From: Anaerolineaceae bacterium
GTDB taxonomy: Bacteria; Chloroflexota; Anaerolineae; Aggregatilineales; Phototrophicaceae
NCBI GenBank assembly: GCA_007693385.1
Contig: REDR01000131.1
Span: 1-64,000, forward strand
Direction of reading: 5' to 3'
Length of the DNA: 64,000 nucleotides
Below are positions 1 to 64,000 of the stretch, in pieces (within the stretch, counting starts at the first letter, position 1; each line of letters starts with the position of its first letter). The notes beneath the pieces were generated by a model. That model searched no databases, was not told the DNA's origin, and was given only the letters and a program-made list of their open reading frames with translations. The position numbers and the translations under genes were made by a program.

Positions 1-108
1 GTGACCGTGTCTGTCGGCGCATCAGTGGGCGATGCTGTGACCGTGTCTGTCGGCGCATCAGTGGGCGATGCTGTGGCCGTGTCTGTCGGCTCATCGGTAG
101 GCGATGGC
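1..108 (-). repeat. 36-bp tandem repeat (two identical copies plus one diverged), encoding TASPTDAPTDTV on the minus strand
   Basis: gtgaccgtgtctgtcggcgcatcagtgggcgatgct at 1-36 and 37-72; diverged copy at 73-108; runs off the window edge. Confidence 0.9.
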
Positions 109-863
109 GTGGCTGACAGTGTAGCCGTCGGCGTGTTCGATGGCGTCGGCGTCACCGTCTCGGTAGGCGTGGGGGAGGGCGTCAGGTTGTCGGCGGTGAT
201 GACTGGTAGCGCGTCGATGTCGTCATCCCAGAAGACCAGAGGCCGCGCCACCCAGCCGAACCCGTCGAAATCCGGTTCAATCGTCGCGCCAAAGGCCGAT
301 GCCGTCGGCGATACGTCGGTGTAGCGAATCAGTACCCAATTGCCGCTCTCGTCGATGGATACCGGCTCGACGGTCTGGCCGGGACTCAAGCGCCCCAATC
401 GCGGAAATCCTATGCCGGGTCCGGCGCGTACCAGCACATTCGCCATCGCTAGCACGTAATTGCCCTGTGGCGTCGCGCTGGCGAAGGGGATGATGGTGTC
501 GTCGTCAGTTGGCGGGGCGGTGGGCGTCAGCGCGTCATCTTCGAGGATGGGTAGCGCGTCGATGTCGTCCACCCAGAAGCCGAGATCGCGCCGTATCCAG
601 CCCACCCCGCCGCGATGTAGCACCAGCACCCATTGACCATCGGCGCTGATGTTGAACGGCACAAGCGGCGATCCTTCGACCAGCGAACCGACGGTCACGA
701 AGCGTTGATCTGGCCCGGCACGGAGCAGGGCTTCCGGCACGACGACCAGATTAATAGCGGGCGTCGGCGTCGCTAACGGCTCATCTTCTGCTTCATCGTC
801 GGCCTGTGCGCTGACGATCAACGCCGAAGCGATGACCAGCAACACGCCGACCAGCAATTTCAT
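1..863 (-). CDS. Secreted bacterial SH3-domain protein with Thr/Pro/Asp-rich C-terminal repeats (C-terminus beyond window)
   Basis: Minus frame open from ATG at 863 (alternative GTG at 884) to the window edge; signal-like MKLLVGVLLVIASALIVSAQA, two SH3_3-like segments (LVVVPEALLRAGPDQRF..., VLAMANVLVRAGPGIGF...), then TPTPTETVTPTPSNTPT...TASPTDAPTDTV. Absent from ORF track because truncated. Confidence 0.75.
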   Translation of the reverse strand, partial: MKLLVGVLLVIASALIVSAQADDEAEDEPLATPTPAINLVVVPEALLRAGPDQRFVTVGSLVEGSPLVPFNISADGQWVLVLHRGGVGWIRRDLGFWVDDIDALPILEDDALTPTAPPTDDDTIIPFASATPQGNYVLAMANVLVRAGPGIGFPRLGRLSPGQTVEPVSIDESGNWVLIRYTDVSPTASAFGATIEPDFDGFGWVARPLVFWDDDIDALPVITADNLTPSPTPTETVTPTPSNTPTATLSATPSPTDEPTDTATASPTDAPTDTVTASPTDAPTDTV

Positions 864-928
864 CCAACCGGTTTTCAACGGCACTTCCCCCCGATAAGTT
901 AGGTTAAACGACGCCCGAGTCGTCTGTG

Positions 929-1687
929 CTAGCTGGGGTCCATGCGGAATGTCGCCGGATCGACAACTAGCGTGTTATTCGCGTAGAGATAGATGATCCA
1001 TGTGCCGGGCGTAAAAGCCATGTCGGATTGCGTGACGACGAAAGACCGGCATTCATTCGTGATCGGGCTGTTGATGTCCCAGCTTTCGCGCCAGCGCACC
1101 GTGCCCTCATGCTCCCACACGATATTGAGCCGCGTTCCGGCGGGCACATCGCGCAGGCGCATCGTATACATGATGCGTCCGTCGCGCTGGGCGAAGAACG
1201 TGGTGCGCGGGTTCAATACGCAATTGTCATCACCCACGCCGTCGGTCAGTCCGGTGAAGGCGATGTCTGCGCCCACGCCGGACGGCGCGGCGAACAGCGA
1301 CCACGATTCCAGCGTCGGGAAGCCGGCCACCTCCGGCACGACCACGCCCGGCCAGAACGGGGCGACCTCATCCGGCGCGTACAGATGCTCAAAGTCCGGC
1401 ATCGGCAAAGCGCCCACGCGCAGAGTCGGCACGGCGGGGTTGCTGGCATCGACCATCGCGCCCAGCGTCGCGTTAGCTGACCGCGCTGAAGCGACCTGTG
1501 CCTCGTTCGCTTCAATCGTCGCGCTGATAATCCTGCGCTCGGCGGATACTGTCGCGTTGGCTAACGCGACTTCCGTCTCGATTTGAAAATCACCGCTAAC
1601 CAGCGTCGCGTTGATCTCCTGTTGATCGAGCGCTCCACACGCGGTCAGCAGGCCGCCTAACATGATAATCCAGATGAAATATCTCAC
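929..1687 (-). CDS. Predicted lipoprotein, unknown function
   Basis: N-terminus MRYFIWIIMLGGLLTACG with lipobox LTAC; 252 aa. Confidence 0.65.
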   Translation of the reverse strand: MRYFIWIIMLGGLLTACGALDQQEINATLVSGDFQIETEVALANATVSAERRIISATIEANEAQVASARSANATLGAMVDASNPAVPTLRVGALPMPDFEHLYAPDEVAPFWPGVVVPEVAGFPTLESWSLFAAPSGVGADIAFTGLTDGVGDDNCVLNPRTTFFAQRDGRIMYTMRLRDVPAGTRLNIVWEHEGTVRWRESWDINSPITNECRSFVVTQSDMAFTPGTWIIYLYANNTLVVDPATFRMDPS

Positions 1688-1873
1688 GGTTTCCTATCTC
1701 ACACCATCATACAGCAAGCCGTCATCATAGCAAAGGATACGCCCAGCGTCACGGGGGCGATGCACGGCGTCGGGTGATCGTCCGGCGGAGGAGGGCATCG
1801 CGGGCGCGTTCATCGAGCGTGATAAAATGCACTCTTGCCGCGTCACGCGCTTTCTGTTACGCTTATAGCGTAT

Positions 1874-1945
1874 GCCCCCATAGCTCAGTGGATAGAGCGT
1901 TGCCCTCCGGAGGCAAAGGCCATGGTTCGAGTCCATGTGGGGGTG
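1874..1945 (+). tRNA. tRNA-Arg (anticodon CCG)
   Basis: Cloverleaf GCCCCCA TA GCTC AGTGGATA GAGC G TTGCC CTCCGGA GGCAA AGGC CATGG TTCGAGT CCATG TGGGGGT G; no encoded CCA. Confidence 0.93.
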
Positions 1946-1952
1946 CTGAACG

Positions 1953-1984
1953 AGACGACTACTTCAAACAGGGTCGTCTTTTTT
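1953..1984 (+). terminator. Rho-independent terminator after tRNA-Arg
   Basis: AGACGAC...GTCGTCT stem followed by a T6 tract. Confidence 0.8.
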
Positions 1985-2006
1985 GTTGGTAGGCGGAGGT
2001 GATCGC

Positions 2007-3155
2007 TTGATAGACGCTATGCGTTTTGTGTCATCGTGGCTGTTCCGTCTGGGATGTGTGGCGCTGACCGTCGCCTTGTTAACGCCCGCGCCGTTTCGCT
2101 TCGTGACCGCGCCGCCGCAAACGCTCATCACCGAAAATCCGCATGTTTGCGTCCATACAGACCTCATTCACGAAGTAGACGAATGGAAGATCGAGCGCTC
2201 GCTGAGTCTGGTGCGCGAGATGGGCGCGTCAACGATTGTGGAGTTCTTCCCGTGGGCGTATGTCGAATCTGAGCGCGGCGTGTACGACTGGCGACAGGCT
2301 GACCGCATCGTGCATCATGCCCGCAATCAGGATGTGACCATCATCGCCCGCATGGGCTTAGTGCCGGATTGGGCGCGGCCAGACGATAGCACGCTCAACA
2401 CATTGCCGCCGGAATCAGACCGTTACTTCGCGGAATTCGTGGCGGCCTTCGCCGCCCGTTACGCCGGAATCATCGACCATATCATCATCTGGAACGAGCC
2501 GAACTTAGCTTTTGAATGGGGCTTCGCGGATTTCTCGCCGGAGCGCTACGCCGATTTGCTCCGTGTTGTGTATCCCCATGCGCGGCGCGGCAATCCCGAT
2601 GTGGTGGTGCTGGCCGGTGCGTTAGCGCCCACGCTGGAGCCAGAGGACAGCACGAACGGCCTGAACGATCTACTGTATCTGGAGCGCATGTATCAGGCGG
2701 GCGCGGCGGATTATTTCGACGGGCTGGCGGTGCATACTTACGGCTTCAACCAACCGGCGGACGCGCCACCCGCGCCTTCTGCGCTCAACTTCCGGCGGGC
2801 GGAATTGCTATACGCGATCATGGCGGAGCATGGCGACGCGCACAAGCCGGTTTACATCACCGAAAGCGGCTGGAACGATAGCCCGCGCTGGACGTATGGC
2901 GTCCAGCCTTCCGCCCGTATCGCGCACACGCTGGACGCCTTCCGCATTGTGGCCGATGACTGGGAGCAAGCACGGCGGCTGTGCCTGTGGATATTCCGCC
3001 ACCCCACGCCGCGCAATAGCTACCGCGACCATTACACGCTGGTGACGCCGGAATTTCAGATCAAGCCGATCTATTACGCGGTGCAGGCTTACGCGCTCGG
3101 CGCGGAGGCCGACGGTGTGCCGTTATGGTTGCCCGCCCCGCAGGAGGTGCGATGA
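2007..3155 (+). CDS. Secreted glycoside hydrolase-like TIM-barrel protein (GH5/GH39/GH-A clan-like)
   Basis: FPWAYVESERGVYDW, HIIIWNEPNLAFEW, VYITESGWND (acid/base and nucleophile Glu motifs); TTG start after GGAGGTGATCGC (or ATG 2019). Confidence 0.7.
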   Translation: MIDAMRFVSSWLFRLGCVALTVALLTPAPFRFVTAPPQTLITENPHVCVHTDLIHEVDEWKIERSLSLVREMGASTIVEFFPWAYVESERGVYDWRQADRIVHHARNQDVTIIARMGLVPDWARPDDSTLNTLPPESDRYFAEFVAAFAARYAGIIDHIIIWNEPNLAFEWGFADFSPERYADLLRVVYPHARRGNPDVVVLAGALAPTLEPEDSTNGLNDLLYLERMYQAGAADYFDGLAVHTYGFNQPADAPPAPSALNFRRAELLYAIMAEHGDAHKPVYITESGWNDSPRWTYGVQPSARIAHTLDAFRIVADDWEQARRLCLWIFRHPTPRNSYRDHYTLVTPEFQIKPIYYAVQAYALGAEADGVPLWLPAPQEVR

Positions 3156-3952
3156 TGTTCGCCCGTTATGGTCGCTTTTTGCTGGCTGGCATCGGCCTGA
3201 TCTTGCTTGGCCTGCTGACCATCCCGCCCACCGTTGACCACGCCCGCACCAGCATCCGCGAAGCGCGGGCACAACGCGCCGACCCGTTCCCGTCCGGCGT
3301 GATGCGCGTCGGCATCAATCCCAATAACCCGCCGTTCGCCTTTTACACGCCGCAAGGGGAGATGATCGGTTTTGAGGTTGATCTCGCCCACGCTCTCGCC
3401 GCCGAGATCGGCGTGGAGGTGGTGCTGGTGCCGGTGGGCTTCGATGCGCTGTTCGATGCGCTGACTGCTGATCGCGTGGACATCCTGATCGCCGCGCTGA
3501 TCGCGGATAATTTCAGGGGGACGCGGGCGGAGCTATCCCAGCCGTATTATGACGCCGGTCTTATGCTGGTCAATGCGATGGGCTGGGACGCGATGCGCGA
3601 CGTGGCCGGTCATGCGCTGGCCTTCCAGCTTGGCGGGACGGCGGATGAAGTGGCGCGGAACTGGTCACGGCGCATCGCTCCATTTACGATGTTGCCTTAC
3701 GAGACGCCCGACCACGCGCTGGACGCGGTGCGGTTGGGCATCGCACCGGCGGCGCTGGTCGAAGCGTCTGCGGTGGCCGGTTATCTGCGAGCGCACCCCG
3801 ACTGGACGCCGGATACGCCGTATGTCGTCAATCAGCCGTATGTGGTTGGCGTGCGGGCGGGCGCGTCGGCTATCCGCCGCGAAGTCAACCGCGCTATCTC
3901 CGCGCTGTATCGCACCGGCCAGATGCAAACGCTTATTGAACGATGGCTGTAA
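3152..3952 (+). CDS. Family 3 extracellular solute-binding protein (amino-acid ABC transporter type)
   Basis: MRVGINPNNPPFAFYTPQGEMIGFEVDLAHALAAEIG... SBP_bac_3 signature; ATGA overlap with upstream gene. Confidence 0.8.
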   Translation: MMFARYGRFLLAGIGLILLGLLTIPPTVDHARTSIREARAQRADPFPSGVMRVGINPNNPPFAFYTPQGEMIGFEVDLAHALAAEIGVEVVLVPVGFDALFDALTADRVDILIAALIADNFRGTRAELSQPYYDAGLMLVNAMGWDAMRDVAGHALAFQLGGTADEVARNWSRRIAPFTMLPYETPDHALDAVRLGIAPAALVEASAVAGYLRAHPDWTPDTPYVVNQPYVVGVRAGASAIRREVNRAISALYRTGQMQTLIERWL

Positions 3953-3971
3953 CACCGCTATACTGCACGGT

Positions 3972-5048
3972 ATGACACACATCGGAATTGACGCACGACT
4001 GACCGCGTATCGACCGGGCGGCATCAGCACCTATACCCGCCGCTTGATCGAAGCGCTGAGCCAGACTGACCACGACAATCGCTATACGATTTTGCAGAGC
4101 CGCAAGGCGACATCGGCGATCACGGCGCGACTGCCGGAGCGCCATCTGTGGACGCCGCCGCATCATCGCTGGGAGCGTGTGGCGCTGTCCATCGAAATCA
4201 GCCGCTTTAAGCTGGATGTATTCCATAGCACGGACTTCATTCCGGCGCGGTGGGGCGCACGCCGTCAGGTGATTACCGTGCATGATCTGGCCTTTTTGCT
4301 GTTGCCAGAACACAAAGACCGCGCCGCTTCGCGCTATTACAACGATCAGATCGCGTGGGCGGTAGCGCGTGCCGACCATATTCTATCGGTCAGCGAAGCC
4401 ACCCGCGACGACCTCATGCGCCTGCTGGATGTGCCCGCGCACAAGATCACCGTTCAGCCGCACGGCGTCGAGCCGCGCTTCTTCGATGCGGCGGAGGATG
4501 TCGCCGTTGATGGCCTGCCGCCGGTCTATCTGCTGTACGTCGGCACGTTGGAGCCGCGCAAGAACATCGACACGTTATTGAGCGCCTACCAGCGATTAAC
4601 CGCGCCGCCGCCTCTGGTATTGGCCGGACGCATCGGCTGGCTGTTCGATGCTACTTTGCACCGCATCAAAGCATTGCAAGCGGACGGTCACGCCATCATC
4701 CACCGTGACGACATCACCGACGCGCAATTGCCCGCGCTGTATCGTGGGGCGGCGGCGCTCCTGCTACCGTCGCACTATGAAGGCTTCGGCCTGACCGCGC
4801 TGGAGGGGATGGCGTGCGGCGTGCCGGTCATCGCGGGCGATACCTCATCTTTGCCGGAAGTGGTCGGCGATGGCGGCCTGTTGTTGCCGCCGGACGATGT
4901 ATCGGATTGGGTGGACGGCATCCGGCAAGCGCTAGACGATAGCGGCTGGCGTGCGGCGGTCATCGAGCGCGGCCTGCGTCGGGCGCGTCAATTCACGTGG
5001 GCGAATTCCGCGCAAATCGCCCGCAGTGTATACGAGAACATCAGTTAA
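3972..5048 (+). CDS. Glycosyltransferase family 4 (GT-B)
   Basis: MTHIGIDARLTAYRPGGISTYTRRLIEAL..., YVGTLEPRKNIDTLLSAY, LPSHYEGFGLTALEGMACGVPVI. Confidence 0.9.
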   Translation: MTHIGIDARLTAYRPGGISTYTRRLIEALSQTDHDNRYTILQSRKATSAITARLPERHLWTPPHHRWERVALSIEISRFKLDVFHSTDFIPARWGARRQVITVHDLAFLLLPEHKDRAASRYYNDQIAWAVARADHILSVSEATRDDLMRLLDVPAHKITVQPHGVEPRFFDAAEDVAVDGLPPVYLLYVGTLEPRKNIDTLLSAYQRLTAPPPLVLAGRIGWLFDATLHRIKALQADGHAIIHRDDITDAQLPALYRGAAALLLPSHYEGFGLTALEGMACGVPVIAGDTSSLPEVVGDGGLLLPPDDVSDWVDGIRQALDDSGWRAAVIERGLRRARQFTWANSAQIARSVYENIS

Positions 5049-5065
5049 GGGGCTATCCTGAAAGC

Positions 5066-6274
5066 ATGAACGTCCTCATCATTTCGCCTTCCGTCCCGTA
5101 TCCGCCCGCGTTTGGCGGCGCGATCCGCGTGCATGGCATCGTCGAAGGCTTGCGCCGCGCCGGACATCGCATCACGCTACTATGCTTCGCGGAAGACTCC
5201 GCCCCGCCGCCGGAATTGCCCGACGATGTGCGCCTGCTGGTCGCGCCATTACCGCAGAGGGGCAAGTCGGCACGCCTGCGCGATCTACTCACCACGCGCC
5301 AGCCGGACATCGCCCGTCGCCTTTACAGCGCGACTGCCGCCCGGATGCTGACCGAATTGCTTGAGCGTGAGCGCTTCGACATGGTGCAATTTGAAGGCAT
5401 CGAGATGGCGTATTTTCAGCCCATCGTGGCGCGTATCCAGCCATCCGCCCGCCGCGTTCTCGACCAGCATAACGCCGAATACGCCCTGCAAGCGGCGATC
5501 TTCAAGATTGATCGGCGGCAGATCAAGCGCTGGCCTGCCGCGCTGTATTCGCTGATGCAAGTCGGGCGCATCAAGCGTTACGAATCCGCGATGTGCCGGT
5601 CTGCCTCTGCGGTGGTTTACGTCTCCGATGAGGACGCCGAATTACTGCGCGAGCTATGCGCGGGCACGCCGTCGGCGGTGGTGTCTAACGGTATCTGGGT
5701 GGATCGCTACGCCGAAGAAAGCGCCAGCCCGTTCACCGACGCACAGCGCCGCCAGATCGTGTTTACCGGCAAGATGGACTATCGCCCTAACGTGGACGCG
5801 ATGCTGTGGTTCACCGAATCCATTTTGCCGCGCCTGCATGATGATGTCCATTTGACCATCGTCGGGCAGAAGCCGCACCCGCGCTTAGATCATCTGCGCG
5901 ATTGGCCGAACGTGACGATCACCGGTCGCGTGCCGTCCGTCCTGCCGTATCTGCAACACGCGACGGTCTACATCGCGCCGCTACGCATGGGCAGTGGCAC
6001 GCGCTTGAAATTATTGGAGGCGATGGCCTGCCGTGCGCCCATCGTCGCTACATCCACCGCCGCCGCCGGAATGAACGCGGCGGTGCGCGAAGTCATTCAG
6101 ATTGCTGATGGCGCGGAAGCATTCGCCTCTGCGGTCAACGCGCTACTGGACGATCCCGCCCGCCGCCAGACGATGACCGACTCTGCGGCCGGGCGTGTCG
6201 CTGAATTCTATGATTGGTCGGCGCTGGTGCCGCGCCTGCTGGATTTATACCGACAAATCGGGCTGGAGGTCTGA
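5066..6274 (+). CDS. Glycosyltransferase (GT4-like, GT-B)
   Basis: MNVLIISPSVPYPPAFGGAIRVHGIVEGL..., FTGKMDYRPNVDAMLWF, RLKLLEAMACRAPIVAT. Confidence 0.88.
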   Translation: MNVLIISPSVPYPPAFGGAIRVHGIVEGLRRAGHRITLLCFAEDSAPPPELPDDVRLLVAPLPQRGKSARLRDLLTTRQPDIARRLYSATAARMLTELLERERFDMVQFEGIEMAYFQPIVARIQPSARRVLDQHNAEYALQAAIFKIDRRQIKRWPAALYSLMQVGRIKRYESAMCRSASAVVYVSDEDAELLRELCAGTPSAVVSNGIWVDRYAEESASPFTDAQRRQIVFTGKMDYRPNVDAMLWFTESILPRLHDDVHLTIVGQKPHPRLDHLRDWPNVTITGRVPSVLPYLQHATVYIAPLRMGSGTRLKLLEAMACRAPIVATSTAAAGMNAAVREVIQIADGAEAFASAVNALLDDPARRQTMTDSAAGRVAEFYDWSALVPRLLDLYRQIGLEV

Positions 6275-6277
6275 GCG

Positions 6278-7492
6278 ATGGATCGCGAGACGCTGGTCTT
6301 ACGCAATCGCGCTATGACCGAAGCCTATCACACACCACCGCCCAAGCATTTCATCCGCCGCCTGCTATTACGCGCCGTCGCCTGCCTGCCGGTGTCGTCG
6401 TCGCGCTCGCCGGATGCCGAGCGCATCTTGCTGATGCGTCCCGATCATCTGGGCGATGTCCTGCTGACGACGCCCGCGTTTCACGCTTTGCGACGGGCGC
6501 GGACGGGCACAGAGTTACACGCGCTCGTCGGCCCGTGGTCGGCGGCGGTGCTGGCGACGAATCCCGATGTAGATGTGGTGTTGACGCTGGACTTCCCCGG
6601 ATTCAATCGGGCGGGTAACGAGAATTTGCGCTCGCCTTACGATCTGGCGATCCGCACGGCGCGGCAGTTGCGGCAGGTCGGTTATACCCATGCGGTGATC
6701 TTGCGCCCCGATCATTGGTGGGGGGCGATGGTGGCTTTTCTGGCCGGGATTCCGGTGCGTATCGGCTATGACGTGGGCGATGTGTCGCCATTTCTGACTG
6801 ACCGCATCGCGTTTGAACGCGGCCACGCCGTCATGCAGAATGTCAGATTGCTGTCGCGCTGGGTGGGCGATATGGCCGCGCCGGATGTCGTCTACCGCTA
6901 TGTGATAAACGATGCCGACCGCGCCGACATCGCCGCCTATCTCGCCCGCCACCAGCTCAACGCGGACGGAGCGCGTTATTTTTGCATCCACGCCGGAAGC
7001 GGCACGACGGTCAAACAATGGACGGCGGCTAACTGGTCTGTCGTGGCCGACACGCTGGCCGAACAACTGGACGCGGTGCCGGTGTTCACCGGCGGCGACC
7101 ATGAGCGCGGTCTGGTGGATGACATCACCGCCGCCATGCAATCGCGCTATGTGGTGGCGGTAGGCGATACCGACATCGGCGGGTTGGCCGCGCTCTTTGA
7201 GCGGGCGCTGGTGGTACTGGGCACGGATAGCGGGCCGTTGCATCTGGCGTCCGCCGTTGATGTGCCGACTGTCGCGCTGTTCGGCCCGGCTGATCCCGTC
7301 GAGTTCGGGCAGTGGGGGGACGCGGAGCGCCACATCATCCTGACAACCGACATCGCCTGCCGCCCGTGCCGCGTGCTGGATTGGGCGGGGGATGATCTAG
7401 CGCATCACCCCTGCGTGCGTGAGATCAGCGTGGGGCGCGTGCTGGAAGCGGCGCGCCGCGTCGTCGCCGGTGATCCGCCTATTCGGGTATAA
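6278..7492 (+). CDS. Glycosyltransferase family 9 (heptosyltransferase-like)
   Basis: ILLMRPDHLGDVLLTTPAFHAL..., FCIHAGSGTTVKQWTAANW, VLGTDSGPLHLASAVDVPTVALFGPADP. Confidence 0.88.
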   Translation: MDRETLVLRNRAMTEAYHTPPPKHFIRRLLLRAVACLPVSSSRSPDAERILLMRPDHLGDVLLTTPAFHALRRARTGTELHALVGPWSAAVLATNPDVDVVLTLDFPGFNRAGNENLRSPYDLAIRTARQLRQVGYTHAVILRPDHWWGAMVAFLAGIPVRIGYDVGDVSPFLTDRIAFERGHAVMQNVRLLSRWVGDMAAPDVVYRYVINDADRADIAAYLARHQLNADGARYFCIHAGSGTTVKQWTAANWSVVADTLAEQLDAVPVFTGGDHERGLVDDITAAMQSRYVVAVGDTDIGGLAALFERALVVLGTDSGPLHLASAVDVPTVALFGPADPVEFGQWGDAERHIILTTDIACRPCRVLDWAGDDLAHHPCVREISVGRVLEAARRVVAGDPPIRV

Positions 7493-8288
7493 CGATGTCG
7501 GCGAGATCGTCGTCGGCGGGTGGGAACTGCGGGTCCATCGCCTCTAATGTCTCGATCACCCGTTGCGCGATGACCAGATCGCGGTACCATTTGCGATTAG
7601 CCGGTACGATGTGCCACGGCGCATAGTCGGTATTACAGCGCGTCAATACATCCTCAAACGCCCGCATGTAATCGTCCCAGCGTTCGCGCACCGGCAGATC
7701 ACCCCGATCAAACTTCCAGTTCTTCTCCGGCTCGTCGATGCGGTCTTGCAGGCGTTCGCGCTGTTCTTCCTTGCTGATATGCAGATAAAACTTCAAGATG
7801 CGTGTGCCGCCATCGTATAGCAGGCGCTCGAAATTGTTGATGTGGTCATAACGTGCCTGCCACACGTCTTCCGGCACTAGCTGATTGACGCGCACGATCA
7901 ACACGTCTTCGTAATGACTGCGATTGAATATGCCGATCATACCGGCGGGCGGCGTCCGGCGATGCACACGCCACAGGAAGTCATGCGACAGTTCTTCGGT
8001 TGTCGGCTGACGGAATGGCGCGACGCGCACCCCCTGCGGATTCAGCACGCCGAACACGCGCCGGATCGTGCCATCTTTGCCGCCGGTGTCCATCGCCTGC
8101 AACACCACCAGCAACGACTGCTTGCGCTCCGCGAACAGTCGGGTTTGCAGGGCGTTCATGCGCTTTTGCAGGCGGCGCAACAGTTCTCTAGCGGCGGATT
8201 TATGATGATCGGCTTGATAGTCGGGGTCGTAGTCAGCCAGATTGACCGGCTCACCTTTAGGGGGAATAAGCGGTTGTTTGGGCATCAT
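7479..8288 (-). CDS. ppk2: Polyphosphate kinase 2 family (polyphosphate:nucleotide phosphotransferase)
   Basis: VVLQAMDTGGKDGTIRRVFGVLNPQGVRV, FLWRVHRRTPPAGMIGIFNRSHYEDVLIVRV. Confidence 0.92.
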   Translation of the reverse strand: MMPKQPLIPPKGEPVNLADYDPDYQADHHKSAARELLRRLQKRMNALQTRLFAERKQSLLVVLQAMDTGGKDGTIRRVFGVLNPQGVRVAPFRQPTTEELSHDFLWRVHRRTPPAGMIGIFNRSHYEDVLIVRVNQLVPEDVWQARYDHINNFERLLYDGGTRILKFYLHISKEEQRERLQDRIDEPEKNWKFDRGDLPVRERWDDYMRAFEDVLTRCNTDYAPWHIVPANRKWYRDLVIAQRVIETLEAMDPQFPPADDDLADIVIPE

Positions 8289-8362
8289 CTACTCTTCTCT
8301 CCACACGGAAATAACCGCCGTGACTCTAACACGTCACCGCCCTTTATGACAACAGCAAAACG

Positions 8363-10084
8363 TCAGGCGTGTTCGATGTCGTCTTCGCTGATGGGGGCGA
8401 CGTTCAGCGTGCGCTCGTTGCGATACGTGACCATACCCTGCGCCGCGCCTTTGATCTTCTTGACGTATTTGATGCGCGTCACATCCACCGGCACGCGCCC
8501 GTCCGCCCGCCGTTTGGAGTAATACGCGGCGATTCCGGCGGCCTGCTCGATCACCGCTTCGGGGATGGCGCGACCATCAAACTTGATGATGACATGAGCG
8601 CCCGGCACCTGTCGCGCATGAAGCCACAGGTCTTCGGCGTTGGACTTCTTGAAGGTGACGATCTCGTTTTGTCGGCTGTTGCGCCCGATCCAGATCACGA
8701 ATCCATCACGGCTGACCACGCGAATCGGGGCGCTTTGCCCGCCGCCGATGCGTTGAGCTTTGCGCCCTTGCCAGTAGCCGCCAGCCTGTAGCGCCTGCTG
8801 AACGTCGTCGATCTCCGGCCAGTTGGTGGCGACTTCTAAATCCATTTCGAGCTGATCGAGATGGGCTAACGCTGTATCGGTTTCTTCGATCAGCGCGGGC
8901 ACGTCCTCAAGCGCACGTTTGGCCTTGTTGTAGCGGTTGAAGTAGCGCTGGGCGTTATCCAGTGGCGAGAGCGTCGGGTCAATCTGGATATGCAGGGGCG
9001 GGGCGTCCATGTCGTACTGTGCGACCAGTTCGGTCTGGCCTTTTTCCAGCGTGTATTGATAGGCCAGCAATAACTCGCCACTTTGCCGCAATAGCTCGCG
9101 CTCGCTATCGTCTTTGAGGGCGCTATCCAGCGAGTCGCGCTTGGCCTGTAGTTTGCCGCGTGCCGCTTTAATGGCGGCCTGTACCGGCTTCTTGGCGTTG
9201 TTATAGGCGTCCGCGCCCGCCGGAGCGCCGTAGTAGGCCAGTAGCGCGTCGTTGATTGATTCGACAGCCTGCCACCCGTCCAGATGCTGGATCGGGTACA
9301 CGCTGTAAGCGCTCACGCCGCTTTCGTCATCGCCGACGATGCCGGGACGCCACTCACGGCGGCGCAGGTCGGCGGTCAATTCGCGCAGAGCATCATACAG
9401 CGCGTTGGGGTCGGCATCGCTCAAGCGCTGGGCGCTGTCGCCGCTTGCGCGAAAGACGATCTCGCGGGCGATGAGCGGGCTGAATCCCAGCAGGTTGGCC
9501 GATAGCGCCTGAAACGTCTTGCGCTTGGGGTCGTCGCTCTGCATGATGAAGCCGCGCATGTCGTCGGCGGTCACATCGAACGGGCTACGCCTGCCGACCA
9601 TCGGCGGCGGTGGCTGGTAAGCGTGCGCCGGAAGGCTCAGCCGGTAGCGGTTATCATCCGGGCCGACGCGCCGCATACAGTCGATTATCTTGCCATCCTG
9701 CACGACCAGCACGTTAGCGCGGCGCTCCATCGGCTCGATGATGATTTCGATTTCGCCTTTTTCGCCCTCAATGTGAAAATGTACCACGCGCTCCCATGCT
9801 GGCTGGCTGATGTGGACGATGCGCCCGCCTTCCGCGTAACTGCGTAACACCAGCGCGACGGGCGATAGCTTGGGCATCCCGCGCCGTAACTTCTCCGGCG
9901 TCACCAGCAGATGCGGCCGGTTGTTATCCGCGCTCAGGTAAAGATAGCGGCGCTGACGGTTGGCGTAAATTTCCAGCCCGACGCCGTTCTGATCGACATC
10001 GAGCGTGTTCTGTATTTTGCCGCCGACCAGCGTATCCATGTATTCATCGACCAGCGCCGACAGCGTGAAAGCGTCCAGATACAT
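8363..10084 (-). CDS. rqcH: NFACT family protein, RqcH/FbpA-like
   Basis: N-terminal MYLDAFTLSALVDEYMDTLVGGKIQ and C-terminal NFACT-R (NEIVTFKKSNAEDLWLHARQVPGAHVII). Track start over-extended; ATG at 10084. Confidence 0.88.
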   Translation of the reverse strand: MYLDAFTLSALVDEYMDTLVGGKIQNTLDVDQNGVGLEIYANRQRRYLYLSADNNRPHLLVTPEKLRRGMPKLSPVALVLRSYAEGGRIVHISQPAWERVVHFHIEGEKGEIEIIIEPMERRANVLVVQDGKIIDCMRRVGPDDNRYRLSLPAHAYQPPPPMVGRRSPFDVTADDMRGFIMQSDDPKRKTFQALSANLLGFSPLIAREIVFRASGDSAQRLSDADPNALYDALRELTADLRRREWRPGIVGDDESGVSAYSVYPIQHLDGWQAVESINDALLAYYGAPAGADAYNNAKKPVQAAIKAARGKLQAKRDSLDSALKDDSERELLRQSGELLLAYQYTLEKGQTELVAQYDMDAPPLHIQIDPTLSPLDNAQRYFNRYNKAKRALEDVPALIEETDTALAHLDQLEMDLEVATNWPEIDDVQQALQAGGYWQGRKAQRIGGGQSAPIRVVSRDGFVIWIGRNSRQNEIVTFKKSNAEDLWLHARQVPGAHVIIKFDGRAIPEAVIEQAAGIAAYYSKRRADGRVPVDVTRIKYVKKIKGAAQGMVTYRNERTLNVAPISEDDIEHA

Positions 10085-10097
10085 CAGGTTTTTAGTC

Positions 10098-11024
10098 TCA
10101 TTCGTCCGCGTAAGTGAGCAGATAGGCGATGATGTCGCCCAGATCAACCGTGCTAATCATCTCGGCGTAGTCGTCCGGCATGTTATCATCCCAGCCTTCA
10201 ACGGTGTTGCGGCGCGGATAGATGATCGCTTCGTATAGATACGCGGCGGCGCTGAGTGGTGGCCGCCGTTCCGCCGCCATCTGCCCCATCTCCGCGTAGC
10301 CCGCCGCCAATATGCCCGCCGCCAGATCGCCATGACATACGCTACAGCCGTATTCGATCACCAATTCCGGCCCGCGTTCGGGGTTCGCACCGGCCAGCAA
10401 AAACTCGGCTAAATCCTCATATTCGCGGATCAATGCCGGCGTTAAAATCACATTGCCGTCCGCAGACAGCGCGAATTCTTCGTCGGCGTCTGTCGCGTCG
10501 TCGCCGCTTGGCGTCTCGATGCTTAGCGGATCATCTTCCGGAATTTCCGGCGCAGGCTCGGCTTCGACGCCACTCAAAAACGCGATCAAGTCGCCGAGAT
10601 GCGCCTCGTCGATGGTGTCGCTGTAGGTGCGCGGCATGTTGTTCTGGTAGCCCGGCACGACGAACGCGCCCGGATAGATGATCGATTCGTAGATGTAGGC
10701 GACGGCCTGCATCGGCGGTCGGCGCTCGCCCGCGCTGGCGATCATCACATCAACGGCAGGCGCGAGATTCTGATTGCCATGACAGGCGGTGCAACCGTAG
10801 CGCTGAAAGTGTTCGCGTCCGCGCTCGGGATCGGCATCCACCAGTAACGGTGTCACGATGTCCATGTAGGCCGTCTCGGTGATGTCGTCGGCGTCCATGC
10901 CGGTGTCCTCGCCGGAAAGCACGATGAACGCCACTACGAAAATAGCCAGCATAATTAGGAAAAAACCGCCCGCGATGACCAGCGGCCAGCGCGACATATC
11001 TGCCGGTTGCGTTTGTTCTGCCAT
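10098..11024 (-). CDS. Membrane-anchored dihaem c-type cytochrome with internal duplication
   Basis: N-terminal TM; two CxxCH motifs (CTACH, CSVCH), each followed by ERRPP...YIYE/YLYE...IIYP...NMP. Confidence 0.85.
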   Translation of the reverse strand: MAEQTQPADMSRWPLVIAGGFFLIMLAIFVVAFIVLSGEDTGMDADDITETAYMDIVTPLLVDADPERGREHFQRYGCTACHGNQNLAPAVDVMIASAGERRPPMQAVAYIYESIIYPGAFVVPGYQNNMPRTYSDTIDEAHLGDLIAFLSGVEAEPAPEIPEDDPLSIETPSGDDATDADEEFALSADGNVILTPALIREYEDLAEFLLAGANPERGPELVIEYGCSVCHGDLAAGILAAGYAEMGQMAAERRPPLSAAAYLYEAIIYPRRNTVEGWDDNMPDDYAEMISTVDLGDIIAYLLTYADE

Positions 11025-11125
11025 ATTGTCTCCTGCTCGATTCAACACAAAGGCGCGATAATCCGGTGAATTATCCGCGCCCCGTACATTTAGCGTTTCG
11101 TTTGACGATGCGCCGGATTACCAGC

Positions 11126-12025
11126 TTAGACGACCAGCACATCCACGATCATAGCGAGAAACACCAGCGCCAGATACATCGTGGAAAACTTATAAGTTCG
11201 CCGCGCCATCGACAGGCCGCCCACGCGCATCAACTTGATGGACAGCCGGATTAAACCCGCGCCGAGTAGCACGGCAGTTATCATGTAAACCACGCCCAGC
11301 ACGCCGAATAATACCGGCAACAGTGAGATGATGAACAACTGTACCGAATACAGCACGATCTGAACGTGCGTGGCTTCTTCGCCCTTAGCGACCGGCATCA
11401 TCGGCACGTTGGCTTCGGTATAATCTTTGTTGACCAGCAAGGCCAGCGCCCAGCTATGCGGCGGCGTCCAGTAAAACACGATGGCGAATAGCAGTAACGC
11501 CTCGAACGTGATCGCGTTCTGTACCGCCGCCCAGCCGACTAGCACCGGAAACGCGCCCGCGCCGCCACCGATCAAAATATTGACGACGGTATTACGTTTA
11601 AGCAGTAGGGTGTAGATCACCACGTAGTAAATCGCGCCGATGAAGGCCATCAGCGCCGCCAACGGGTTGACCAGCGTGCCCAGCACCACCACCGACCACA
11701 ACACCAGCGCCACGCCGAACATCAGCGCGTTAAGCGGCGCGATGCGCCCCGATGGGATCGGACGCCATGCGGTGCGTTGCATTTTGGCGTCCATGTCGCG
11801 GTCTACGTACTGGTTGATCGCGCTCGAACCGCCGGATGCTAAGATGCCGCCGATCATGGTGATGAACGCGGTCATCAGATCAGGGACGCCGCCCGCCGCG
11901 ACGAACATCGCGGTTAACGTGGTGAAGCACAGCAAGCCGACGATGCGGAGCTTCATCAATTGTAGATAGGCGCGGATGGTATCGCCCGCGCTTAGTTTGT
12001 CACCGTTTAGGACTGTGCTTGCCAT
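11126..12025 (-). CDS. ctaB: Protohaem IX farnesyltransferase
   Basis: UbiA-type: NQYVDRDMDAKMQRTAWRPIPSGRI, YWTPPHSWALALLVNKDYTEANVPMMPV. Confidence 0.93.
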   Translation of the reverse strand: MASTVLNGDKLSAGDTIRAYLQLMKLRIVGLLCFTTLTAMFVAAGGVPDLMTAFITMIGGILASGGSSAINQYVDRDMDAKMQRTAWRPIPSGRIAPLNALMFGVALVLWSVVVLGTLVNPLAALMAFIGAIYYVVIYTLLLKRNTVVNILIGGGAGAFPVLVGWAAVQNAITFEALLLFAIVFYWTPPHSWALALLVNKDYTEANVPMMPVAKGEEATHVQIVLYSVQLFIISLLPVLFGVLGVVYMITAVLLGAGLIRLSIKLMRVGGLSMARRTYKFSTMYLALVFLAMIVDVLVV

Positions 12026-12963
12026 GTTAACTCTTTCTGTTCTTGATTTTCAGACGATAGGCCGTCCAGTGTATCTACCGTGCAGACCGCCACCAGAAGC
12101 GCCCACGTCACCGCCGCCATGCCGACGTGTGCCGCGCCCCAGATAGCGGCCGCTTCGCTAAACACATACAACGCGCCGACACCCGCCTGCATCAAGTAGA
12201 CGACGAAAGCCGCTACCGTCAAGCGCCGCGTGATCGGGTTCGCCCGCATCTTCAGCACGTAATACACCAGCATCAACTGCGTGAGACCAAGCCCGAGCAC
12301 CGCGTAACGGTGCATCATGTGGACGGTTTCCAGCGTACCTTGACTGAAGGGCAATACCTGCCCGTTACACAGCGGCCAGTCCGCACAGGCCAGCGTCGCG
12401 CCACTGCCGCGCACCAGCGTTCCGGTCAGGATGATGACCAGCGTCAGCGCGGCGGTGATGTAGGCTAGCGCGGTGACGCTATCGCGTCCGGTTGGCTCCG
12501 GTGGTGGGCGATGCCACGCCATCACCGCCGCCATTAGCAACGCCCCCAGCAACAGCATCGCCGTTCCTAGATGCAACGTGACCATCGTCGGCGGCAGATC
12601 ATAGATGACGACGAACGCGCCCAGCGCACTTTGTAGCACGAAAATCCCCGCCGCAATCGCGGTGATGTTCAAGACGCCACTGTGCCGCCGCCGGTACGAA
12701 CGCCACGCGACGCCCAGCATCCATAGGCCGAAAACGCCGATCAGCGCGGCGAATAAACGATGCGACCACTCGATCCACGCCGTAACGTTATCCAGTGGCG
12801 GCACGATCCGCCCGTCGCATAGCGGCCAGTCGTTGCCGCATCCCAGCCCGGAATCGGTGACGCGCACCACCGCGCCGAATACGATCAGGCCGAGTGTTAG
12901 CATGACTGTGGTTAGCGACAGCTTGACGAAGAAGTTTGATTGCTCTGTTTTGTTGTTTTCCAT
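12007..12963 (-). CDS. ctaA: Haem A synthase (COX15/CtaA)
   Basis: VFGAVVRVTDSGLGCGNDWPLCDGRIVPP, GTLVRGSGATLACADWPLCNGQVLP; start overlaps ctaB end region. Confidence 0.92.
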   Translation of the reverse strand: MENNKTEQSNFFVKLSLTTVMLTLGLIVFGAVVRVTDSGLGCGNDWPLCDGRIVPPLDNVTAWIEWSHRLFAALIGVFGLWMLGVAWRSYRRRHSGVLNITAIAAGIFVLQSALGAFVVIYDLPPTMVTLHLGTAMLLLGALLMAAVMAWHRPPPEPTGRDSVTALAYITAALTLVIILTGTLVRGSGATLACADWPLCNGQVLPFSQGTLETVHMMHRYAVLGLGLTQLMLVYYVLKMRANPITRRLTVAAFVVYLMQAGVGALYVFSEAAAIWGAAHVGMAAVTWALLVAVCTVDTLDGLSSENQEQKELTWQAQS

Positions 12964-13066
12964 AACGATAAACGCTTCTATCTAACTAAACCGTACACCT
13001 GATGATATTCTAACCGATAGCGCGAACGGGCGTCCAACACAATGGACTGCACGAAGATCAAACGGG

Positions 13067-13366
13067 CTAGCTGTTTTCTTCGGCTTCTTCCTGCGCTTGC
13101 GATAGCTTGGTGCCACGATTCAACAGCCAGAAGATACCGGCCAGCGTCGCGCCGATGCCGATAATGTTGAACAGGATGAAAGCGATCATCAAGAATAGTT
13201 GTTCGGCTTGCCATGGTTCGATCATTTCGGTGGCGGCGGCGGCGTCCCCGCTTTGCTGTAGGATCGGCAAGAATTCCCCGATTCCACCCGCGCCACTGAT
13301 GGCGGTCATGAAGCCACCGGCGATCAATAAACCTAGAAAGACGATCATGAATCCGTATTTTCTCAC
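13067..13366 (-). CDS. Small two-TM protein, unknown
   Basis: MRKYGFMIVFLGLLIAGGFMTAIS... LFLMIAFILFNIIGIGATLAGIFWLLNRG; 99 aa. Confidence 0.6.
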   Translation of the reverse strand: MRKYGFMIVFLGLLIAGGFMTAISGAGGIGEFLPILQQSGDAAAATEMIEPWQAEQLFLMIAFILFNIIGIGATLAGIFWLLNRGTKLSQAQEEAEENS

Positions 13367-13464
13367 GGTTTTCTCCCCAAATAGTATTCAACGCTCGTGC
13401 GGTGGATTGTACTCTTTCTCACAACTGTCTGCAAGCTATTCTCGTGCCAATGCGCCGACCTTCA

Positions 13465-14163
13465 TCAGCCGTTTATGCCGATTGGCAGGCTGATATGAAA
13501 CGTCGTGCCGACATTGAGGCCGCTCTCTAGCCAGATGCGCCCGCCGTGCGCGGTGATGACGCGCTGTGTCACCGCCAGCCCCAGCCCGTTGCCGGTGATG
13601 TGGCGTCCGGCGTGCTTGTGTGAGGCGCGGAAGAAGCGATCAAATACGCGGCTCTGTTCCTCCGGCGCGATGCCGATGCCGTTGTCGCGTACCGACAGCC
13701 GCACGCCGTCCGCGTCGCGCCGCACCGTCACCCACACCGCGCCGCCACGCCGGTTATATTTGATCGCATTGGATAGCAGATTGGTGATCGCGTGTGCCAG
13801 CAGATCGCCGTCGCCGTTGAGGTTGGCCGCGCCGTCGGCGATGTCGATGTGTAACGTGATGTCGCTCTGCGTGGCGATGCTCTCTATCAGCGCGACACAT
13901 TCGCCCACCAGATGCGCCAGATCAACCGCGCCGGATTTCGCCGGATGCCCGTATGTCAATTGCATCCATGCGTTCAGGTTGCGGATGACATCCTCCATCC
14001 GATCCAGCGACATCATCGCCCGCGCCATGTGTTGCTTCTGCAAGGCGTTTAGTTCGCCGGTGTTCTCTATCAGGTCTAAAAATCCTTTGACGGCGGTGAT
14101 CGGCGTCTTGAGCTGGTGGACGGCTTCCGCGATGTCGTGCGCGTCGAGTTCGTCATTACTCAT
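13465..14163 (-). CDS. Soluble sensor-less histidine kinase (HisKA + HATPase_c)
   Basis: H-box AEAVHQLKTPITAVKGFLDLI; N-box AITNLLSNAIKYN; G1/G2 DNGIGIAPEE, GNGLGLAV. ATG at 14163 in TGATG overlap with upstream gene. Confidence 0.85.
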   Translation of the reverse strand: MSNDELDAHDIAEAVHQLKTPITAVKGFLDLIENTGELNALQKQHMARAMMSLDRMEDVIRNLNAWMQLTYGHPAKSGAVDLAHLVGECVALIESIATQSDITLHIDIADGAANLNGDGDLLAHAITNLLSNAIKYNRRGGAVWVTVRRDADGVRLSVRDNGIGIAPEEQSRVFDRFFRASHKHAGRHITGNGLGLAVTQRVITAHGGRIWLESGLNVGTTFHISLPIGING

Positions 14164-15086
14164 CAGACTTCCTCCGGCGGATACAACAGCGCGGGCAATG
14201 TCTCCAGCGCGTAGGCGATGCGCGTGCCGTGCCATGTCAGCAGAGAGCCATCAACCGGATGAATCCGGTCATGATGCGCGGCGGGGATGTCCAGCGTCTT
14301 GAATATCGGGATGTGCGTCTCGTCGAATGCGAACGGCTCGCTGGGCAACAGCACCACGTCGGGGCGGGCGTCGATGACTTCCTGCAAGCTGACACGCGGA
14401 TAGCGTGTGTCACGTCCGGCGACGCGCCGATCATCGGCGGGCAGTGGCTCGGCTTCGCCTAAATCCGCCGCTAGCGGATACTGCCTTTCGCGCTCCGCGA
14501 ACACGTTCAGCCCGCCGCACACGCGCAGGAGGTCATGGGCGTATGTGTCGGCGTTGAACGTCATCCACGGCTCCGACCATATCGGGCAAAAGACGCGCAA
14601 CAGGCCGCCTTGCTCCTCGCGTTGCTGGCTGATGCCACTGACCCAATCATACTGTCGTTCGATCAAGCGCACGCGATGCACCATGCTGGTCTCGTTGAAG
14701 GTGTCCATCACCAGCCACAGCAGATTAAACGCATCCGGTACGGTGCGCGGATGCGTCACCCAGACGATGACGCCGCGCTCGCGCAAGGCCAGCACATCCT
14801 CGCGGCGGTTCTCCTCGCGGTTGGCGATCACCACATCGGGCGCTAACGCGAGAATTGCGTCGATGTCGGGATTTTTCGTGCCGCCGATGCGCGGCAATCC
14901 GGCCAGCGCGTCCGCCGGATGGATGCAATAATCGGTCACGCCGACCACGCGCCCGCCCAAGTTCAGGTCGAATAGCGTTTCGGTCATGCTGGGCACCAGC
15001 GACACCACGCGACGCAGGTCTTTGTCGCGCAGGGCTTCCGGCGGGTGGCCGTGAAAATCGTCGTCGGGTGGTGGTGTGTTCATCAT
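14163..15086 (-). CDS. BtuF-like helical-backbone metal/corrinoid binding protein without signal peptide
   Basis: RRVVSLVPSMTETLFDLNLGGRVVGVTDYCIHPADALAGLPRIGGTKNPDIDAILALAPDVVIANREEN; hydrophilic N-terminus. Confidence 0.8.
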   Translation of the reverse strand: MMNTPPPDDDFHGHPPEALRDKDLRRVVSLVPSMTETLFDLNLGGRVVGVTDYCIHPADALAGLPRIGGTKNPDIDAILALAPDVVIANREENRREDVLALRERGVIVWVTHPRTVPDAFNLLWLVMDTFNETSMVHRVRLIERQYDWVSGISQQREEQGGLLRVFCPIWSEPWMTFNADTYAHDLLRVCGGLNVFAERERQYPLAADLGEAEPLPADDRRVAGRDTRYPRVSLQEVIDARPDVVLLPSEPFAFDETHIPIFKTLDIPAAHHDRIHPVDGSLLTWHGTRIAYALETLPALLYPPEEV

Positions 15087-15101
15087 GCTGGCTTTCGTCA
15101 G

Positions 15102-16418
15102 TTAGTCGCGGACAATCAGTTGATCGCGCTCCGGGCCGACGCTGACCATGATCGCGGATACGCCGCACAGTTCTTCAACGCGCCGGATGTAGTAACGCGC
15201 TTCTTCCGGCAACTTGTGATACCGCCGGATAGCGCTCACGTCTTCTGACCAGCCGGTCAGCGTCTCATACACCGGACGGGCGCGGGCGATGTCGTCGGCA
15301 TTGGCTGGCGGATAGTCGAGTCGCTCGCCGTCTAGCTCATAGGCATACGCGATCTTGAGTTCGTCCAGCCCGCTCAGGATGTCCAGCTTGGTCAGCGCTA
15401 AATCGGTGTAGCCGTTCACATCGCACGAATAGCGAAGCATGACCGCATCCAGCCACCCGACGCGGCGCGGGCGTCCGGTTGTCGTGCCGAATTCGTCCCA
15501 GAAGTTCGCGCCGGTGCCGCGTAGATGACGGGCGACGGCGGTTTCGGCGGGGTCACCATCTTCGATGTCTAGCTCCGTCGGCATTGGTCCGCCGCCGACT
15601 CGCGTGCTGAACGCTTTCGCCACGCCAATCACGCGGTTGACGTGTGTCGGTCCGAAGCCCAGCCCGATCAACGCGCCGCCGGTGCTGGGGTTGGAACTGG
15701 TCACGAACGGGTAACTACCATGATCCACGTCTAATAGCGTGCCTTGTGCGCCCTCGCATAGAATCTGCGCTCTGTCCTCGCGCAAGCGCCGGTTGATGTA
15801 GCGTGCGGTATCGGTCAGGTACGGGCGCAGGCGTTCGGCGGCTTGCAGAAGCGGCGGCGTCACTTCGTCGGCGTTCAGTAGCGGCTGTCCCATCGCGCTC
15901 AGCGTCTGGTTGGCGGCGCGGATGGCGGCGTGCAGTTTATCGCCGAACACCTCAAGATCGCGCATCTCACCGGCGCGGATGCCGTTGCGTCCGGCTTTGT
16001 CCAGATAAGCCGGGCCGATGCCGCGTAGCGTGGTGCCGATGGCGTTCTCGCCGAGCTTCTGCTCTTTGGCCGCGTCCAGCGCGATATGGGCGGGCGTGAT
16101 GAGGTGAGCGCGGGTGCTGACTTTCAGGCGCTCCGGCGATACATCCAGCCCCAAAGCGGCCAGCGTATCCATCTCCTTGAGCAGATTGACCGGATTGATG
16201 ACCATGCCATTCCCCAGCACGTTCACGGCGCGGTCATGTAAGATGCCGGACGGGATCAAATGCAGTTTGAAAACATCATCCCCGACGTAAAGGGTATGAC
16301 CGGCGTTATCGCCACCGCCGAAACGGGCGACGACATCCGCGCTCGCCGCCAGCCAATCGACGGCGCGGCCTTTGCCTTCGTCGCCCCATTGTGCCCCTGT
16401 GATGATTGTGATGGGCAT
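15102..16418 (-). CDS. purA: Adenylosuccinate synthetase
   Basis: MPITIITGAQWGDEGKGRAVDWLA, GNGMVINPVNLLKEMDTL, GTTLRGIGPAYLDKAGRNGIRAGE, STRVGGGPMPTE. Confidence 0.95.
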   Translation of the reverse strand: MPITIITGAQWGDEGKGRAVDWLAASADVVARFGGGDNAGHTLYVGDDVFKLHLIPSGILHDRAVNVLGNGMVINPVNLLKEMDTLAALGLDVSPERLKVSTRAHLITPAHIALDAAKEQKLGENAIGTTLRGIGPAYLDKAGRNGIRAGEMRDLEVFGDKLHAAIRAANQTLSAMGQPLLNADEVTPPLLQAAERLRPYLTDTARYINRRLREDRAQILCEGAQGTLLDVDHGSYPFVTSSNPSTGGALIGLGFGPTHVNRVIGVAKAFSTRVGGGPMPTELDIEDGDPAETAVARHLRGTGANFWDEFGTTTGRPRRVGWLDAVMLRYSCDVNGYTDLALTKLDILSGLDELKIAYAYELDGERLDYPPANADDIARARPVYETLTGWSEDVSAIRRYHKLPEEARYYIRRVEELCGVSAIMVSVGPERDQLIVRD

Positions 16419-16554
16419 AAATTTATCCACCTCTCGCAAATTATTCAGGCCAAAGTATAACCGTTTTAGCGCAATCAAACATTCGGGATGACATCGCGGC
16501 CATTCCCATATTAGTTTAACTGCTCAACGCGCAGATTTCTACATTTGGCACGTT

Positions 16555-16563
16555 TGCTATAAT
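16555..16563 (+). promoter_or_regulatory. Extended -10 promoter element (TGCTATAAT) upstream of PSP1-domain gene
   Basis: TGN-TATAAT at 16555-16563; no good -35. Confidence 0.5.
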
Positions 16564-16660
16564 ATCTCTATGCGGGATTGATCGTCCCCTTTTTTTGGGG
16601 CGATTGCCTGTTATCATGCCAATAGGCTCACAAGTGGACTGGTATTTTAAGGAAATTGTT

Positions 16661-17614
16661 ATGTCAGAAGCACAAGCGGAAGAACAACGGCTGATCGCCG
16701 GTGTGCGTTTTACCAAAATCGGTAAACTTTATCACTTCGATTATAGCGCTTATCCCGAGCTTAAAGCGGGTGACTATGTAATTGTGGAAACCGGACGCGG
16801 GCGCAATATGGGGCAGGTGATGGGCTTCACGCCTGCGGAGAATGGCAAGCAGGACTATAAACCAATTTTGCGTCCGGCCACCCCGCGCGATCTGTTATTG
16901 CGCCAGCAGTGGGAAGAGAAACAACCGGAAGCGCTGGTCATCTGTCGTGAGAAGGCGCAACAGGTCGGCAATTACGAAGAGGTGAAGTTCATCGCGGCGC
17001 AATACAACTATGACGGCTCTCTGCTGACGTTTTTGTATTCCGCCGAGCAAAAAATCAATATCGGCTCGCTGTGGAATCAACTCAAGCGCGAGTTCAAAGC
17101 CCGCGTGGAGATGCGGCAAATCGGCCCGCGTGACGTGGCGAAAGTGCTGGGTGGCTTCGGCGCGTGCGGCGAATTGCGCTGTTGCTCGACGTTCCTCACC
17201 GACTTCAGCCCGATCTCGATCAAGATGGCGAAAGTACAGGGCATCTCGCTGAATCCGTCGGAGATTACCGGCATGTGCGGGCGTTTGCGTTGCTGTCTGG
17301 TGTACGAATACGAGCAATACGTCGAAGCACGCAAGCGGCTACCCAAGCGCAATAAACGCATCGGGACGCCGTTGGGCGTCGGCAAGGTGATTGACGTGCA
17401 ACCGTTGGCCGATACCGTCACCGTCTACGTCGAAGAAGAAGGGCGGCATACCTTCCACCGCGAAGACCTTGTGCCACTCGAAGAACTGGAAGCGCTCCAG
17501 CGCAAGGCGAAAGAGCCGTGCAGTAAACACGGTGATGAGCCGTGCGATTGTGGCAAGAAGCCCGGCGAGCGTATGGCCGACAAGATTGATACCGATGACG
17601 ATGACGACCAATGA
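16661..17614 (+). CDS. PSP1 domain protein (RicT/YaaT-like)
   Basis: GGFGACGELRCCSTFLTDFSPISIKMAKVQGISLNPSEITGMCGRLRCCLVYEYEQY signature. Confidence 0.92.
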   Translation: MSEAQAEEQRLIAGVRFTKIGKLYHFDYSAYPELKAGDYVIVETGRGRNMGQVMGFTPAENGKQDYKPILRPATPRDLLLRQQWEEKQPEALVICREKAQQVGNYEEVKFIAAQYNYDGSLLTFLYSAEQKINIGSLWNQLKREFKARVEMRQIGPRDVAKVLGGFGACGELRCCSTFLTDFSPISIKMAKVQGISLNPSEITGMCGRLRCCLVYEYEQYVEARKRLPKRNKRIGTPLGVGKVIDVQPLADTVTVYVEEEGRHTFHREDLVPLEELEALQRKAKEPCSKHGDEPCDCGKKPGERMADKIDTDDDDDQ

Positions 17615-17626
17615 TGAAGAGAGGTC

Positions 17627-18811
17627 TTGAGCGTGAGCACAATCGACTATAAAGCGGCGGCGGGCGCATTGCATGATGATCTGGTGACGATGCGCCGTGA
17701 CCTGCACCGCCATCCGGAAATCGCCTTTCAAGAAGTGCGAACCGCCGCCATCATCGCCGAGAAGTTGAGCGGATTGGGCTTTGAAGTGCAGACCGGCGTC
17801 GGCAAGACCGGCGTCGTCGCCGTGCTAGAAGGCGCGGCGGACGGGCGGACGGTATTATGGCGAGCCGACATGGACGCGCTTCCGGTGCAGGAGGAGAATC
17901 AGACCGATTACGTCTCGACGGTTAGCGGACGGATGCACGCTTGCGGCCATGATGGGCATGTCAGCATCGCGCTGGGCATCGCCCGCCTGCTGGCGGAACA
18001 CCGCGATAGCTTGAAAGGCCGCGTTAAGTTCGTGTTTCAGCCCGCCGAAGAGATCGTCGCGGGCGCACAGGCCATGATCGCCGATGGCGTGCTGGACGCG
18101 CCGCGCCCCGATGTCAGTCTCGGCCTGCACCTGTGGAATGAGTTGCCGGTGGGGACGGTGGGGGTCACGGATGGCGCGGTGATGGCCGCCTCGTCTAACC
18201 TGATAATCCGCATCAGTGGCAAGGGCGGGCACGCCGCCATGCCGCACCGCACCGCCGATCCGGTGGTGTGTGCCGCGCAGATTATCTCCGCGTTGCAGAC
18301 TATCGTCAGCCGCAACGTTGATCCGGCACAGACCGCCGTCGTCAGCATCACGCAGTTGAAGGGGAGCAACGCCGACAACATCATACCGGAATGTGTGGAA
18401 CTGGGCGGTTCGCTCCGCGCCTATTCGCTCGACATCCGCGATCACAGCGCCCGCCGCATCCACGAAATCGCCGAATCGATCAGTCAGGCGATGGGTTGCA
18501 CGGCGGAAGTCAAATTGCGGCATGGCACGATTCCGGTCATCAATTCTGCGGAGGTGACCGCACAACTGCGCGAGACGTTCGCGGAGGTGGTCGGCGCGTC
18601 GGCGATCAACACCGATTTCCGCACGATGGCCTCTGAGGATATGTCGTTTTTCATGGACGGCATCCCGGGCGCTTATTTCTTCGTCGGCTCGGCCAACTCT
18701 GCGAAAGGTCTGGACTATCCGCACCATCACGCCCGCTTTGACATCGACGAAGAATCGTTAGCGTTGGGCGTGGCGCTGGGGGCGGCGGCCATCGGCAGTT
18801 ACCTATTTTGA
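17627..18811 (+). CDS. M20 family amidohydrolase (N-acyl-amino-acid hydrolase type), copy 1
   Basis: RRDLHRHPEIAFQE, RADMDALPVQEEN, HACGHDGHVSIALG, FQPAEE, GKGGHAAMPHRTADPV. Confidence 0.92.
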   Translation: MSVSTIDYKAAAGALHDDLVTMRRDLHRHPEIAFQEVRTAAIIAEKLSGLGFEVQTGVGKTGVVAVLEGAADGRTVLWRADMDALPVQEENQTDYVSTVSGRMHACGHDGHVSIALGIARLLAEHRDSLKGRVKFVFQPAEEIVAGAQAMIADGVLDAPRPDVSLGLHLWNELPVGTVGVTDGAVMAASSNLIIRISGKGGHAAMPHRTADPVVCAAQIISALQTIVSRNVDPAQTAVVSITQLKGSNADNIIPECVELGGSLRAYSLDIRDHSARRIHEIAESISQAMGCTAEVKLRHGTIPVINSAEVTAQLRETFAEVVGASAINTDFRTMASEDMSFFMDGIPGAYFFVGSANSAKGLDYPHHHARFDIDEESLALGVALGAAAIGSYLF

Positions 18812-18854
18812 CGGGCGGGCGTGATGGCTCGCATGACAAGAGATTGACAGTTAC

Positions 18855-20036
18855 ATGATGGACTATCGAGCAGAAGCGCAAGCATTGCGGGAACGGCTGG
18901 TCGCGTGGCGGCGGGATTTTCACCGCCATCCAGAAGTCGGCTATGAGGTGCATCGCACGGCGGGCATCATCGCTGATGTGTTGCGGGGGCTGGGGTTGGA
19001 AGTGCAGACCGGCGTCGGGCAGACCGGCGTCGTCGGCATATTAGAAGGCGCGGCGGATGGCGACACGGTGTTATGGCGCTCCGATATGGATGCGCTCCCC
19101 ATTCAGGAGGAGAACGACACCGATTATGTCTCGTCTTACGCGGGCAAGATGCACGCTTGCGGCCACGATGGGCACATGGCGATTGCGCTGGGCGCGGCGA
19201 CTTTGCTCAGCCAACAGCGTGAGCACATCAAAGGGCGCGTGAAGTTCGTCTTCCAACCGGCGGAGGAGATGGGCGCGGGCGGGGCGCTGGCGATGATCCG
19301 CGATGGCGTGCTGGACGATCCGGAGCCGGATGTCAGCTTCGGCCTGCACCTGTGGAATACGCTCCCGTTGGGGCAGGTGGGCATCAGTTCCGGCGCGATT
19401 ATGGCCGGTTCGTCGTTCTTCAATCTGCGCGTGCGCGGGTTGGCCGGTCACGCCGCCATGCCGCACACCACGATTGATCCGGTGGCGTGCGCCGGTCAGT
19501 TGATTTCTGCGTTGCATACGATCGTCGGGCGCAAGATGGACGCGATGGCGGGCGCGGTGGTGCTATCGGTTACGTCGGTGGAAACTAGCAGTCACGCCTA
19601 CAACGCCATCCCCGCTTATGTCACCATCGGCGGCACGTTTCGCTCCTTCAATGCGTACACCAGCGAGATGCTAGAGCAACATATCCGTTCGGTGGCGGTT
19701 TCGGTGTGTGAGTCGGTGGGCTGTGAAGTTGACATTCACATTCGCCACCCGAATATACCGGTGGTCAATGATGCCGGTGTGGTGCGGCGCTTGCGGCGGG
19801 CGTTCGCGCAGATCGTCGGTGCGGATCATATCGTTGACGAGCGCACGATGGCGTCAGAAGACATCGCCTATATTCTGGAAGATGTGCCGGGCGCTTATTT
19901 CTTTCTGGGCACGGCGAATCCGGCTAAAGGGCTGACTTACGCGCACCATCACCCGCGCTATGATTTCGATGAAGACGCGCTGGCGACAGGGGTCGCGCTG
20001 GCCTGCCGCGCCATCGGCGATTACGTGTTTGATTAA
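18855..20036 (+). CDS. M20 family amidohydrolase, copy 2 (tandem paralogue)
   Basis: RRDFHRHPEVGYEV, RSDMDALPIQEEN, HACGHDGHMAIALG, FQPAEE, GLAGHAAMPHTTIDPV. Confidence 0.92.
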   Translation: MMDYRAEAQALRERLVAWRRDFHRHPEVGYEVHRTAGIIADVLRGLGLEVQTGVGQTGVVGILEGAADGDTVLWRSDMDALPIQEENDTDYVSSYAGKMHACGHDGHMAIALGAATLLSQQREHIKGRVKFVFQPAEEMGAGGALAMIRDGVLDDPEPDVSFGLHLWNTLPLGQVGISSGAIMAGSSFFNLRVRGLAGHAAMPHTTIDPVACAGQLISALHTIVGRKMDAMAGAVVLSVTSVETSSHAYNAIPAYVTIGGTFRSFNAYTSEMLEQHIRSVAVSVCESVGCEVDIHIRHPNIPVVNDAGVVRRLRRAFAQIVGADHIVDERTMASEDIAYILEDVPGAYFFLGTANPAKGLTYAHHHPRYDFDEDALATGVALACRAIGDYVFD

Positions 20037-20082
20037 TCGTTCGCCGCACGATGAGCGATGAGATGTACGGAAAGACGGGTGA

Positions 20083-20730
20083 ATGATGGACAATCGCAAT
20101 CTGGTTTTGCAGTGGGAGACAGGCGCGGGTTGGCTGATCTTATCCGGTGGCCCGGACGCGCTGAGCGACATCCGCGCCGAAGCGCTCAGCCGCATGATTC
20201 CCGACGGCGAGATTATCTATATCGGCGTCGATGAATCAGCGGCGGATGATCTGATCGAGGATATGGGCGAATTGGGCGCGACGACGGGCTTTCTGGTTAA
20301 TGTGCTGATTGAGGACGATGACAGCATCGCCGCGCATCTATCCAACGCGGCACTGGTGGTCATACCGGCGGAGATCGACCCGCGTGATCTGTTTTCGGTC
20401 TTGCAGGGGGCGGCGATCAAAGCGATCCGCGAGGCGTACCAGCGCGGCACGGTGATTCTCGTAGAAGGGGACTCCAGCGCAGTATTCGGCCATTTATATG
20501 TTGTGGATGGCGTCGGCTATGAGGGCTTCGGCTGGTTGCAGGGCGCTTTGATCGTACCGCGTGTGACCAGCATCAACGATTCGGCTGTGGCGCAGGATGT
20601 CTTGACCGCTAACGCCGCCGGAATCGCGGTGGGCGTCGGGGTGGGTTCGGCGCTGGCGCTCGGCCCGCAGGGGCAGGTCGAAACGTGGGGGCGCGGTGAG
20701 GTGACTGTGGCGCTGGGACGCGGCTCGTAA
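20083..20730 (+). CDS. Hypothetical protein, possibly peptidase S51/cyanophycinase-like fold
   Basis: Intact 215-aa ORF; IREAYQRGTVILVEGDSSAVFGHLYVVDGVGYEGFGWLQ resembles the S51/cyanophycinase nucleophile region (tentative). Confidence 0.5.
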   Translation: MMDNRNLVLQWETGAGWLILSGGPDALSDIRAEALSRMIPDGEIIYIGVDESAADDLIEDMGELGATTGFLVNVLIEDDDSIAAHLSNAALVVIPAEIDPRDLFSVLQGAAIKAIREAYQRGTVILVEGDSSAVFGHLYVVDGVGYEGFGWLQGALIVPRVTSINDSAVAQDVLTANAAGIAVGVGVGSALALGPQGQVETWGRGEVTVALGRGS

Positions 20731-20754
20731 CGGCGCGTCCGGTTTGTCGTCGCA

Positions 20755-20783
20755 TTGACAAAGGCGGGCGACATTGCTATGCT
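20755..20783 (+). promoter_or_regulatory. Sigma70-type promoter TTGACA-N17-TATGCT for aspartate kinase
   Basis: TTGACA 20755-20760, 17-bp spacer, TATGCT 20778-20783. Confidence 0.75.
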
Positions 20784-20844
20784 GAAATCCGCTTCAATCT
20801 GGCTTTATAACACAATGACAATCTAAAGAATTGACTGTTACATC

Positions 20845-22242
20845 ATGGGCACATTGGTGATGAAGTTCGGCGGCGTCTCCGTCGCTACGACCACCGCGTT
20901 GACGCAGGTCATCAGCATCGTTTTGCAGGAAAAAGAACGCTGGCAACGGCTAATCGTCGTCGCTTCCGCGCTGGAAGGCGTGACCGATGCGCTGATCGAA
21001 GCCGCACGGCTGGCACAACTGAGCAATCAACGCGGCTATCGGCGCATCGTCGCCACGATACGCACGCGCCATTTAGCGCTGGTGGAGCAATTGCCATTGA
21101 GCGCCGACGAGCGCAACGCGCTCAACGCCGATATTGACCAGCTTCTATTCGAGATGCTCGACGTGTGTCAGGCGCTTTCTGATGCGCTGGAAGATCGCTT
21201 TTTGACCGAGAAAATGGATGCGATCATCGGCGTCGGCGAACGGTTGTCAGCGCGGATCATCGCGGCGCTATTGCGCGAGAACGACCTGCGCGGCGTCGCC
21301 ATCGAGTCGATGAACCTACTGGTCACCGATGACATCTTCGGCAACGCGACGCCCGACATACAGGCCACCCGCGCCCGCGTCGAGCGCGACCTGTTGCCGA
21401 TGCTGGAACGCGACATCATACCGGTGATTACCGGCTTCGTCGGCGGCACGGTGAGCGGCAAGCCGACCACCGTCGGGCGCGGCGGTAGCGATTACACCGC
21501 CTCCGTGTTGGCGGCGTGTGCTGGCGCGGATGAGGTGTGGATGTGGACGAGCGTTGACGGCATGATGTCGGCGGATCCCGGCGACGTAGAAGCGGCGCGG
21601 GTGATCCCGGCGATGTCTTACGAAGAAGTGGCGGAACTGGCCTATTTCGGTGCGCGTATTTTGCACGCCCGCATGGTACAGCCGCTACGCGATTATGGCA
21701 TCCCGCTACGCATCAAGAACGTGTTCAAGCCACAACAGACCGGCACATTCGTCCATCACAGCGCGGCGGGTGACCAGATCAAAGCGGTCACGTCAATCGG
21801 TGGGCTAGGTTTGCGGACGGCGGAACCCACTACCTTGACCGCCATCTCCAAGCTGGTCAACCGCGTTTTCACTGAGGTGATTGGCACATCGGCGGACGTG
21901 ATGCTGTCGGCGCAGTCGTCGTCGGCCACATTCTTGAGTGTGATCGTGCCGACTAGCGCCGGACTGGATGCGACACGCTCGCTACAATCCGCCCTGCGCC
22001 ACGCGCTCAAACAGCATCCAGAGGTCGGCGCGTGGACGGTTGAGCCGATCAGCGTGATAACCGCCGTCGCCGCCGGAATCAACCGCCAGCCGCGTTTGTT
22101 GTCGCGCCTGTTCTTCGCGCTGGATGATGCGCCGTTGTTGGCTGTCGCGCAGGGGCCATCCCATTGTAGTCTGTCGGTGGTCGTGGCGAGAGATGACGCC
22201 GACGCCGCGCTACAGCGCATCCATCAGCACATCATCGGTTAA
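20845..22242 (+). CDS. lysC: Aspartate kinase
   Basis: LVMKFGGVSVATTTAL, TVGRGGSDYTASVLAACAGADEVWMWTSVDGMMSADP, C-terminal ACT-like region. Confidence 0.93.
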   Translation: MGTLVMKFGGVSVATTTALTQVISIVLQEKERWQRLIVVASALEGVTDALIEAARLAQLSNQRGYRRIVATIRTRHLALVEQLPLSADERNALNADIDQLLFEMLDVCQALSDALEDRFLTEKMDAIIGVGERLSARIIAALLRENDLRGVAIESMNLLVTDDIFGNATPDIQATRARVERDLLPMLERDIIPVITGFVGGTVSGKPTTVGRGGSDYTASVLAACAGADEVWMWTSVDGMMSADPGDVEAARVIPAMSYEEVAELAYFGARILHARMVQPLRDYGIPLRIKNVFKPQQTGTFVHHSAAGDQIKAVTSIGGLGLRTAEPTTLTAISKLVNRVFTEVIGTSADVMLSAQSSSATFLSVIVPTSAGLDATRSLQSALRHALKQHPEVGAWTVEPISVITAVAAGINRQPRLLSRLFFALDDAPLLAVAQGPSHCSLSVVVARDDADAALQRIHQHIIG

Positions 22243-22265
22243 CTGATCTATCGGCCTGACGGGTG

Positions 22266-23597
22266 CTAGTATTTGCCTAAATATTGATCCAGTTCCCAGC
22301 GCGTCACGATCTGGTTATACTGGTCGAATTCTTGCTGTTTGGCTTCAAGGAAGCGGTCACTGATGTACGGGCCGAGCGCGTCCAGAATGACATCATCTTC
22401 GCGCAGGGCGTCCAGCGCATCGCCGAGCGTGGTCGGCAGGTGCGCCGCGTTGCGTAGTCGGCTTCGCTTCTGGCCGAGAATCGTCTCCTCGAACGGCTCT
22501 TGTAACGTCATCTTCTGCTGAATGCCGTCCAGACCGGCCTTGAGCATGACCGCAATCGCCAGATATGGGTTACAACTGGGATCAGGACAGCGCAATTCAA
22601 GCCGCGTGTGGTCTTCGCGTCCGGGTTGCGGGCGCGGCACGCGGATCAGCGCGGCGCGGTTGACGTGCGCCCATGTGACGTAAGTTGGCGCTTCAAAGCT
22701 CTTGCCCAGTCGCTTATACGAATTGACCAGAGGCGCTAAGATGGCGGTCATGGCGCGGGCGTGGTGTAGCTGTCCGGCCAGAAAATAGCGGGCGATGTCG
22801 GATAGCCCGTATTCTTGCTCGCTATCGCTGAATATGTTGTCGTCGGTGTGGATGTCGTGCAGGCTTTGATGCGTGTGCAAACCGGAGCCGGGCTGATCCG
22901 TGATCGGGCGTGGCATGAACGTGCAGAATAGGCCGTGTTGTTGCGCGACGGTCTTGATAGCGACGCGGGCGGTCAGCATGGCGTCGGCGATGGTCAGCGC
23001 GTCGTCGTAGGCGAATTCAAATTCGTGCTGGCCTCTGGCGATCTCCGAGTGAATCGCGTGCGTGCGGATGTCCAGCGCATCCATCACGCGCACCATCTGC
23101 CGCCGGATGTTCTGCATCGGCTCCGGCGGCATATCAAAATAGCTAGCTTCTTCCGTCGGTTCGACGCCCTGCTGACCATTCTCGCGCCGCCGGAACAAGA
23201 AGAACTCCATCTCCATACCGACTTTGAAGCGATAACCGGCTTCTTCTGCCTGCTTGATGACGCGGATTAGCGCGTTGCGCGGATCACCGATGAATGGCTC
23301 GCCCTGCGTGTTGTGCGCGTTACAGATCAAGCGGGCGGTGCGCGTCTCGCCCGCGCTCCATGGGAGCAGGCGGAATGTATTCAGGTCGGGGTGTAGCTCC
23401 ATATCGCTTTCAGCGACGCGGGCAAAGCCGTCAATCGAAGAGCCGTCGAAGTGCGAACCGTGCGCGATGACGCCTTCTAGCTGGCTGGCGGGGATGGTGA
23501 CGCTCTTCACGATGCCGAGAATATCGGTAAACCACAGATCAATGAATTGCACGCCTTCGCGCTCGATGGTCTGTAAGATGGCTGTTTGCTGGCTCAT
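22266..23597 (-). CDS. glnA: Glutamine synthetase, type I
   Basis: EGVQFIDLWFTDILGIVKSVTIPA, FDGSSIDGFARVAESDMELHPD, MEMEFFLFRR, GSGLHTHQSL, LELRCPDPSCNPYLA. Confidence 0.94.
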   Translation of the reverse strand: MSQQTAILQTIEREGVQFIDLWFTDILGIVKSVTIPASQLEGVIAHGSHFDGSSIDGFARVAESDMELHPDLNTFRLLPWSAGETRTARLICNAHNTQGEPFIGDPRNALIRVIKQAEEAGYRFKVGMEMEFFLFRRRENGQQGVEPTEEASYFDMPPEPMQNIRRQMVRVMDALDIRTHAIHSEIARGQHEFEFAYDDALTIADAMLTARVAIKTVAQQHGLFCTFMPRPITDQPGSGLHTHQSLHDIHTDDNIFSDSEQEYGLSDIARYFLAGQLHHARAMTAILAPLVNSYKRLGKSFEAPTYVTWAHVNRAALIRVPRPQPGREDHTRLELRCPDPSCNPYLAIAVMLKAGLDGIQQKMTLQEPFEETILGQKRSRLRNAAHLPTTLGDALDALREDDVILDALGPYISDRFLEAKQQEFDQYNQIVTRWELDQYLGKY

Positions 23598-23704
23598 GGG
23601 GTCACATGCCTCCGCTTTTTGCTCGCTGATAAACACGCCCTCATTTTACCGGATAGATGGCCGTCGGGATGTTGGCGGATTGCGCCAAGAATGCTGACGC
23701 GCTT

Positions 23705-24175
23705 TTAGTCAGATTGCGACAACGGCGCGGCGGGGATGATCTTGAAGTGGCGCAACAGCGCATCCAGCCCCAGTAGATAGCCGTGCCAACCAAACCCGCT
23801 AATCTGTCCCAGACACGCACCGGCCAGCATCGAATGATGGCGGAACGATTCGCGGGCGTGGATGTTGCTCAGATGTACCTCGACGACGGGAATCGCTATC
23901 GCGCTGATCGCGTCGCGCAGGGCGACGGATGTATGCGTGAATCCGCCCGGATTGAACACCACGCCATCCGCCCAATTGCGCGAGACGTGCAACATATCAA
24001 TCAATTCGCCCTCGTGATTGCTCTGGCCGCTACGCAATTCGACGCGGTGCGGCCTGACGTGGGCGATGCACGCCGCGCTGATGTCTTCCAGCGTCATGTG
24101 GCCGTATACGTCCGGCTCGCGTGTCCCCAGCAGGTTCAGGTTAGGCCCGTTCAACAGGAAGAATTTTTTGCTCAT
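23705..24175 (-). CDS. aroQ: 3-dehydroquinate dehydratase, type II
   Basis: [72 protein letters not shown]. Confidence 0.95.
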
Positions 24176-24203
24176 ATCCGCGCCCCTTTTCGTATTCATC
24201 GCA

Positions 24204-25241
24204 TTATCGCAGACCGTCTAGCACATCAATCACCGCATCTTTGCTGACATTTTCCATGATAAGCGGTTGGCCGATACCGCGCAACAACACGAAGCGATTC
24301 ACCCCGCTTTGCCACTTCTTATCGGCGCTCATCGCCGCCCACAGCGCCGCCGACTCCAGCCCATCAATCCGCGTCGGTAGGCCGATTTGACGCAATAGCC
24401 CGTCCACGCTATCGACCAGCCGCGCATCACACAGATTCAGCGCGTGCGACAGTCGCGCCGCCGCCAGCAGGCCAACGCCCACCGCTTGCCCGTGCGCCCA
24501 TGCGTAGCCGCTGACCTGTTCGATAGCGTGCGCGAACGTGTGGCCGAGATTGAGGTGAGCGCGTTCGCCGCGCTCGTAGGGGTCGCGCTGGACGACGGCG
24601 ATCTTGACCGCTACCGCCCGCTTGACCAGTTCGACGGCGCGTTCGCGGGTCAGCGCCGCCGGATCGAGTAGGGCGGGGTCGGCGATCAACCCGTGCTTGA
24701 CTACTTCCGCCAGTCCGTTCACCCATTCGACATCGGGCAGGGTGTGCAGGGTGTCAGTGTCGATGAGAACCGCGTCCGGTTGCTTGAACGCGCCCGCCAG
24801 ATTCTTTCCGGCGGGCAGATCAACGCCGACTTTGCCGCCCACGCTGGAATCGACCATCGCCAATAGCGAAGTCGGCGCTTGCACCAGCCGCACGCCGCGC
24901 ATATAGGTCGCCGCCACGAATCCGGCGGTATCGCCGACCACGCCACCGCCCAGCGCGATCACCGTGCTAGCGCGATCCGCGCCCCGCGCCACCATCTGCG
25001 CGTACAGATCGGCGACGGTATCCAGCGTCTTGTACGCTTCGCCGTCGCGCATCAGCAACAATGGCGCGTGCAGGGCTTCGGCCAGCGCTGATGCGTGCAA
25101 TGGCGCGATGGTGTCGTTAGAGACGACCACCGGCTGGCGGATGCCGAAGCGTCCCGGATCAGCGATGACGGCTTCGTATAGTCCGGCTTCGATGTGGATG
25201 TCATAACCATTCTGCGGCGTGGTTACAGGCAAGACCGCCAT
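24204..25241 (-). CDS. aroB: 3-dehydroquinate synthase
   Basis: [69 protein letters not shown]. Confidence 0.95.
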
Positions 25242-25735
25242 AACGTGATGACCTCCTCCGCGACCTCTTCCGGTGATTTGTCGCCGGTGTCGATTTTCTG
25301 CTCGATTGCCTCATAGATTGGACGCCGCGATTCATACAGCGCCCGCCAATCCGCCGCTAACGGGCGGCCACTCTCGCCCGCGATGCGCTCCGCGATGACA
25401 TCCGGCGCGGCCTGCAAGCAGATCACCACCCCTGACGATTCCAGCAGATGGCGGTTGGCCGCGTTCATCAACATGCCGCCACCGGTGGCGATGACCAGCC
25501 CGGAACGTGCCGCAAGACCTTGCGCGACTTCCGCTTCTAACTGCCGGAAGGCGGCCTCGCCGCGTTCGGCGAAGATTTGCGCGATGCTGAGGCCGGTCTG
25601 CTCGCTGATGGCGGTGTCGGTGTCGATGAATTCCCGCCCCAGTCGTTCCGCGACGATCTCGCCGACGGTGGTCTTGCCCGCGCCCATGAATCCGGCCAGT
25701 ATGATATTGTCATGGCTGGTATGGGTATCAGACAT
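25223..25735 (-). CDS. aroK: Shikimate kinase
   Basis: IILAGFMGAGKTTVGEIVAERLGREFIDTDTAISEQTGLSIAQIFAERGEAAFRQLE; ATG at 25735. Confidence 0.93.
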   Translation of the reverse strand: MSDTHTSHDNIILAGFMGAGKTTVGEIVAERLGREFIDTDTAISEQTGLSIAQIFAERGEAAFRQLEAEVAQGLAARSGLVIATGGGMLMNAANRHLLESSGVVICLQAAPDVIAERIAGESGRPLAADWRALYESRRPIYEAIEQKIDTGDKSPEEVAEEVITLWRSCL

Positions 25736-26903
25736 AGCCGAAGCGCCATTCGCTATTGTCCATCGGCAGATCAGACAGGCGATTACCGCGTAGCGCCTCG
25801 AAGCGCGGGCGCATTTCATCGATGCTATCGCCGCCTAGCTTGCTCATCAGTTCATCGGCCAGCACGATAGACAGCATCGCCTCGCCGACCGGCACGGCAC
25901 GCGGCACCGCGCAGAAGTCGCTACGCTCGTATGTGGTGGATTCCGGCTCGCCCGTCGCTAGATTGACCGAATCCGCGCCGCGCAACATGGTAGAGATCGG
26001 CTTCATGGCGACTCGCGTGATGATCGGGTCGCCGGTGGTGATGCCGCCTTCCAGCCCGCCAGCGCGATTGGTGCGCCGTGTCAGGTCGCCGTTCGCGCCT
26101 TTGTCGATCATGTCGTGAACCTGACTGCCGGGCAGTCCGGCGTTCTCGAACGCCCGCCCGATCTCCGCGCCTTTCATCGCCTGTATGCTGACCAGCGCCC
26201 CGACGATCCGCGCATCTAACCGCCGATCCCAATGCACATGCGAGCCGAGTCCGGGCGGCACACCCAGCGCGAAAATCTCGAACACGCCGCCTAATGTATC
26301 CTTGTCGATCTTGGCCTGCCGGATGGCTTGGTGCATCTGGTCGGCGATGGCGGGATGCGGACAGCGCACATCGTTCGACTCGGCGGCGGTATACAGCGCC
26401 TCGAAGTCGTCGCCGTCATTGATCCGTGTTTCCACCGCGCCGATCTGCACCACATACCCGCCGACGCGCACGCCGAATTCCGCCAGAAAGCGACGGCAAA
26501 TCGCGCCCACCGCGACGCGCATCGTCGTCTCGCGTGCTGATGAGCGCTCCAGACCGAGCCGTAGTTCGCGGTAGCCGTATTTGACCGCACCGGTGAGGTC
26601 GGCATGGCCGGGTCTTGGCGTGGTCATCGGGGTGATGTCGCGCTCCTGCCAGTTCTTGAAGTCGCGGTTCTCCACGATCAGCGCGATAGGGCCGCCGGTG
26701 GTCATACCGTTCATCACGCCGCCGACGATGCGTACACCGTCTTTTTCAATGTGCATCCGCCCGCCGCTACCATAGCCGACCTGACGCCGTGCTAATTGCT
26801 CGTTGATGTCGTCCGCACTGAGGGGCAAACCGGCGGGCATCCCCTCTAATATCGCGGTCAGCATCGGCCCATGACTTTCACCTGCGGTCAAAAATCGTAT
26901 CAT
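25728..26903 (-). CDS. aroC: Chorismate synthase
   Basis: MIRFLTAGESHGPMLTAILEGMPAGLPLS, RPGHADLTGAVKYGYRELRLGLERSSARETTMRVAVGAI. Confidence 0.95.
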   Translation of the reverse strand: MIRFLTAGESHGPMLTAILEGMPAGLPLSADDINEQLARRQVGYGSGGRMHIEKDGVRIVGGVMNGMTTGGPIALIVENRDFKNWQERDITPMTTPRPGHADLTGAVKYGYRELRLGLERSSARETTMRVAVGAICRRFLAEFGVRVGGYVVQIGAVETRINDGDDFEALYTAAESNDVRCPHPAIADQMHQAIRQAKIDKDTLGGVFEIFALGVPPGLGSHVHWDRRLDARIVGALVSIQAMKGAEIGRAFENAGLPGSQVHDMIDKGANGDLTRRTNRAGGLEGGITTGDPIITRVAMKPISTMLRGADSVNLATGEPESTTYERSDFCAVPRAVPVGEAMLSIVLADELMSKLGGDSIDEMRPRFEALRGNRLSDLPMDNSEWRFGYV

Positions 26904-26923
26904 CTTCGCTCACTCTCTCATGC

Positions 26924-27757
26924 TCAACTATTGGCGGCCAATTCGATCAAAGCCGCCGCCATCATCGTCTCTAAAGGTGCTTCGCGTTCCGTCCACGCCT
27001 GAAAGCTCAACGCGCCCTGACGTACCAGCATCCCGACGCCGCCGATAGCGCGTCCGCCGTTGTCTTCGGCCTGTGTCATCAAGCGTGTCTGTTGCGGGCG
27101 ATAGATCATGTCATACACGGTGACGCCACGCGGGAACGGCACACCGGCGATCCACGGCGAGTCGTCGGCGTTCGGCCACATGCCGACAGGCGTCGCGTTG
27201 ACGATCAGCGTCGGGGCGTGTTCCGCCGCTTCATCCAGTGTCAGCACGCGGGCACGCTCGCGCACACCGGCGGAAACGGTGAGGTCGGCCAGCATCTTGT
27301 TAGCGCGTTCTAGCGTGCGATTGACGACGATCACATCCGCGCCCGCCCGCCACAAACCATAAACCGCCGCCCGCGCCGCGCCGCCCGCGCCCAGTACGAT
27401 GACCGTCTGCCCGCTCACGTTGATCTGGTGGGCGCTCAGGTCGCCCATGAAGCCGTCCACGTCGGTATTGGTGCCGGTCAGTTTGCGGAAATCCACCGTA
27501 TTGACCGCGCCCACCGCCCGCGCCACGTCATCGGGCGTCACGATGCGCATGACCGCCTCTTTGTGCGGGATGGTGACGTTCACGCCGATGTAGCCATGCC
27601 GCATCGGTTCGCGGATGCCGTGCGTCACGATGTCGGGCGGTATCGCCATGACATCATAATGCCAATCCATGCCCAGCGCTTGAAAAGCGGCGTTGTGCAT
27701 GGCCGGGCTGATGCTGTGTGTCACAGGCCAGCCGATCAAGCCGACTCGATTCGTCAT
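26924..27757 (-). CDS. aroE: Shikimate 5-dehydrogenase
   Basis: VGLIGWPVTHSISPAMHNAAFQALGMDWHYDV, GVNVTIPHKEAV, GTNTDVDGFMGDL, VLGAGGAARAAVYGL. Confidence 0.95.
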   Translation of the reverse strand: MTNRVGLIGWPVTHSISPAMHNAAFQALGMDWHYDVMAIPPDIVTHGIREPMRHGYIGVNVTIPHKEAVMRIVTPDDVARAVGAVNTVDFRKLTGTNTDVDGFMGDLSAHQINVSGQTVIVLGAGGAARAAVYGLWRAGADVIVVNRTLERANKMLADLTVSAGVRERARVLTLDEAAEHAPTLIVNATPVGMWPNADDSPWIAGVPFPRGVTVYDMIYRPQQTRLMTQAEDNGGRAIGGVGMLVRQGALSFQAWTEREAPLETMMAAALIELAANS

Positions 27758-27804
27758 AATCGCTCCTAATCGCAATCTCGCGTTTGTCGGTGGGGCGGCG
27801 GCGC

Positions 27805-29091
27805 TCAGGCCATATCCGCGCCCAATTTTCGCATTGTACCGGCGAAGTCGGGGAACGAATCCCCGGCACATTGCGCGTCGTCGATGTGTACCGCAGATGC
27901 CGCCACCAGTCCGGCCACCGCCAGACTCATCGCCACGCGATGATCGTCGTGTGCGTGGACGTGCCCGCCGTTGATCGCCTGCCCGCCTTCGATGATGAAG
28001 CCGTCCGGCGTTTCCTCCACCGTGACGCCCAGCGCCGCCAATTCCCGCGCCATCACCGCGATGCGATCCGTCTCCTTGACGCGCAACTCCGCCGCATCAC
28101 GCACGACGGTGCGCCCTTCCGCTTGAGTCGCGGCGATCATCAATACCGGAAACTCATCAATCATTCGCACCACCATCTCACCGCCAACCTCAACGCCTTT
28201 GAGCGTACCGCCGCGTACATGCAAATCACCGACTGGCTCACCCGCTTCTTTGCCGGTGGGAATCACGGTGATGTCCGCGCCCATCCGTACCAGCACATCT
28301 AGTAGGCCGGTGCGCGTGGTGTTCAGGTTGATGTGCCGCAGGGTGATGTCGCTATCCGGCACGATGCACGCGGCGACCAACGGGAACGCGGCGGACGAAA
28401 AATCGCCGGGCACGGTCATGTCAAGCGGGCTGAGTGGCGTGGCCGATGGTGTCAGGATGACCGTGTCGCCTTCCATGCGGATGTCAGCGCCCATCGCCTT
28501 GAGCATGATCTCGGTGTGGTCGCGGGCGGGCGCGGGCTGGGTGATGCGCGTCTCGTCCTTTGCGAAAAGCGCGGCCAACAGTATCGCACTTTTGACCTGT
28601 GCGCTGGCAACCGGCAGGCGATAGTCAATGCCTTTGAGCGCCGCCGGTTGGATGGTTAGCGGGGCGCATTCGTCGCGTCCGGTGATGCCTGCGCCCATCA
28701 AGCGCAACGGCTCGATGATGCGCCGCATCGGACGGCGGCATAGTTGCTCACTGCCGGTCAGCACGGCGGGGAAGGGCTGACCGCACAGGATTCCGGCTAG
28801 TAAGCGGATGCCGGTGCCCGCGTTGACCAGATCGAGCGTTTGTGTCGGCGCGTGCGGCGTGTCGCCGTGAATGACCAGCGTATCATCCGCTTCGTCAATC
28901 TGGATGCCCAGCCCCTTGACGGCGGATAGCGTGGCGACGGTATCGCCCGCCCGCAACCAGCCGCGCACATGGCTGACTCCCCGCGCCAGCAACCCGCCGA
29001 ACATCACCGCGCGATGGCTGATGGATTTATCGCCGGGCACGTCGGTCTCGCCGCGCAATGCGCCGCCCGGTCTGGTGGTCAATGTCTGCAT
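27805..29091 (-). CDS. aroA: 5-enolpyruvylshikimate-3-phosphate synthase
   Basis: GETDVPGDKSISHRAVMFGGLL, NAGTGIRLLAGIL, PGDFSSAAFPLVAACI, RVKETDRIAVMARELAALG. Confidence 0.95.
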   Translation of the reverse strand: MQTLTTRPGGALRGETDVPGDKSISHRAVMFGGLLARGVSHVRGWLRAGDTVATLSAVKGLGIQIDEADDTLVIHGDTPHAPTQTLDLVNAGTGIRLLAGILCGQPFPAVLTGSEQLCRRPMRRIIEPLRLMGAGITGRDECAPLTIQPAALKGIDYRLPVASAQVKSAILLAALFAKDETRITQPAPARDHTEIMLKAMGADIRMEGDTVILTPSATPLSPLDMTVPGDFSSAAFPLVAACIVPDSDITLRHINLNTTRTGLLDVLVRMGADITVIPTGKEAGEPVGDLHVRGGTLKGVEVGGEMVVRMIDEFPVLMIAATQAEGRTVVRDAAELRVKETDRIAVMARELAALGVTVEETPDGFIIEGGQAINGGHVHAHDDHRVAMSLAVAGLVAASAVHIDDAQCAGDSFPDFAGTMRKLGADMA

Positions 29092-29102
29092 GGATTCTCC
29101 CG

Positions 29103-30020
29103 TCATTTTTTGTAGTGCTTCTCCCATTTTAAGCGCGAATCGCGCTGGGGGGCTAAGGCTTCTGCGAGCCGTTCTTTATCGCCCGCGATCAGCATGGTCT
29201 CCAATATCGCCAACTGCATCCGAAAGTGTGCCAGCAGTTCCGCGATGGCCTGCGTGTTGGTGCCGGTGATGTCGCTCATCATGGTGATGTCGCTACCGGC
29301 TAGCCGCGTCATATCGCGGAAGCCGCCCGCCGCCAGCGCCCACACGCCCTCATCTTGCTGGGCTTGATGTGAGGCCGTCGCCATCAGCGCGATGCTCAAC
29401 AGATACGGTACATGGCTGATGGTGGCGACGACGCGATCATGCCGCGCCGCTTCCATCTCAACCGGCAACGCGCCCAGCGCCGCGAGTAACTCATGCGCCC
29501 GGATGCGCGTCGCCGGTGTGGTGCGCCGCGTCGGAGATAGCACAAACGGCTTGCCGCGATACAGGTCAGGGTCGCTGAACGCGATGCCGTTGCGCTCTTT
29601 GCCGGTCATCGGGTGGCCGCCGATGGCCTGCACGCCGATGGGTAGCTGTCCCATCGCTTCGCAGATGTCGGCTTTGGTACTGCCGATGTCGATAATCAGC
29701 GTATTGGAACGCAGATACGGCGCGATCTGCTTTCGCAATAGCATCAAGATCACATTGACCGGCGCGGCCAATAGCACGGTGTCGGCATCGTGGACGGCGG
29801 TCTTGAGGTCGTCGGTGGCGATGTCGATAATGCCATCGTCTAAGGCTCGCTGGCGCGTCTCGGCGTTCATATCCATGCCGATGATGCAATCGGCGTGCTG
29901 GCGCAAGCCTATCGCCAGCGAACCGCCCATCAAACCGAGTCCGATGATCGCCAATTTTTGACTTTTGAAGGCGCTCATATTCGCTCCTGTGGTCGCGTGT
30001 GTCGTGCTCTGCTGGCTCAT
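29103..30020 (-). CDS. tyrA: Prephenate/arogenate dehydrogenase
   Basis: [57 protein letters not shown] overlap with aroF (alternative start 29978). Confidence 0.9.
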
Positions 30021-31033
30021 GCGTCGCGCCCGATGGCCTGCGCCACCTGTTTGACGCTCGCCATCATCGCCGCGAATTGCTCAAACGTCAGGCTCTGGCG
30101 GCCATCGCTCCACGCCTCATCGGGCGCGGAATGCACCTCGACGATCAAGCCATCCGCACCGGCGGCAACCGCGCCTAATGATACTTGCGGCACATATTCG
30201 CGCAAGCCCAAAGCATGGCTGGGGTCGGCGATGACCGGCAGATGCGTCAGCGCTTTTAACACCGCGATGGCGTTCAGGTCAAATGTATTGCGCGTGTGCT
30301 TCTCGAATGTGCGGATGCCGCGCTCGCACACCATCACCTGCGCGTTGCCCTGCGCCAGCACGTACTCCGCCGCCATCAGCAAATCCTCGATGGTGCTACT
30401 CATGCCGCGTTTGAGCAGTACCGGATGCTGACTCTGGCCGACGGCGGTCAGCAGGGTGAAGTTCTGCATGTTGCGTGCGCCGACCTGCAACACATCGGCA
30501 TAGTCACAGACCAGTGGCACCAGATTAGCGTCCATGATCTCGGTCACGATGGGCAGGCCGGTTTGTTCACGCGCTTCGGCCAGCCATTTCAACGCCTGCT
30601 CACCGTGCCCCTGAAAGCTGTAGGGCGATGTACGCGGCTTGTACGCTCCGCCACGTAACGCCGTCGCGCCTGCCTCTTTGATGGCGTGGGCGATCTCTAG
30701 CAGGTTCTCGCGGCTTTCCACCGAACACGGCCCGGCGATGACCAGCACGTTATCCCCGCCCATCGGCTTACCGTTCAACGGGATGATGGAATCTCGCGGG
30801 TGCATCTGGCGGCTGGCTAGCTGGTACGGCACGGTGACGCGGGCGACACGCGCCACGCCGGGCAACGCTTCGTACTCCGCCTGCTGAAATGCGCCGCGCC
30901 CCTCGCCGACGATGCCGACCAGCGTGTTATCGTCGCCGTCGGCCAGATGCGCGGCGTAGCCGTCCGCTTCGATCTTGGCGATAACCTCCGCCAGTTGTTT
31001 GGCGCTGGCGCCGCGTTTCATCACAACAATCAT
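30017..31033 (-). CDS. aroF: DAHP synthase with N-terminal ferredoxin-like regulatory domain (aroF/AroG-Thermotoga type)
   Basis: [90 protein letters not shown]. Confidence 0.93.
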
Positions 31034-31047
31034 CTGATTTCCCTCTT

Positions 31048-31416
31048 CTAGTTCTGCCGGTCAGGACGCAGTCGAACGGCGTCGTTCTGGTAGATGTGGC
31101 GGATGGCTTGCGGCGCTTTGTCGGTGTTCCAGTGGATCAACACGCGGATACAACGCGCCACGCCGCCCGGCACCACCATCTCTTTAGCACCCATCAACGC
31201 GACGCTGTGCCAGCCGGTGCGCTCGCGGGCGGCGCGGGCGGGATGCGCGGCGCTGAGGTCGGGCGTGGTGGTGAAGAAGATGCTGGCGACATCATCTTCG
31301 CGGATGTCGTTGGCGTCGATGATCGCCTGTAGTAGATCGTGTGTGGCGCTGAGTATGGCGTTCTCGTCGTCTGCATCGACGGTGGTCGCGCCGCGCACCC
31401 CTCTAACATATACCAT
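31048..31416 (-). CDS. aroH: Chorismate mutase, AroH type
   Basis: [74 protein letters not shown] 8 nt upstream. Confidence 0.93.
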
Positions 31417-31502
31417 TGCGCTATTCTCCTATCATTCAGTTTATCAATCAATCGGCGGATCAAGCATCTTATCGACAACCCGCGCCCGACAAGCGGACAG
31501 AC

Positions 31503-31532
31503 AAAAAAAGCGCCGGACAGATGTCCCGCGCT
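31503..31532 (-). terminator. Intrinsic terminator in the leader of the aroH operon (candidate attenuator)
   Basis: Minus-strand AGCGC-G-GGAC-ATCT-GTCC-G-GCGCT followed by T7 (the T7 shares its first T with the stem); ~90 nt upstream of aroH. Confidence 0.85.
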
Positions 31533-31558
31533 TCACTGTTTTTTGATCGTCGTAAACC

Positions 31559-31666
31559 TTACCGACCAATCGCACCCAAGCACATCTGCCGACCATCTTC
31601 GATGTCGTCCGTGAAATAAAAATAGTAATAGGCAAATGTGTTGTTGTGGCCGCTAGCCAGCATCAT
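31559..31666 (-). CDS. Candidate 35-aa Phe/Tyr leader peptide MMLASGHNNTFAYYYFYFTDDIEDGRQMCLGAIGR
   Basis: ATGATGCTG...TTT GCC TAT TAC TAT TTT TAT TTC...CGG TAA; SD-like AAGGG 6 nt upstream of ATG; between promoter and terminator. Confidence 0.75.
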   Translation of the reverse strand: MMLASGHNNTFAYYYFYFTDDIEDGRQMCLGAIGR

Positions 31667-31708
31667 GTTAAACCCTTGTATCCGGCCTTGTCCGGTTGGA
31701 TAGACAAA

Positions 31709-31737
31709 AGCATAACCAACATCGCGCCGGATGTCAA
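31709..31737 (-). promoter_or_regulatory. Promoter TTGACA-N17-TATGCT driving the aroH operon leader
   Basis: Minus strand: TTGACA 31737-31732, 17-bp spacer, TATGCT 31714-31709. Confidence 0.8.
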
Positions 31738-32834
31738 CTTTTTGGATCGTCCGGCGTTGCGATGATGCGCCCTAGCCAGCCGTCTACATCTTCTGGCGTC
31801 AACTTGTCGGCCACGCGCACGGCAGGCTCTAGCCCCTCAAAGATGGACGTGATCCCGAACGGGCGTGTATAGGGCGCATCACCGAGTAAGACGACGCGGA
31901 CGCCATCGAAGCGCGGGATGTCCGCCGGAAAGCCCTCCGGCCACAGCCACGTATCGGCGTTGTCGCCGACCTCGACCACGCCTTCCGCGTTGAGCGCCCG
32001 CCAATTCGCATAATGAAACGCGAATACGTGCGGCGTCGCCTGATTGTACTGGTTATATTGCCGCGCCGCCTCGACGGTCTGCGGGCGCGGACGGTCACCG
32101 TCCAGCCAACCGGCGGACTCATCGCCGATGAGCGCTTCTTCCAGCAGGACGAAAAGCTGATGATTACCGGCGATGCCCTCAATCTGTACGCGATAACCGC
32201 GCCGATAATCGGGGTGAATCACGATCAATTCTTCGTCGTCCAGCACCGCCAGCAGTTGCGATAGCCAGTGGATCATATCGTGATGCAACGGGAAGCGCCG
32301 CAGACGCGAAGCCATGCGCCCCTCGTCGTTGGCGGCGCGGCGGGCGCGTTTACTGCGCGAGATCATCGCCACCGCCGGACGGCAAAATATCTCCATCGCG
32401 GAGAAAGCGTTAGCCTGCACGCTCATCGTGCGGGCGACGCCCGCGCCGTAACGGTCAATCGCTTCGGCTTCGGGCACGTCATCAGCGCGGGCGCGTTCCA
32501 GACAGGCAGAGACGAATTGCGACGCCTCGCCCAGCGTTTCGCCCAGCCGCGTGATGATGGCATGGACGGCGATATAGGGGTGTGCGCCTTGCTCGACCAA
32601 CGCGCCACACGCCGCCGATACCATCGCGGAGCGCATCGGCGCGGCGGCGAGAATGGTATCCACCAATCGCCCGACGCCCTGAGAGCGCGTCTCGTGGTCT
32701 ACGAATTCGCCAGCGTTGACCACCAATCCGGCGACCTCACGCAGATCATCGAATGTCATCGGGCGACCATCCGCCATGCGCGTGATGACCGCCTCCACCG
32801 CTTCGTTGAATTGCGTTATCTCCGGCGTTGTCAT
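31734..32834 (-). CDS. Unknown 366-aa protein encoded in the trp operon
   Basis: Intact ORF MTTPEITQFNEAVEAVITRMADGRPMTFDDL... starting in a 4-bp overlap with trpA stop; family not recognised. Confidence 0.65.
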   Translation of the reverse strand: MTTPEITQFNEAVEAVITRMADGRPMTFDDLREVAGLVVNAGEFVDHETRSQGVGRLVDTILAAAPMRSAMVSAACGALVEQGAHPYIAVHAIITRLGETLGEASQFVSACLERARADDVPEAEAIDRYGAGVARTMSVQANAFSAMEIFCRPAVAMISRSKRARRAANDEGRMASRLRRFPLHHDMIHWLSQLLAVLDDEELIVIHPDYRRGYRVQIEGIAGNHQLFVLLEEALIGDESAGWLDGDRPRPQTVEAARQYNQYNQATPHVFAFHYANWRALNAEGVVEVGDNADTWLWPEGFPADIPRFDGVRVVLLGDAPYTRPFGITSIFEGLEPAVRVADKLTPEDVDGWLGRIIATPDDPKS

Positions 32835-33628
32835 GTGTTCAGCGCGTCCCGTAGTGATTTCGCCAGATCATGCACGGCGGCTCTGCTTTCGCCCGCCGCC
32901 CGCACCAGCGCACTACCGACGATGAAGCCATTGACCAGCCCGTTCATCATGCGGGCGTGTTCCGGCTTGCTGATGCCGAACCCCAGCACAAGCGGGGCGT
33001 CAGTCTGGGCGCGTAGATCGGCGATGAACGCCTGCAAATCGGACGGCAAGCTCTGGCGCTCGCCGGTGATGCCGGTCAGCGATAGTACGTAGATGAAGCC
33101 CGTCGCCCGTTGCGCCACCAGTGCGACGCGGCTGTGGTCGCTGGTCGGCGCGAGGAAGAACACCAGCGCCATATTTTCCTGCTCACAGACCGCAAACATC
33201 GGCGCTTCTTCCGGCGGCAGGTCGGGGATGATGAAGCCATCCGCGCCGGCCGCTTTCGCCGCCAGCACGAAGCGCTCCACGCCGTAATTGATGATCGGGT
33301 TCAGATAGCTGAACATCAAAATCGGCTGATCGATGCCGCGCTCGCGCAGTGTCCGCACCGCGTCCAGCGCGTGCTGAATGGTGGTGCCATTTTCCAGCGC
33401 GACTTGCGAAGCCTGCTGGATCGTCGGCCCGTCAGCTAGCGGATCGCTGAACGGGATGCCGATCTCGAAGCCGTCAGCGCCAGTGGCCGCCATCGCTTCG
33501 ATAGCGGCCAGTGAATCCTCATACGTGGGATAGCCTACCGGAAAGAAGGGCAGGAAAGCCGCCCGCCCCTCCGCTTCCGTTCGGGCGAACATCGCCGCGA
33601 TTGCATCTAGTCCCCTTTGTGATCGCAC
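32831..33628 (-). CDS. trpA: Tryptophan synthase alpha chain
   Basis: AAFLPFFPVGYPTYEDSLAAIEAMAATGADGFEIGIPFSDPLADGPTIQQAS, GADGFIIPDLPPEEA. Confidence 0.95.
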   Translation of the reverse strand: MRSQRGLDAIAAMFARTEAEGRAAFLPFFPVGYPTYEDSLAAIEAMAATGADGFEIGIPFSDPLADGPTIQQASQVALENGTTIQHALDAVRTLRERGIDQPILMFSYLNPIINYGVERFVLAAKAAGADGFIIPDLPPEEAPMFAVCEQENMALVFFLAPTSDHSRVALVAQRATGFIYVLSLTGITGERQSLPSDLQAFIADLRAQTDAPLVLGFGISKPEHARMMNGLVNGFIVGSALVRAAGESRAAVHDLAKSLRDALNT

Positions 33629-33933
33629 TACTCGTAATCCTCTAAATCGTCACCATCGACATATTCGCTGTCACCGCGAAACGTATTGACCATATCGAAC
33701 AGGTAATCGCTGATGTCGGCGGTTAGCGCCGCCGATTCGGTCAGTTGCAGTTGCAACATATCGACATCATCGCGCACCGCATCCAGCCACTTGCCGCGCC
33801 CATTTTCCTCGATGAACTGTAGCGCCATTTGCACCATCGCCATCTGCTTTTGAATCTCGTCAAAGACATTAGCCAGCATCATAGAGGCGTCTTCGGTTGC
33901 ATTAAGGTCCATCACGGTAATATCGTCGTTCAT
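33628..33933 (-). CDS. Small acidic helical hypothetical protein in the trp operon
   Basis: 101 aa, MNDDITVMDLNATEDASMMLANVFDEIQKQMAMVQMALQFIEENG...; ends adjacent to trpA start. Confidence 0.65.
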   Translation of the reverse strand: MNDDITVMDLNATEDASMMLANVFDEIQKQMAMVQMALQFIEENGRGKWLDAVRDDVDMLQLQLTESAALTADISDYLFDMVNTFRGDSEYVDGDDLEDYE

Positions 33934-34066
33934 AGGCCATCATCCTTTCTTTGTTATGCGGAGAATGCCGCATACTCCCATTGTAGCGTCTACCGCGTCA
34001 GATTACCGTAGCCATTTGCGGATGTGGCACTATTTTTACTTTTTTATGGCGATTCTTACGGCGCGT

Positions 34067-34948
34067 TTATGTGGCGCGGCGATAGTCTTCAACCAGCGCC
34101 CCCAGTATCGCCTCCCAATGCTCGAAGAAGGCGAAATGCCCGCCGCCCTCCATGAAGTACGGTGTGGTGTTGGGCAATACTTTCTCATAATATTGCCCCA
34201 TCTGTAGCGGCGTTAATGTGTCATATTGCCAGTACCACAGATGAACCGGCGCGGTGATCGCGTTGAGTGGAATCGCCCATTTACCAACGATCATCTTGGC
34301 CTCATGTACCCAGCCGCGCACGCCGTCGCGCACCGCCTCCCCGCGCCAACCGCGCACCTGTTCGGCGTATTGCGGCTGTTGCAGGATGGCTTGATCGTAC
34401 TCATTCGCCCGCAGAAGCACGTTATGCCATGCGCGGGTCGGATTGCGCGATTCGGAGCGCATCTGCAACGACATCAGCAGGCGCAAAAGCGGGCGCGGCC
34501 AGCGCGATGTCTGGTAGGCGATGCGATAATCTTCGGCCACATTATCCAGCCCGCCCGGACGATCTAGCGGCGCGACGCCACTGATGATCGCGCCGACTTT
34601 GACGCGCTCCCGCAGGGCGTAGGCCGTCGCGGTCACGTAGGGCGCACCCGCCGAAATACCCATCACGCCGAAATGCGCGATCTTCAGCGCGTCGGCCAGT
34701 TGCGCGATGTCGTCGCCCATGTCCAGATAGCGCCGCTTCTTCTGGAAATCCGACAGGCCATAGCCCGGACGATCCGGCGTGATGAGCTTGACGCCCAGCC
34801 TGTCCGCGATGTTCTCGTCGGGGTGGCGCATGTAGCGCGATCCGGGGTTGCCGTGAAACAGAAAGACGGGCACGCCGTCCGCCGCGCCGTGTACGGTATA
34901 CGCCAGCGTCCGCCCGTCTTTCAGCGTCAATGTGTCCTCATGATTCAC
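34067..34948 (-). CDS. Alpha/beta hydrolase
   Basis: [48 protein letters not shown] overlap with trpB. Confidence 0.88.
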
Positions 34949-36180
34949 GGATTCAGCACCTCCATCACGGTGTCGAGGTCTTTATCGCCGCGCCCGGATA
35001 GATTCACCAGAATGATGCTATCCGGTGGCATGGTCGGCGCTCGCTTGATGACTTCGGCGATGGCGTGGGCACTCTCCAGCGCGGGGATGATGCCTTCGGT
35101 CTGGCTGAGCGTCTGGAATGCTGATAGCGTCTCGGAGTCGGTGGCGTAGGTGTAATGGGCGCGTTCCATCTGGCGCAGGTAGGCATGTTCCGGGCCGACG
35201 GACGCATAATCTAATCCGGCGCTGATGCTGTGCGTGTTCATGATGTTGCCGTCGCTGGTCTGCATCACATAAGAGCGCGTGCCCTGCAACACGCCGGGAC
35301 GACTGACATCGAGATCGGCGAAGCGTGCCGCGTGTTCGCCGCCGATGATGCCGCGTCCGCCCGCCTCCACGCCGATCAAGTCGATCTGCTCATCGTCGCG
35401 GAAAGCATGAAATAGCCCGATGGCGTTACTGCCGCCGCCGACGCAGGCGATACAGACATCCGGCAGGCGTCCGGCCTGTGCCACGATTTGCCGCCGCGCT
35501 TCGTGGCCGATGATGCTCTGGAAGTCGCGCACCATGCGCGGGTAGGGGTGCGGCCCCAGCGCCGAGCCGAGCAGGTAGAACGTGTCGCGCACGTTGGTCA
35601 CCCAGTCGCGTATCGCCTCATTGATCGCGTCTTTCAGCGTTTTACTGCCGCTTTCCACCGCGATGACCTCCGAGCCGAGTAAGCGCATCCGAAACACGTT
35701 GGGCTGTTGCCGCTTGATGTCGGTACTGCCCATGTAGACGTGGCAATCCAGCCCCAACAAAGCCGCCGCCGTCGCCGACGCGACGCCGTGCTGTCCCGCG
35801 CCGGTCTCCGCGATGACGCGCTGTTTGCCCATGCGCTTCGCCAGCAACGCCTGACCGAGCGCATTATTGATCTTGTGTGCGCCGGTATGGGCGAGGTCTT
35901 CGCGCTTGAGGTAAATCTGCGCCCCACCTAGCATTTCGCTGAGGCGTTTGGCGTGCGTTAACGGCGTCTCGCGCCCGACATACGTGCTTTGCAGATTTGC
36001 CAATTCCGCCTGAAATTCTGGATCGGCCATCGCGCCCAGATACGCCGCCTCTAATTCGTTGAGTGCAGGTACTAAGGTCTCCGGTACGAAGCGCCCGCCG
36101 AATTCACCGAAGTAGCCGCGCTCGTCCGGCACGTTGGCGGTGTTGATGTCGATGTATAAATTTCCGTCCGTCGTCGTCAT
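34945..36180 (-). CDS. trpB: Tryptophan synthase beta chain
   Basis: [84 protein letters not shown]. Confidence 0.96.
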
Positions 36181-36245
36181 GATTTCATCCTTCTATCTCG
36201 TTGATCTGCTCTAACGATAAGTCGCTTTTTCTGGTGTATCACGCT

Positions 36246-36926
36246 TTAATCTCCCGCCGCATTTTTGGCCGCCGCCACGAATGCGCGTATTTTGTCATGA
36301 TCTTTGACGCCCGCCGTGCCGGATTCGACGCCGCTCGCGGTATCCACGCCCCACGGACGCAAGCCGCGCACGCGCTCCGCGACGTTGTGCGCGTTCAAGC
36401 CACCGGCCAGCATGTAGCGCGGTACCCGTTCGCCCACCGCCAGCCCGATCTCCGCGCTGATCGTCTCGCCGGTGCCGCCACGCAAGCGCGGATGGTACGC
36501 ATCGACCAGCACGGCGGGCAATCCGGCGGACTCTGGCGGAAAAGTCGGCGCGTAGTACGTCAGATCGTCCAGCGCCGCGTTCACGTCCGGCGGCTGGATC
36601 GCCTTGAACGCCGTTCCGCGCAGTTCCTTGAGCATATCGCGGGATTCGTCGCCGTGCAGTTGTGCGCCGCTCAGCCCGACCTGTCCCATGATCGCCGAGA
36701 TGCGGCTGACCGGCTCGTTGACGAATACGCCGATTAAGCGCGGGGTATCTGCGCCCGCCGCATCACGGAGCGCCGCGCATAGCGCCGTCGCGGACTCCGG
36801 CGTGATGTAGCGCGGACTGCCGCTATAGAAGTTCAGCCCGATCATATCCGCGCCCGCCTCCGTCGCCGCCAGCGCATCGGCTAGCCGCGTCACACCGCAA
36901 ATCTTGACCTGTACCATATCGCTCAT
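36246..36926 (-). CDS. trpF: Phosphoribosylanthranilate isomerase
   Basis: VKICGVTRLADALAATEAGADMIGLNFYSGSPRYI, AQLHGDES, LAGGLNAHNVAERV, GVDTASGVES. Confidence 0.94.
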   Translation of the reverse strand: MSDMVQVKICGVTRLADALAATEAGADMIGLNFYSGSPRYITPESATALCAALRDAAGADTPRLIGVFVNEPVSRISAIMGQVGLSGAQLHGDESRDMLKELRGTAFKAIQPPDVNAALDDLTYYAPTFPPESAGLPAVLVDAYHPRLRGGTGETISAEIGLAVGERVPRYMLAGGLNAHNVAERVRGLRPWGVDTASGVESGTAGVKDHDKIRAFVAAAKNAAGD

Positions 36927-36935
36927 TCTCCGCGC

Positions 36936-37757
36936 CTATGTTGTCTGCTCGCCGCGTGTTTGACTGCTGAATGTCCGCACGGCGGCCGGGATGTCGGGCG
37001 CTGTGACTAGCCCTTCGCCGACCAGTACCGCCCGTGCGCCTAGCTCGCCCATGCGTACCACATCAGCGCCGGACTTGATGCCGCTTTCCGCCACCAGTAC
37101 CACCTCATCGGGCAGGCCATCAGCCAGTCGCGCCGTCGTGTTCAAATCGACATCGAACGTCTTGAGATCGCGATTATTCACGCCGATCAACGTCGCGCCG
37201 ATCTTCAAAGCGCGTTCTAATTCCGCTTCGTTGTGGACTTCGACCAGCGCCGCCATGTCTAGCTCGGTGATGGTCGCGTGCAGTTCGGCCAGTTGTGTAT
37301 CATCCAGCGCGGCGACGATCAGCAGAACCGCGTCGGCATCGGCGGAACGCGCCTCAAACACCTGATACGGGTCGATGATGAAATCCTTACGCAGTACCGG
37401 CAACCGCGTCCGCCCTCTGACGTTGGTCAGGTCATCCAGATGGCCGCGAAAGAACGTCTCGTCGGTCAATACGCTGATCGCCGATGCGCCGTTAGCCTCA
37501 TACGTGGTCGCCAGTCGCACCGCGTCGAAGTCGTCCGTCAGCACGCCTTTGCTGGGCGACGCCTGCTTGACTTCTGCGATCAGCGCGACGTGCGGCTTGA
37601 CCAGCGCGGCGGCGAAATCACGCGGGGTACACGCCCGCCGCGCCGCGCCCATCATCTGATTCAGTGGCGCACGCCCCTGACGTTCGCGCACCTCTTCGAC
37701 CTTCTTCGCCAGAATTTTATCTAATATGGTATCCGTCTTGACATAAGCCACCGGCAT
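36936..37757 (-). CDS. trpC: Indole-3-glycerol phosphate synthase
   Basis: LIAEVKQASPSKGVLTDDFDAVRLATTYEANGASAISVLTDETFFRGHLDDL, IGVNNRDLKTFDVDL. Confidence 0.95.
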   Translation of the reverse strand: MPVAYVKTDTILDKILAKKVEEVRERQGRAPLNQMMGAARRACTPRDFAAALVKPHVALIAEVKQASPSKGVLTDDFDAVRLATTYEANGASAISVLTDETFFRGHLDDLTNVRGRTRLPVLRKDFIIDPYQVFEARSADADAVLLIVAALDDTQLAELHATITELDMAALVEVHNEAELERALKIGATLIGVNNRDLKTFDVDLNTTARLADGLPDEVVLVAESGIKSGADVVRMGELGARAVLVGEGLVTAPDIPAAVRTFSSQTRGEQTT

Positions 37758-37789
37758 CTCTCCCGTTTGATAAACCCGACAAACACGCG

Positions 37790-38815
37790 CTAGAATTGCT
37801 GGCTAAATTCGATCAGCGCGTCCAGTTTCGCCAGCGCCGCGCCACTGTCGATGATTTCCCGCGCCTGCTTGATGCCTTCCGCGATGTCGTCCGCTTTGCC
37901 GGCCACGTTCAGCGCCGCGCCCGCGTTGAGTATCACGACATCGCGCTTGGCGTCTTTGACTTCGCCGCGCAGGATGCCGCGCAGGATGGCGGCATTTGTC
38001 GGCGCGTCATCGCCCAGTAGCTGGTTGATATTCGCGCCCGCGAAGCCGTAATCAAGCGGGTCAAGCTCGAATGAAGTCACCACGCCGTCATCATAATAGC
38101 TGATGCGATTCGGCCCGGTGGTGGTCAATTCATCCAGCCCGCCGTAGCCACTGACTACCATCGCGCTTTTAGCGCCGAGTTCACCCAATACGTTCGCCAG
38201 CAAGTCGGTCAAGTCCGGCGCGAATACGCCCATCAATTGCCGCCGCGCCCCCGCCGGATTGGTCAACGGGCCGAGTATGTTGAAGATCGTCCGCACGCCC
38301 ATCTCGCGGCGCGGTCCGATGGCGTGGCGCATGGCGGGGTGTAGCTTCTGCGCGAACAGAAAGCCGATGCCGACTTCATCGACGCACGCGCCGACTTGCT
38401 CCGGCGTTAAATCCAGCTTCAAGCCGAGTTCGCCCAGCACATCCGCGCTACCGCATTTGCTACTGGCGGCGCGGTTGCCGTGCTTGGCGACGGGAACGCC
38501 CGCGCCCGCCGCCACAAAAGCCACCGTCGTGCTGATGTTGAATGTGCCGCTACGATCACCGCCGGTGCCGCACGTATCCAGCAAATTCACGCCCGCGTGC
38601 CGCGTCGGGACTTTTTCGGCATTGGCACGCATCGCCATCGCGCTTCCGGTTATTTCGTCCTGCGTTTCACCCTTCATGCGCAAGCCCATCAGGTAACTGC
38701 CGATCTGCGCGTCGGTAGCTCCGCCCTGCATGATCTGGTTCATCACGCCTTCCGCTTCGCTGGCTTGCAGGTGGCCGAAGCGCCCGATGAGGTCTATCGC
38801 GTTTTTGATGTCCAT
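37790..38815 (-). CDS. trpD: Anthranilate phosphoribosyltransferase
   Basis: DTCGTGGDRSGTFNISTTVAFVAAGAGVPVAKHGNRAASSKCGSADVLGELG. Confidence 0.96.
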   Translation of the reverse strand: MDIKNAIDLIGRFGHLQASEAEGVMNQIMQGGATDAQIGSYLMGLRMKGETQDEITGSAMAMRANAEKVPTRHAGVNLLDTCGTGGDRSGTFNISTTVAFVAAGAGVPVAKHGNRAASSKCGSADVLGELGLKLDLTPEQVGACVDEVGIGFLFAQKLHPAMRHAIGPRREMGVRTIFNILGPLTNPAGARRQLMGVFAPDLTDLLANVLGELGAKSAMVVSGYGGLDELTTTGPNRISYYDDGVVTSFELDPLDYGFAGANINQLLGDDAPTNAAILRGILRGEVKDAKRDVVILNAGAALNVAGKADDIAEGIKQAREIIDSGAALAKLDALIEFSQQF

Positions 38816-38843
38816 ATGTCGCCTTTCGTGCTGTTGCGCGGCC

Positions 38844-39422
38844 TTATACCGCCAAAAACTGATTTTCCATGAAGTTCTTCAGGATGCGCGGCCCGTAGCG
38901 CGTCAGGATGCTCTCCGGATGGAATTGCACGCCGATCACCGGATGCGATTCGTGCCGCAACGCCATGATGTCGCCTTCTTCGGTGAACGCGATGATCTTC
39001 AACGGGTGCGGCATCGTATCCTCTTCGACGATCAAGCTATGGTAGCGCGTGGCCTCAAACGGGCTGGGGATGCCGGTGAATAGCGGATCGTGTTTGTGAT
39101 ACACCATGCTGGTTTTGCCGTGCATCAGCTTTCCGGCTCTCGCCACGATGCCGCCGTAAGCCTGCCCGATGCATTGATGCCCCAGACACACACCAAGAAT
39201 CGGCGTGCTTTCGCCTAGCTCGCGGATGATGTCCAGCGAGATACCGCCGTCATCCGGCGTGCCCGGCCCGGGCGATATGACGATGTGTGACGGCTGATAA
39301 GCCCGCACATCGTCTAGCGTGATGTGATCGTTGCGGACGACGTGCAAATCCGCGCCCATTTCGCCCATCTGTTGCACGAGGTTATAGGTGAAACTATCGT
39401 AATTATCAATCACCAGAATCAT
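38844..39422 (-). CDS. trpG: Anthranilate synthase glutamine amidotransferase subunit
   Basis: MILVIDNYDSFTYNLVQ, ISPGPGTPDDGGIS, ILGVCLGHQCIGQAYGG, GVQFHPESILT. Confidence 0.95.
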   Translation of the reverse strand: MILVIDNYDSFTYNLVQQMGEMGADLHVVRNDHITLDDVRAYQPSHIVISPGPGTPDDGGISLDIIRELGESTPILGVCLGHQCIGQAYGGIVARAGKLMHGKTSMVYHKHDPLFTGIPSPFEATRYHSLIVEEDTMPHPLKIIAFTEEGDIMALRHESHPVIGVQFHPESILTRYGPRILKNFMENQFLAV

Positions 39423-40090
39423 GATGCGTCGTCTCCTCTGACATCGGGCGGCATGTGACGGCTGACCAGCCCTTCCAGATGTGTTAGATCATTAGCGCGT
39501 ACCAGACTCCAGCCGTCGCCGTCGCGCATGATCGTCGTTACCGATGAGTTATCAAAAGACATCGCCGATAGGTCAATGTCGGGCACCAGTTGCTTGAGCA
39601 TCAAGCGGGTGGTGAACGTATGCGACAGGATGCCGACGGTTTCGTTTTTCTCGCTTTCCGCCTCATAGCGTGCCAGCAGTTCCGCTAAGAACTCTGCGAC
39701 CCGTTGCCGCACTTCTACCATCGACTCGCCGCCGGGGATTTTGTAATTCTCTGGATCGGCCAGCAATTGTGCGTATTCGTCATGATACCAGCCGTGAATT
39801 TCCGGCACGGTCAACCCTTGAAAGTACCCGATGGAGCGTTCACGCAGACGCTGATCGTATATCGGTTCAAAGCCGAGTTTCTCCGCTAGAATTTGGGCAC
39901 TCTGACGGGCGCGGCGGTTGTCACTGCTGTACAGGGCGGCTAGTCCGATGTGGCGGATGAAGTTCGCCAGCCGGTACATCTGCTGTTGGCCGAGTTCGTT
40001 GAGGGGCGCGGCCACCCAGCCCTGCCAGCGTCCGGCTAGATTCCAGTCTGTTTCGCCCGAACGGATGAACACCAAGCGTTTTAACGGCAT
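39419..40090 (-). CDS. Histidine-phosphatase-superfamily (PGM-like) protein with non-canonical RSG motif
   Basis: MPLKRLVFIRSGETDWNLAGRWQGWVAAPLNELGQQQ..., YSSDNRRARQSAQ, GILSHTFTTRLML; ATGA overlap with trpG. Confidence 0.85.
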   Translation of the reverse strand: MPLKRLVFIRSGETDWNLAGRWQGWVAAPLNELGQQQMYRLANFIRHIGLAALYSSDNRRARQSAQILAEKLGFEPIYDQRLRERSIGYFQGLTVPEIHGWYHDEYAQLLADPENYKIPGGESMVEVRQRVAEFLAELLARYEAESEKNETVGILSHTFTTRLMLKQLVPDIDLSAMSFDNSSVTTIMRDGDGWSLVRANDLTHLEGLVSRHMPPDVRGDDAS

Positions 40091-40153
40091 TTTGTCTAAA
40101 AACTCCTCTTTAATAAATCGAACAACGCGCCAATCATAAACCAAATCCGCCGC

Positions 40154-41674
40154 CTACATCAGACCGCGTTCGGCGTACTCGATAGCGACGGCCAGCGCTC
40201 GCGCTTTGTTGACCGTTTCTTCGTACTCTTTGGCCGGGTCGCTATCGGCGACGATGCCCGCGCCCGCCTGTAGATAGATGCGATCACCGCGCATGACCAG
40301 CGCGCGAATGGTGATGCAGGTATCCATCGAGCCATCATAGCTGAAATAGCCCACCGCGCCGCCATACGTGCCGCGCCGCACGCCTTCTAGCTCCTCGATG
40401 ATCTCCATAGCGCGGACTTTCGGCGCTCCGCTCAGCGTACCCGCCGGAAACGTGGCGCGGAACAGGTCGAAGCCGTCGATGTTTTCGCGCACTTGCCCGT
40501 CTACCTGACTGACGATGTGCATCACATGCGAGTATAGCTCAACATTCATCATGCTCGAAACTTTGACCGTGCCATACTCACTGACGCGCCCGATGTCGTT
40601 TCGCGCCAGATCAATCAGCATGACGTGTTCGGCGCGTTCTTTCGGATCAGCGAGCAGGTCTTCGGCTAGTGCGCGGTCTTCGGCGTCGGTTTCGCCGCGT
40701 TTGCGCGTACCCGCGATGGGGCGCATGGACGCGATGCCGTCTTCCAGCCGTACCATCATCTCCGGCGATGCGCCGAGCAAGGTCATGCCGTCGCCGAAGT
40801 TCAGATAGAACATATAAGGCGATGGGTTCAGCGCCCGCACAGCGCGGTAGATGGTCAACGGGTGGGCGTTGGTGCGCCGTGTGAAGCGTTGCGATAGCAC
40901 GATCTGGAAGGCGTCGCCCGCCGCGATGTACTCTTTGGCCTGCCGAACGTTGGTCTCGAATTTTTCGCGGGTGATGTTGGACTGCATCGGCTCATCAAGC
41001 GGATTGTTGGCGTATTCCACCGGCGGCAACGGCTTGCCCAGCGCGGCCACAATCTGATCGACGCGGCGCACCGCGTCACGATAGGCGCTGTCGGGGTCGC
41101 CTTGATTGTGCGCGTTCGCCATCACGATTAATTCGTGCTTGGCGTGGTCAAAGATGACCAGCGTATCCGGCAACATGAAGGCCGCCGTCGGCATATCCAG
41201 ATCATCCTCTGCGGTCTGCGGCAGGCGCTCGAAGTAGCGCACGATGTCATAGCCGACATAGCCCACCGCGCCGCCGACCAGACGCGGCAACTTCGGCAAG
41301 CTGACCGGCGTCACGCGGTTTAACTCCGCCTTGAGCGCGTGCAACGGGTCTTCGTCTTCGGCTAGCTGGCGCGTCGTGGTCTGGCCGTCGGTGGTGTGGT
41401 GCATGGTATCGCCCTTGAAGGTGATGACCGCCTGCGGATTGACGCCGAGAAACGAATACCGCCCGACGTGTTCGCCGCCTTCCACGCTTTCCAGCAAGAA
41501 CGACACATCGCTGACTTGCGATAGCTTCATGTAGACCGATACCGGCGTTTCCAGATCGGCCAGCAGTCGCCGGTAGACCGGCACCAGATCGCCCTGTTTG
41601 AATAACTCGCCGATCTCATCGCGTGATGGCGTGATGTCGGTGCGGATTCGTCCGCTTGATTGTGTGTTCATCAT
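40154..41674 (-). CDS. trpE: Anthranilate synthase component I
   Basis: LSQRFTRRTNAHPLTIYRAVRALNPSPYMFYLNFGD, SPEMMVRLEDG, RPIAGTRKRGETDAED, FPAGTLSGAPKVRAMEIIEELE. Track start (42052) runs through the T-box; likely ATG 41674. Confidence 0.95.
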   Translation of the reverse strand: MMNTQSSGRIRTDITPSRDEIGELFKQGDLVPVYRRLLADLETPVSVYMKLSQVSDVSFLLESVEGGEHVGRYSFLGVNPQAVITFKGDTMHHTTDGQTTTRQLAEDEDPLHALKAELNRVTPVSLPKLPRLVGGAVGYVGYDIVRYFERLPQTAEDDLDMPTAAFMLPDTLVIFDHAKHELIVMANAHNQGDPDSAYRDAVRRVDQIVAALGKPLPPVEYANNPLDEPMQSNITREKFETNVRQAKEYIAAGDAFQIVLSQRFTRRTNAHPLTIYRAVRALNPSPYMFYLNFGDGMTLLGASPEMMVRLEDGIASMRPIAGTRKRGETDAEDRALAEDLLADPKERAEHVMLIDLARNDIGRVSEYGTVKVSSMMNVELYSHVMHIVSQVDGQVRENIDGFDLFRATFPAGTLSGAPKVRAMEIIEELEGVRRGTYGGAVGYFSYDGSMDTCITIRALVMRGDRIYLQAGAGIVADSDPAKEYEETVNKARALAVAIEYAERGLM

Positions 41675-41706
41675 CGTTAATATCTCATCCCCTATCCCTG
41701 AAAAAC

Positions 41707-41740
41707 AAAAAACCCTCTCATCCACACAAGGACGAGAAGG
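41707..41740 (-). terminator. T-box regulated terminator
   Basis: CCTTCTCGTCC-TTGTGT-GGATGAGAGGG followed by T6. Confidence 0.9.
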
Positions 41741-42003
41741 CGCTCCCGCGTTGCCACCTTGTTTCATGCACGCATAATCTGCGGACATGCACTCAGTAGG
41801 TACATGCGAACATATACCCTGCGCCATGATAACGGAGCGCTCGCCGTCGCCAGCTAATGAGCGATACATGATGATCGCCTTTCGCCTGCGCAACTCCCCG
41901 GCCCATTCAGTCCGTCCGTATGTATCGCCTTTCCAGCCACCGGCGACTCTCTGGACATCGTGTGCGAACTTACTATTCCGGTTCACAGTCTTTAGCACGT
42001 ATT
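41707..42003 (-). ncRNA. T-box riboswitch, UGG (Trp) specifier, leader of trp operon
   Basis: Stem I with S-turn AAUAGUAA, helices CCGG:CCGG and GUUCG:CGGAC around the specifier loop GAA-UGG (codon 41903-41905), distal CCAGAGAGUCGCCGGUGGCUGG, T-box UGGCAACGCGG (41746-41756), terminator downstream. Confidence 0.93.
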
Positions 42004-42018
42004 CAGCTAGATGCTGAA

Positions 42019-42048
42019 ATGTTAACTTGAAAGGCGGCCATCTGTCAA
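42019..42048 (-). promoter_or_regulatory. trp operon promoter TTGACA-N18-TAACAT
   Basis: Minus strand TTGACA 42048-42043, TAACAT 42024-42019, just upstream of the T-box. Confidence 0.7.
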
Positions 42049-42135
42049 GCATTCCGTCGGATTTGATTCTGCGCTTTGTCGATCCAAGCGTTCGGTATTC
42101 GGCAGTATTGCGGCCATTATCCGGCGGCCATTTGA

Positions 42136-42144
42136 TGTTATAAT
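42136..42144 (+). promoter_or_regulatory. Extended -10 element (TGTTATAAT) for polX
   Basis: TGT-TATAAT 35 nt upstream of polX ATG. Confidence 0.55.
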
Positions 42145-42178
42145 CGCTTCGTGAAGCCTGACGAACGACGGAGACGAT

Positions 42179-43936
42179 ATGTTATCAAACCGCGAAATCG
42201 CCGACATCTTCGAGACGATCAGCGATATGTTGCAATTAAAGGGCGAAGTCGTCCACCGCTATCTATCTTACCGGCGGGCGGCGGAAACCATCCGCGAGTT
42301 GCCGCGTGACCTGCGGGCTATCGCGGCTGAGGGCGATCTGACCGCTATCGACAATATCGGGCGCACGCTGGCCGACAAAATCGAGGAGATGCTGGCTAGC
42401 GGCGAGTTGCAATTCTACGAAAAACTGAAAGCGGAAATCCCCGAAGGCGTGGTCGAGATGATGCGCTTGAACGGCGTCGGGCCGAAGAAAGCCCGCCTAT
42501 TCTGGGACGAACTGGACATCACCGACGTGAACGCGCTGGAAACGGCGGCGCGGGCGGGTAAGCTAGCCGCGCTTAAGGGCATGGGGCAGAAGTCGGAGCA
42601 GAAGATCATCGACGCTATCGACGCGCAAGCCCGCCGCACCGGACGGGCGCCGCTAGGCAAGGCATTGCCCGCCGCGCAGAACATCGTCGCGTTATTGCGC
42701 GAGATCGACGCGGTGAAGCAGATCGAAATCGCCGGAAGCATCCGCCGCGCTCGCCCGACGATTGGCGATGTGGATATTCTGGTCGCCGTCGATGATATGG
42801 CGGACAGCGCCGAAATCATGCGAGCGTTCGTCAACATGCAGAACGTCGCCCGCGTGCTAGGTCACGGCGAGACGAAATCCAGCGTGGAACTGCTGGACGG
42901 CGTTCAGGTTGATCTGCGCGTGTTGCCTGCGGCGCGGTGGGGTACGGCTCTGCAATACTTCACCGGAAGCATGGCGCACAACGTCAAAGTACGGCAAATC
43001 GCGCTGGCGAAGGGCTACAGCCTCAATGAACACGCGCTGAGTCCGGTGGACGAGGACGGCGAGATCATCGCGGATGCCGACAAGCGCACTTTCTCGACGG
43101 AGGCGGCGCTGTATGAGGCGCTCGGGCTGGCATGGATTCCGCCGGAATTGCGTGAGGACACTGGCGAGATAGAAGCCTCTCGCGGCGACGGATTACCGGC
43201 GCTCATCACGTTGGACGACATCCGCGCTGACCTGCACATGCACACCACCTACAGCGACGGCAAGGCCTCCGTCCGCGACATGGCGCTGGCCGCCATCGAG
43301 CGCGGGCGCGAATACATCGTCATCACCGACCATTCGCGCAGTCTGGGCATCGCCAACGGCTTGAGCATCGAGCGCTTGCTGGCACTCGGCGCGGAGATAG
43401 AGCGCGTTAACGATGAATTGGGCGATAGAATCCGCGTGTTCTGGGGTACGGAGATGGACATTAACGCCGATGGCTCGCTGGATTATCCCGACGATGTGCT
43501 GGCACGGCTGGATTTCGTCATCGCGTCGTTGCATACCAGTCTGGGGCAGGAGCGCCAGCGCATCACCGAGCGCCTGCTGAACGCCATCCGCAACCCGCAC
43601 GTTGATTTGATCGGCCATCCGCACGCGCAGAGAATCCCCGAACGCGAGCCGGTAGACGCCGACATGGACGCGGTATTCGCCGCCGCGCTGGAACACGACA
43701 CCGCGCTGGAGATCAACGCCAACCCCATCCGGCTTGATCTGTCGGCGGCGTATGCGCGGCGGGCGGCTGAGATGGGAATTCGGCTGGCGATCAACACCGA
43801 CGCCCATCACCCGCGTGACATGGACTTGATGCACTACGGCATCCGCACCGCGCGGCGCGGCTGGATCACGGCGGAGACGGTCATCAACACATGGCCGCTA
43901 GCGCGTTTTGCGGCGTGGTGTCGCCGCCACGATTGA
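42179..43936 (+). CDS. polX: DNA polymerase X family with C-terminal PHP domain
   Basis: EVVHRYLSYRRAAETIRELP, HhH GVGPKKARLFWDEL, GSIRRARPTIGDVDILV, PHP DLHMHTTYSDGKASVRDMA, TDHSRSLGIANGLS, NTDAHHP. Confidence 0.95.
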   Translation: MLSNREIADIFETISDMLQLKGEVVHRYLSYRRAAETIRELPRDLRAIAAEGDLTAIDNIGRTLADKIEEMLASGELQFYEKLKAEIPEGVVEMMRLNGVGPKKARLFWDELDITDVNALETAARAGKLAALKGMGQKSEQKIIDAIDAQARRTGRAPLGKALPAAQNIVALLREIDAVKQIEIAGSIRRARPTIGDVDILVAVDDMADSAEIMRAFVNMQNVARVLGHGETKSSVELLDGVQVDLRVLPAARWGTALQYFTGSMAHNVKVRQIALAKGYSLNEHALSPVDEDGEIIADADKRTFSTEAALYEALGLAWIPPELREDTGEIEASRGDGLPALITLDDIRADLHMHTTYSDGKASVRDMALAAIERGREYIVITDHSRSLGIANGLSIERLLALGAEIERVNDELGDRIRVFWGTEMDINADGSLDYPDDVLARLDFVIASLHTSLGQERQRITERLLNAIRNPHVDLIGHPHAQRIPEREPVDADMDAVFAAALEHDTALEINANPIRLDLSAAYARRAAEMGIRLAINTDAHHPRDMDLMHYGIRTARRGWITAETVINTWPLARFAAWCRRHD

Positions 43937-43991
43937 ACGCACGATGTAAAGGATCAGCGATAATCTGTCAGCCACAGTATGGAAGCGTGAT

Positions 43992-44705
43992 ATGGACGAT
44001 CCACGAAATCAACCAAACGATCAACCGGACGCGGGCGGCTTACCACCGCCACCACCGCCACGCCGCCCACGACGGCCACCGCCGAATCCGCAACAGCGCG
44101 GACGGGCACGACATCGCCGCGATAGCGGGCTGTATCTGCCGCTATGGTCTATCCTGCTGGTGATCGTGCTGGCCTGTGCGGTTACGGCGGGCGTGGTCTT
44201 TGTGGTGTTGAATCTGGGCGGCGACAATCAGCGCGTTGTCGATGCACAGGGGACGCCGCTCCCGCCCACGCAACCGCCGCCGGTGCTGATCGTCAGTTCG
44301 CCGGTGCCTACCGAGCGTCCGGCAGATTTTCCGGTATCACCGGCGACGGCCACCATCCCGCCTGAATTTGATCTGCAAAGCCTGTTTCAGTTGCCGCCTG
44401 ATTTCAGCTTGGCCGGGCCGACTTTGCCGACGCCGGTCTTAACGCCGACGCCTATCGCCATCACCATCGGCGCGGAGGTGGTCGTCTTTGATCTGGGCGG
44501 GCAGGAGCTAAACGTGCGCGACTCGCCCGGCGTGTTCGGCACCAGCATCTTATTCCGTGCGACAGAAGGCGAGCGCTTCGTCGTGGTGGATGGGCCGGAA
44601 CAGCAAGATAACCTGACGTGGTGGCAGATTCAAAGCGTCGGCCAGCGCTCACAGGTTGGTTGGGCGTCCGGGCAATATCTGCAAGCGGTACCCGCCACTC
44701 AGTAG
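43992..44705 (+). CDS. Single-TM protein with Pro-rich cytosolic N-terminus and extracellular SH3-like domain
   Basis: LPPPPPPRRPRRPPPN, TM LPLWSILLVIVLACAVTAGVVFVVL, SH3-like LNVRDSPGVFGTSILFRATEGERFVV. Confidence 0.75.
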   Translation: MDDPRNQPNDQPDAGGLPPPPPPRRPRRPPPNPQQRGRARHRRDSGLYLPLWSILLVIVLACAVTAGVVFVVLNLGGDNQRVVDAQGTPLPPTQPPPVLIVSSPVPTERPADFPVSPATATIPPEFDLQSLFQLPPDFSLAGPTLPTPVLTPTPIAITIGAEVVVFDLGGQELNVRDSPGVFGTSILFRATEGERFVVVDGPEQQDNLTWWQIQSVGQRSQVGWASGQYLQAVPATQ

Positions 44706-45901
44706 ACGCGCAATAACAGCCCCTTGAGGTAATCGCCCTCGGGGAAGGTCAGCGCGATGGGGTGGTCGGGCGTTGCGTTCAGGCGGGCGACGATCTGCGC
44801 GTCGCGTCCGCTATCGACCAGCGCCCCGAATACGATCTTCTGGAATAAATCCGCCGTGATCGCGCCGGAGCAAGAGAACGTCATCAGGTAGCCGCCCGGA
44901 CGCACCACCGCCAGCGCATTCAGGTTGATGTCCTTATAGCCGCGTGCGGCGCGTTCCACCTGTGATTTACTCTGCGCGAATTTCGGCGGATCGAGAATCA
45001 CCGCGTCGTAGACCGCGCCCGCGTCGGCGATGTCGCGCAGGTAGTCGAACACGTCCGCTTGCACATGCTCGGCGCGTTCGGCGTCGAAGCCGTTCAGCGC
45101 GATGTTGGCTTCGGCTAGTTCCAGCGCATCCAGCGACGCATCCACATTGGTGACTGTTGCGCCGGGCACGGTCAGCGCGTGTAGGCCGAAACCGCCGCTA
45201 TAGCTGAACAGATTCAGCACGCGGGCGGCGGGCATCTCAGCGCGGAGGTGTGCTGAAAGCAGGGCGCGATTATCCGCTTGATCGAGATAAAAGCCGGTCT
45301 TGTGGCCGTTGTATACATCCACGTCGATCTTGACCGCGCCGCCCTCCGTGATGGTGATTGCTTCCGGCGGTTCATGCCCCCAGATGTGAGCGTTACGGAT
45401 TTCTAAACCCTCTTTTTTGCGGGCGTCGGCGTCACTGCGCTCATAGATACCGTCCACATCGAGCAGGGTGGCGAGGATGTCGGCGATCAGGTGGCGGCGC
45501 TTGTCGATGCCCAGCGTCAACGCCTGCATGACCAGAAAGCGCCCGTAACGATCAACGATCAGGCCGGGCAGATAGTCGCTCTCGGCATGGATCAGCCGGT
45601 AGCCGCCGTCCGCTTGCCCGTTGTAATGAGCGCGGGCGGTGACGGCGCGGCGGATGGTCTTCAGCCACCAATCATCGTCAATCGCCTCCTCATCCCATGT
45701 CAGGGCGCGGGCTTGAATCTGCGAATGCGGATTCCAGTAACCCCGCGCCAGAAAGCGCCCGTCGTGGGCGCGAATGTCGATGATGTCGCCGGGCTGTGGA
45801 TCGCCTTCCAGCCCGCGAATCGCGCCGGAAAATATCCACGGGTGACGGTTGATGATTGGCCGGTCACGATTCGGCTTGAGGTAAAGTCGGCCTGCGCTCA
45901 T
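44699..45901 (-). CDS. Class I SAM-dependent rRNA methyltransferase (RlmI-like, N-terminal PUA)
   Basis: RHPWIFSGAIRGLEGDPQPGDIIDI, VLNLFSYSGGFGLHAL, DAVILDPPKFAQSKSQVE. Confidence 0.9.
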   Translation of the reverse strand: MSAGRLYLKPNRDRPIINRHPWIFSGAIRGLEGDPQPGDIIDIRAHDGRFLARGYWNPHSQIQARALTWDEEAIDDDWWLKTIRRAVTARAHYNGQADGGYRLIHAESDYLPGLIVDRYGRFLVMQALTLGIDKRRHLIADILATLLDVDGIYERSDADARKKEGLEIRNAHIWGHEPPEAITITEGGAVKIDVDVYNGHKTGFYLDQADNRALLSAHLRAEMPAARVLNLFSYSGGFGLHALTVPGATVTNVDASLDALELAEANIALNGFDAERAEHVQADVFDYLRDIADAGAVYDAVILDPPKFAQSKSQVERAARGYKDINLNALAVVRPGGYLMTFSCSGAITADLFQKIVFGALVDSGRDAQIVARLNATPDHPIALTFPEGDYLKGLLLRVY

Positions 45902-46338
45902 TCGATCTCCAGACGGTAATGTGTTTCGCCGATGCTGATGATGTCCTCACTGGTGAGGATGATCGGCTCTTTGACCGGTAAATTATTGAGTAGCGTCCCG
46001 TTGCGGCTGTGGCGGTCTTCCAGCCACCATTGACCATCGCGCAGGAAAACGCGGGCGTGTTCGCTACTGGCGAAGGTATCGTCGATATGCACGCTGTTAG
46101 AACGGGCGCGTCCGAGCGTGGTTAGCGGCAACAGTGGCGCGGATTCGCCGGTGGTGATGTATTGCCCATCAGCTTCGATCAACTTCGCCAGACGGCCATA
46201 ACTGCGCTTGCTGGCTTTGATGCGCTCGATGGCAGTGCGGTGTTCGCGCCAGATGGCGTAAAACATCAGCGCGAGGATCAGCAAGAGGAGCAAGGCGGCG
46301 CTGATGCGTAAGATCAACAGGATGGCGGCGGTACTCAC
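45898..46338 (-). CDS. Membrane-anchored FHA-domain protein
   Basis: N-terminal TM; LGRARSNSVHIDDTFASSEHARVFLRDGQWWLEDRHSRNGTLLNN. Confidence 0.88.
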   Translation of the reverse strand: MSTAAILLILRISAALLLLLILALMFYAIWREHRTAIERIKASKRSYGRLAKLIEADGQYITTGESAPLLPLTTLGRARSNSVHIDDTFASSEHARVFLRDGQWWLEDRHSRNGTLLNNLPVKEPIILTSEDIISIGETHYRLEIE

Positions 46339-46357
46339 GGCGGGCGGCTCCTTCGGC

Positions 46358-47152
46358 TCAGTTAAATGAGTCTTGCGGGCCGGTAGCGTCGTCTACGTCG
46401 TCGGCCTCATCGTCGTCGTTATCGTCAACCATATAGACCATCTGCGTATCGCCCAGTTGAATCACATCGCCGGAGTTCAGCCGGTGTTCGCGGATTTGCA
46501 CGCCGTTGACGAACGTGCCGCTTTTGCTCCGCGCATTGAACAGGATATGCTCATCGAAGCGGCGGCGAATCTGCGCGTGATGACGTGACACGGCGGGGTC
46601 GCTCAGCACGATCTGGTTATCGCTGTGCCGTCCGATGTTGGTCACCGGCGCGATCAATGGCACGATCAACTGATCGTCAATGATGAGTTGTGCGCCCGAT
46701 AGCGTGGCGGACGCCTTCGGGATGCTGACCGCCTGCATGGTGGCGGTACTGCTTTGCTGTTCGCGTTCGCGGTGGGCGGCGTGGACGGTGAAGCGATTGA
46801 CCGCCAGTGACGCATCCGCCAGAAGCACGACGCGGGGTTCGGCGGGCAGATGATAGCCCGCGCTCCGTGCCAGTTCGACCAGATGGCCGGTCAGTGAAGC
46901 GCTGAGCGCCGGATGCCGCCGTATGAGCGCTGACTGTACATCGGGATGCAGGCCGATCAGGTATTCATCCGGCGCGACGGGTGGCGCGTCGGGTTCGTCC
47001 GGACGATGTGCGCCGGATTCCATCTCCCGCACCAATTGAAGCGCGATGTCCTGAGCGCGGATGCGATTGCCGAACAGCGCGACGAACGTGCTTTCGACCA
47101 GTTCGGCCAGTTGTGTTTCAAGGCGTGTGATGTGCTGTTGTTTTATCATCAT
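46358..47152 (-). CDS. DUF3662 + FHA domain protein (FhaA-like)
   Basis: LAELVESTFVALFGNRIRAQDIALQLVREME...; NIGRHSDNQIVLSDPAVSRHHAQIRRRFDEHILFNARSKSGTFVNG. Confidence 0.88.
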   Translation of the reverse strand: MMIKQQHITRLETQLAELVESTFVALFGNRIRAQDIALQLVREMESGAHRPDEPDAPPVAPDEYLIGLHPDVQSALIRRHPALSASLTGHLVELARSAGYHLPAEPRVVLLADASLAVNRFTVHAAHREREQQSSTATMQAVSIPKASATLSGAQLIIDDQLIVPLIAPVTNIGRHSDNQIVLSDPAVSRHHAQIRRRFDEHILFNARSKSGTFVNGVQIREHRLNSGDVIQLGDTQMVYMVDDNDDDEADDVDDATGPQDSFN

Positions 47153-47234
47153 AGCTGGCGATTATAGTCAAATAAGCGGTGATGGGCAATGTAGCGGCGA
47201 TTCACCGGCATGGCATCGTCAGCTAAACGTGGGG

Positions 47235-47277
47235 CAGGCGCGGCGGGTGTGCGTCATGCCTGCCCGCGCCGCGCCTG
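47235..47277. repeat. GC-rich inverted repeat / hairpin without U-tract
   Basis: CAGGCGCGGCGGG ... CCCGCGCCGCGCCTG between FHA and PpiC-type genes. Confidence 0.7.
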
Positions 47278-47292
47278 TTAGATGTCGGTGTT

Positions 47293-48741
47293 TTAACGTT
47301 GCCGGAATGTGAAGCCGGGTTCTTGCGGCACGACATCCGGCCAGATGTCTGACGTGCTGATCTCGTTGTCCGGCTGACTGCGGAATTCGCGCAACCACTC
47401 GCTGAAGCCTTCTTCCAGCACCGCAGACACTTCGGCATCTTCGATGTCGCGTTCTTCACGTTCGCGCACCTGTATGATGTGGAAGCCAAAGTCGGTCTGG
47501 ACGGGTTCTTCGCTGATCGCGCCGACGGGTTGCTCGCGCACCGCCTCGCGGAAGCCGGCCACGAAGTTGTAGCTGTTCACCCAATTTAGCTCACCACCGT
47601 TCGCGCCGGAGCCGGTATCCTGTGAACTGACGCGGGCGATAGCGGCGAAGGATTCGCCATTATTCAGCGCCTCGATGATGTCTTGCGCTTCGCTCTCCGT
47701 GCTGACCAGAATGTGACGGCTGTTCACCCAGATGGCGGCCTCCGGCACGTCCAGCACTTCCCGCGCTAGCTTGTCGCGCAGGGCGCGTATGCGGAACACT
47801 TCGCGGATGTCGTTGCGGCTGACGTTGGCATCAATGCCGACGTTGCGATAGAACAGCGCGAGCTGGTCGTTCACCGCTTGCTGACGCTCCTCAGCGCTGG
47901 GGCGCTCGGTTGGCGTCGGTGACGGGAACGGCGTCAGGCTGGGAGTCGGGGAGATTTCCGGCTCGGGCGTTTGCGTCGGCTCCGGTGATGGAGTTGGCGA
48001 GACAAGCGGGGTCGGCGTGGCGTCGATGACCGGTTCTTCGGCCTCTTCGCCTTCTTCACCTTCAAACGCTTCGTCGATGTCGTCAACGCCTACCGGCAAC
48101 GGGTCTTCAACGTCCAGCAGGTCGGCGGGGTCTTCTTCAAATTCGCCGATTTGCAAGAAGCGCTTGATCGCCTCGTCGATTTCTTCATCGGTCACGCTGA
48201 CTCCCAGTCGTTCGGCTTCCTGTTCGATCAGCCGATCATCAATCATGGTATTCAGCACGCGCAGGCCAAGCCGGTCGGACGCGCCGAGATCGTCGATCAG
48301 TTGGCGGAATTCAGGGTCAAACTGATAAAGCTGGTTGATGGCGTCGTTGGGGTCGGCCACCAATCCCAGCGAGATCAACGGGCTGACAGTGATGCTGACT
48401 TCCTCGTTGATGAGGGCGCGTTCAATGCGGACGCGCGTCTGAAATTCAGCGACAGAAATGCTCTGGTCATTGACGTTGGCGACGGTGCGGCGCGGGTTAA
48501 TGACTTGATCGACGACGAATACCACGCCGATCAAGGCCGCCACACCGACTAGAAAGACGACAGACCAGAAAAGCACATTACGCATGGTTTCCTGTTCTTG
48601 CTCGCGCCGCGATTTTTGCTCTTTTGAGGCGGCAGGCGTCAGTTTCTTTTCACCTTGCACCGCTTCGCCATTGGACTCGGGTTGTTGCGGTTGATTGTCG
48701 CGTGGCTTGGGCAACCCGGTTGATTGGCGTTTCTTTGCCAT
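47293..48741 (-). CDS. SurA/PrsA-like peptidyl-prolyl isomerase with Pro/Thr-rich internal linker
   Basis: N-terminal TM, SurA_N-like region, linker TPTPLVSPTPSPEPTQTPEPEISPTPS, parvulin domain SRHILVSTESEAQDIIEALNNGESFAAIARVSSQDTGSGANGGELNWV. Confidence 0.88.
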   Translation of the reverse strand: MAKKRQSTGLPKPRDNQPQQPESNGEAVQGEKKLTPAASKEQKSRREQEQETMRNVLFWSVVFLVGVAALIGVVFVVDQVINPRRTVANVNDQSISVAEFQTRVRIERALINEEVSITVSPLISLGLVADPNDAINQLYQFDPEFRQLIDDLGASDRLGLRVLNTMIDDRLIEQEAERLGVSVTDEEIDEAIKRFLQIGEFEEDPADLLDVEDPLPVGVDDIDEAFEGEEGEEAEEPVIDATPTPLVSPTPSPEPTQTPEPEISPTPSLTPFPSPTPTERPSAEERQQAVNDQLALFYRNVGIDANVSRNDIREVFRIRALRDKLAREVLDVPEAAIWVNSRHILVSTESEAQDIIEALNNGESFAAIARVSSQDTGSGANGGELNWVNSYNFVAGFREAVREQPVGAISEEPVQTDFGFHIIQVREREERDIEDAEVSAVLEEGFSEWLREFRSQPDNEISTSDIWPDVVPQEPGFTFRQR

Positions 48742-48825
48742 GTGCGTTACTCCTCAAGTCGGTGCGGCGATCGCGCCGGATAAGAGCGCCATCGCCGCAT
48801 CAATAGCTCACAGGGGAAAAGCGTC

Positions 48826-49218
48826 TTAGTCGCCGGAATCAACAAACGGGAGCAGACCGAGATGGCGGGCGCGTTTGATCTCTCGCGCTAGCTCACGCTG
48901 GCAACGGGCACAGTTGCCGGTCTGACGGCGCGGTTTGATCTTGCCGACTTCGGTCAGGTAGCGGCGCAGGGTGTCCGGGTCTTTATAGTCAAAGCATTTA
49001 CCCTCCGGGCAATAGCCGCTACGGTTACGCCGTCCACGTCGTCCGCGTGGTCCACCGGCGCCACCGCCGCCACCACCGCCGCCGCGATGCGGGCGATTGC
49101 GTCCGCCACCGCCACCGCCGCCGCGATTGTCGTCACGGTCACGTCTCGGCCTTGATCCTGTTTCACCGGCAGGGGCGGAATCCCCGGCCGCTTGTGTGGT
49201 TTCTTCTTCGTTACTCAC
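48826..49218 (-). CDS. rpsR: 30S ribosomal protein S18 with long Gly/Arg-rich N-terminal extension
   Basis: C-terminal S18 core [52 protein letters not shown] preceded by [44 protein letters not shown]. Confidence 0.94.
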
Positions 49219-49254
49219 AGCGATTTTTCTCCCAAAAACTCATGTTTGGCTGGT

Positions 49255-49650
49255 TCAAAAGGCGTAGTCGCCACTATCCGGGCCTTCGCCATAATCAAAG
49301 TCGCCGTGTAGATTCTTGCGATCACCCAGCAAGATCATCTCGTTGGCGACTAACTCGGTGCGGAAGTGCTTCTTGCCGCTCTCGTCTTCCCATCCGCGTG
49401 TTTGCAGGCGACCTTCGACGTAGACCTGCTGACCTTTGCTCAAATGCGATTTGCAAATCTCGGCCAGATTGCCCCACGCCACCACGTTAAACCACTCGGT
49501 TTCTTCGCGGCGTTCGCCTTCGGCGGATGTCCAACTGCGGCTGGTGGCAACGCTAAAACTGGTCACGGGTCGTCCGCTAGGCGTGTAGCGCATTTCCGGT
49601 TCTCGCCCGACGTGGCCGATAATCATGACTTTGTTCAGTCCGCGTGCCAT
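49255..49650 (-). CDS. ssb: Single-stranded DNA-binding protein
   Basis: LNKVMIIGHVGREPEMRYTPSGRPVTSFSVATSRSW, EWFNVVAWGNLAEICKSHLSKGQQVYVEGRLQTR. Confidence 0.95.
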   Translation of the reverse strand: MARGLNKVMIIGHVGREPEMRYTPSGRPVTSFSVATSRSWTSAEGERREETEWFNVVAWGNLAEICKSHLSKGQQVYVEGRLQTRGWEDESGKKHFRTELVANEMILLGDRKNLHGDFDYGEGPDSGDYAF

Positions 49651-49683
49651 GAGACACTTCTCCCTGTTCTTTGCGAACGGTTT

Positions 49684-49980
49684 TTACTCGTCGCCACGAA
49701 TGATGAGATGGCGCAAGACGAAAGGCGCCAGACGTAGCTCGCGCTCGATCTCCTCATTGGCCGTGCCGTCGATCTCCGCATGGAAGATGACGTAATAGCC
49801 TTCACGCTGACCGTCGATTTCGTAGGCCAGCCTGCGCCGCCCGAAGAAGTTGGTATCGACTTTGTTGACCGTCCCCAGCCCGTCAGCCTCAATCCAATCT
49901 TTGACCTGCTGGATGTTCTCGCGCAGGGTTTCGTCGTTGTCCAGTCGTAGCACAACAGTTAACTCGTATGATCTTTTCAT
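49684..49980 (-). CDS. rpsF: 30S ribosomal protein S6
   Basis: MKRSYELTVVLRLDNDETLRENIQQVKDWIE, GRRRLAYEIDGQREGYYVIFHAEID; rpsF-ssb-rpsR order. Confidence 0.94.
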   Translation of the reverse strand: MKRSYELTVVLRLDNDETLRENIQQVKDWIEADGLGTVNKVDTNFFGRRRLAYEIDGQREGYYVIFHAEIDGTANEEIERELRLAPFVLRHLIIRGDE

Positions 49981-49994
49981 AAGGTGTGAAATTT

Positions 49995-50021
49995 CCTTTC
50001 CACGGAATAGCTCCACATCGG
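49995..50021 (-). promoter_or_regulatory. Candidate S6:S18-binding leader element upstream of rpsF
   Basis: Minus strand CCGAU-GUGGA-GCUAU-UCCGU-GGAAAGG: CCG and GGA flanking a short stem, just upstream of rpsF. Confidence 0.35.
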
Positions 50022-50073
50022 CGCGGGCGCGTCGTATGAAGCGGAAAGACACTTTGAAATCAGAGGCTCGATG

Positions 50074-51573
50074 CTACTCGATTCTCGCTGATTTGACAAC
50101 GGTTGATTCCGTGCTGGCGCGGCGCGGCGTCAGCAATGCCAGCCGTGAACTCGCCAGTGATAACGCCACCACCAGCCAGAACAGCGTGATGAGTGGCTGG
50201 AAGTCCAGCCGGAAGAAGTACAGGTCGGCCACCGCATTGACCAGCGCCGTGACCAGCGCCGCATGAAATCCCAGATGGATCGCTTCGAGGTCGGCATCCT
50301 GACGGGCGAAATGCCACGCCCGCCAGCCATAGGCCAGCACGCCGATCATCGTGCTCATGAAGATGGCGACGCCCACCAGCCCGATCTGATTCGCCATAAT
50401 CAGGTACATATTGGCGACATCGGTGTAGATGTCGATGTCGGGCGTGCCGGTGAAGCCGACGCCGGTTATCGGATAGCGGCTGATGAGCCGGAGCGAGTCC
50501 GTCCATTCACCGATTCGCATCTGTGTAGCGAGGTCGGCGGCGGTGAACGCCTCCACGAAGCGCCCCAGATAATACTGCGCCTGTGGCAAGAATAGCATCA
50601 ACACGCCACCCAACGCCAGAACCGGCAGAAAACGCCGGTAGCGGACGAAGGCGATCACCAGCAGGCCGAACGCGAGAGCCAACGCCGACGCCCGCGAGAA
50701 CGTGATAATCAGCGCCAGCCCGATCAAGCACAGGATGGCGAACGTCAGCCAGCGATAGCGAAAGACCGGACGCGCCGCGAACACCTGTGGCGCGATGATG
50801 ACGGCGACAATCGCCAGCATCCCGCCTAGCGAGTTCGGCGCGATCCATGTGCCGATGGCGCGTTGACCTAAATCCGGCGTCGCTTCGATGTATTGCAGGA
50901 CGCCGCCCGTCGGATAGCCGAAACGCGCCAGCCGGTTCAGCGCAAGGTTGGCCGTCTCCTCCGGTATCAGATACAGCCCGATGGTGATGAGCGATTGCAA
51001 CGTCGCGCCGACCAGCACCACCAGCACCAGCCGTCGCAACAGATGACGCCGGTTGAGGATGTCTACCAGCACGAATGTCGCGCCAATCGCTAGCAGAGTC
51101 TCCACGAATTGGCGGGCGATGGTGGTCGTCATCGGCGCGTGACGCAACCCCAGCGCGAACGCCAGCAACAGCCACATCAGGTACAGCAAAATCACCCCAT
51201 GAACCGGCGTCAGCTTTAGCGATTGCCGGTCACGCTTCATCCACTGCAACAGGTAAATCAGCAATGTGACACCGATCACGCTATCGAGCAATGTCGGCGT
51301 GAAGCCGATGTTGAGCGGCACCGTGCCGAACGGCAACAGCATCAAGATCAGGATGATACTATACAGCGCGGCCTGCAAGCTGGTCAGCAGATATAGCCCG
51401 ATCAGCCCGCCGACCACGCCGCCGACCACGAGCAACGGATTAGCGACGGCCACCGCCAAGCCCAGCACGCCACCGACCACCCCCATACACAGGCCGATCA
51501 GCACGGCGGCGGTGCGGCGATCCAGATTAGCGAACCAGATTTGAATGTCTGAAGGGCTGTCTATCCGTTGCAT
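50074..51573 (-). CDS. O-antigen ligase/polymerase-like multi-TM protein
   Basis: About 10+ hydrophobic segments; RIGEWTDSLRLISRYPITGVGFTGTPDIDIYTDVANMYLIMANQIGLVGVAIF typical of Wzy/WaaL family. Confidence 0.82.
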   Translation of the reverse strand: MQRIDSPSDIQIWFANLDRRTAAVLIGLCMGVVGGVLGLAVAVANPLLVVGGVVGGLIGLYLLTSLQAALYSIILILMLLPFGTVPLNIGFTPTLLDSVIGVTLLIYLLQWMKRDRQSLKLTPVHGVILLYLMWLLLAFALGLRHAPMTTTIARQFVETLLAIGATFVLVDILNRRHLLRRLVLVVLVGATLQSLITIGLYLIPEETANLALNRLARFGYPTGGVLQYIEATPDLGQRAIGTWIAPNSLGGMLAIVAVIIAPQVFAARPVFRYRWLTFAILCLIGLALIITFSRASALALAFGLLVIAFVRYRRFLPVLALGGVLMLFLPQAQYYLGRFVEAFTAADLATQMRIGEWTDSLRLISRYPITGVGFTGTPDIDIYTDVANMYLIMANQIGLVGVAIFMSTMIGVLAYGWRAWHFARQDADLEAIHLGFHAALVTALVNAVADLYFFRLDFQPLITLFWLVVALSLASSRLALLTPRRASTESTVVKSARIE

Positions 51574-51580
51574 GAAAATC

Positions 51581-51796
51581 CTATCTCACGAATCCGACTA
51601 CAAAGACCAGCAACAGGCCGAACGCGATCAAGCCGACGCCGATACTGCGATTGGTCGTCTCCCAGTATTCCGGCATGTAAGACGGGGCGTTATTGTCGAT
51701 GAATTTCTTGACGCGCCATGTGCGCTCCGCGCTGGAAAGCACCAGCACGCCGCCGATGATCGACAGTACAATCAATATCAACAGGAATAGCGTCAT
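51581..51796 (-). CDS. Small two-TM protein, unknown
   Basis: 71 aa MTLFLLILIVLSIIGGVLVLSS...SIGVGLIAFGLLLVFVVGFVR. Confidence 0.55.
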   Translation of the reverse strand: MTLFLLILIVLSIIGGVLVLSSAERTWRVKKFIDNNAPSYMPEYWETTNRSIGVGLIAFGLLLVFVVGFVR

Positions 51797-51863
51797 GATC
51801 GCCCTTTCACTTGCCCGCCGGATTCTCGCGTCATCGAGTATAAAACGCGCCGCGCCACGTTGA

Positions 51864-53024
51864 CTAGGCTTTCATGACCTTCTCGAAGAAGGCCAGCGTA
51901 TCGGCGACGATGCGCTCCCATTGGAAATGCGCCGCTAATTCGCGTGCGCCGCGCTGGATGCGTTCGCGCAGGGCGTCATCGCGGTACAGTTGCAGGATGC
52001 CCGGCGACACATGCAGAAATGGCGGCGTGGAATCGCTGATGAGTTCGTATCGCGCCATCAGCATATTCTCGCCATCGACGAACGCCGGTATCTCGACTCG
52101 CGGCTTGGTGGTGACGATGGCGCAACCGTGTTGAATCGCCGCCATCAGACTACCGCGCCGATATGATGCGCCATCCGTGAAGGGCAGGGCGACGACATCG
52201 CAGGCGCGTAGATAAGCGCTGACCGCCGCCGAATCGACATAGCCCGTCCACGTCACATACTGGCCGATGCCCAGTTCCGCGATGAGCGCGTCGATCTCGT
52301 CAGCATAGGCCGCGTTCGCGCCGTCGCTATCGCCGGTGCGCCCGCCAATCATCACCAGCTTGACCGGATATTCCGCGTTGATGAGCCGCGCCACGTCCTC
52401 GACCAGAATATCCACCCCCTTTGAGCGATTCATGAAGCCGAAATGCGCCACCAGAAAATCATCATCGCCCGCGCCCGCCCGCAGTCGCCACGCTTCGCGG
52501 TCATAATCCGGCGGGCTGTCGTCGGGAATATTACTGCCGATGGGGATCAGTGCATGGTGCGGGTGATGCGATAAGCGGGCGTGGTCTTCGTGGTTGGTGG
52601 CGATGACGCCGCCCGATCTGCTCGCCAGATACATCATCGCCCATTCGCGCAAGCGTCCCGCCTTCGGGAACAGATACGGCACGAGCAAGTCATGAAACGT
52701 GGTGATGACCGGCACATCACGCAACAGGCGCGGTATCAGATGCACCCAGCCCGACATCTGATAGGCGGCGGTCTCGAATTGCAGATTAACCACGTCCAGC
52801 GCGTTGTCGTCAACCCATTGCCGGATGCGGCGGAGCGCCGCGTAATTCCAGCGCCGTGTCGTCGCTTCTAGCGTGATGTCGGCGCGTGGCTCTTGCGCTT
52901 GATGTCCGGCGAAGATGTGAACCGCGTGGCCGAGATCGGCGAAATGGTGCGCCATGATGCGCGTATACGCGCCGACTCCGCCTTGCATCGGTGGATATTC
53001 GCCGGTGATGATGCCGATTCGCAT
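51864..53024 (-). CDS. Glycosyltransferase family 4
   Basis: MRIGIITGEYPPMQGGVGAYTRIMAHHFADLGH, GYVDSAAVSAYLRACDVVALPFTDGASYRRGSLMAAIQHG. Confidence 0.9.
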   Translation of the reverse strand: MRIGIITGEYPPMQGGVGAYTRIMAHHFADLGHAVHIFAGHQAQEPRADITLEATTRRWNYAALRRIRQWVDDNALDVVNLQFETAAYQMSGWVHLIPRLLRDVPVITTFHDLLVPYLFPKAGRLREWAMMYLASRSGGVIATNHEDHARLSHHPHHALIPIGSNIPDDSPPDYDREAWRLRAGAGDDDFLVAHFGFMNRSKGVDILVEDVARLINAEYPVKLVMIGGRTGDSDGANAAYADEIDALIAELGIGQYVTWTGYVDSAAVSAYLRACDVVALPFTDGASYRRGSLMAAIQHGCAIVTTKPRVEIPAFVDGENMLMARYELISDSTPPFLHVSPGILQLYRDDALRERIQRGARELAAHFQWERIVADTLAFFEKVMKA

Positions 53025-53953
53025 TAGTCCCTCACCCTCAATCCGGAGCGTAACACGCGCCAATACACGCGGATGCGCTCCGTTCGCATGTCGCGCTTGT
53101 GGCCGACTAGCGCCTTCGCGCCTTCGATCATGATTTGCGTCGCGTAGTTGAGCAGTAAAAAGACGCGCAACGCCCACGCCATCCCCGCGCCGTGATGTTT
53201 GCGATAGTAGCGCAATTTGCTCTCGTTAAAGTGAATATGCTTGCGGGCTTGCACTTGCTCGGTACTCTTGCCGCCGTGATGAATGATGCGCCCCGTGCCC
53301 ATGTAGGCCGCGTCCCATCCGGCGGAAGCGGCGCGTTTGCACCAGTCCACCTCTTCAAAAAACATCACGTAGCCGGTATCCAGCCCGCCGATCTGCTCGT
53401 AGACCGCCCGCCGCGCCAGCAAAGCGGAACCCTGCACCCAGTCCACACCGGCAACCGCGTCATCGTCGATGTCGTGCATGTAATAGCGATCTAGCACGCG
53501 GCGCGGCGCGTAGGGCTGTAGCCATGTACTCTCGAAGAAGGCGGTTTGCCAGTTCGGGAAGCGGCGGCGCGTCGATTGATGCGTGCCGTCGGTGTTGCGC
53601 GTGTGCGGGCCGATGATGCCGACTTCGGGATGCGCTTCCAGATGGTCGATCATCTTCTGCATCGCGTCGCCTAAGATCACCGTATCGGGATTCAGCAGGA
53701 AAAGATAACGCCCGCGTGCCGCTTCCAGTCCGATGTTATTGCCGCGTGTGAAGCCGACATTTTCCGTCTGTGCCAGCAAAACCACGTCGGGGAACTCGTC
53801 GCGTATCATCGCCGGTGTGTCGTCGGTGCTGGCGGAATCCACCACGATGATCTCATAGCTGAGGCCGTCGGCGTTCTCGCGGATGCTGTGCAGACAGTCG
53901 CGCAATAGGTCGCGCACGTTCCAGCTAACGATGATGATGGACAGTGTTATCAT
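53024..53953 (-). CDS. Glycosyltransferase family 2 (rhamnosyltransferase-like)
   Basis: LSIIIVSWNVRDLLRDCLHSI, VVDSASTDDTPAMI, NVGFTRGNNIGLEAARGRYLFLLNPDTV, FFEEVDWCKRA. Confidence 0.93.
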   Translation of the reverse strand: MITLSIIIVSWNVRDLLRDCLHSIRENADGLSYEIIVVDSASTDDTPAMIRDEFPDVVLLAQTENVGFTRGNNIGLEAARGRYLFLLNPDTVILGDAMQKMIDHLEAHPEVGIIGPHTRNTDGTHQSTRRRFPNWQTAFFESTWLQPYAPRRVLDRYYMHDIDDDAVAGVDWVQGSALLARRAVYEQIGGLDTGYVMFFEEVDWCKRAASAGWDAAYMGTGRIIHHGGKSTEQVQARKHIHFNESKLRYYRKHHGAGMAWALRVFLLLNYATQIMIEGAKALVGHKRDMRTERIRVYWRVLRSGLRVRD

Positions 53954-53974
53954 GATGGGTGGCTTCCCTGTCGA

Positions 53975-54763
53975 TTAGCTGATGTTGAATAGGCGCTCCG
54001 CGTTGCGCGTGGTGATCTCCGCCATCTGCTCGGTGGTCTTGCGGTGCAGGGCGGCCAGCCGATCCGCGACGTAGTACACATGCGCCGGTTCGTTGCGCTT
54101 GCCGCGATACGGCTCCGGCGTCAGGAACGGCGCGTCGGTCTCTACCAGCACGCGATCAAGCGGTACGTGCCGCGCAACGTCGCGCAGGTCTTCGGCTTTC
54201 TTGAACGTCAACGGGCCGGTGAATCCGATGTAAAATCCGGCGTCTAGCGCTCGTTTGGCGATGTCGGCGGACGCGCTGAACGAATGCAACACACCGGCGC
54301 GACCGTGCAGGGCGGGCGGCAAATCCCGCGCCCACGCGGATAACACCGGCATGATGTCGTCGCTGGCGTCGCGGTTGTGGATGATGACCGGCAATGCCAG
54401 CGCTTTCGCCAGATCAAGCTGAGCTTGTAGCGCGTCCTGCTGACGCGATACCGGCGATTTGTCCCAGTAGTAATCCAGTCCGATTTCACCGATGGCGACC
54501 ACCTTCGGATGATCGGCCAGCGCCCGAATCGCGTCGATATCGGCAGATGTAAATTCGGCGGTGCTGTTGGGATGCACGCCGACGGCGGCATACACCGCCT
54601 CATAGCGTTCGCCCAGCGCGATTCCGGCGCGTGATGACTCCAGATCAACGGCGGGGTTGATGATGCGCGTGACGCCTTTCTGCGCGGCGCGTTCGATCAC
54701 CGTCTGGCGGTCATCGTCGTATTGGCCGAAGTTCAGATGGCAATGCGTATCAACCAGCCGCAT
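53975..54763 (-). CDS. TatD family hydrolase
   Basis: MRLVDTHCHLNF, AIGEIGLDYYWDKSPVSRQQ, VIIHNRDASDD, LVETDAPFLTPEPYRGKRNEP. Confidence 0.94.
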   Translation of the reverse strand: MRLVDTHCHLNFGQYDDDRQTVIERAAQKGVTRIINPAVDLESSRAGIALGERYEAVYAAVGVHPNSTAEFTSADIDAIRALADHPKVVAIGEIGLDYYWDKSPVSRQQDALQAQLDLAKALALPVIIHNRDASDDIMPVLSAWARDLPPALHGRAGVLHSFSASADIAKRALDAGFYIGFTGPLTFKKAEDLRDVARHVPLDRVLVETDAPFLTPEPYRGKRNEPAHVYYVADRLAALHRKTTEQMAEITTRNAERLFNIS

Positions 54764-55747
<984 letters not shown>

Positions 55748-55814
55748 CTAGTTGTGTCCTCTCTCTGTAGATAAATACGGCGCGATAGTGCCGCGCAACG
55801 CATGATGCCGCCGG

Positions 55815-56765
55815 TTATCCCGCTTGGACGCGCTGGCGGCAATCGTCGAGTATATCGGCTAGCGATTGCGCGAACGGTATCTCTGGCCGCCAGCCGGTAT
55901 GCGTGTGTAATCGCGTGTAATCGCCCTGCAAGATCGGCAGTTTGGCCGGACGAAGCCGCGCCGGATCGACTTCCACGCGGATTTCTACCGGACTCAAAGC
56001 GAGTAGGCCATCCAGTAGCGCCTGTATGCTATGCGCCTGATTCGATGCCACGTTGTAAGCCGCGCCCGCCCGTCCGCTTTCTAGAATGCGCTGATACGCC
56101 CGCACGATGTCGCGCACATCGGTGAAGTCGCGCTGATCGGATAGGTCGCCCACGTAGATGACCGGCTCTTGCAATCCGGCCTCAATGCGGGCGATCTGCA
56201 TGGCGAAAGCGGGCGCGACGAAGCGCTCGTTCTGTCCCGGCCCGATGTGGTTGAATGCGCGTGCGCGGTATAGCGGGAGCGCGTGGCTGGCGTGATATTG
56301 CGCCGCCATCATGTCCTGTGTGATCTTGCTGACGCTGTACGGACTGGTCGGGCGCAGTTCCGCCCGTTCGTTTAGCGGCACTTCGTCCGGCGCGACGATG
56401 CCGTATATCTCCGCCGAACTGACCACCAGCATTGACGGCGCGGAGTCCATCTGCAAGCTAGCGCTGATGAGATTGAGTTGTGATCGGATGTTGTTATGCA
56501 GGGTGTCCCACGGGTCTTCAAACGAAAGCGGGACGAAGGCTTGCGCCGCCAGATGATAGACCTGATGCGGTTGGATGGAGTCGATTAGCGCGTGCGTCGC
56601 GTCGGGATCGCGCAGGTCAATCTCGTGCGCGTGGACGCCATCCGGCAGGCGTTCGGCGCGGCTCAATACCGTGCCGTGCAGTGTCGCTTGTGGATAAGCC
56701 CGCGCCAGCCATCCGGCCAGATGCCCGCCGACGAATCCACCAGCGCCCGTTATCAAAATCTGCAC
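55815..56765 (-). CDS. rmd: NAD-dependent epimerase/reductase, GDP-6-deoxy-D-lyxo-4-hexulose reductase (RMD)-like
   Basis: ILITGAGGFVGGHLAGWL, SSAEIYGIV, PTSPYSVSKITQDMM, RARAFNHIGPGQNERFVAPAFAMQIA; GTG start after GAGGGGAG. Confidence 0.82.
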   Translation of the reverse strand: MQILITGAGGFVGGHLAGWLARAYPQATLHGTVLSRAERLPDGVHAHEIDLRDPDATHALIDSIQPHQVYHLAAQAFVPLSFEDPWDTLHNNIRSQLNLISASLQMDSAPSMLVVSSAEIYGIVAPDEVPLNERAELRPTSPYSVSKITQDMMAAQYHASHALPLYRARAFNHIGPGQNERFVAPAFAMQIARIEAGLQEPVIYVGDLSDQRDFTDVRDIVRAYQRILESGRAGAAYNVASNQAHSIQALLDGLLALSPVEIRVEVDPARLRPAKLPILQGDYTRLHTHTGWRPEIPFAQSLADILDDCRQRVQAG

Positions 56766-56900
56766 TGTTCGCTCCCCTCTGTTGTGTCGTCGCTTCATGC
56801 GCCGCGCTATGTGTGCGCCAATACAGACCACAAACCCCGTCACACGATGGGCGGCGGGGCTTGCGGTTCGTGTCGTTTCTGCGCCGTCAGCTAACGCCGC

Positions 56901-59450
56901 TTATTCGTCGTCTTCGTCAGTGTCCGGCGTCGCGGTCTCGATGACCGGAATCTCTTCCAGATTGACCGCGATGCCGTTGAACGTCACCGTGACGAAGGCG
57001 CTGGCGATCCAGCCCTGAGCGCCTTCATAGTTGGTCTGCAACCATAGCTCATCGGCGGTGCGCCCGTCGATGAATACCTGTGACTGCGACGGGATTTGTG
57101 CCAGCACTTCGGCCTGTGCGTTCGGGTTACGGCGCAGGTTCAGGTTCGCGCCCGGGTTGATCTGCACGGTGGCGATGTAGACGTTGCGCGTCGGGTCAAC
57201 CGTCGGGGCGGGGGCGGGCGGTGCATCCGCGCTGATTTCGCCGCGCCGCGTCTCCTCGATGATGACCAGCCGATCTAACTCTTCCAGACCTTCCAGCGTG
57301 ATCGGGCGGTCATTGAACTGCACGTCAGCGAATTGCAGGTTGATCCAGCCGGTGACCAGACCGCCCTGTGTCGGCTGGAAGCGGATGAAGCCCCATTCGC
57401 GGCTCTCGTCCACACCTTCTAGCGGCGTGACCGTGCCGAGCGGGATGCCGAACAGGATTTCACCCGCGACTTCCGGCGTGCGGCGCACGTTGAGGTTAAC
57501 GCCCGGGTTCAGATTGACGATGCGAACGGTGACGCTCGGCGCGGTGGCTGATGGCGGCTGTACCGATGTATTCACCGCTTCGCCCGGCTGACTGGCCGGT
57601 ACTGTCGGCAGGTCGCGCAACGCGCCCAGATTGCCGCGCTCGTCACGTACCAGTACGAACTGCGCGTTGATCCATGCGGTGATCTGGCCGCCGTCCGGCG
57701 TGTTGTATGTCACGTTCAGCCACGTCTCAGACTGGTTGAGGTCTTGATTTTCCTCGAGTAATTCCGCCGGATCGACGTAATCTTCATCGACTAGCTCACC
57801 GTCAATGTCGAGTTCCGCCCCTTCGCGGCCATTGATGAGCAATGTGGTGCCGGAAGGCGCTTGACCGAGTACGAAAGCATCCGCGTTGGGATATTGCCGC
57901 AGGTTCAAGTTCGCGCCCGGATTCAACTGAATACGCGCCGTCGGCCCGGTCTGTGCGGGGACGGGGGTCGGCGCTTGTGTGACTTCGCTGGCCTCCGTGA
58001 CTTCTGTCACTTCTTGCGGCTCTTCGACTTCGGTCACTTCCTCGACGACTTCTTCCGGTTCTTCAACGACTTCTTCGACAACCTCTTCGGGTTCTTCGAT
58101 AACTTCCGGTTCTTCAACTTCTTCAACTTCTTCAACGACTTCGGCGGGCGGCTCTTCATCTTGCGCCACGACTGCACGCGCCGCGCCCGGCGCGCTGGCC
58201 GTCATCTGCGCGAGTGCGGTCTGCGCGAAAACCACAGCCGGTTGAGGGAATGGCCCGCTTGTATCGAGAACCACGAAAGCATTGACATATACGCCGCCGT
58301 AGAAATCAAACTGACCGAGCGCGACCTGCTGGCTTTGCCCGTCTAGCGTGAAGTCCAGCGACCCGATGCCGCGTGTCGGATCGAACGCGACTGCATCGCC
58401 CGCGCTGTTGAAGTCCAGCGCATCGGCTAGCACCGTGCCATCGTTCAAGCTGATGCTAACTTCGCTGTCGGGGATGGTGTTGATGACGCTGACGACGCTC
58501 GTCCCGCCATCTAACGCGGTCAGATCGTCCTCGAACACGTTGACAACCAGATCATCAGCGCTACCCATCGCCGCTAGCGTCAATGCGACACCGGCTTCGA
58601 TTTCCAGCGTCGCGCTCAATAGCGATTCTGCCGTGCCCGCTTGACGCAACTCGACTTCAAAAGCACCGGCGGGCAGTTGCAGGTGTTCGGTCACATCGCC
58701 GAAGCCCAGACGGGCGGCGATCAGCACATCGTCGGCGTACAGGTCAACGGGGGGCGCGTCGGCGGTATGTGCCACACGCACAAAGCCGACATCACCGGCG
58801 CCGGTGGTGGGTGCGGTCAAAATGACGATCTGCGGCGCGTTGGGCGTGCCGTAAATCACCATTAGTTGCGACGTGGAACTGATGAGCGTGGTATCAACCG
58901 TCGCTATTTCGTCCCCGTCTACGTTGATGTTGAACAGATAGCGCTCCGCTTGCAGGTCAAAGCCGCCGGAGTTCCCGCCGTATGTCAGGCCACTGACGAC
59001 TTCTTGATCTTCAAATGTGATGTTGACCGCCGGGCCGCCCTGAATGGCGTGGATGATACGCAGGCGCGAGACGCCCGGCTCTATGGCTGATAGATCATCC
59101 TCGAACGCGGCGAACTCTAGCGGATCAATGCCGGAGGCGATCAACGTCTTGGGCGTTTCCGCGTCAGCGTTGACCTGTTGCCGCCATAGCTCGGTAGTTA
59201 GTCCGGCGGGGCGCACGATGATCTGCCGCACACCAGCTTCCGCCCGAATGTAATTGGATGTCCGCCCGTAGCCGAGATCAATCACGCTCAGGTCGCCGTC
59301 GATGTATACATCAACCGCGCCGACGCCCGGGATCGCATGGACGAAACGCAACAGCCCATCGTCATCTTGTTGGGCGCTGGCGGAAAATACGCCGACGGTT
59401 AACGCCGCGATCAGCAGTACGATAATGCTTTTTATCCTGTTGATTCTCAT
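56901..59450 (-). CDS. Secreted modular protein: DUF4397-like repeats, acidic E/V/P spacer, three SH3-like domains
   Basis: Signal peptide; RFVHAIPGVGAVDVYIDG, RIIHAIQGGPAVNITFED, RVAHTADAPPVDLYADD; EEPPAEVVEEVEEVEEPEVIEEP...; NPGANLNLRQYPNADAFVLGQ, NPGVNLNVRRTPEVAGEIL, NPGANLNLRRNPNAQAEVLAQ. Confidence 0.85.
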   Translation of the reverse strand: MRINRIKSIIVLLIAALTVGVFSASAQQDDDGLLRFVHAIPGVGAVDVYIDGDLSVIDLGYGRTSNYIRAEAGVRQIIVRPAGLTTELWRQQVNADAETPKTLIASGIDPLEFAAFEDDLSAIEPGVSRLRIIHAIQGGPAVNITFEDQEVVSGLTYGGNSGGFDLQAERYLFNINVDGDEIATVDTTLISSTSQLMVIYGTPNAPQIVILTAPTTGAGDVGFVRVAHTADAPPVDLYADDVLIAARLGFGDVTEHLQLPAGAFEVELRQAGTAESLLSATLEIEAGVALTLAAMGSADDLVVNVFEDDLTALDGGTSVVSVINTIPDSEVSISLNDGTVLADALDFNSAGDAVAFDPTRGIGSLDFTLDGQSQQVALGQFDFYGGVYVNAFVVLDTSGPFPQPAVVFAQTALAQMTASAPGAARAVVAQDEEPPAEVVEEVEEVEEPEVIEEPEEVVEEVVEEPEEVVEEVTEVEEPQEVTEVTEASEVTQAPTPVPAQTGPTARIQLNPGANLNLRQYPNADAFVLGQAPSGTTLLINGREGAELDIDGELVDEDYVDPAELLEENQDLNQSETWLNVTYNTPDGGQITAWINAQFVLVRDERGNLGALRDLPTVPASQPGEAVNTSVQPPSATAPSVTVRIVNLNPGVNLNVRRTPEVAGEILFGIPLGTVTPLEGVDESREWGFIRFQPTQGGLVTGWINLQFADVQFNDRPITLEGLEELDRLVIIEETRRGEISADAPPAPAPTVDPTRNVYIATVQINPGANLNLRRNPNAQAEVLAQIPSQSQVFIDGRTADELWLQTNYEGAQGWIASAFVTVTFNGIAVNLEEIPVIETATPDTDEDDE

Positions 59451-59582
59451 TGAAAATCTCCCTCTGTCTGGTGTCGGGGGTGTGGTGTATGCGGGAATGT
59501 CATCCCCTATGTCGGTTAAAACCTATGGGGCGGCTACAGACGGCGGCCACCCCATGTCATTATAGTTGATATAGCAGGTGGT

Positions 59583-60848
<1,266 letters not shown>

Positions 60849-60896
60849 TCACGTCTCCTGCGTTTTTGTTATTATGCACGGCGCGGCATTGTAGCC

Positions 60897-61880
60897 TTAA
60901 ACGCGCGTGTTTTCCAGTAAGGTATTCAGCACGCCGTTGTCGTCATAATGCCGACGATAGCGTGCGACGAATTCGGCGGGTGTGTAGTGGTGGGTCTGCG
61001 TGCCGACTTGCTCGATGCAGTAGGTTGCCGATAGCGATCCGACCTGCGCGGCGATCTCTAGCGGCCAATCGTTGACCAGCCCGTAGATGAATCCGGCGCG
61101 GTAAGCGTCGCCGCCGCCCGTCGGGTCTTTGATGTCGTTGGCGGGGAACGCCTCGACCTCGCTATGCTTCGGCGCATCGCCGCGATTATCGTAAATCACC
61201 GAGCCGCTTTTGCCGTTAGTGATGACCAGTATATCGACCATCCCGCGAATCTCGTCCAGCGTCTTGCCGGTCTTCTGGCAGATGACCTCTGATTCGTATT
61301 TGTTGGTGATGAGGACATGAGCGCCAGCCAGATCGCGGGCGAGTTCCTCTCCCGTCAGGCGCGGCACTTGCTGGCTGGGGTCGTAGATGAAGCGGATGCC
61401 CTGTTCGCGGCATTCCCGCGCAATGTTGCTCATGGCGTGGGGATCGTTGGGCGAGACGATGACCAGATCGGGCTGGCCGTCATATGCTTCTGCCAGTGTG
61501 TAACCACCGGCCAAGCCCATCGCACCGGCGTAAAAAGAGGCGATCTGATTATTCTCAAGGTCGGTATTGCAGAAAAATGACGCGGTGAAAACGCTGTCGA
61601 TCTGCTTCACTGTGCTACAATCGACACCATGCGATTCGAGCCACTGGCGATAGTCCGGGAAGTCGCGTCCGGCGGTACCCATTAATTTCGGACGTAGGCC
61701 GAGTAGCGCCATGCTATAAGCGATGTTGGCGGCCACGCCGCCCCAATGTTTGGTCATGTCATCGACCAAAAAACTCAAACTGACGTTTTCCAGATGCTCG
61801 GCCAGCAGATGCTCGCTGAATTTGCCCGGAAAGCGCATCAGATAATCATAGGCGATAGAGCCTGTAGCGATGATTTGCAT
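60897..61880 (-). CDS. PfkB family carbohydrate/adenosine kinase
   Basis: MQIIATGSIAYDYLMRFPGKF, WGGVAANIAYSMALLGLRPKLMGTAG, DPTGGGDAYRAGFIYGL. Confidence 0.9.
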   Translation of the reverse strand: MQIIATGSIAYDYLMRFPGKFSEHLLAEHLENVSLSFLVDDMTKHWGGVAANIAYSMALLGLRPKLMGTAGRDFPDYRQWLESHGVDCSTVKQIDSVFTASFFCNTDLENNQIASFYAGAMGLAGGYTLAEAYDGQPDLVIVSPNDPHAMSNIARECREQGIRFIYDPSQQVPRLTGEELARDLAGAHVLITNKYESEVICQKTGKTLDEIRGMVDILVITNGKSGSVIYDNRGDAPKHSEVEAFPANDIKDPTGGGDAYRAGFIYGLVNDWPLEIAAQVGSLSATYCIEQVGTQTHHYTPAEFVARYRRHYDDNGVLNTLLENTRV

Positions 61881-61970
61881 GTAAAATTGATCTCGCACTC
61901 TGTTCTTTGATATAGAAAGTAACAGGCGCAATTGTAAACTAGAATCGAAGTCTAGTAAGGGTGATTTTTT

Positions 61971-63302
61971 ATGACCGTTTTTGATGGCAAGCGATTGTCG
62001 GCGGAAATACTACGGCTTGATGTGGACGGATTACGGCGCGGATTCTATGCAGACCGCTACTTCGTCAACGTGGCGAACATTCTCGCGGAACTGAGGACGG
62101 CGGGGTATCGTTACCCGGATAATTCGCCGCGTGGCGTGTCGGCGGAGGGCTTCGCGGTGGGCGATGTCGAAGTCGAAGCGCAGATATTCACGCGGCGTCA
62201 GCCTTCGGCGCTGATCGCTGGCGTGGATGTCGCCTTGCAGATTCTACGACACTGCGCCGGATATTTTGAAGGGGAGCGCTTCGTCCCAACATGGGATGAC
62301 CTGCATGTGCAAGCGCTGGCTGATGGCGAGATGACGCGCTATGACGGCGATCCGCTAAACGTCCAGCCGGTCATGCGGATTCGCGGGCATTATCGCCATT
62401 TCGCATTGCTGGAGACGGCATTGCTCGGCTATCTGACGCGGGCGACGCGGGTCGCCTCGCAGGTGTATGACGTGTTACGGGCGGCGGATGGCAAAGAGAT
62501 ATTGTTTTTTCCGGCGCGGTTTGACCTGCCCGCCGTGCAAAGTCTGGACGGCTACGCTTATTGGTTGGCGGTGGCGCGTTACAATCAGGGTGCGCCGACT
62601 CCGGTCAGGCCGCTAGTCAGCACCGACGCGGGCGCGGCGTGGTGGGGGGGAAGCGGCGGCGGGACGATGCCGCACGCGCTGATCGCCTGTTTTCTGGCGG
62701 ATACGGCCGAATCGATGATCGCTTTTGCGCGGCACATGCCGCCCGATATGGCGCGTATCGCACTGGTCGATTTCAATAATGATGTGGTCGGCGACTCGTT
62801 GCGCGTGCTGGATGTGCTGTGGCCGGAATACAGCGCGGCTTATCAGCGCGGCGATGAGGCGGAAATGCGGCGCTGGTCGCTGGATGGCGTGCGGTTGGAT
62901 ACTGCTAGCGGTATGCGCGATATTTCGCTGGTATCGGAAGATGCAACCGGCGTCAGCTCGCAGTTGGTGCGCTTGGTGCGCGAAGCGCTCGACAACGCTT
63001 ACACGCGCTGGGATGTCGCATCGCAGATGCAGACCGTCGCCCGTGAATTCTGCGAACGGGTGAAGATCGTCGTCTCTGGCGGGTTCAACACGGAACGCAT
63101 CCGGCGCTTTGAGGCGGAGCGCGTGCCGGTTGACTCTTACGGCGTCGGCTCAACGTTGCTGGCGAATCGTGGCGATACCGACTTCACGCAGGATATTGTG
63201 CGCGTCAAAATCGATGGGCGCTGGGTGGATATGGCGAAGACCGGACGCGCCCCGAACGATCACCCCGACCTGCAAGACATAGATTTAGGAGCGTTAACCT
63301 GA
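61971..63302 (+). CDS. pncB: Nicotinate phosphoribosyltransferase-like protein
   Basis: GFYADRYFVNVANILAE, LETALLGYLTRATRVASQVYDVLRAADGKEILFFPARFD, VSGGFNTERIRRFEAERVPVDSYGVGSTLL. Confidence 0.88.
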   Translation: MTVFDGKRLSAEILRLDVDGLRRGFYADRYFVNVANILAELRTAGYRYPDNSPRGVSAEGFAVGDVEVEAQIFTRRQPSALIAGVDVALQILRHCAGYFEGERFVPTWDDLHVQALADGEMTRYDGDPLNVQPVMRIRGHYRHFALLETALLGYLTRATRVASQVYDVLRAADGKEILFFPARFDLPAVQSLDGYAYWLAVARYNQGAPTPVRPLVSTDAGAAWWGGSGGGTMPHALIACFLADTAESMIAFARHMPPDMARIALVDFNNDVVGDSLRVLDVLWPEYSAAYQRGDEAEMRRWSLDGVRLDTASGMRDISLVSEDATGVSSQLVRLVREALDNAYTRWDVASQMQTVAREFCERVKIVVSGGFNTERIRRFEAERVPVDSYGVGSTLLANRGDTDFTQDIVRVKIDGRWVDMAKTGRAPNDHPDLQDIDLGALT

Positions 63303-64000
63303 TGAGCGATAGCGACGCCGACAAAAGCGAAGGCCGCCGCCTGATAGATACATTGCGCGACATCAACCGCGACGCCGACAAAGGCCGCGAACCGGCATTC
63401 TTGCCAGCGCGGGACGGACGGCGACAAGTCTCGATCAGCGCGTTAGTCGAACGCATCATCGACCAGTTCATCGCCGAGCATGGCGAACGCGAATCCGACG
63501 CGGTGCAACGTGCCGTCACCACCACCGAGCGCATCAAGCTAGTGAAAGCGGTGGCCGAATATGTCATCGCGCTGGAGTCGATACAGGTCAGCGACGCGCA
63601 AAAAGCGCGGATTATCCGCCGCGTGTACGCCGAAATGTTCGCGTATGGTGCGCTGGATGATCTGATAAACGATCCGCAAATCACCACCATCACCATCGAA
63701 GGCGCGGACAAAGTGGCGATCCGGCGCGGGCACGGCGAACTCAAACCGGCTCAGCCGCTATTTGATGACGAAGCGCACCTCAAACGCATCATCCGCCGCT
63801 TGTTGGAAGACGCGGGCGCGTCTCTGCGTCCTGATGTGCCGATGATCGAAACCGGCCTGATGATTGACGGGCGACGAGTCAGTTTGAACGCGGTGTTGCC
63901 ACCGGCCACCGTGTTGATCTCCGCCGATTTGCGCCTGCATCCTCCCGAACCGCCGACGCTGGACGCGCTAGCGGAAGATTGGGCGATGCCGCCCGCCGCA
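63302..64000 (+). CDS. CpaF/TadA-like secretion ATPase, N-terminal part (truncated by window)
   Basis: ATG at 63302 in TGATG overlap; AEMFAYGALDDLINDPQITTITIEGADKVAIRRGHGELKPAQPLFDDEAHLKRIIRRLLEDAG...PMIETGLMIDGRRVSLNAVLPP; open to window end, missing from ORF track. Confidence 0.82.
   Translation, partial: MSDSDADKSEGRRLIDTLRDINRDADKGREPAFLPARDGRRQVSISALVERIIDQFIAEHGERESDAVQRAVTTTERIKLVKAVAEYVIALESIQVSDAQKARIIRRVYAEMFAYGALDDLINDPQITTITIEGADKVAIRRGHGELKPAQPLFDDEAHLKRIIRRLLEDAGASLRPDVPMIETGLMIDGRRVSLNAVLPPATVLISADLRLHPPEPPTLDALAEDWAMPPAA

Follow-up and report, generated by a model that had tools for sequence, protein, structure and literature searches.

The classical aromatic leader attenuators are those of pheA, pheST and trp. 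In E. coli, the leaders of pheA (pheL), pheST and trp (trpL) combine an ORF rich in codons for the product amino acid with alternating 1:2, 2:3 and 3:4 helices. The leader described here, upstream of the aroH-headed shikimate operon of an Anaerolineaceae bacterium, resembles them in both respects. The E. coli leaders respond to one amino acid each, have smaller target sets and come from a different phylum.

For an aro operon, attenuation by an aromatic leader is known from Corynebacterium glutamicum aroR-aroF (PMC11802643, citing Neshat et al. 2014; PMC4046766). According to these sources, its short Phe-Tyr-Phe leader precedes the DAHP synthase operon, and ribosome stalling raises transcription under Phe limitation, as we propose here. 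Unlike this actinobacterial leader with its three control codons, the present one has seven in eight positions, and the head gene and the operon also differ. The likeness is one of architecture, with no sequence homology demonstrated. The uORFC-13-1 motif upstream of Acholeplasma aroF, whose mechanism is only predicted (PMC8632094), is similar in that a shikimate gene is preceded by a terminator and by a predicted uORF containing Phe codon(s), and it is reported only from Acholeplasma and environmental sequences. A 2010 survey of attenuators and terminators, which started from leader-peptide systems earlier known in Proteobacteria and Actinobacteria, added Firmicutes; Chloroflexi are not mentioned in its main text (PMC2965389). 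Five Chloroflexi genomes were part of a survey of RNA regulons, which was limited to the attenuators that Rfam contained at the time and suggested that these may have arisen in gamma-proteobacteria (PMC3766115).

The first-pass annotation of this DNA was not aware of such attenuation for a shikimate operon in this kind of bacterium. That stands for Chloroflexota, for which no earlier report of an aroH leader was found in the openly searchable literature; for aro operons in general, aroR-aroF is a precedent. Comparative work by Lopatovskaya et al. 2010 (Lyubetsky and colleagues) could contain a Chloroflexota aromatic leader. The mechanism would be the known ribosome-mediated attenuation; within the literature searched, the phylum, the operon-wide target and the mixed Phe/Tyr(/Trp) run are new.

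The leader and the operon behind it

The window analysed is a stretch of 64,000 nucleotides, and the leader lies on its minus strand (Table 1). The promoter TTGACA-N17-TATGCT overlapping the preceding stop, the Shine-Dalgarno-like AAGGG and the 35-codon ORF with seven Phe/Tyr in eight codons had all been pointed out in the first-pass annotation, and each was read directly on that strand. The promoter has 10 of 12 matches, 0.4 such sites being expected in the 700 nt scanned, and its -35 overlaps the TGA (31736-31734) of a preceding 366-aa ORF. The control run occupies leader codons 11-18. Within the 64-kb window, a stop-free 8-codon stretch with at least 7/8 Phe/Tyr occurs once, and 0 were found in 40 dinucleotide shuffles. 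Other 5-codon Phe/Tyr strings occur in the genome, mostly as TTC repeats; none of the four other genomic Phe/Tyr codon strings inspected resembled a leader.

The GC hairpin with T7, and chorismate mutase about 90 nt further on, were also found where first described. The terminator is composed of AGCGCGGGACA-TC-TGTCCGGCGCT, with one G.G mismatch in the stem, followed by U7 ending at 31503, the first T of the seven being the last T of the stem. It was missed by a simple terminator scanner and found by RNA folding. The aroH start codon lies 86 nt 3' of the U-tract, and the leader stop codon 142 nt before aroH. The sequence thus contains a promoter with a short ORF, codons for the product amino acids in this ORF, and a terminator between the ORF and aroH.

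RNA folding gives -16.7 kcal/mol for the duplex of region 2 with region 3, versus -16.0 kcal/mol for the terminator hairpin. Region 3 takes in the apical 5' arm and the loop of the terminator as well as part of its 3' arm. Sequence and folding together yield an antiterminator that uses the terminator 5' arm and is mutually exclusive with the terminator. The region 1 duplex with GGCAGAUGUG, which overlaps region 2, folds with -14.1 kcal/mol. The whole-leader fold is only modestly more stable than its shuffles (z -1.9). Between 31380 and 31760 none of the Rfam amino acid operon leaders (Phe, Trp, His, Leu, Thr) was matched, even at E 10, where sub-threshold chance matches were all that appeared.

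NCBIfam confirmed the nine-gene order aroH-aroF-tyrA-aroA-aroE-aroC-aroK-aroB-aroQ proposed from the first reading; the matches of shikimate kinase and prephenate dehydrogenase are strong, but under the curated cut-offs. From spacing and order, we infer that the nine genes are co-transcribed. The order aroH-aroF-tyrA-aroA-aroE... was found again in many relatives.

The trp operon lies a short way upstream of the leader, on the same strand. The 366-aa ORF between trpA and the aroH promoter is without an NCBIfam match, and a relative of it stands at the equivalent place in two other loci (L009 and L102). Inside the trp operon, a histidine phosphatase-like ORF separates trpE from the glutaminase subunit of anthranilate synthase; RSGETDWN near its start is presumably the histidine phosphatase motif, recognised by eye.

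Table 1. Features of the aroH leader, its operon and the neighbouring trp region; all lie on the minus strand.
Feature	Position	Description	Basis
Promoter -35	31737-31732	TTGACA; spacer of 17 nt	sigma-70-type promoter
Promoter -10	31714-31709	TATGCT	sigma-70-type promoter
Shine-Dalgarno-like site	31677-31673	AAGGG, 6 nt 5' of the leader ATG	sequence
Leader peptide ORF	31666-31559	35 codons, MMLASGHNNTFAYYYFYFTDDIEDGRQMCLGAIGR	sequence and counterpart leaders in relatives
Region 1	31640-31631	CACAUUUGCC, start of the run; pairs fully with GGCAGAUGUG	
Control codons	31636-31613	TTT GCC TAT TAC TAT TTT TAT TTC (F A Y Y Y F Y F)	
Segment directly 3' of the run	31609-31601	GACGACAUC; small hairpin possible with the 5' part of region 2	
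Region 2 (antiterminator 5' strand)	31594-31582	GGUCGGCAGAUGU	pairing with region 3 and covariation in relatives
Partner of region 1	31590-31581	GGCAGAUGUG	
Intrinsic terminator hairpin and U7	31532-31503	AGCGCGGGACATCTGTCCGGCGCT	sequence and folding
Region 3	31524-31512	ACAUCUGUCCGGC, common to antiterminator and terminator	
aroH, chorismate mutase	31416-31048	operon head	TIGR01796, 139.8 bits (cut-off 82)
aroF (DAHP synthase), tyrA (prephenate dehydrogenase), aroA, aroE, aroC, aroK, aroB, aroQ	31033-23705	remainder of the operon	NCBIfam
366-aa ORF	31734-32834	between trpA and the aroH promoter	
Histidine phosphatase-like ORF	39419-40144	inside the trp operon	
T-box leader	41725-41995	upstream of trpE	RF00230, 110.5 bits

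Conservation and covariation in relatives

We compared the sequences preceding aroH in relatives, phylum members and named genomes, which gave 158 distinct regions after removal of duplicates, and scored as an aromatic run any stop-free window of 8 codons with at least 5/8 Phe/Tyr/Trp. Such a run is found in 114 of the 158 regions (72%), versus 3.4% of shuffles, and at the level of at least 7/8 in 51 of them, versus 0.0% of shuffles. Phe/Tyr as a two-residue set gave 111 regions; control sets without Phe or Tyr gave at most 7, and those with one of the two gave 7-16. In the order to which the window belongs, 41 of 52 loci have the run (47 of 52 with at least 4/8), and a few of its loci (L029, L062) have the terminator region with only a weak run. 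The run is present in all 23 loci from other orders of Anaerolineae, the class of the window, and in all 14 from three Chloroflexus/Roseiflexus-type families (f30, f40 and f66); among the other Chloroflexota families sampled it was found in 0/10. In several loci without a listed ATG/GTG/TTG ORF, the run is also visible in the reading frames. A promoter with at least 10/12 matches lies just upstream of 64% of the relatives' leaders, versus 0.9% of shuffles. Conservation of the Tyr/Phe run, the stop position and the terminator while the flanks drift, the comparison suggested in the first-pass annotation, is thus what the relatives display. Counted from the last aromatic codon, their stop codon lies at a median of 45 nt and the terminator begins at 72 nt, so that a ribosome finishing the run would soon cover region 2.

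Phe is encoded by TTT in 225 of 277 leader cases; TTC prevails in the aro/trp genes of the window (126:40). Slower reading of TTT could sharpen the response of the attenuator. Modelling indicates that the choice among synonymous codons matters, as does a high proportion of control codons (PMC1183508). About 30 of 105 leaders have Trp codons in or beside the Phe/Tyr run, for example AWVWFGFYFYF and YYFWFWYF (loci such as L021, L042, L127 and L152), as if these leaders sensed all three aromatic amino acids. Outside named Chloroflexota, an aroH locus in a Candidatus Neomarinimicrobiota record (L160) has an aromatic leader, SFGFYYWF, and a hairpin; either lateral transfer or a mis-binned contig may account for it. 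No AroH relatives were found in viral contigs.

Presence of the leader varies with the spacing from trpA. When aroH follows trpA with a gap of less than 70 nt, the run is absent (8/8); with a gap of at least 200 nt, 29 of 31 loci have a run of 4/8 or better; gaps of 145-190 nt, which belong to other families, also lack it. In one locus (L119), the leader lies 5' of an inserted gene, which we take from its translation to be a cystathionine gamma-synthase-like protein, and aroH follows. As the leader stands ahead of the inserted gene, it would belong to the head of the transcription unit.

In the relatives, a segment about 20 nt 3' of the run pairs with the apex and loop of the terminator, with bases that differ among loci (for example, CGUUGC/GCAACG, CGUUAGC/GCUAACG, GUGAGG/UCUCAC and CGUUAUC/GAUAACG). 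Pairing of the whole post-run region with the whole terminator 5' arm discriminates weakly, own partners exceeding the mean of others in 72/105, and the focus on apex and loop was chosen after this result was known. Region 2 pairs with its own terminator apex at -13.0 kcal/mol, versus -10.0 with permuted ones (z -12 over 89 distinct apices). Shared ancestry inflates these permutation statistics, and the signal survives reduction to 50 dissimilar representatives (z -8.7; 0 of 50,000 permutations). A control segment of 44 nt 5' of the run showed no advantage of its own partner (z +2.1). In the relatives, the complementarity of regions 1 and 2 is also better than that with permuted partners (z -8.2). 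A large share of the covarying bases belongs to the terminator loop. Since loop bases are free of the constraint of the terminator stem, their covariation is direct evidence for the antiterminator. Judged from these comparisons, the antiterminator is co-evolving with the terminator.

Ribosome position, mechanism and alternatives

Further information was obtained by equilibrium folding of the RNA emerging from a ribosome parked at each codon, with the footprint edge at +13 nt past the A-site. With the A-site at codons 18-21, the antiterminator forms with a probability of 0.76-0.88; elsewhere its probability is about 0. The terminator prevails almost everywhere else, with a probability of about 0.9 without a ribosome. 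The antiterminator codons shift with the footprint, to 17-20 or 16-19 for +16 or +18, and to 19-22 for +10. A stall thus favours the antiterminator only at the final one, two or three aromatic codons, depending on the footprint, and with the smallest footprint tried at none. As it forms only with the A-site at codons 18-21, Tyr17 and Phe18 are likely the decision codons. Stalls on the first codons of the run still give the terminator in these equilibrium folds, which means that the long run has to work through cumulative delay or kinetics outside the model. The earlier aromatic codons would then act by delay.

We propose, with a probability of about 0.9, that a ribosome-mediated transcription attenuator sets the expression of the nine genes from aroH to aroQ through the charging of tRNA-Phe and tRNA-Tyr. 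Transcription would start near 31702, with a ribosome following RNA polymerase and translating the leader. With charged tRNA in good supply, this ribosome would pass the run and cover region 2, leaving region 3 to join the terminator, and transcription would stop around 31503. Under a shortage of Phe or Tyr, it would pause at the last aromatic codons, best at Tyr17/Phe18. According to the sequence and the switch point of the folds, a ribosome at these codons would melt the hairpin of GACGACAUC that sequesters region 2; region 2 would then pair with region 3 as antiterminator, and the polymerase would read into aroH. In the cell, the leader would accordingly be translated, transcription would terminate at the hairpin and the operon would respond to amino acid supply. 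The translation-coupled attenuation put forward in the first-pass annotation is well supported by the conservation of the element and by an antiterminator that the window contains and that covaries among relatives.

Alternatively, the hairpin could be the terminator of the upstream trp transcript only, with the ORF arising by chance in an AU-rich spacer and aroH expressed constitutively. The place of the trp operon, just upstream and on the same strand, agrees with this. However, the aroH promoter precedes the terminator, which would thus stop the aroH transcript too, and the element also occurs where no trp gene was found within 5 kb upstream (e.g. L105, L127). A chance ORF is further contradicted by a run that is specific, conserved over classes and tied to an antiterminator covarying with the terminator loop. 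We consider this explanation very unlikely.

We give equally little credence to a leader acting on translation or RNA stability (by coupling, reinitiation or mRNA protection) and not on termination. Leader ORFs can work in these ways, and coupling, weak at 142 nt from the stop codon to aroH, could still occur. Against this, most relatives have a GC-rich hairpin and then a U-run 5' of aroH, and it is the terminator, rather than the aroH ribosome-binding site, that takes part in the alternative structures. In some Chloroflexus-type members the U-tracts are only weak (e.g. L057), which leaves room for a different output there. Least probable of all is selection for the amino acid sequence itself, with the leader product serving as an arrest peptide or a small functional protein. 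A recurring [ST]-x-[DHY]-I-[VE]-like stretch does often come after the run in leaders of the window's family, but it overlaps RNA capable of pairing into region 2, and leaders outside the family have GFRNSVAVGGA or NRRACHAGGRLALKK in its place. The arrangement of Phe and Tyr inside the run also varies freely.

The trp T-box and the meaning of the aroH leader

A T-box leader lies upstream of trpE, about 10 kb from the aroH leader. It likely has a Trp specifier, UGG following GAA at the specifier position. All 20 trpE loci scanned, our genome included, have a T-box, and no Trp leader peptide was seen at trpE in these 20. The T-box covariance model (RF00230), in turn, found no match at the aroH leader. 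T-boxes sense tRNA charging and control termination, as the aroH leader would; unlike it, they bind uncharged tRNA directly, without a leader ORF. To judge by these elements, the two halves of the aromatic cluster, trp and aro, would use different tRNA-charging sensors.

Upstream of ilvB in 20 relatives, no Rfam leader was found, and the DNA mostly reads as another coding gene. In one locus (L198), about 150 to 45 nt before ilvB, there is a frame with LLGILVLIVLIIGLL (8/8 Ile/Leu/Val), then a GC hairpin and T7. We consider it a candidate branched-chain leader attenuator, from the same family as the window.

Taking the phylum as a whole, we moderately favour the view that attenuation in Chloroflexota is old and vertically inherited in Anaerolineae and the Chloroflexus/Roseiflexus-type families. 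One mixed run would read the combined charging of Phe and Tyr tRNAs (with Trp in about 30% of lineages) for the shikimate pathway. In the window's lineage it would operate next to the Trp T-box, giving a single aromatic cluster two mechanistically different tRNA-charging sensors. With trp under a T-box and aroH leaderless when it abuts trpA, the cluster offers a natural system for asking why a T-box or a leader serves each branch.

In summary, our comparison extends leader-peptide attenuation to Chloroflexota. Its target would be a near-complete shikimate pathway with the tyrosine branch, the source of the precursor that the three aromatic amino acids share. In these classes, small ORFs that are rich in Phe/Tyr and precede aroH are probably leaders and not genes, and could be annotated as such.
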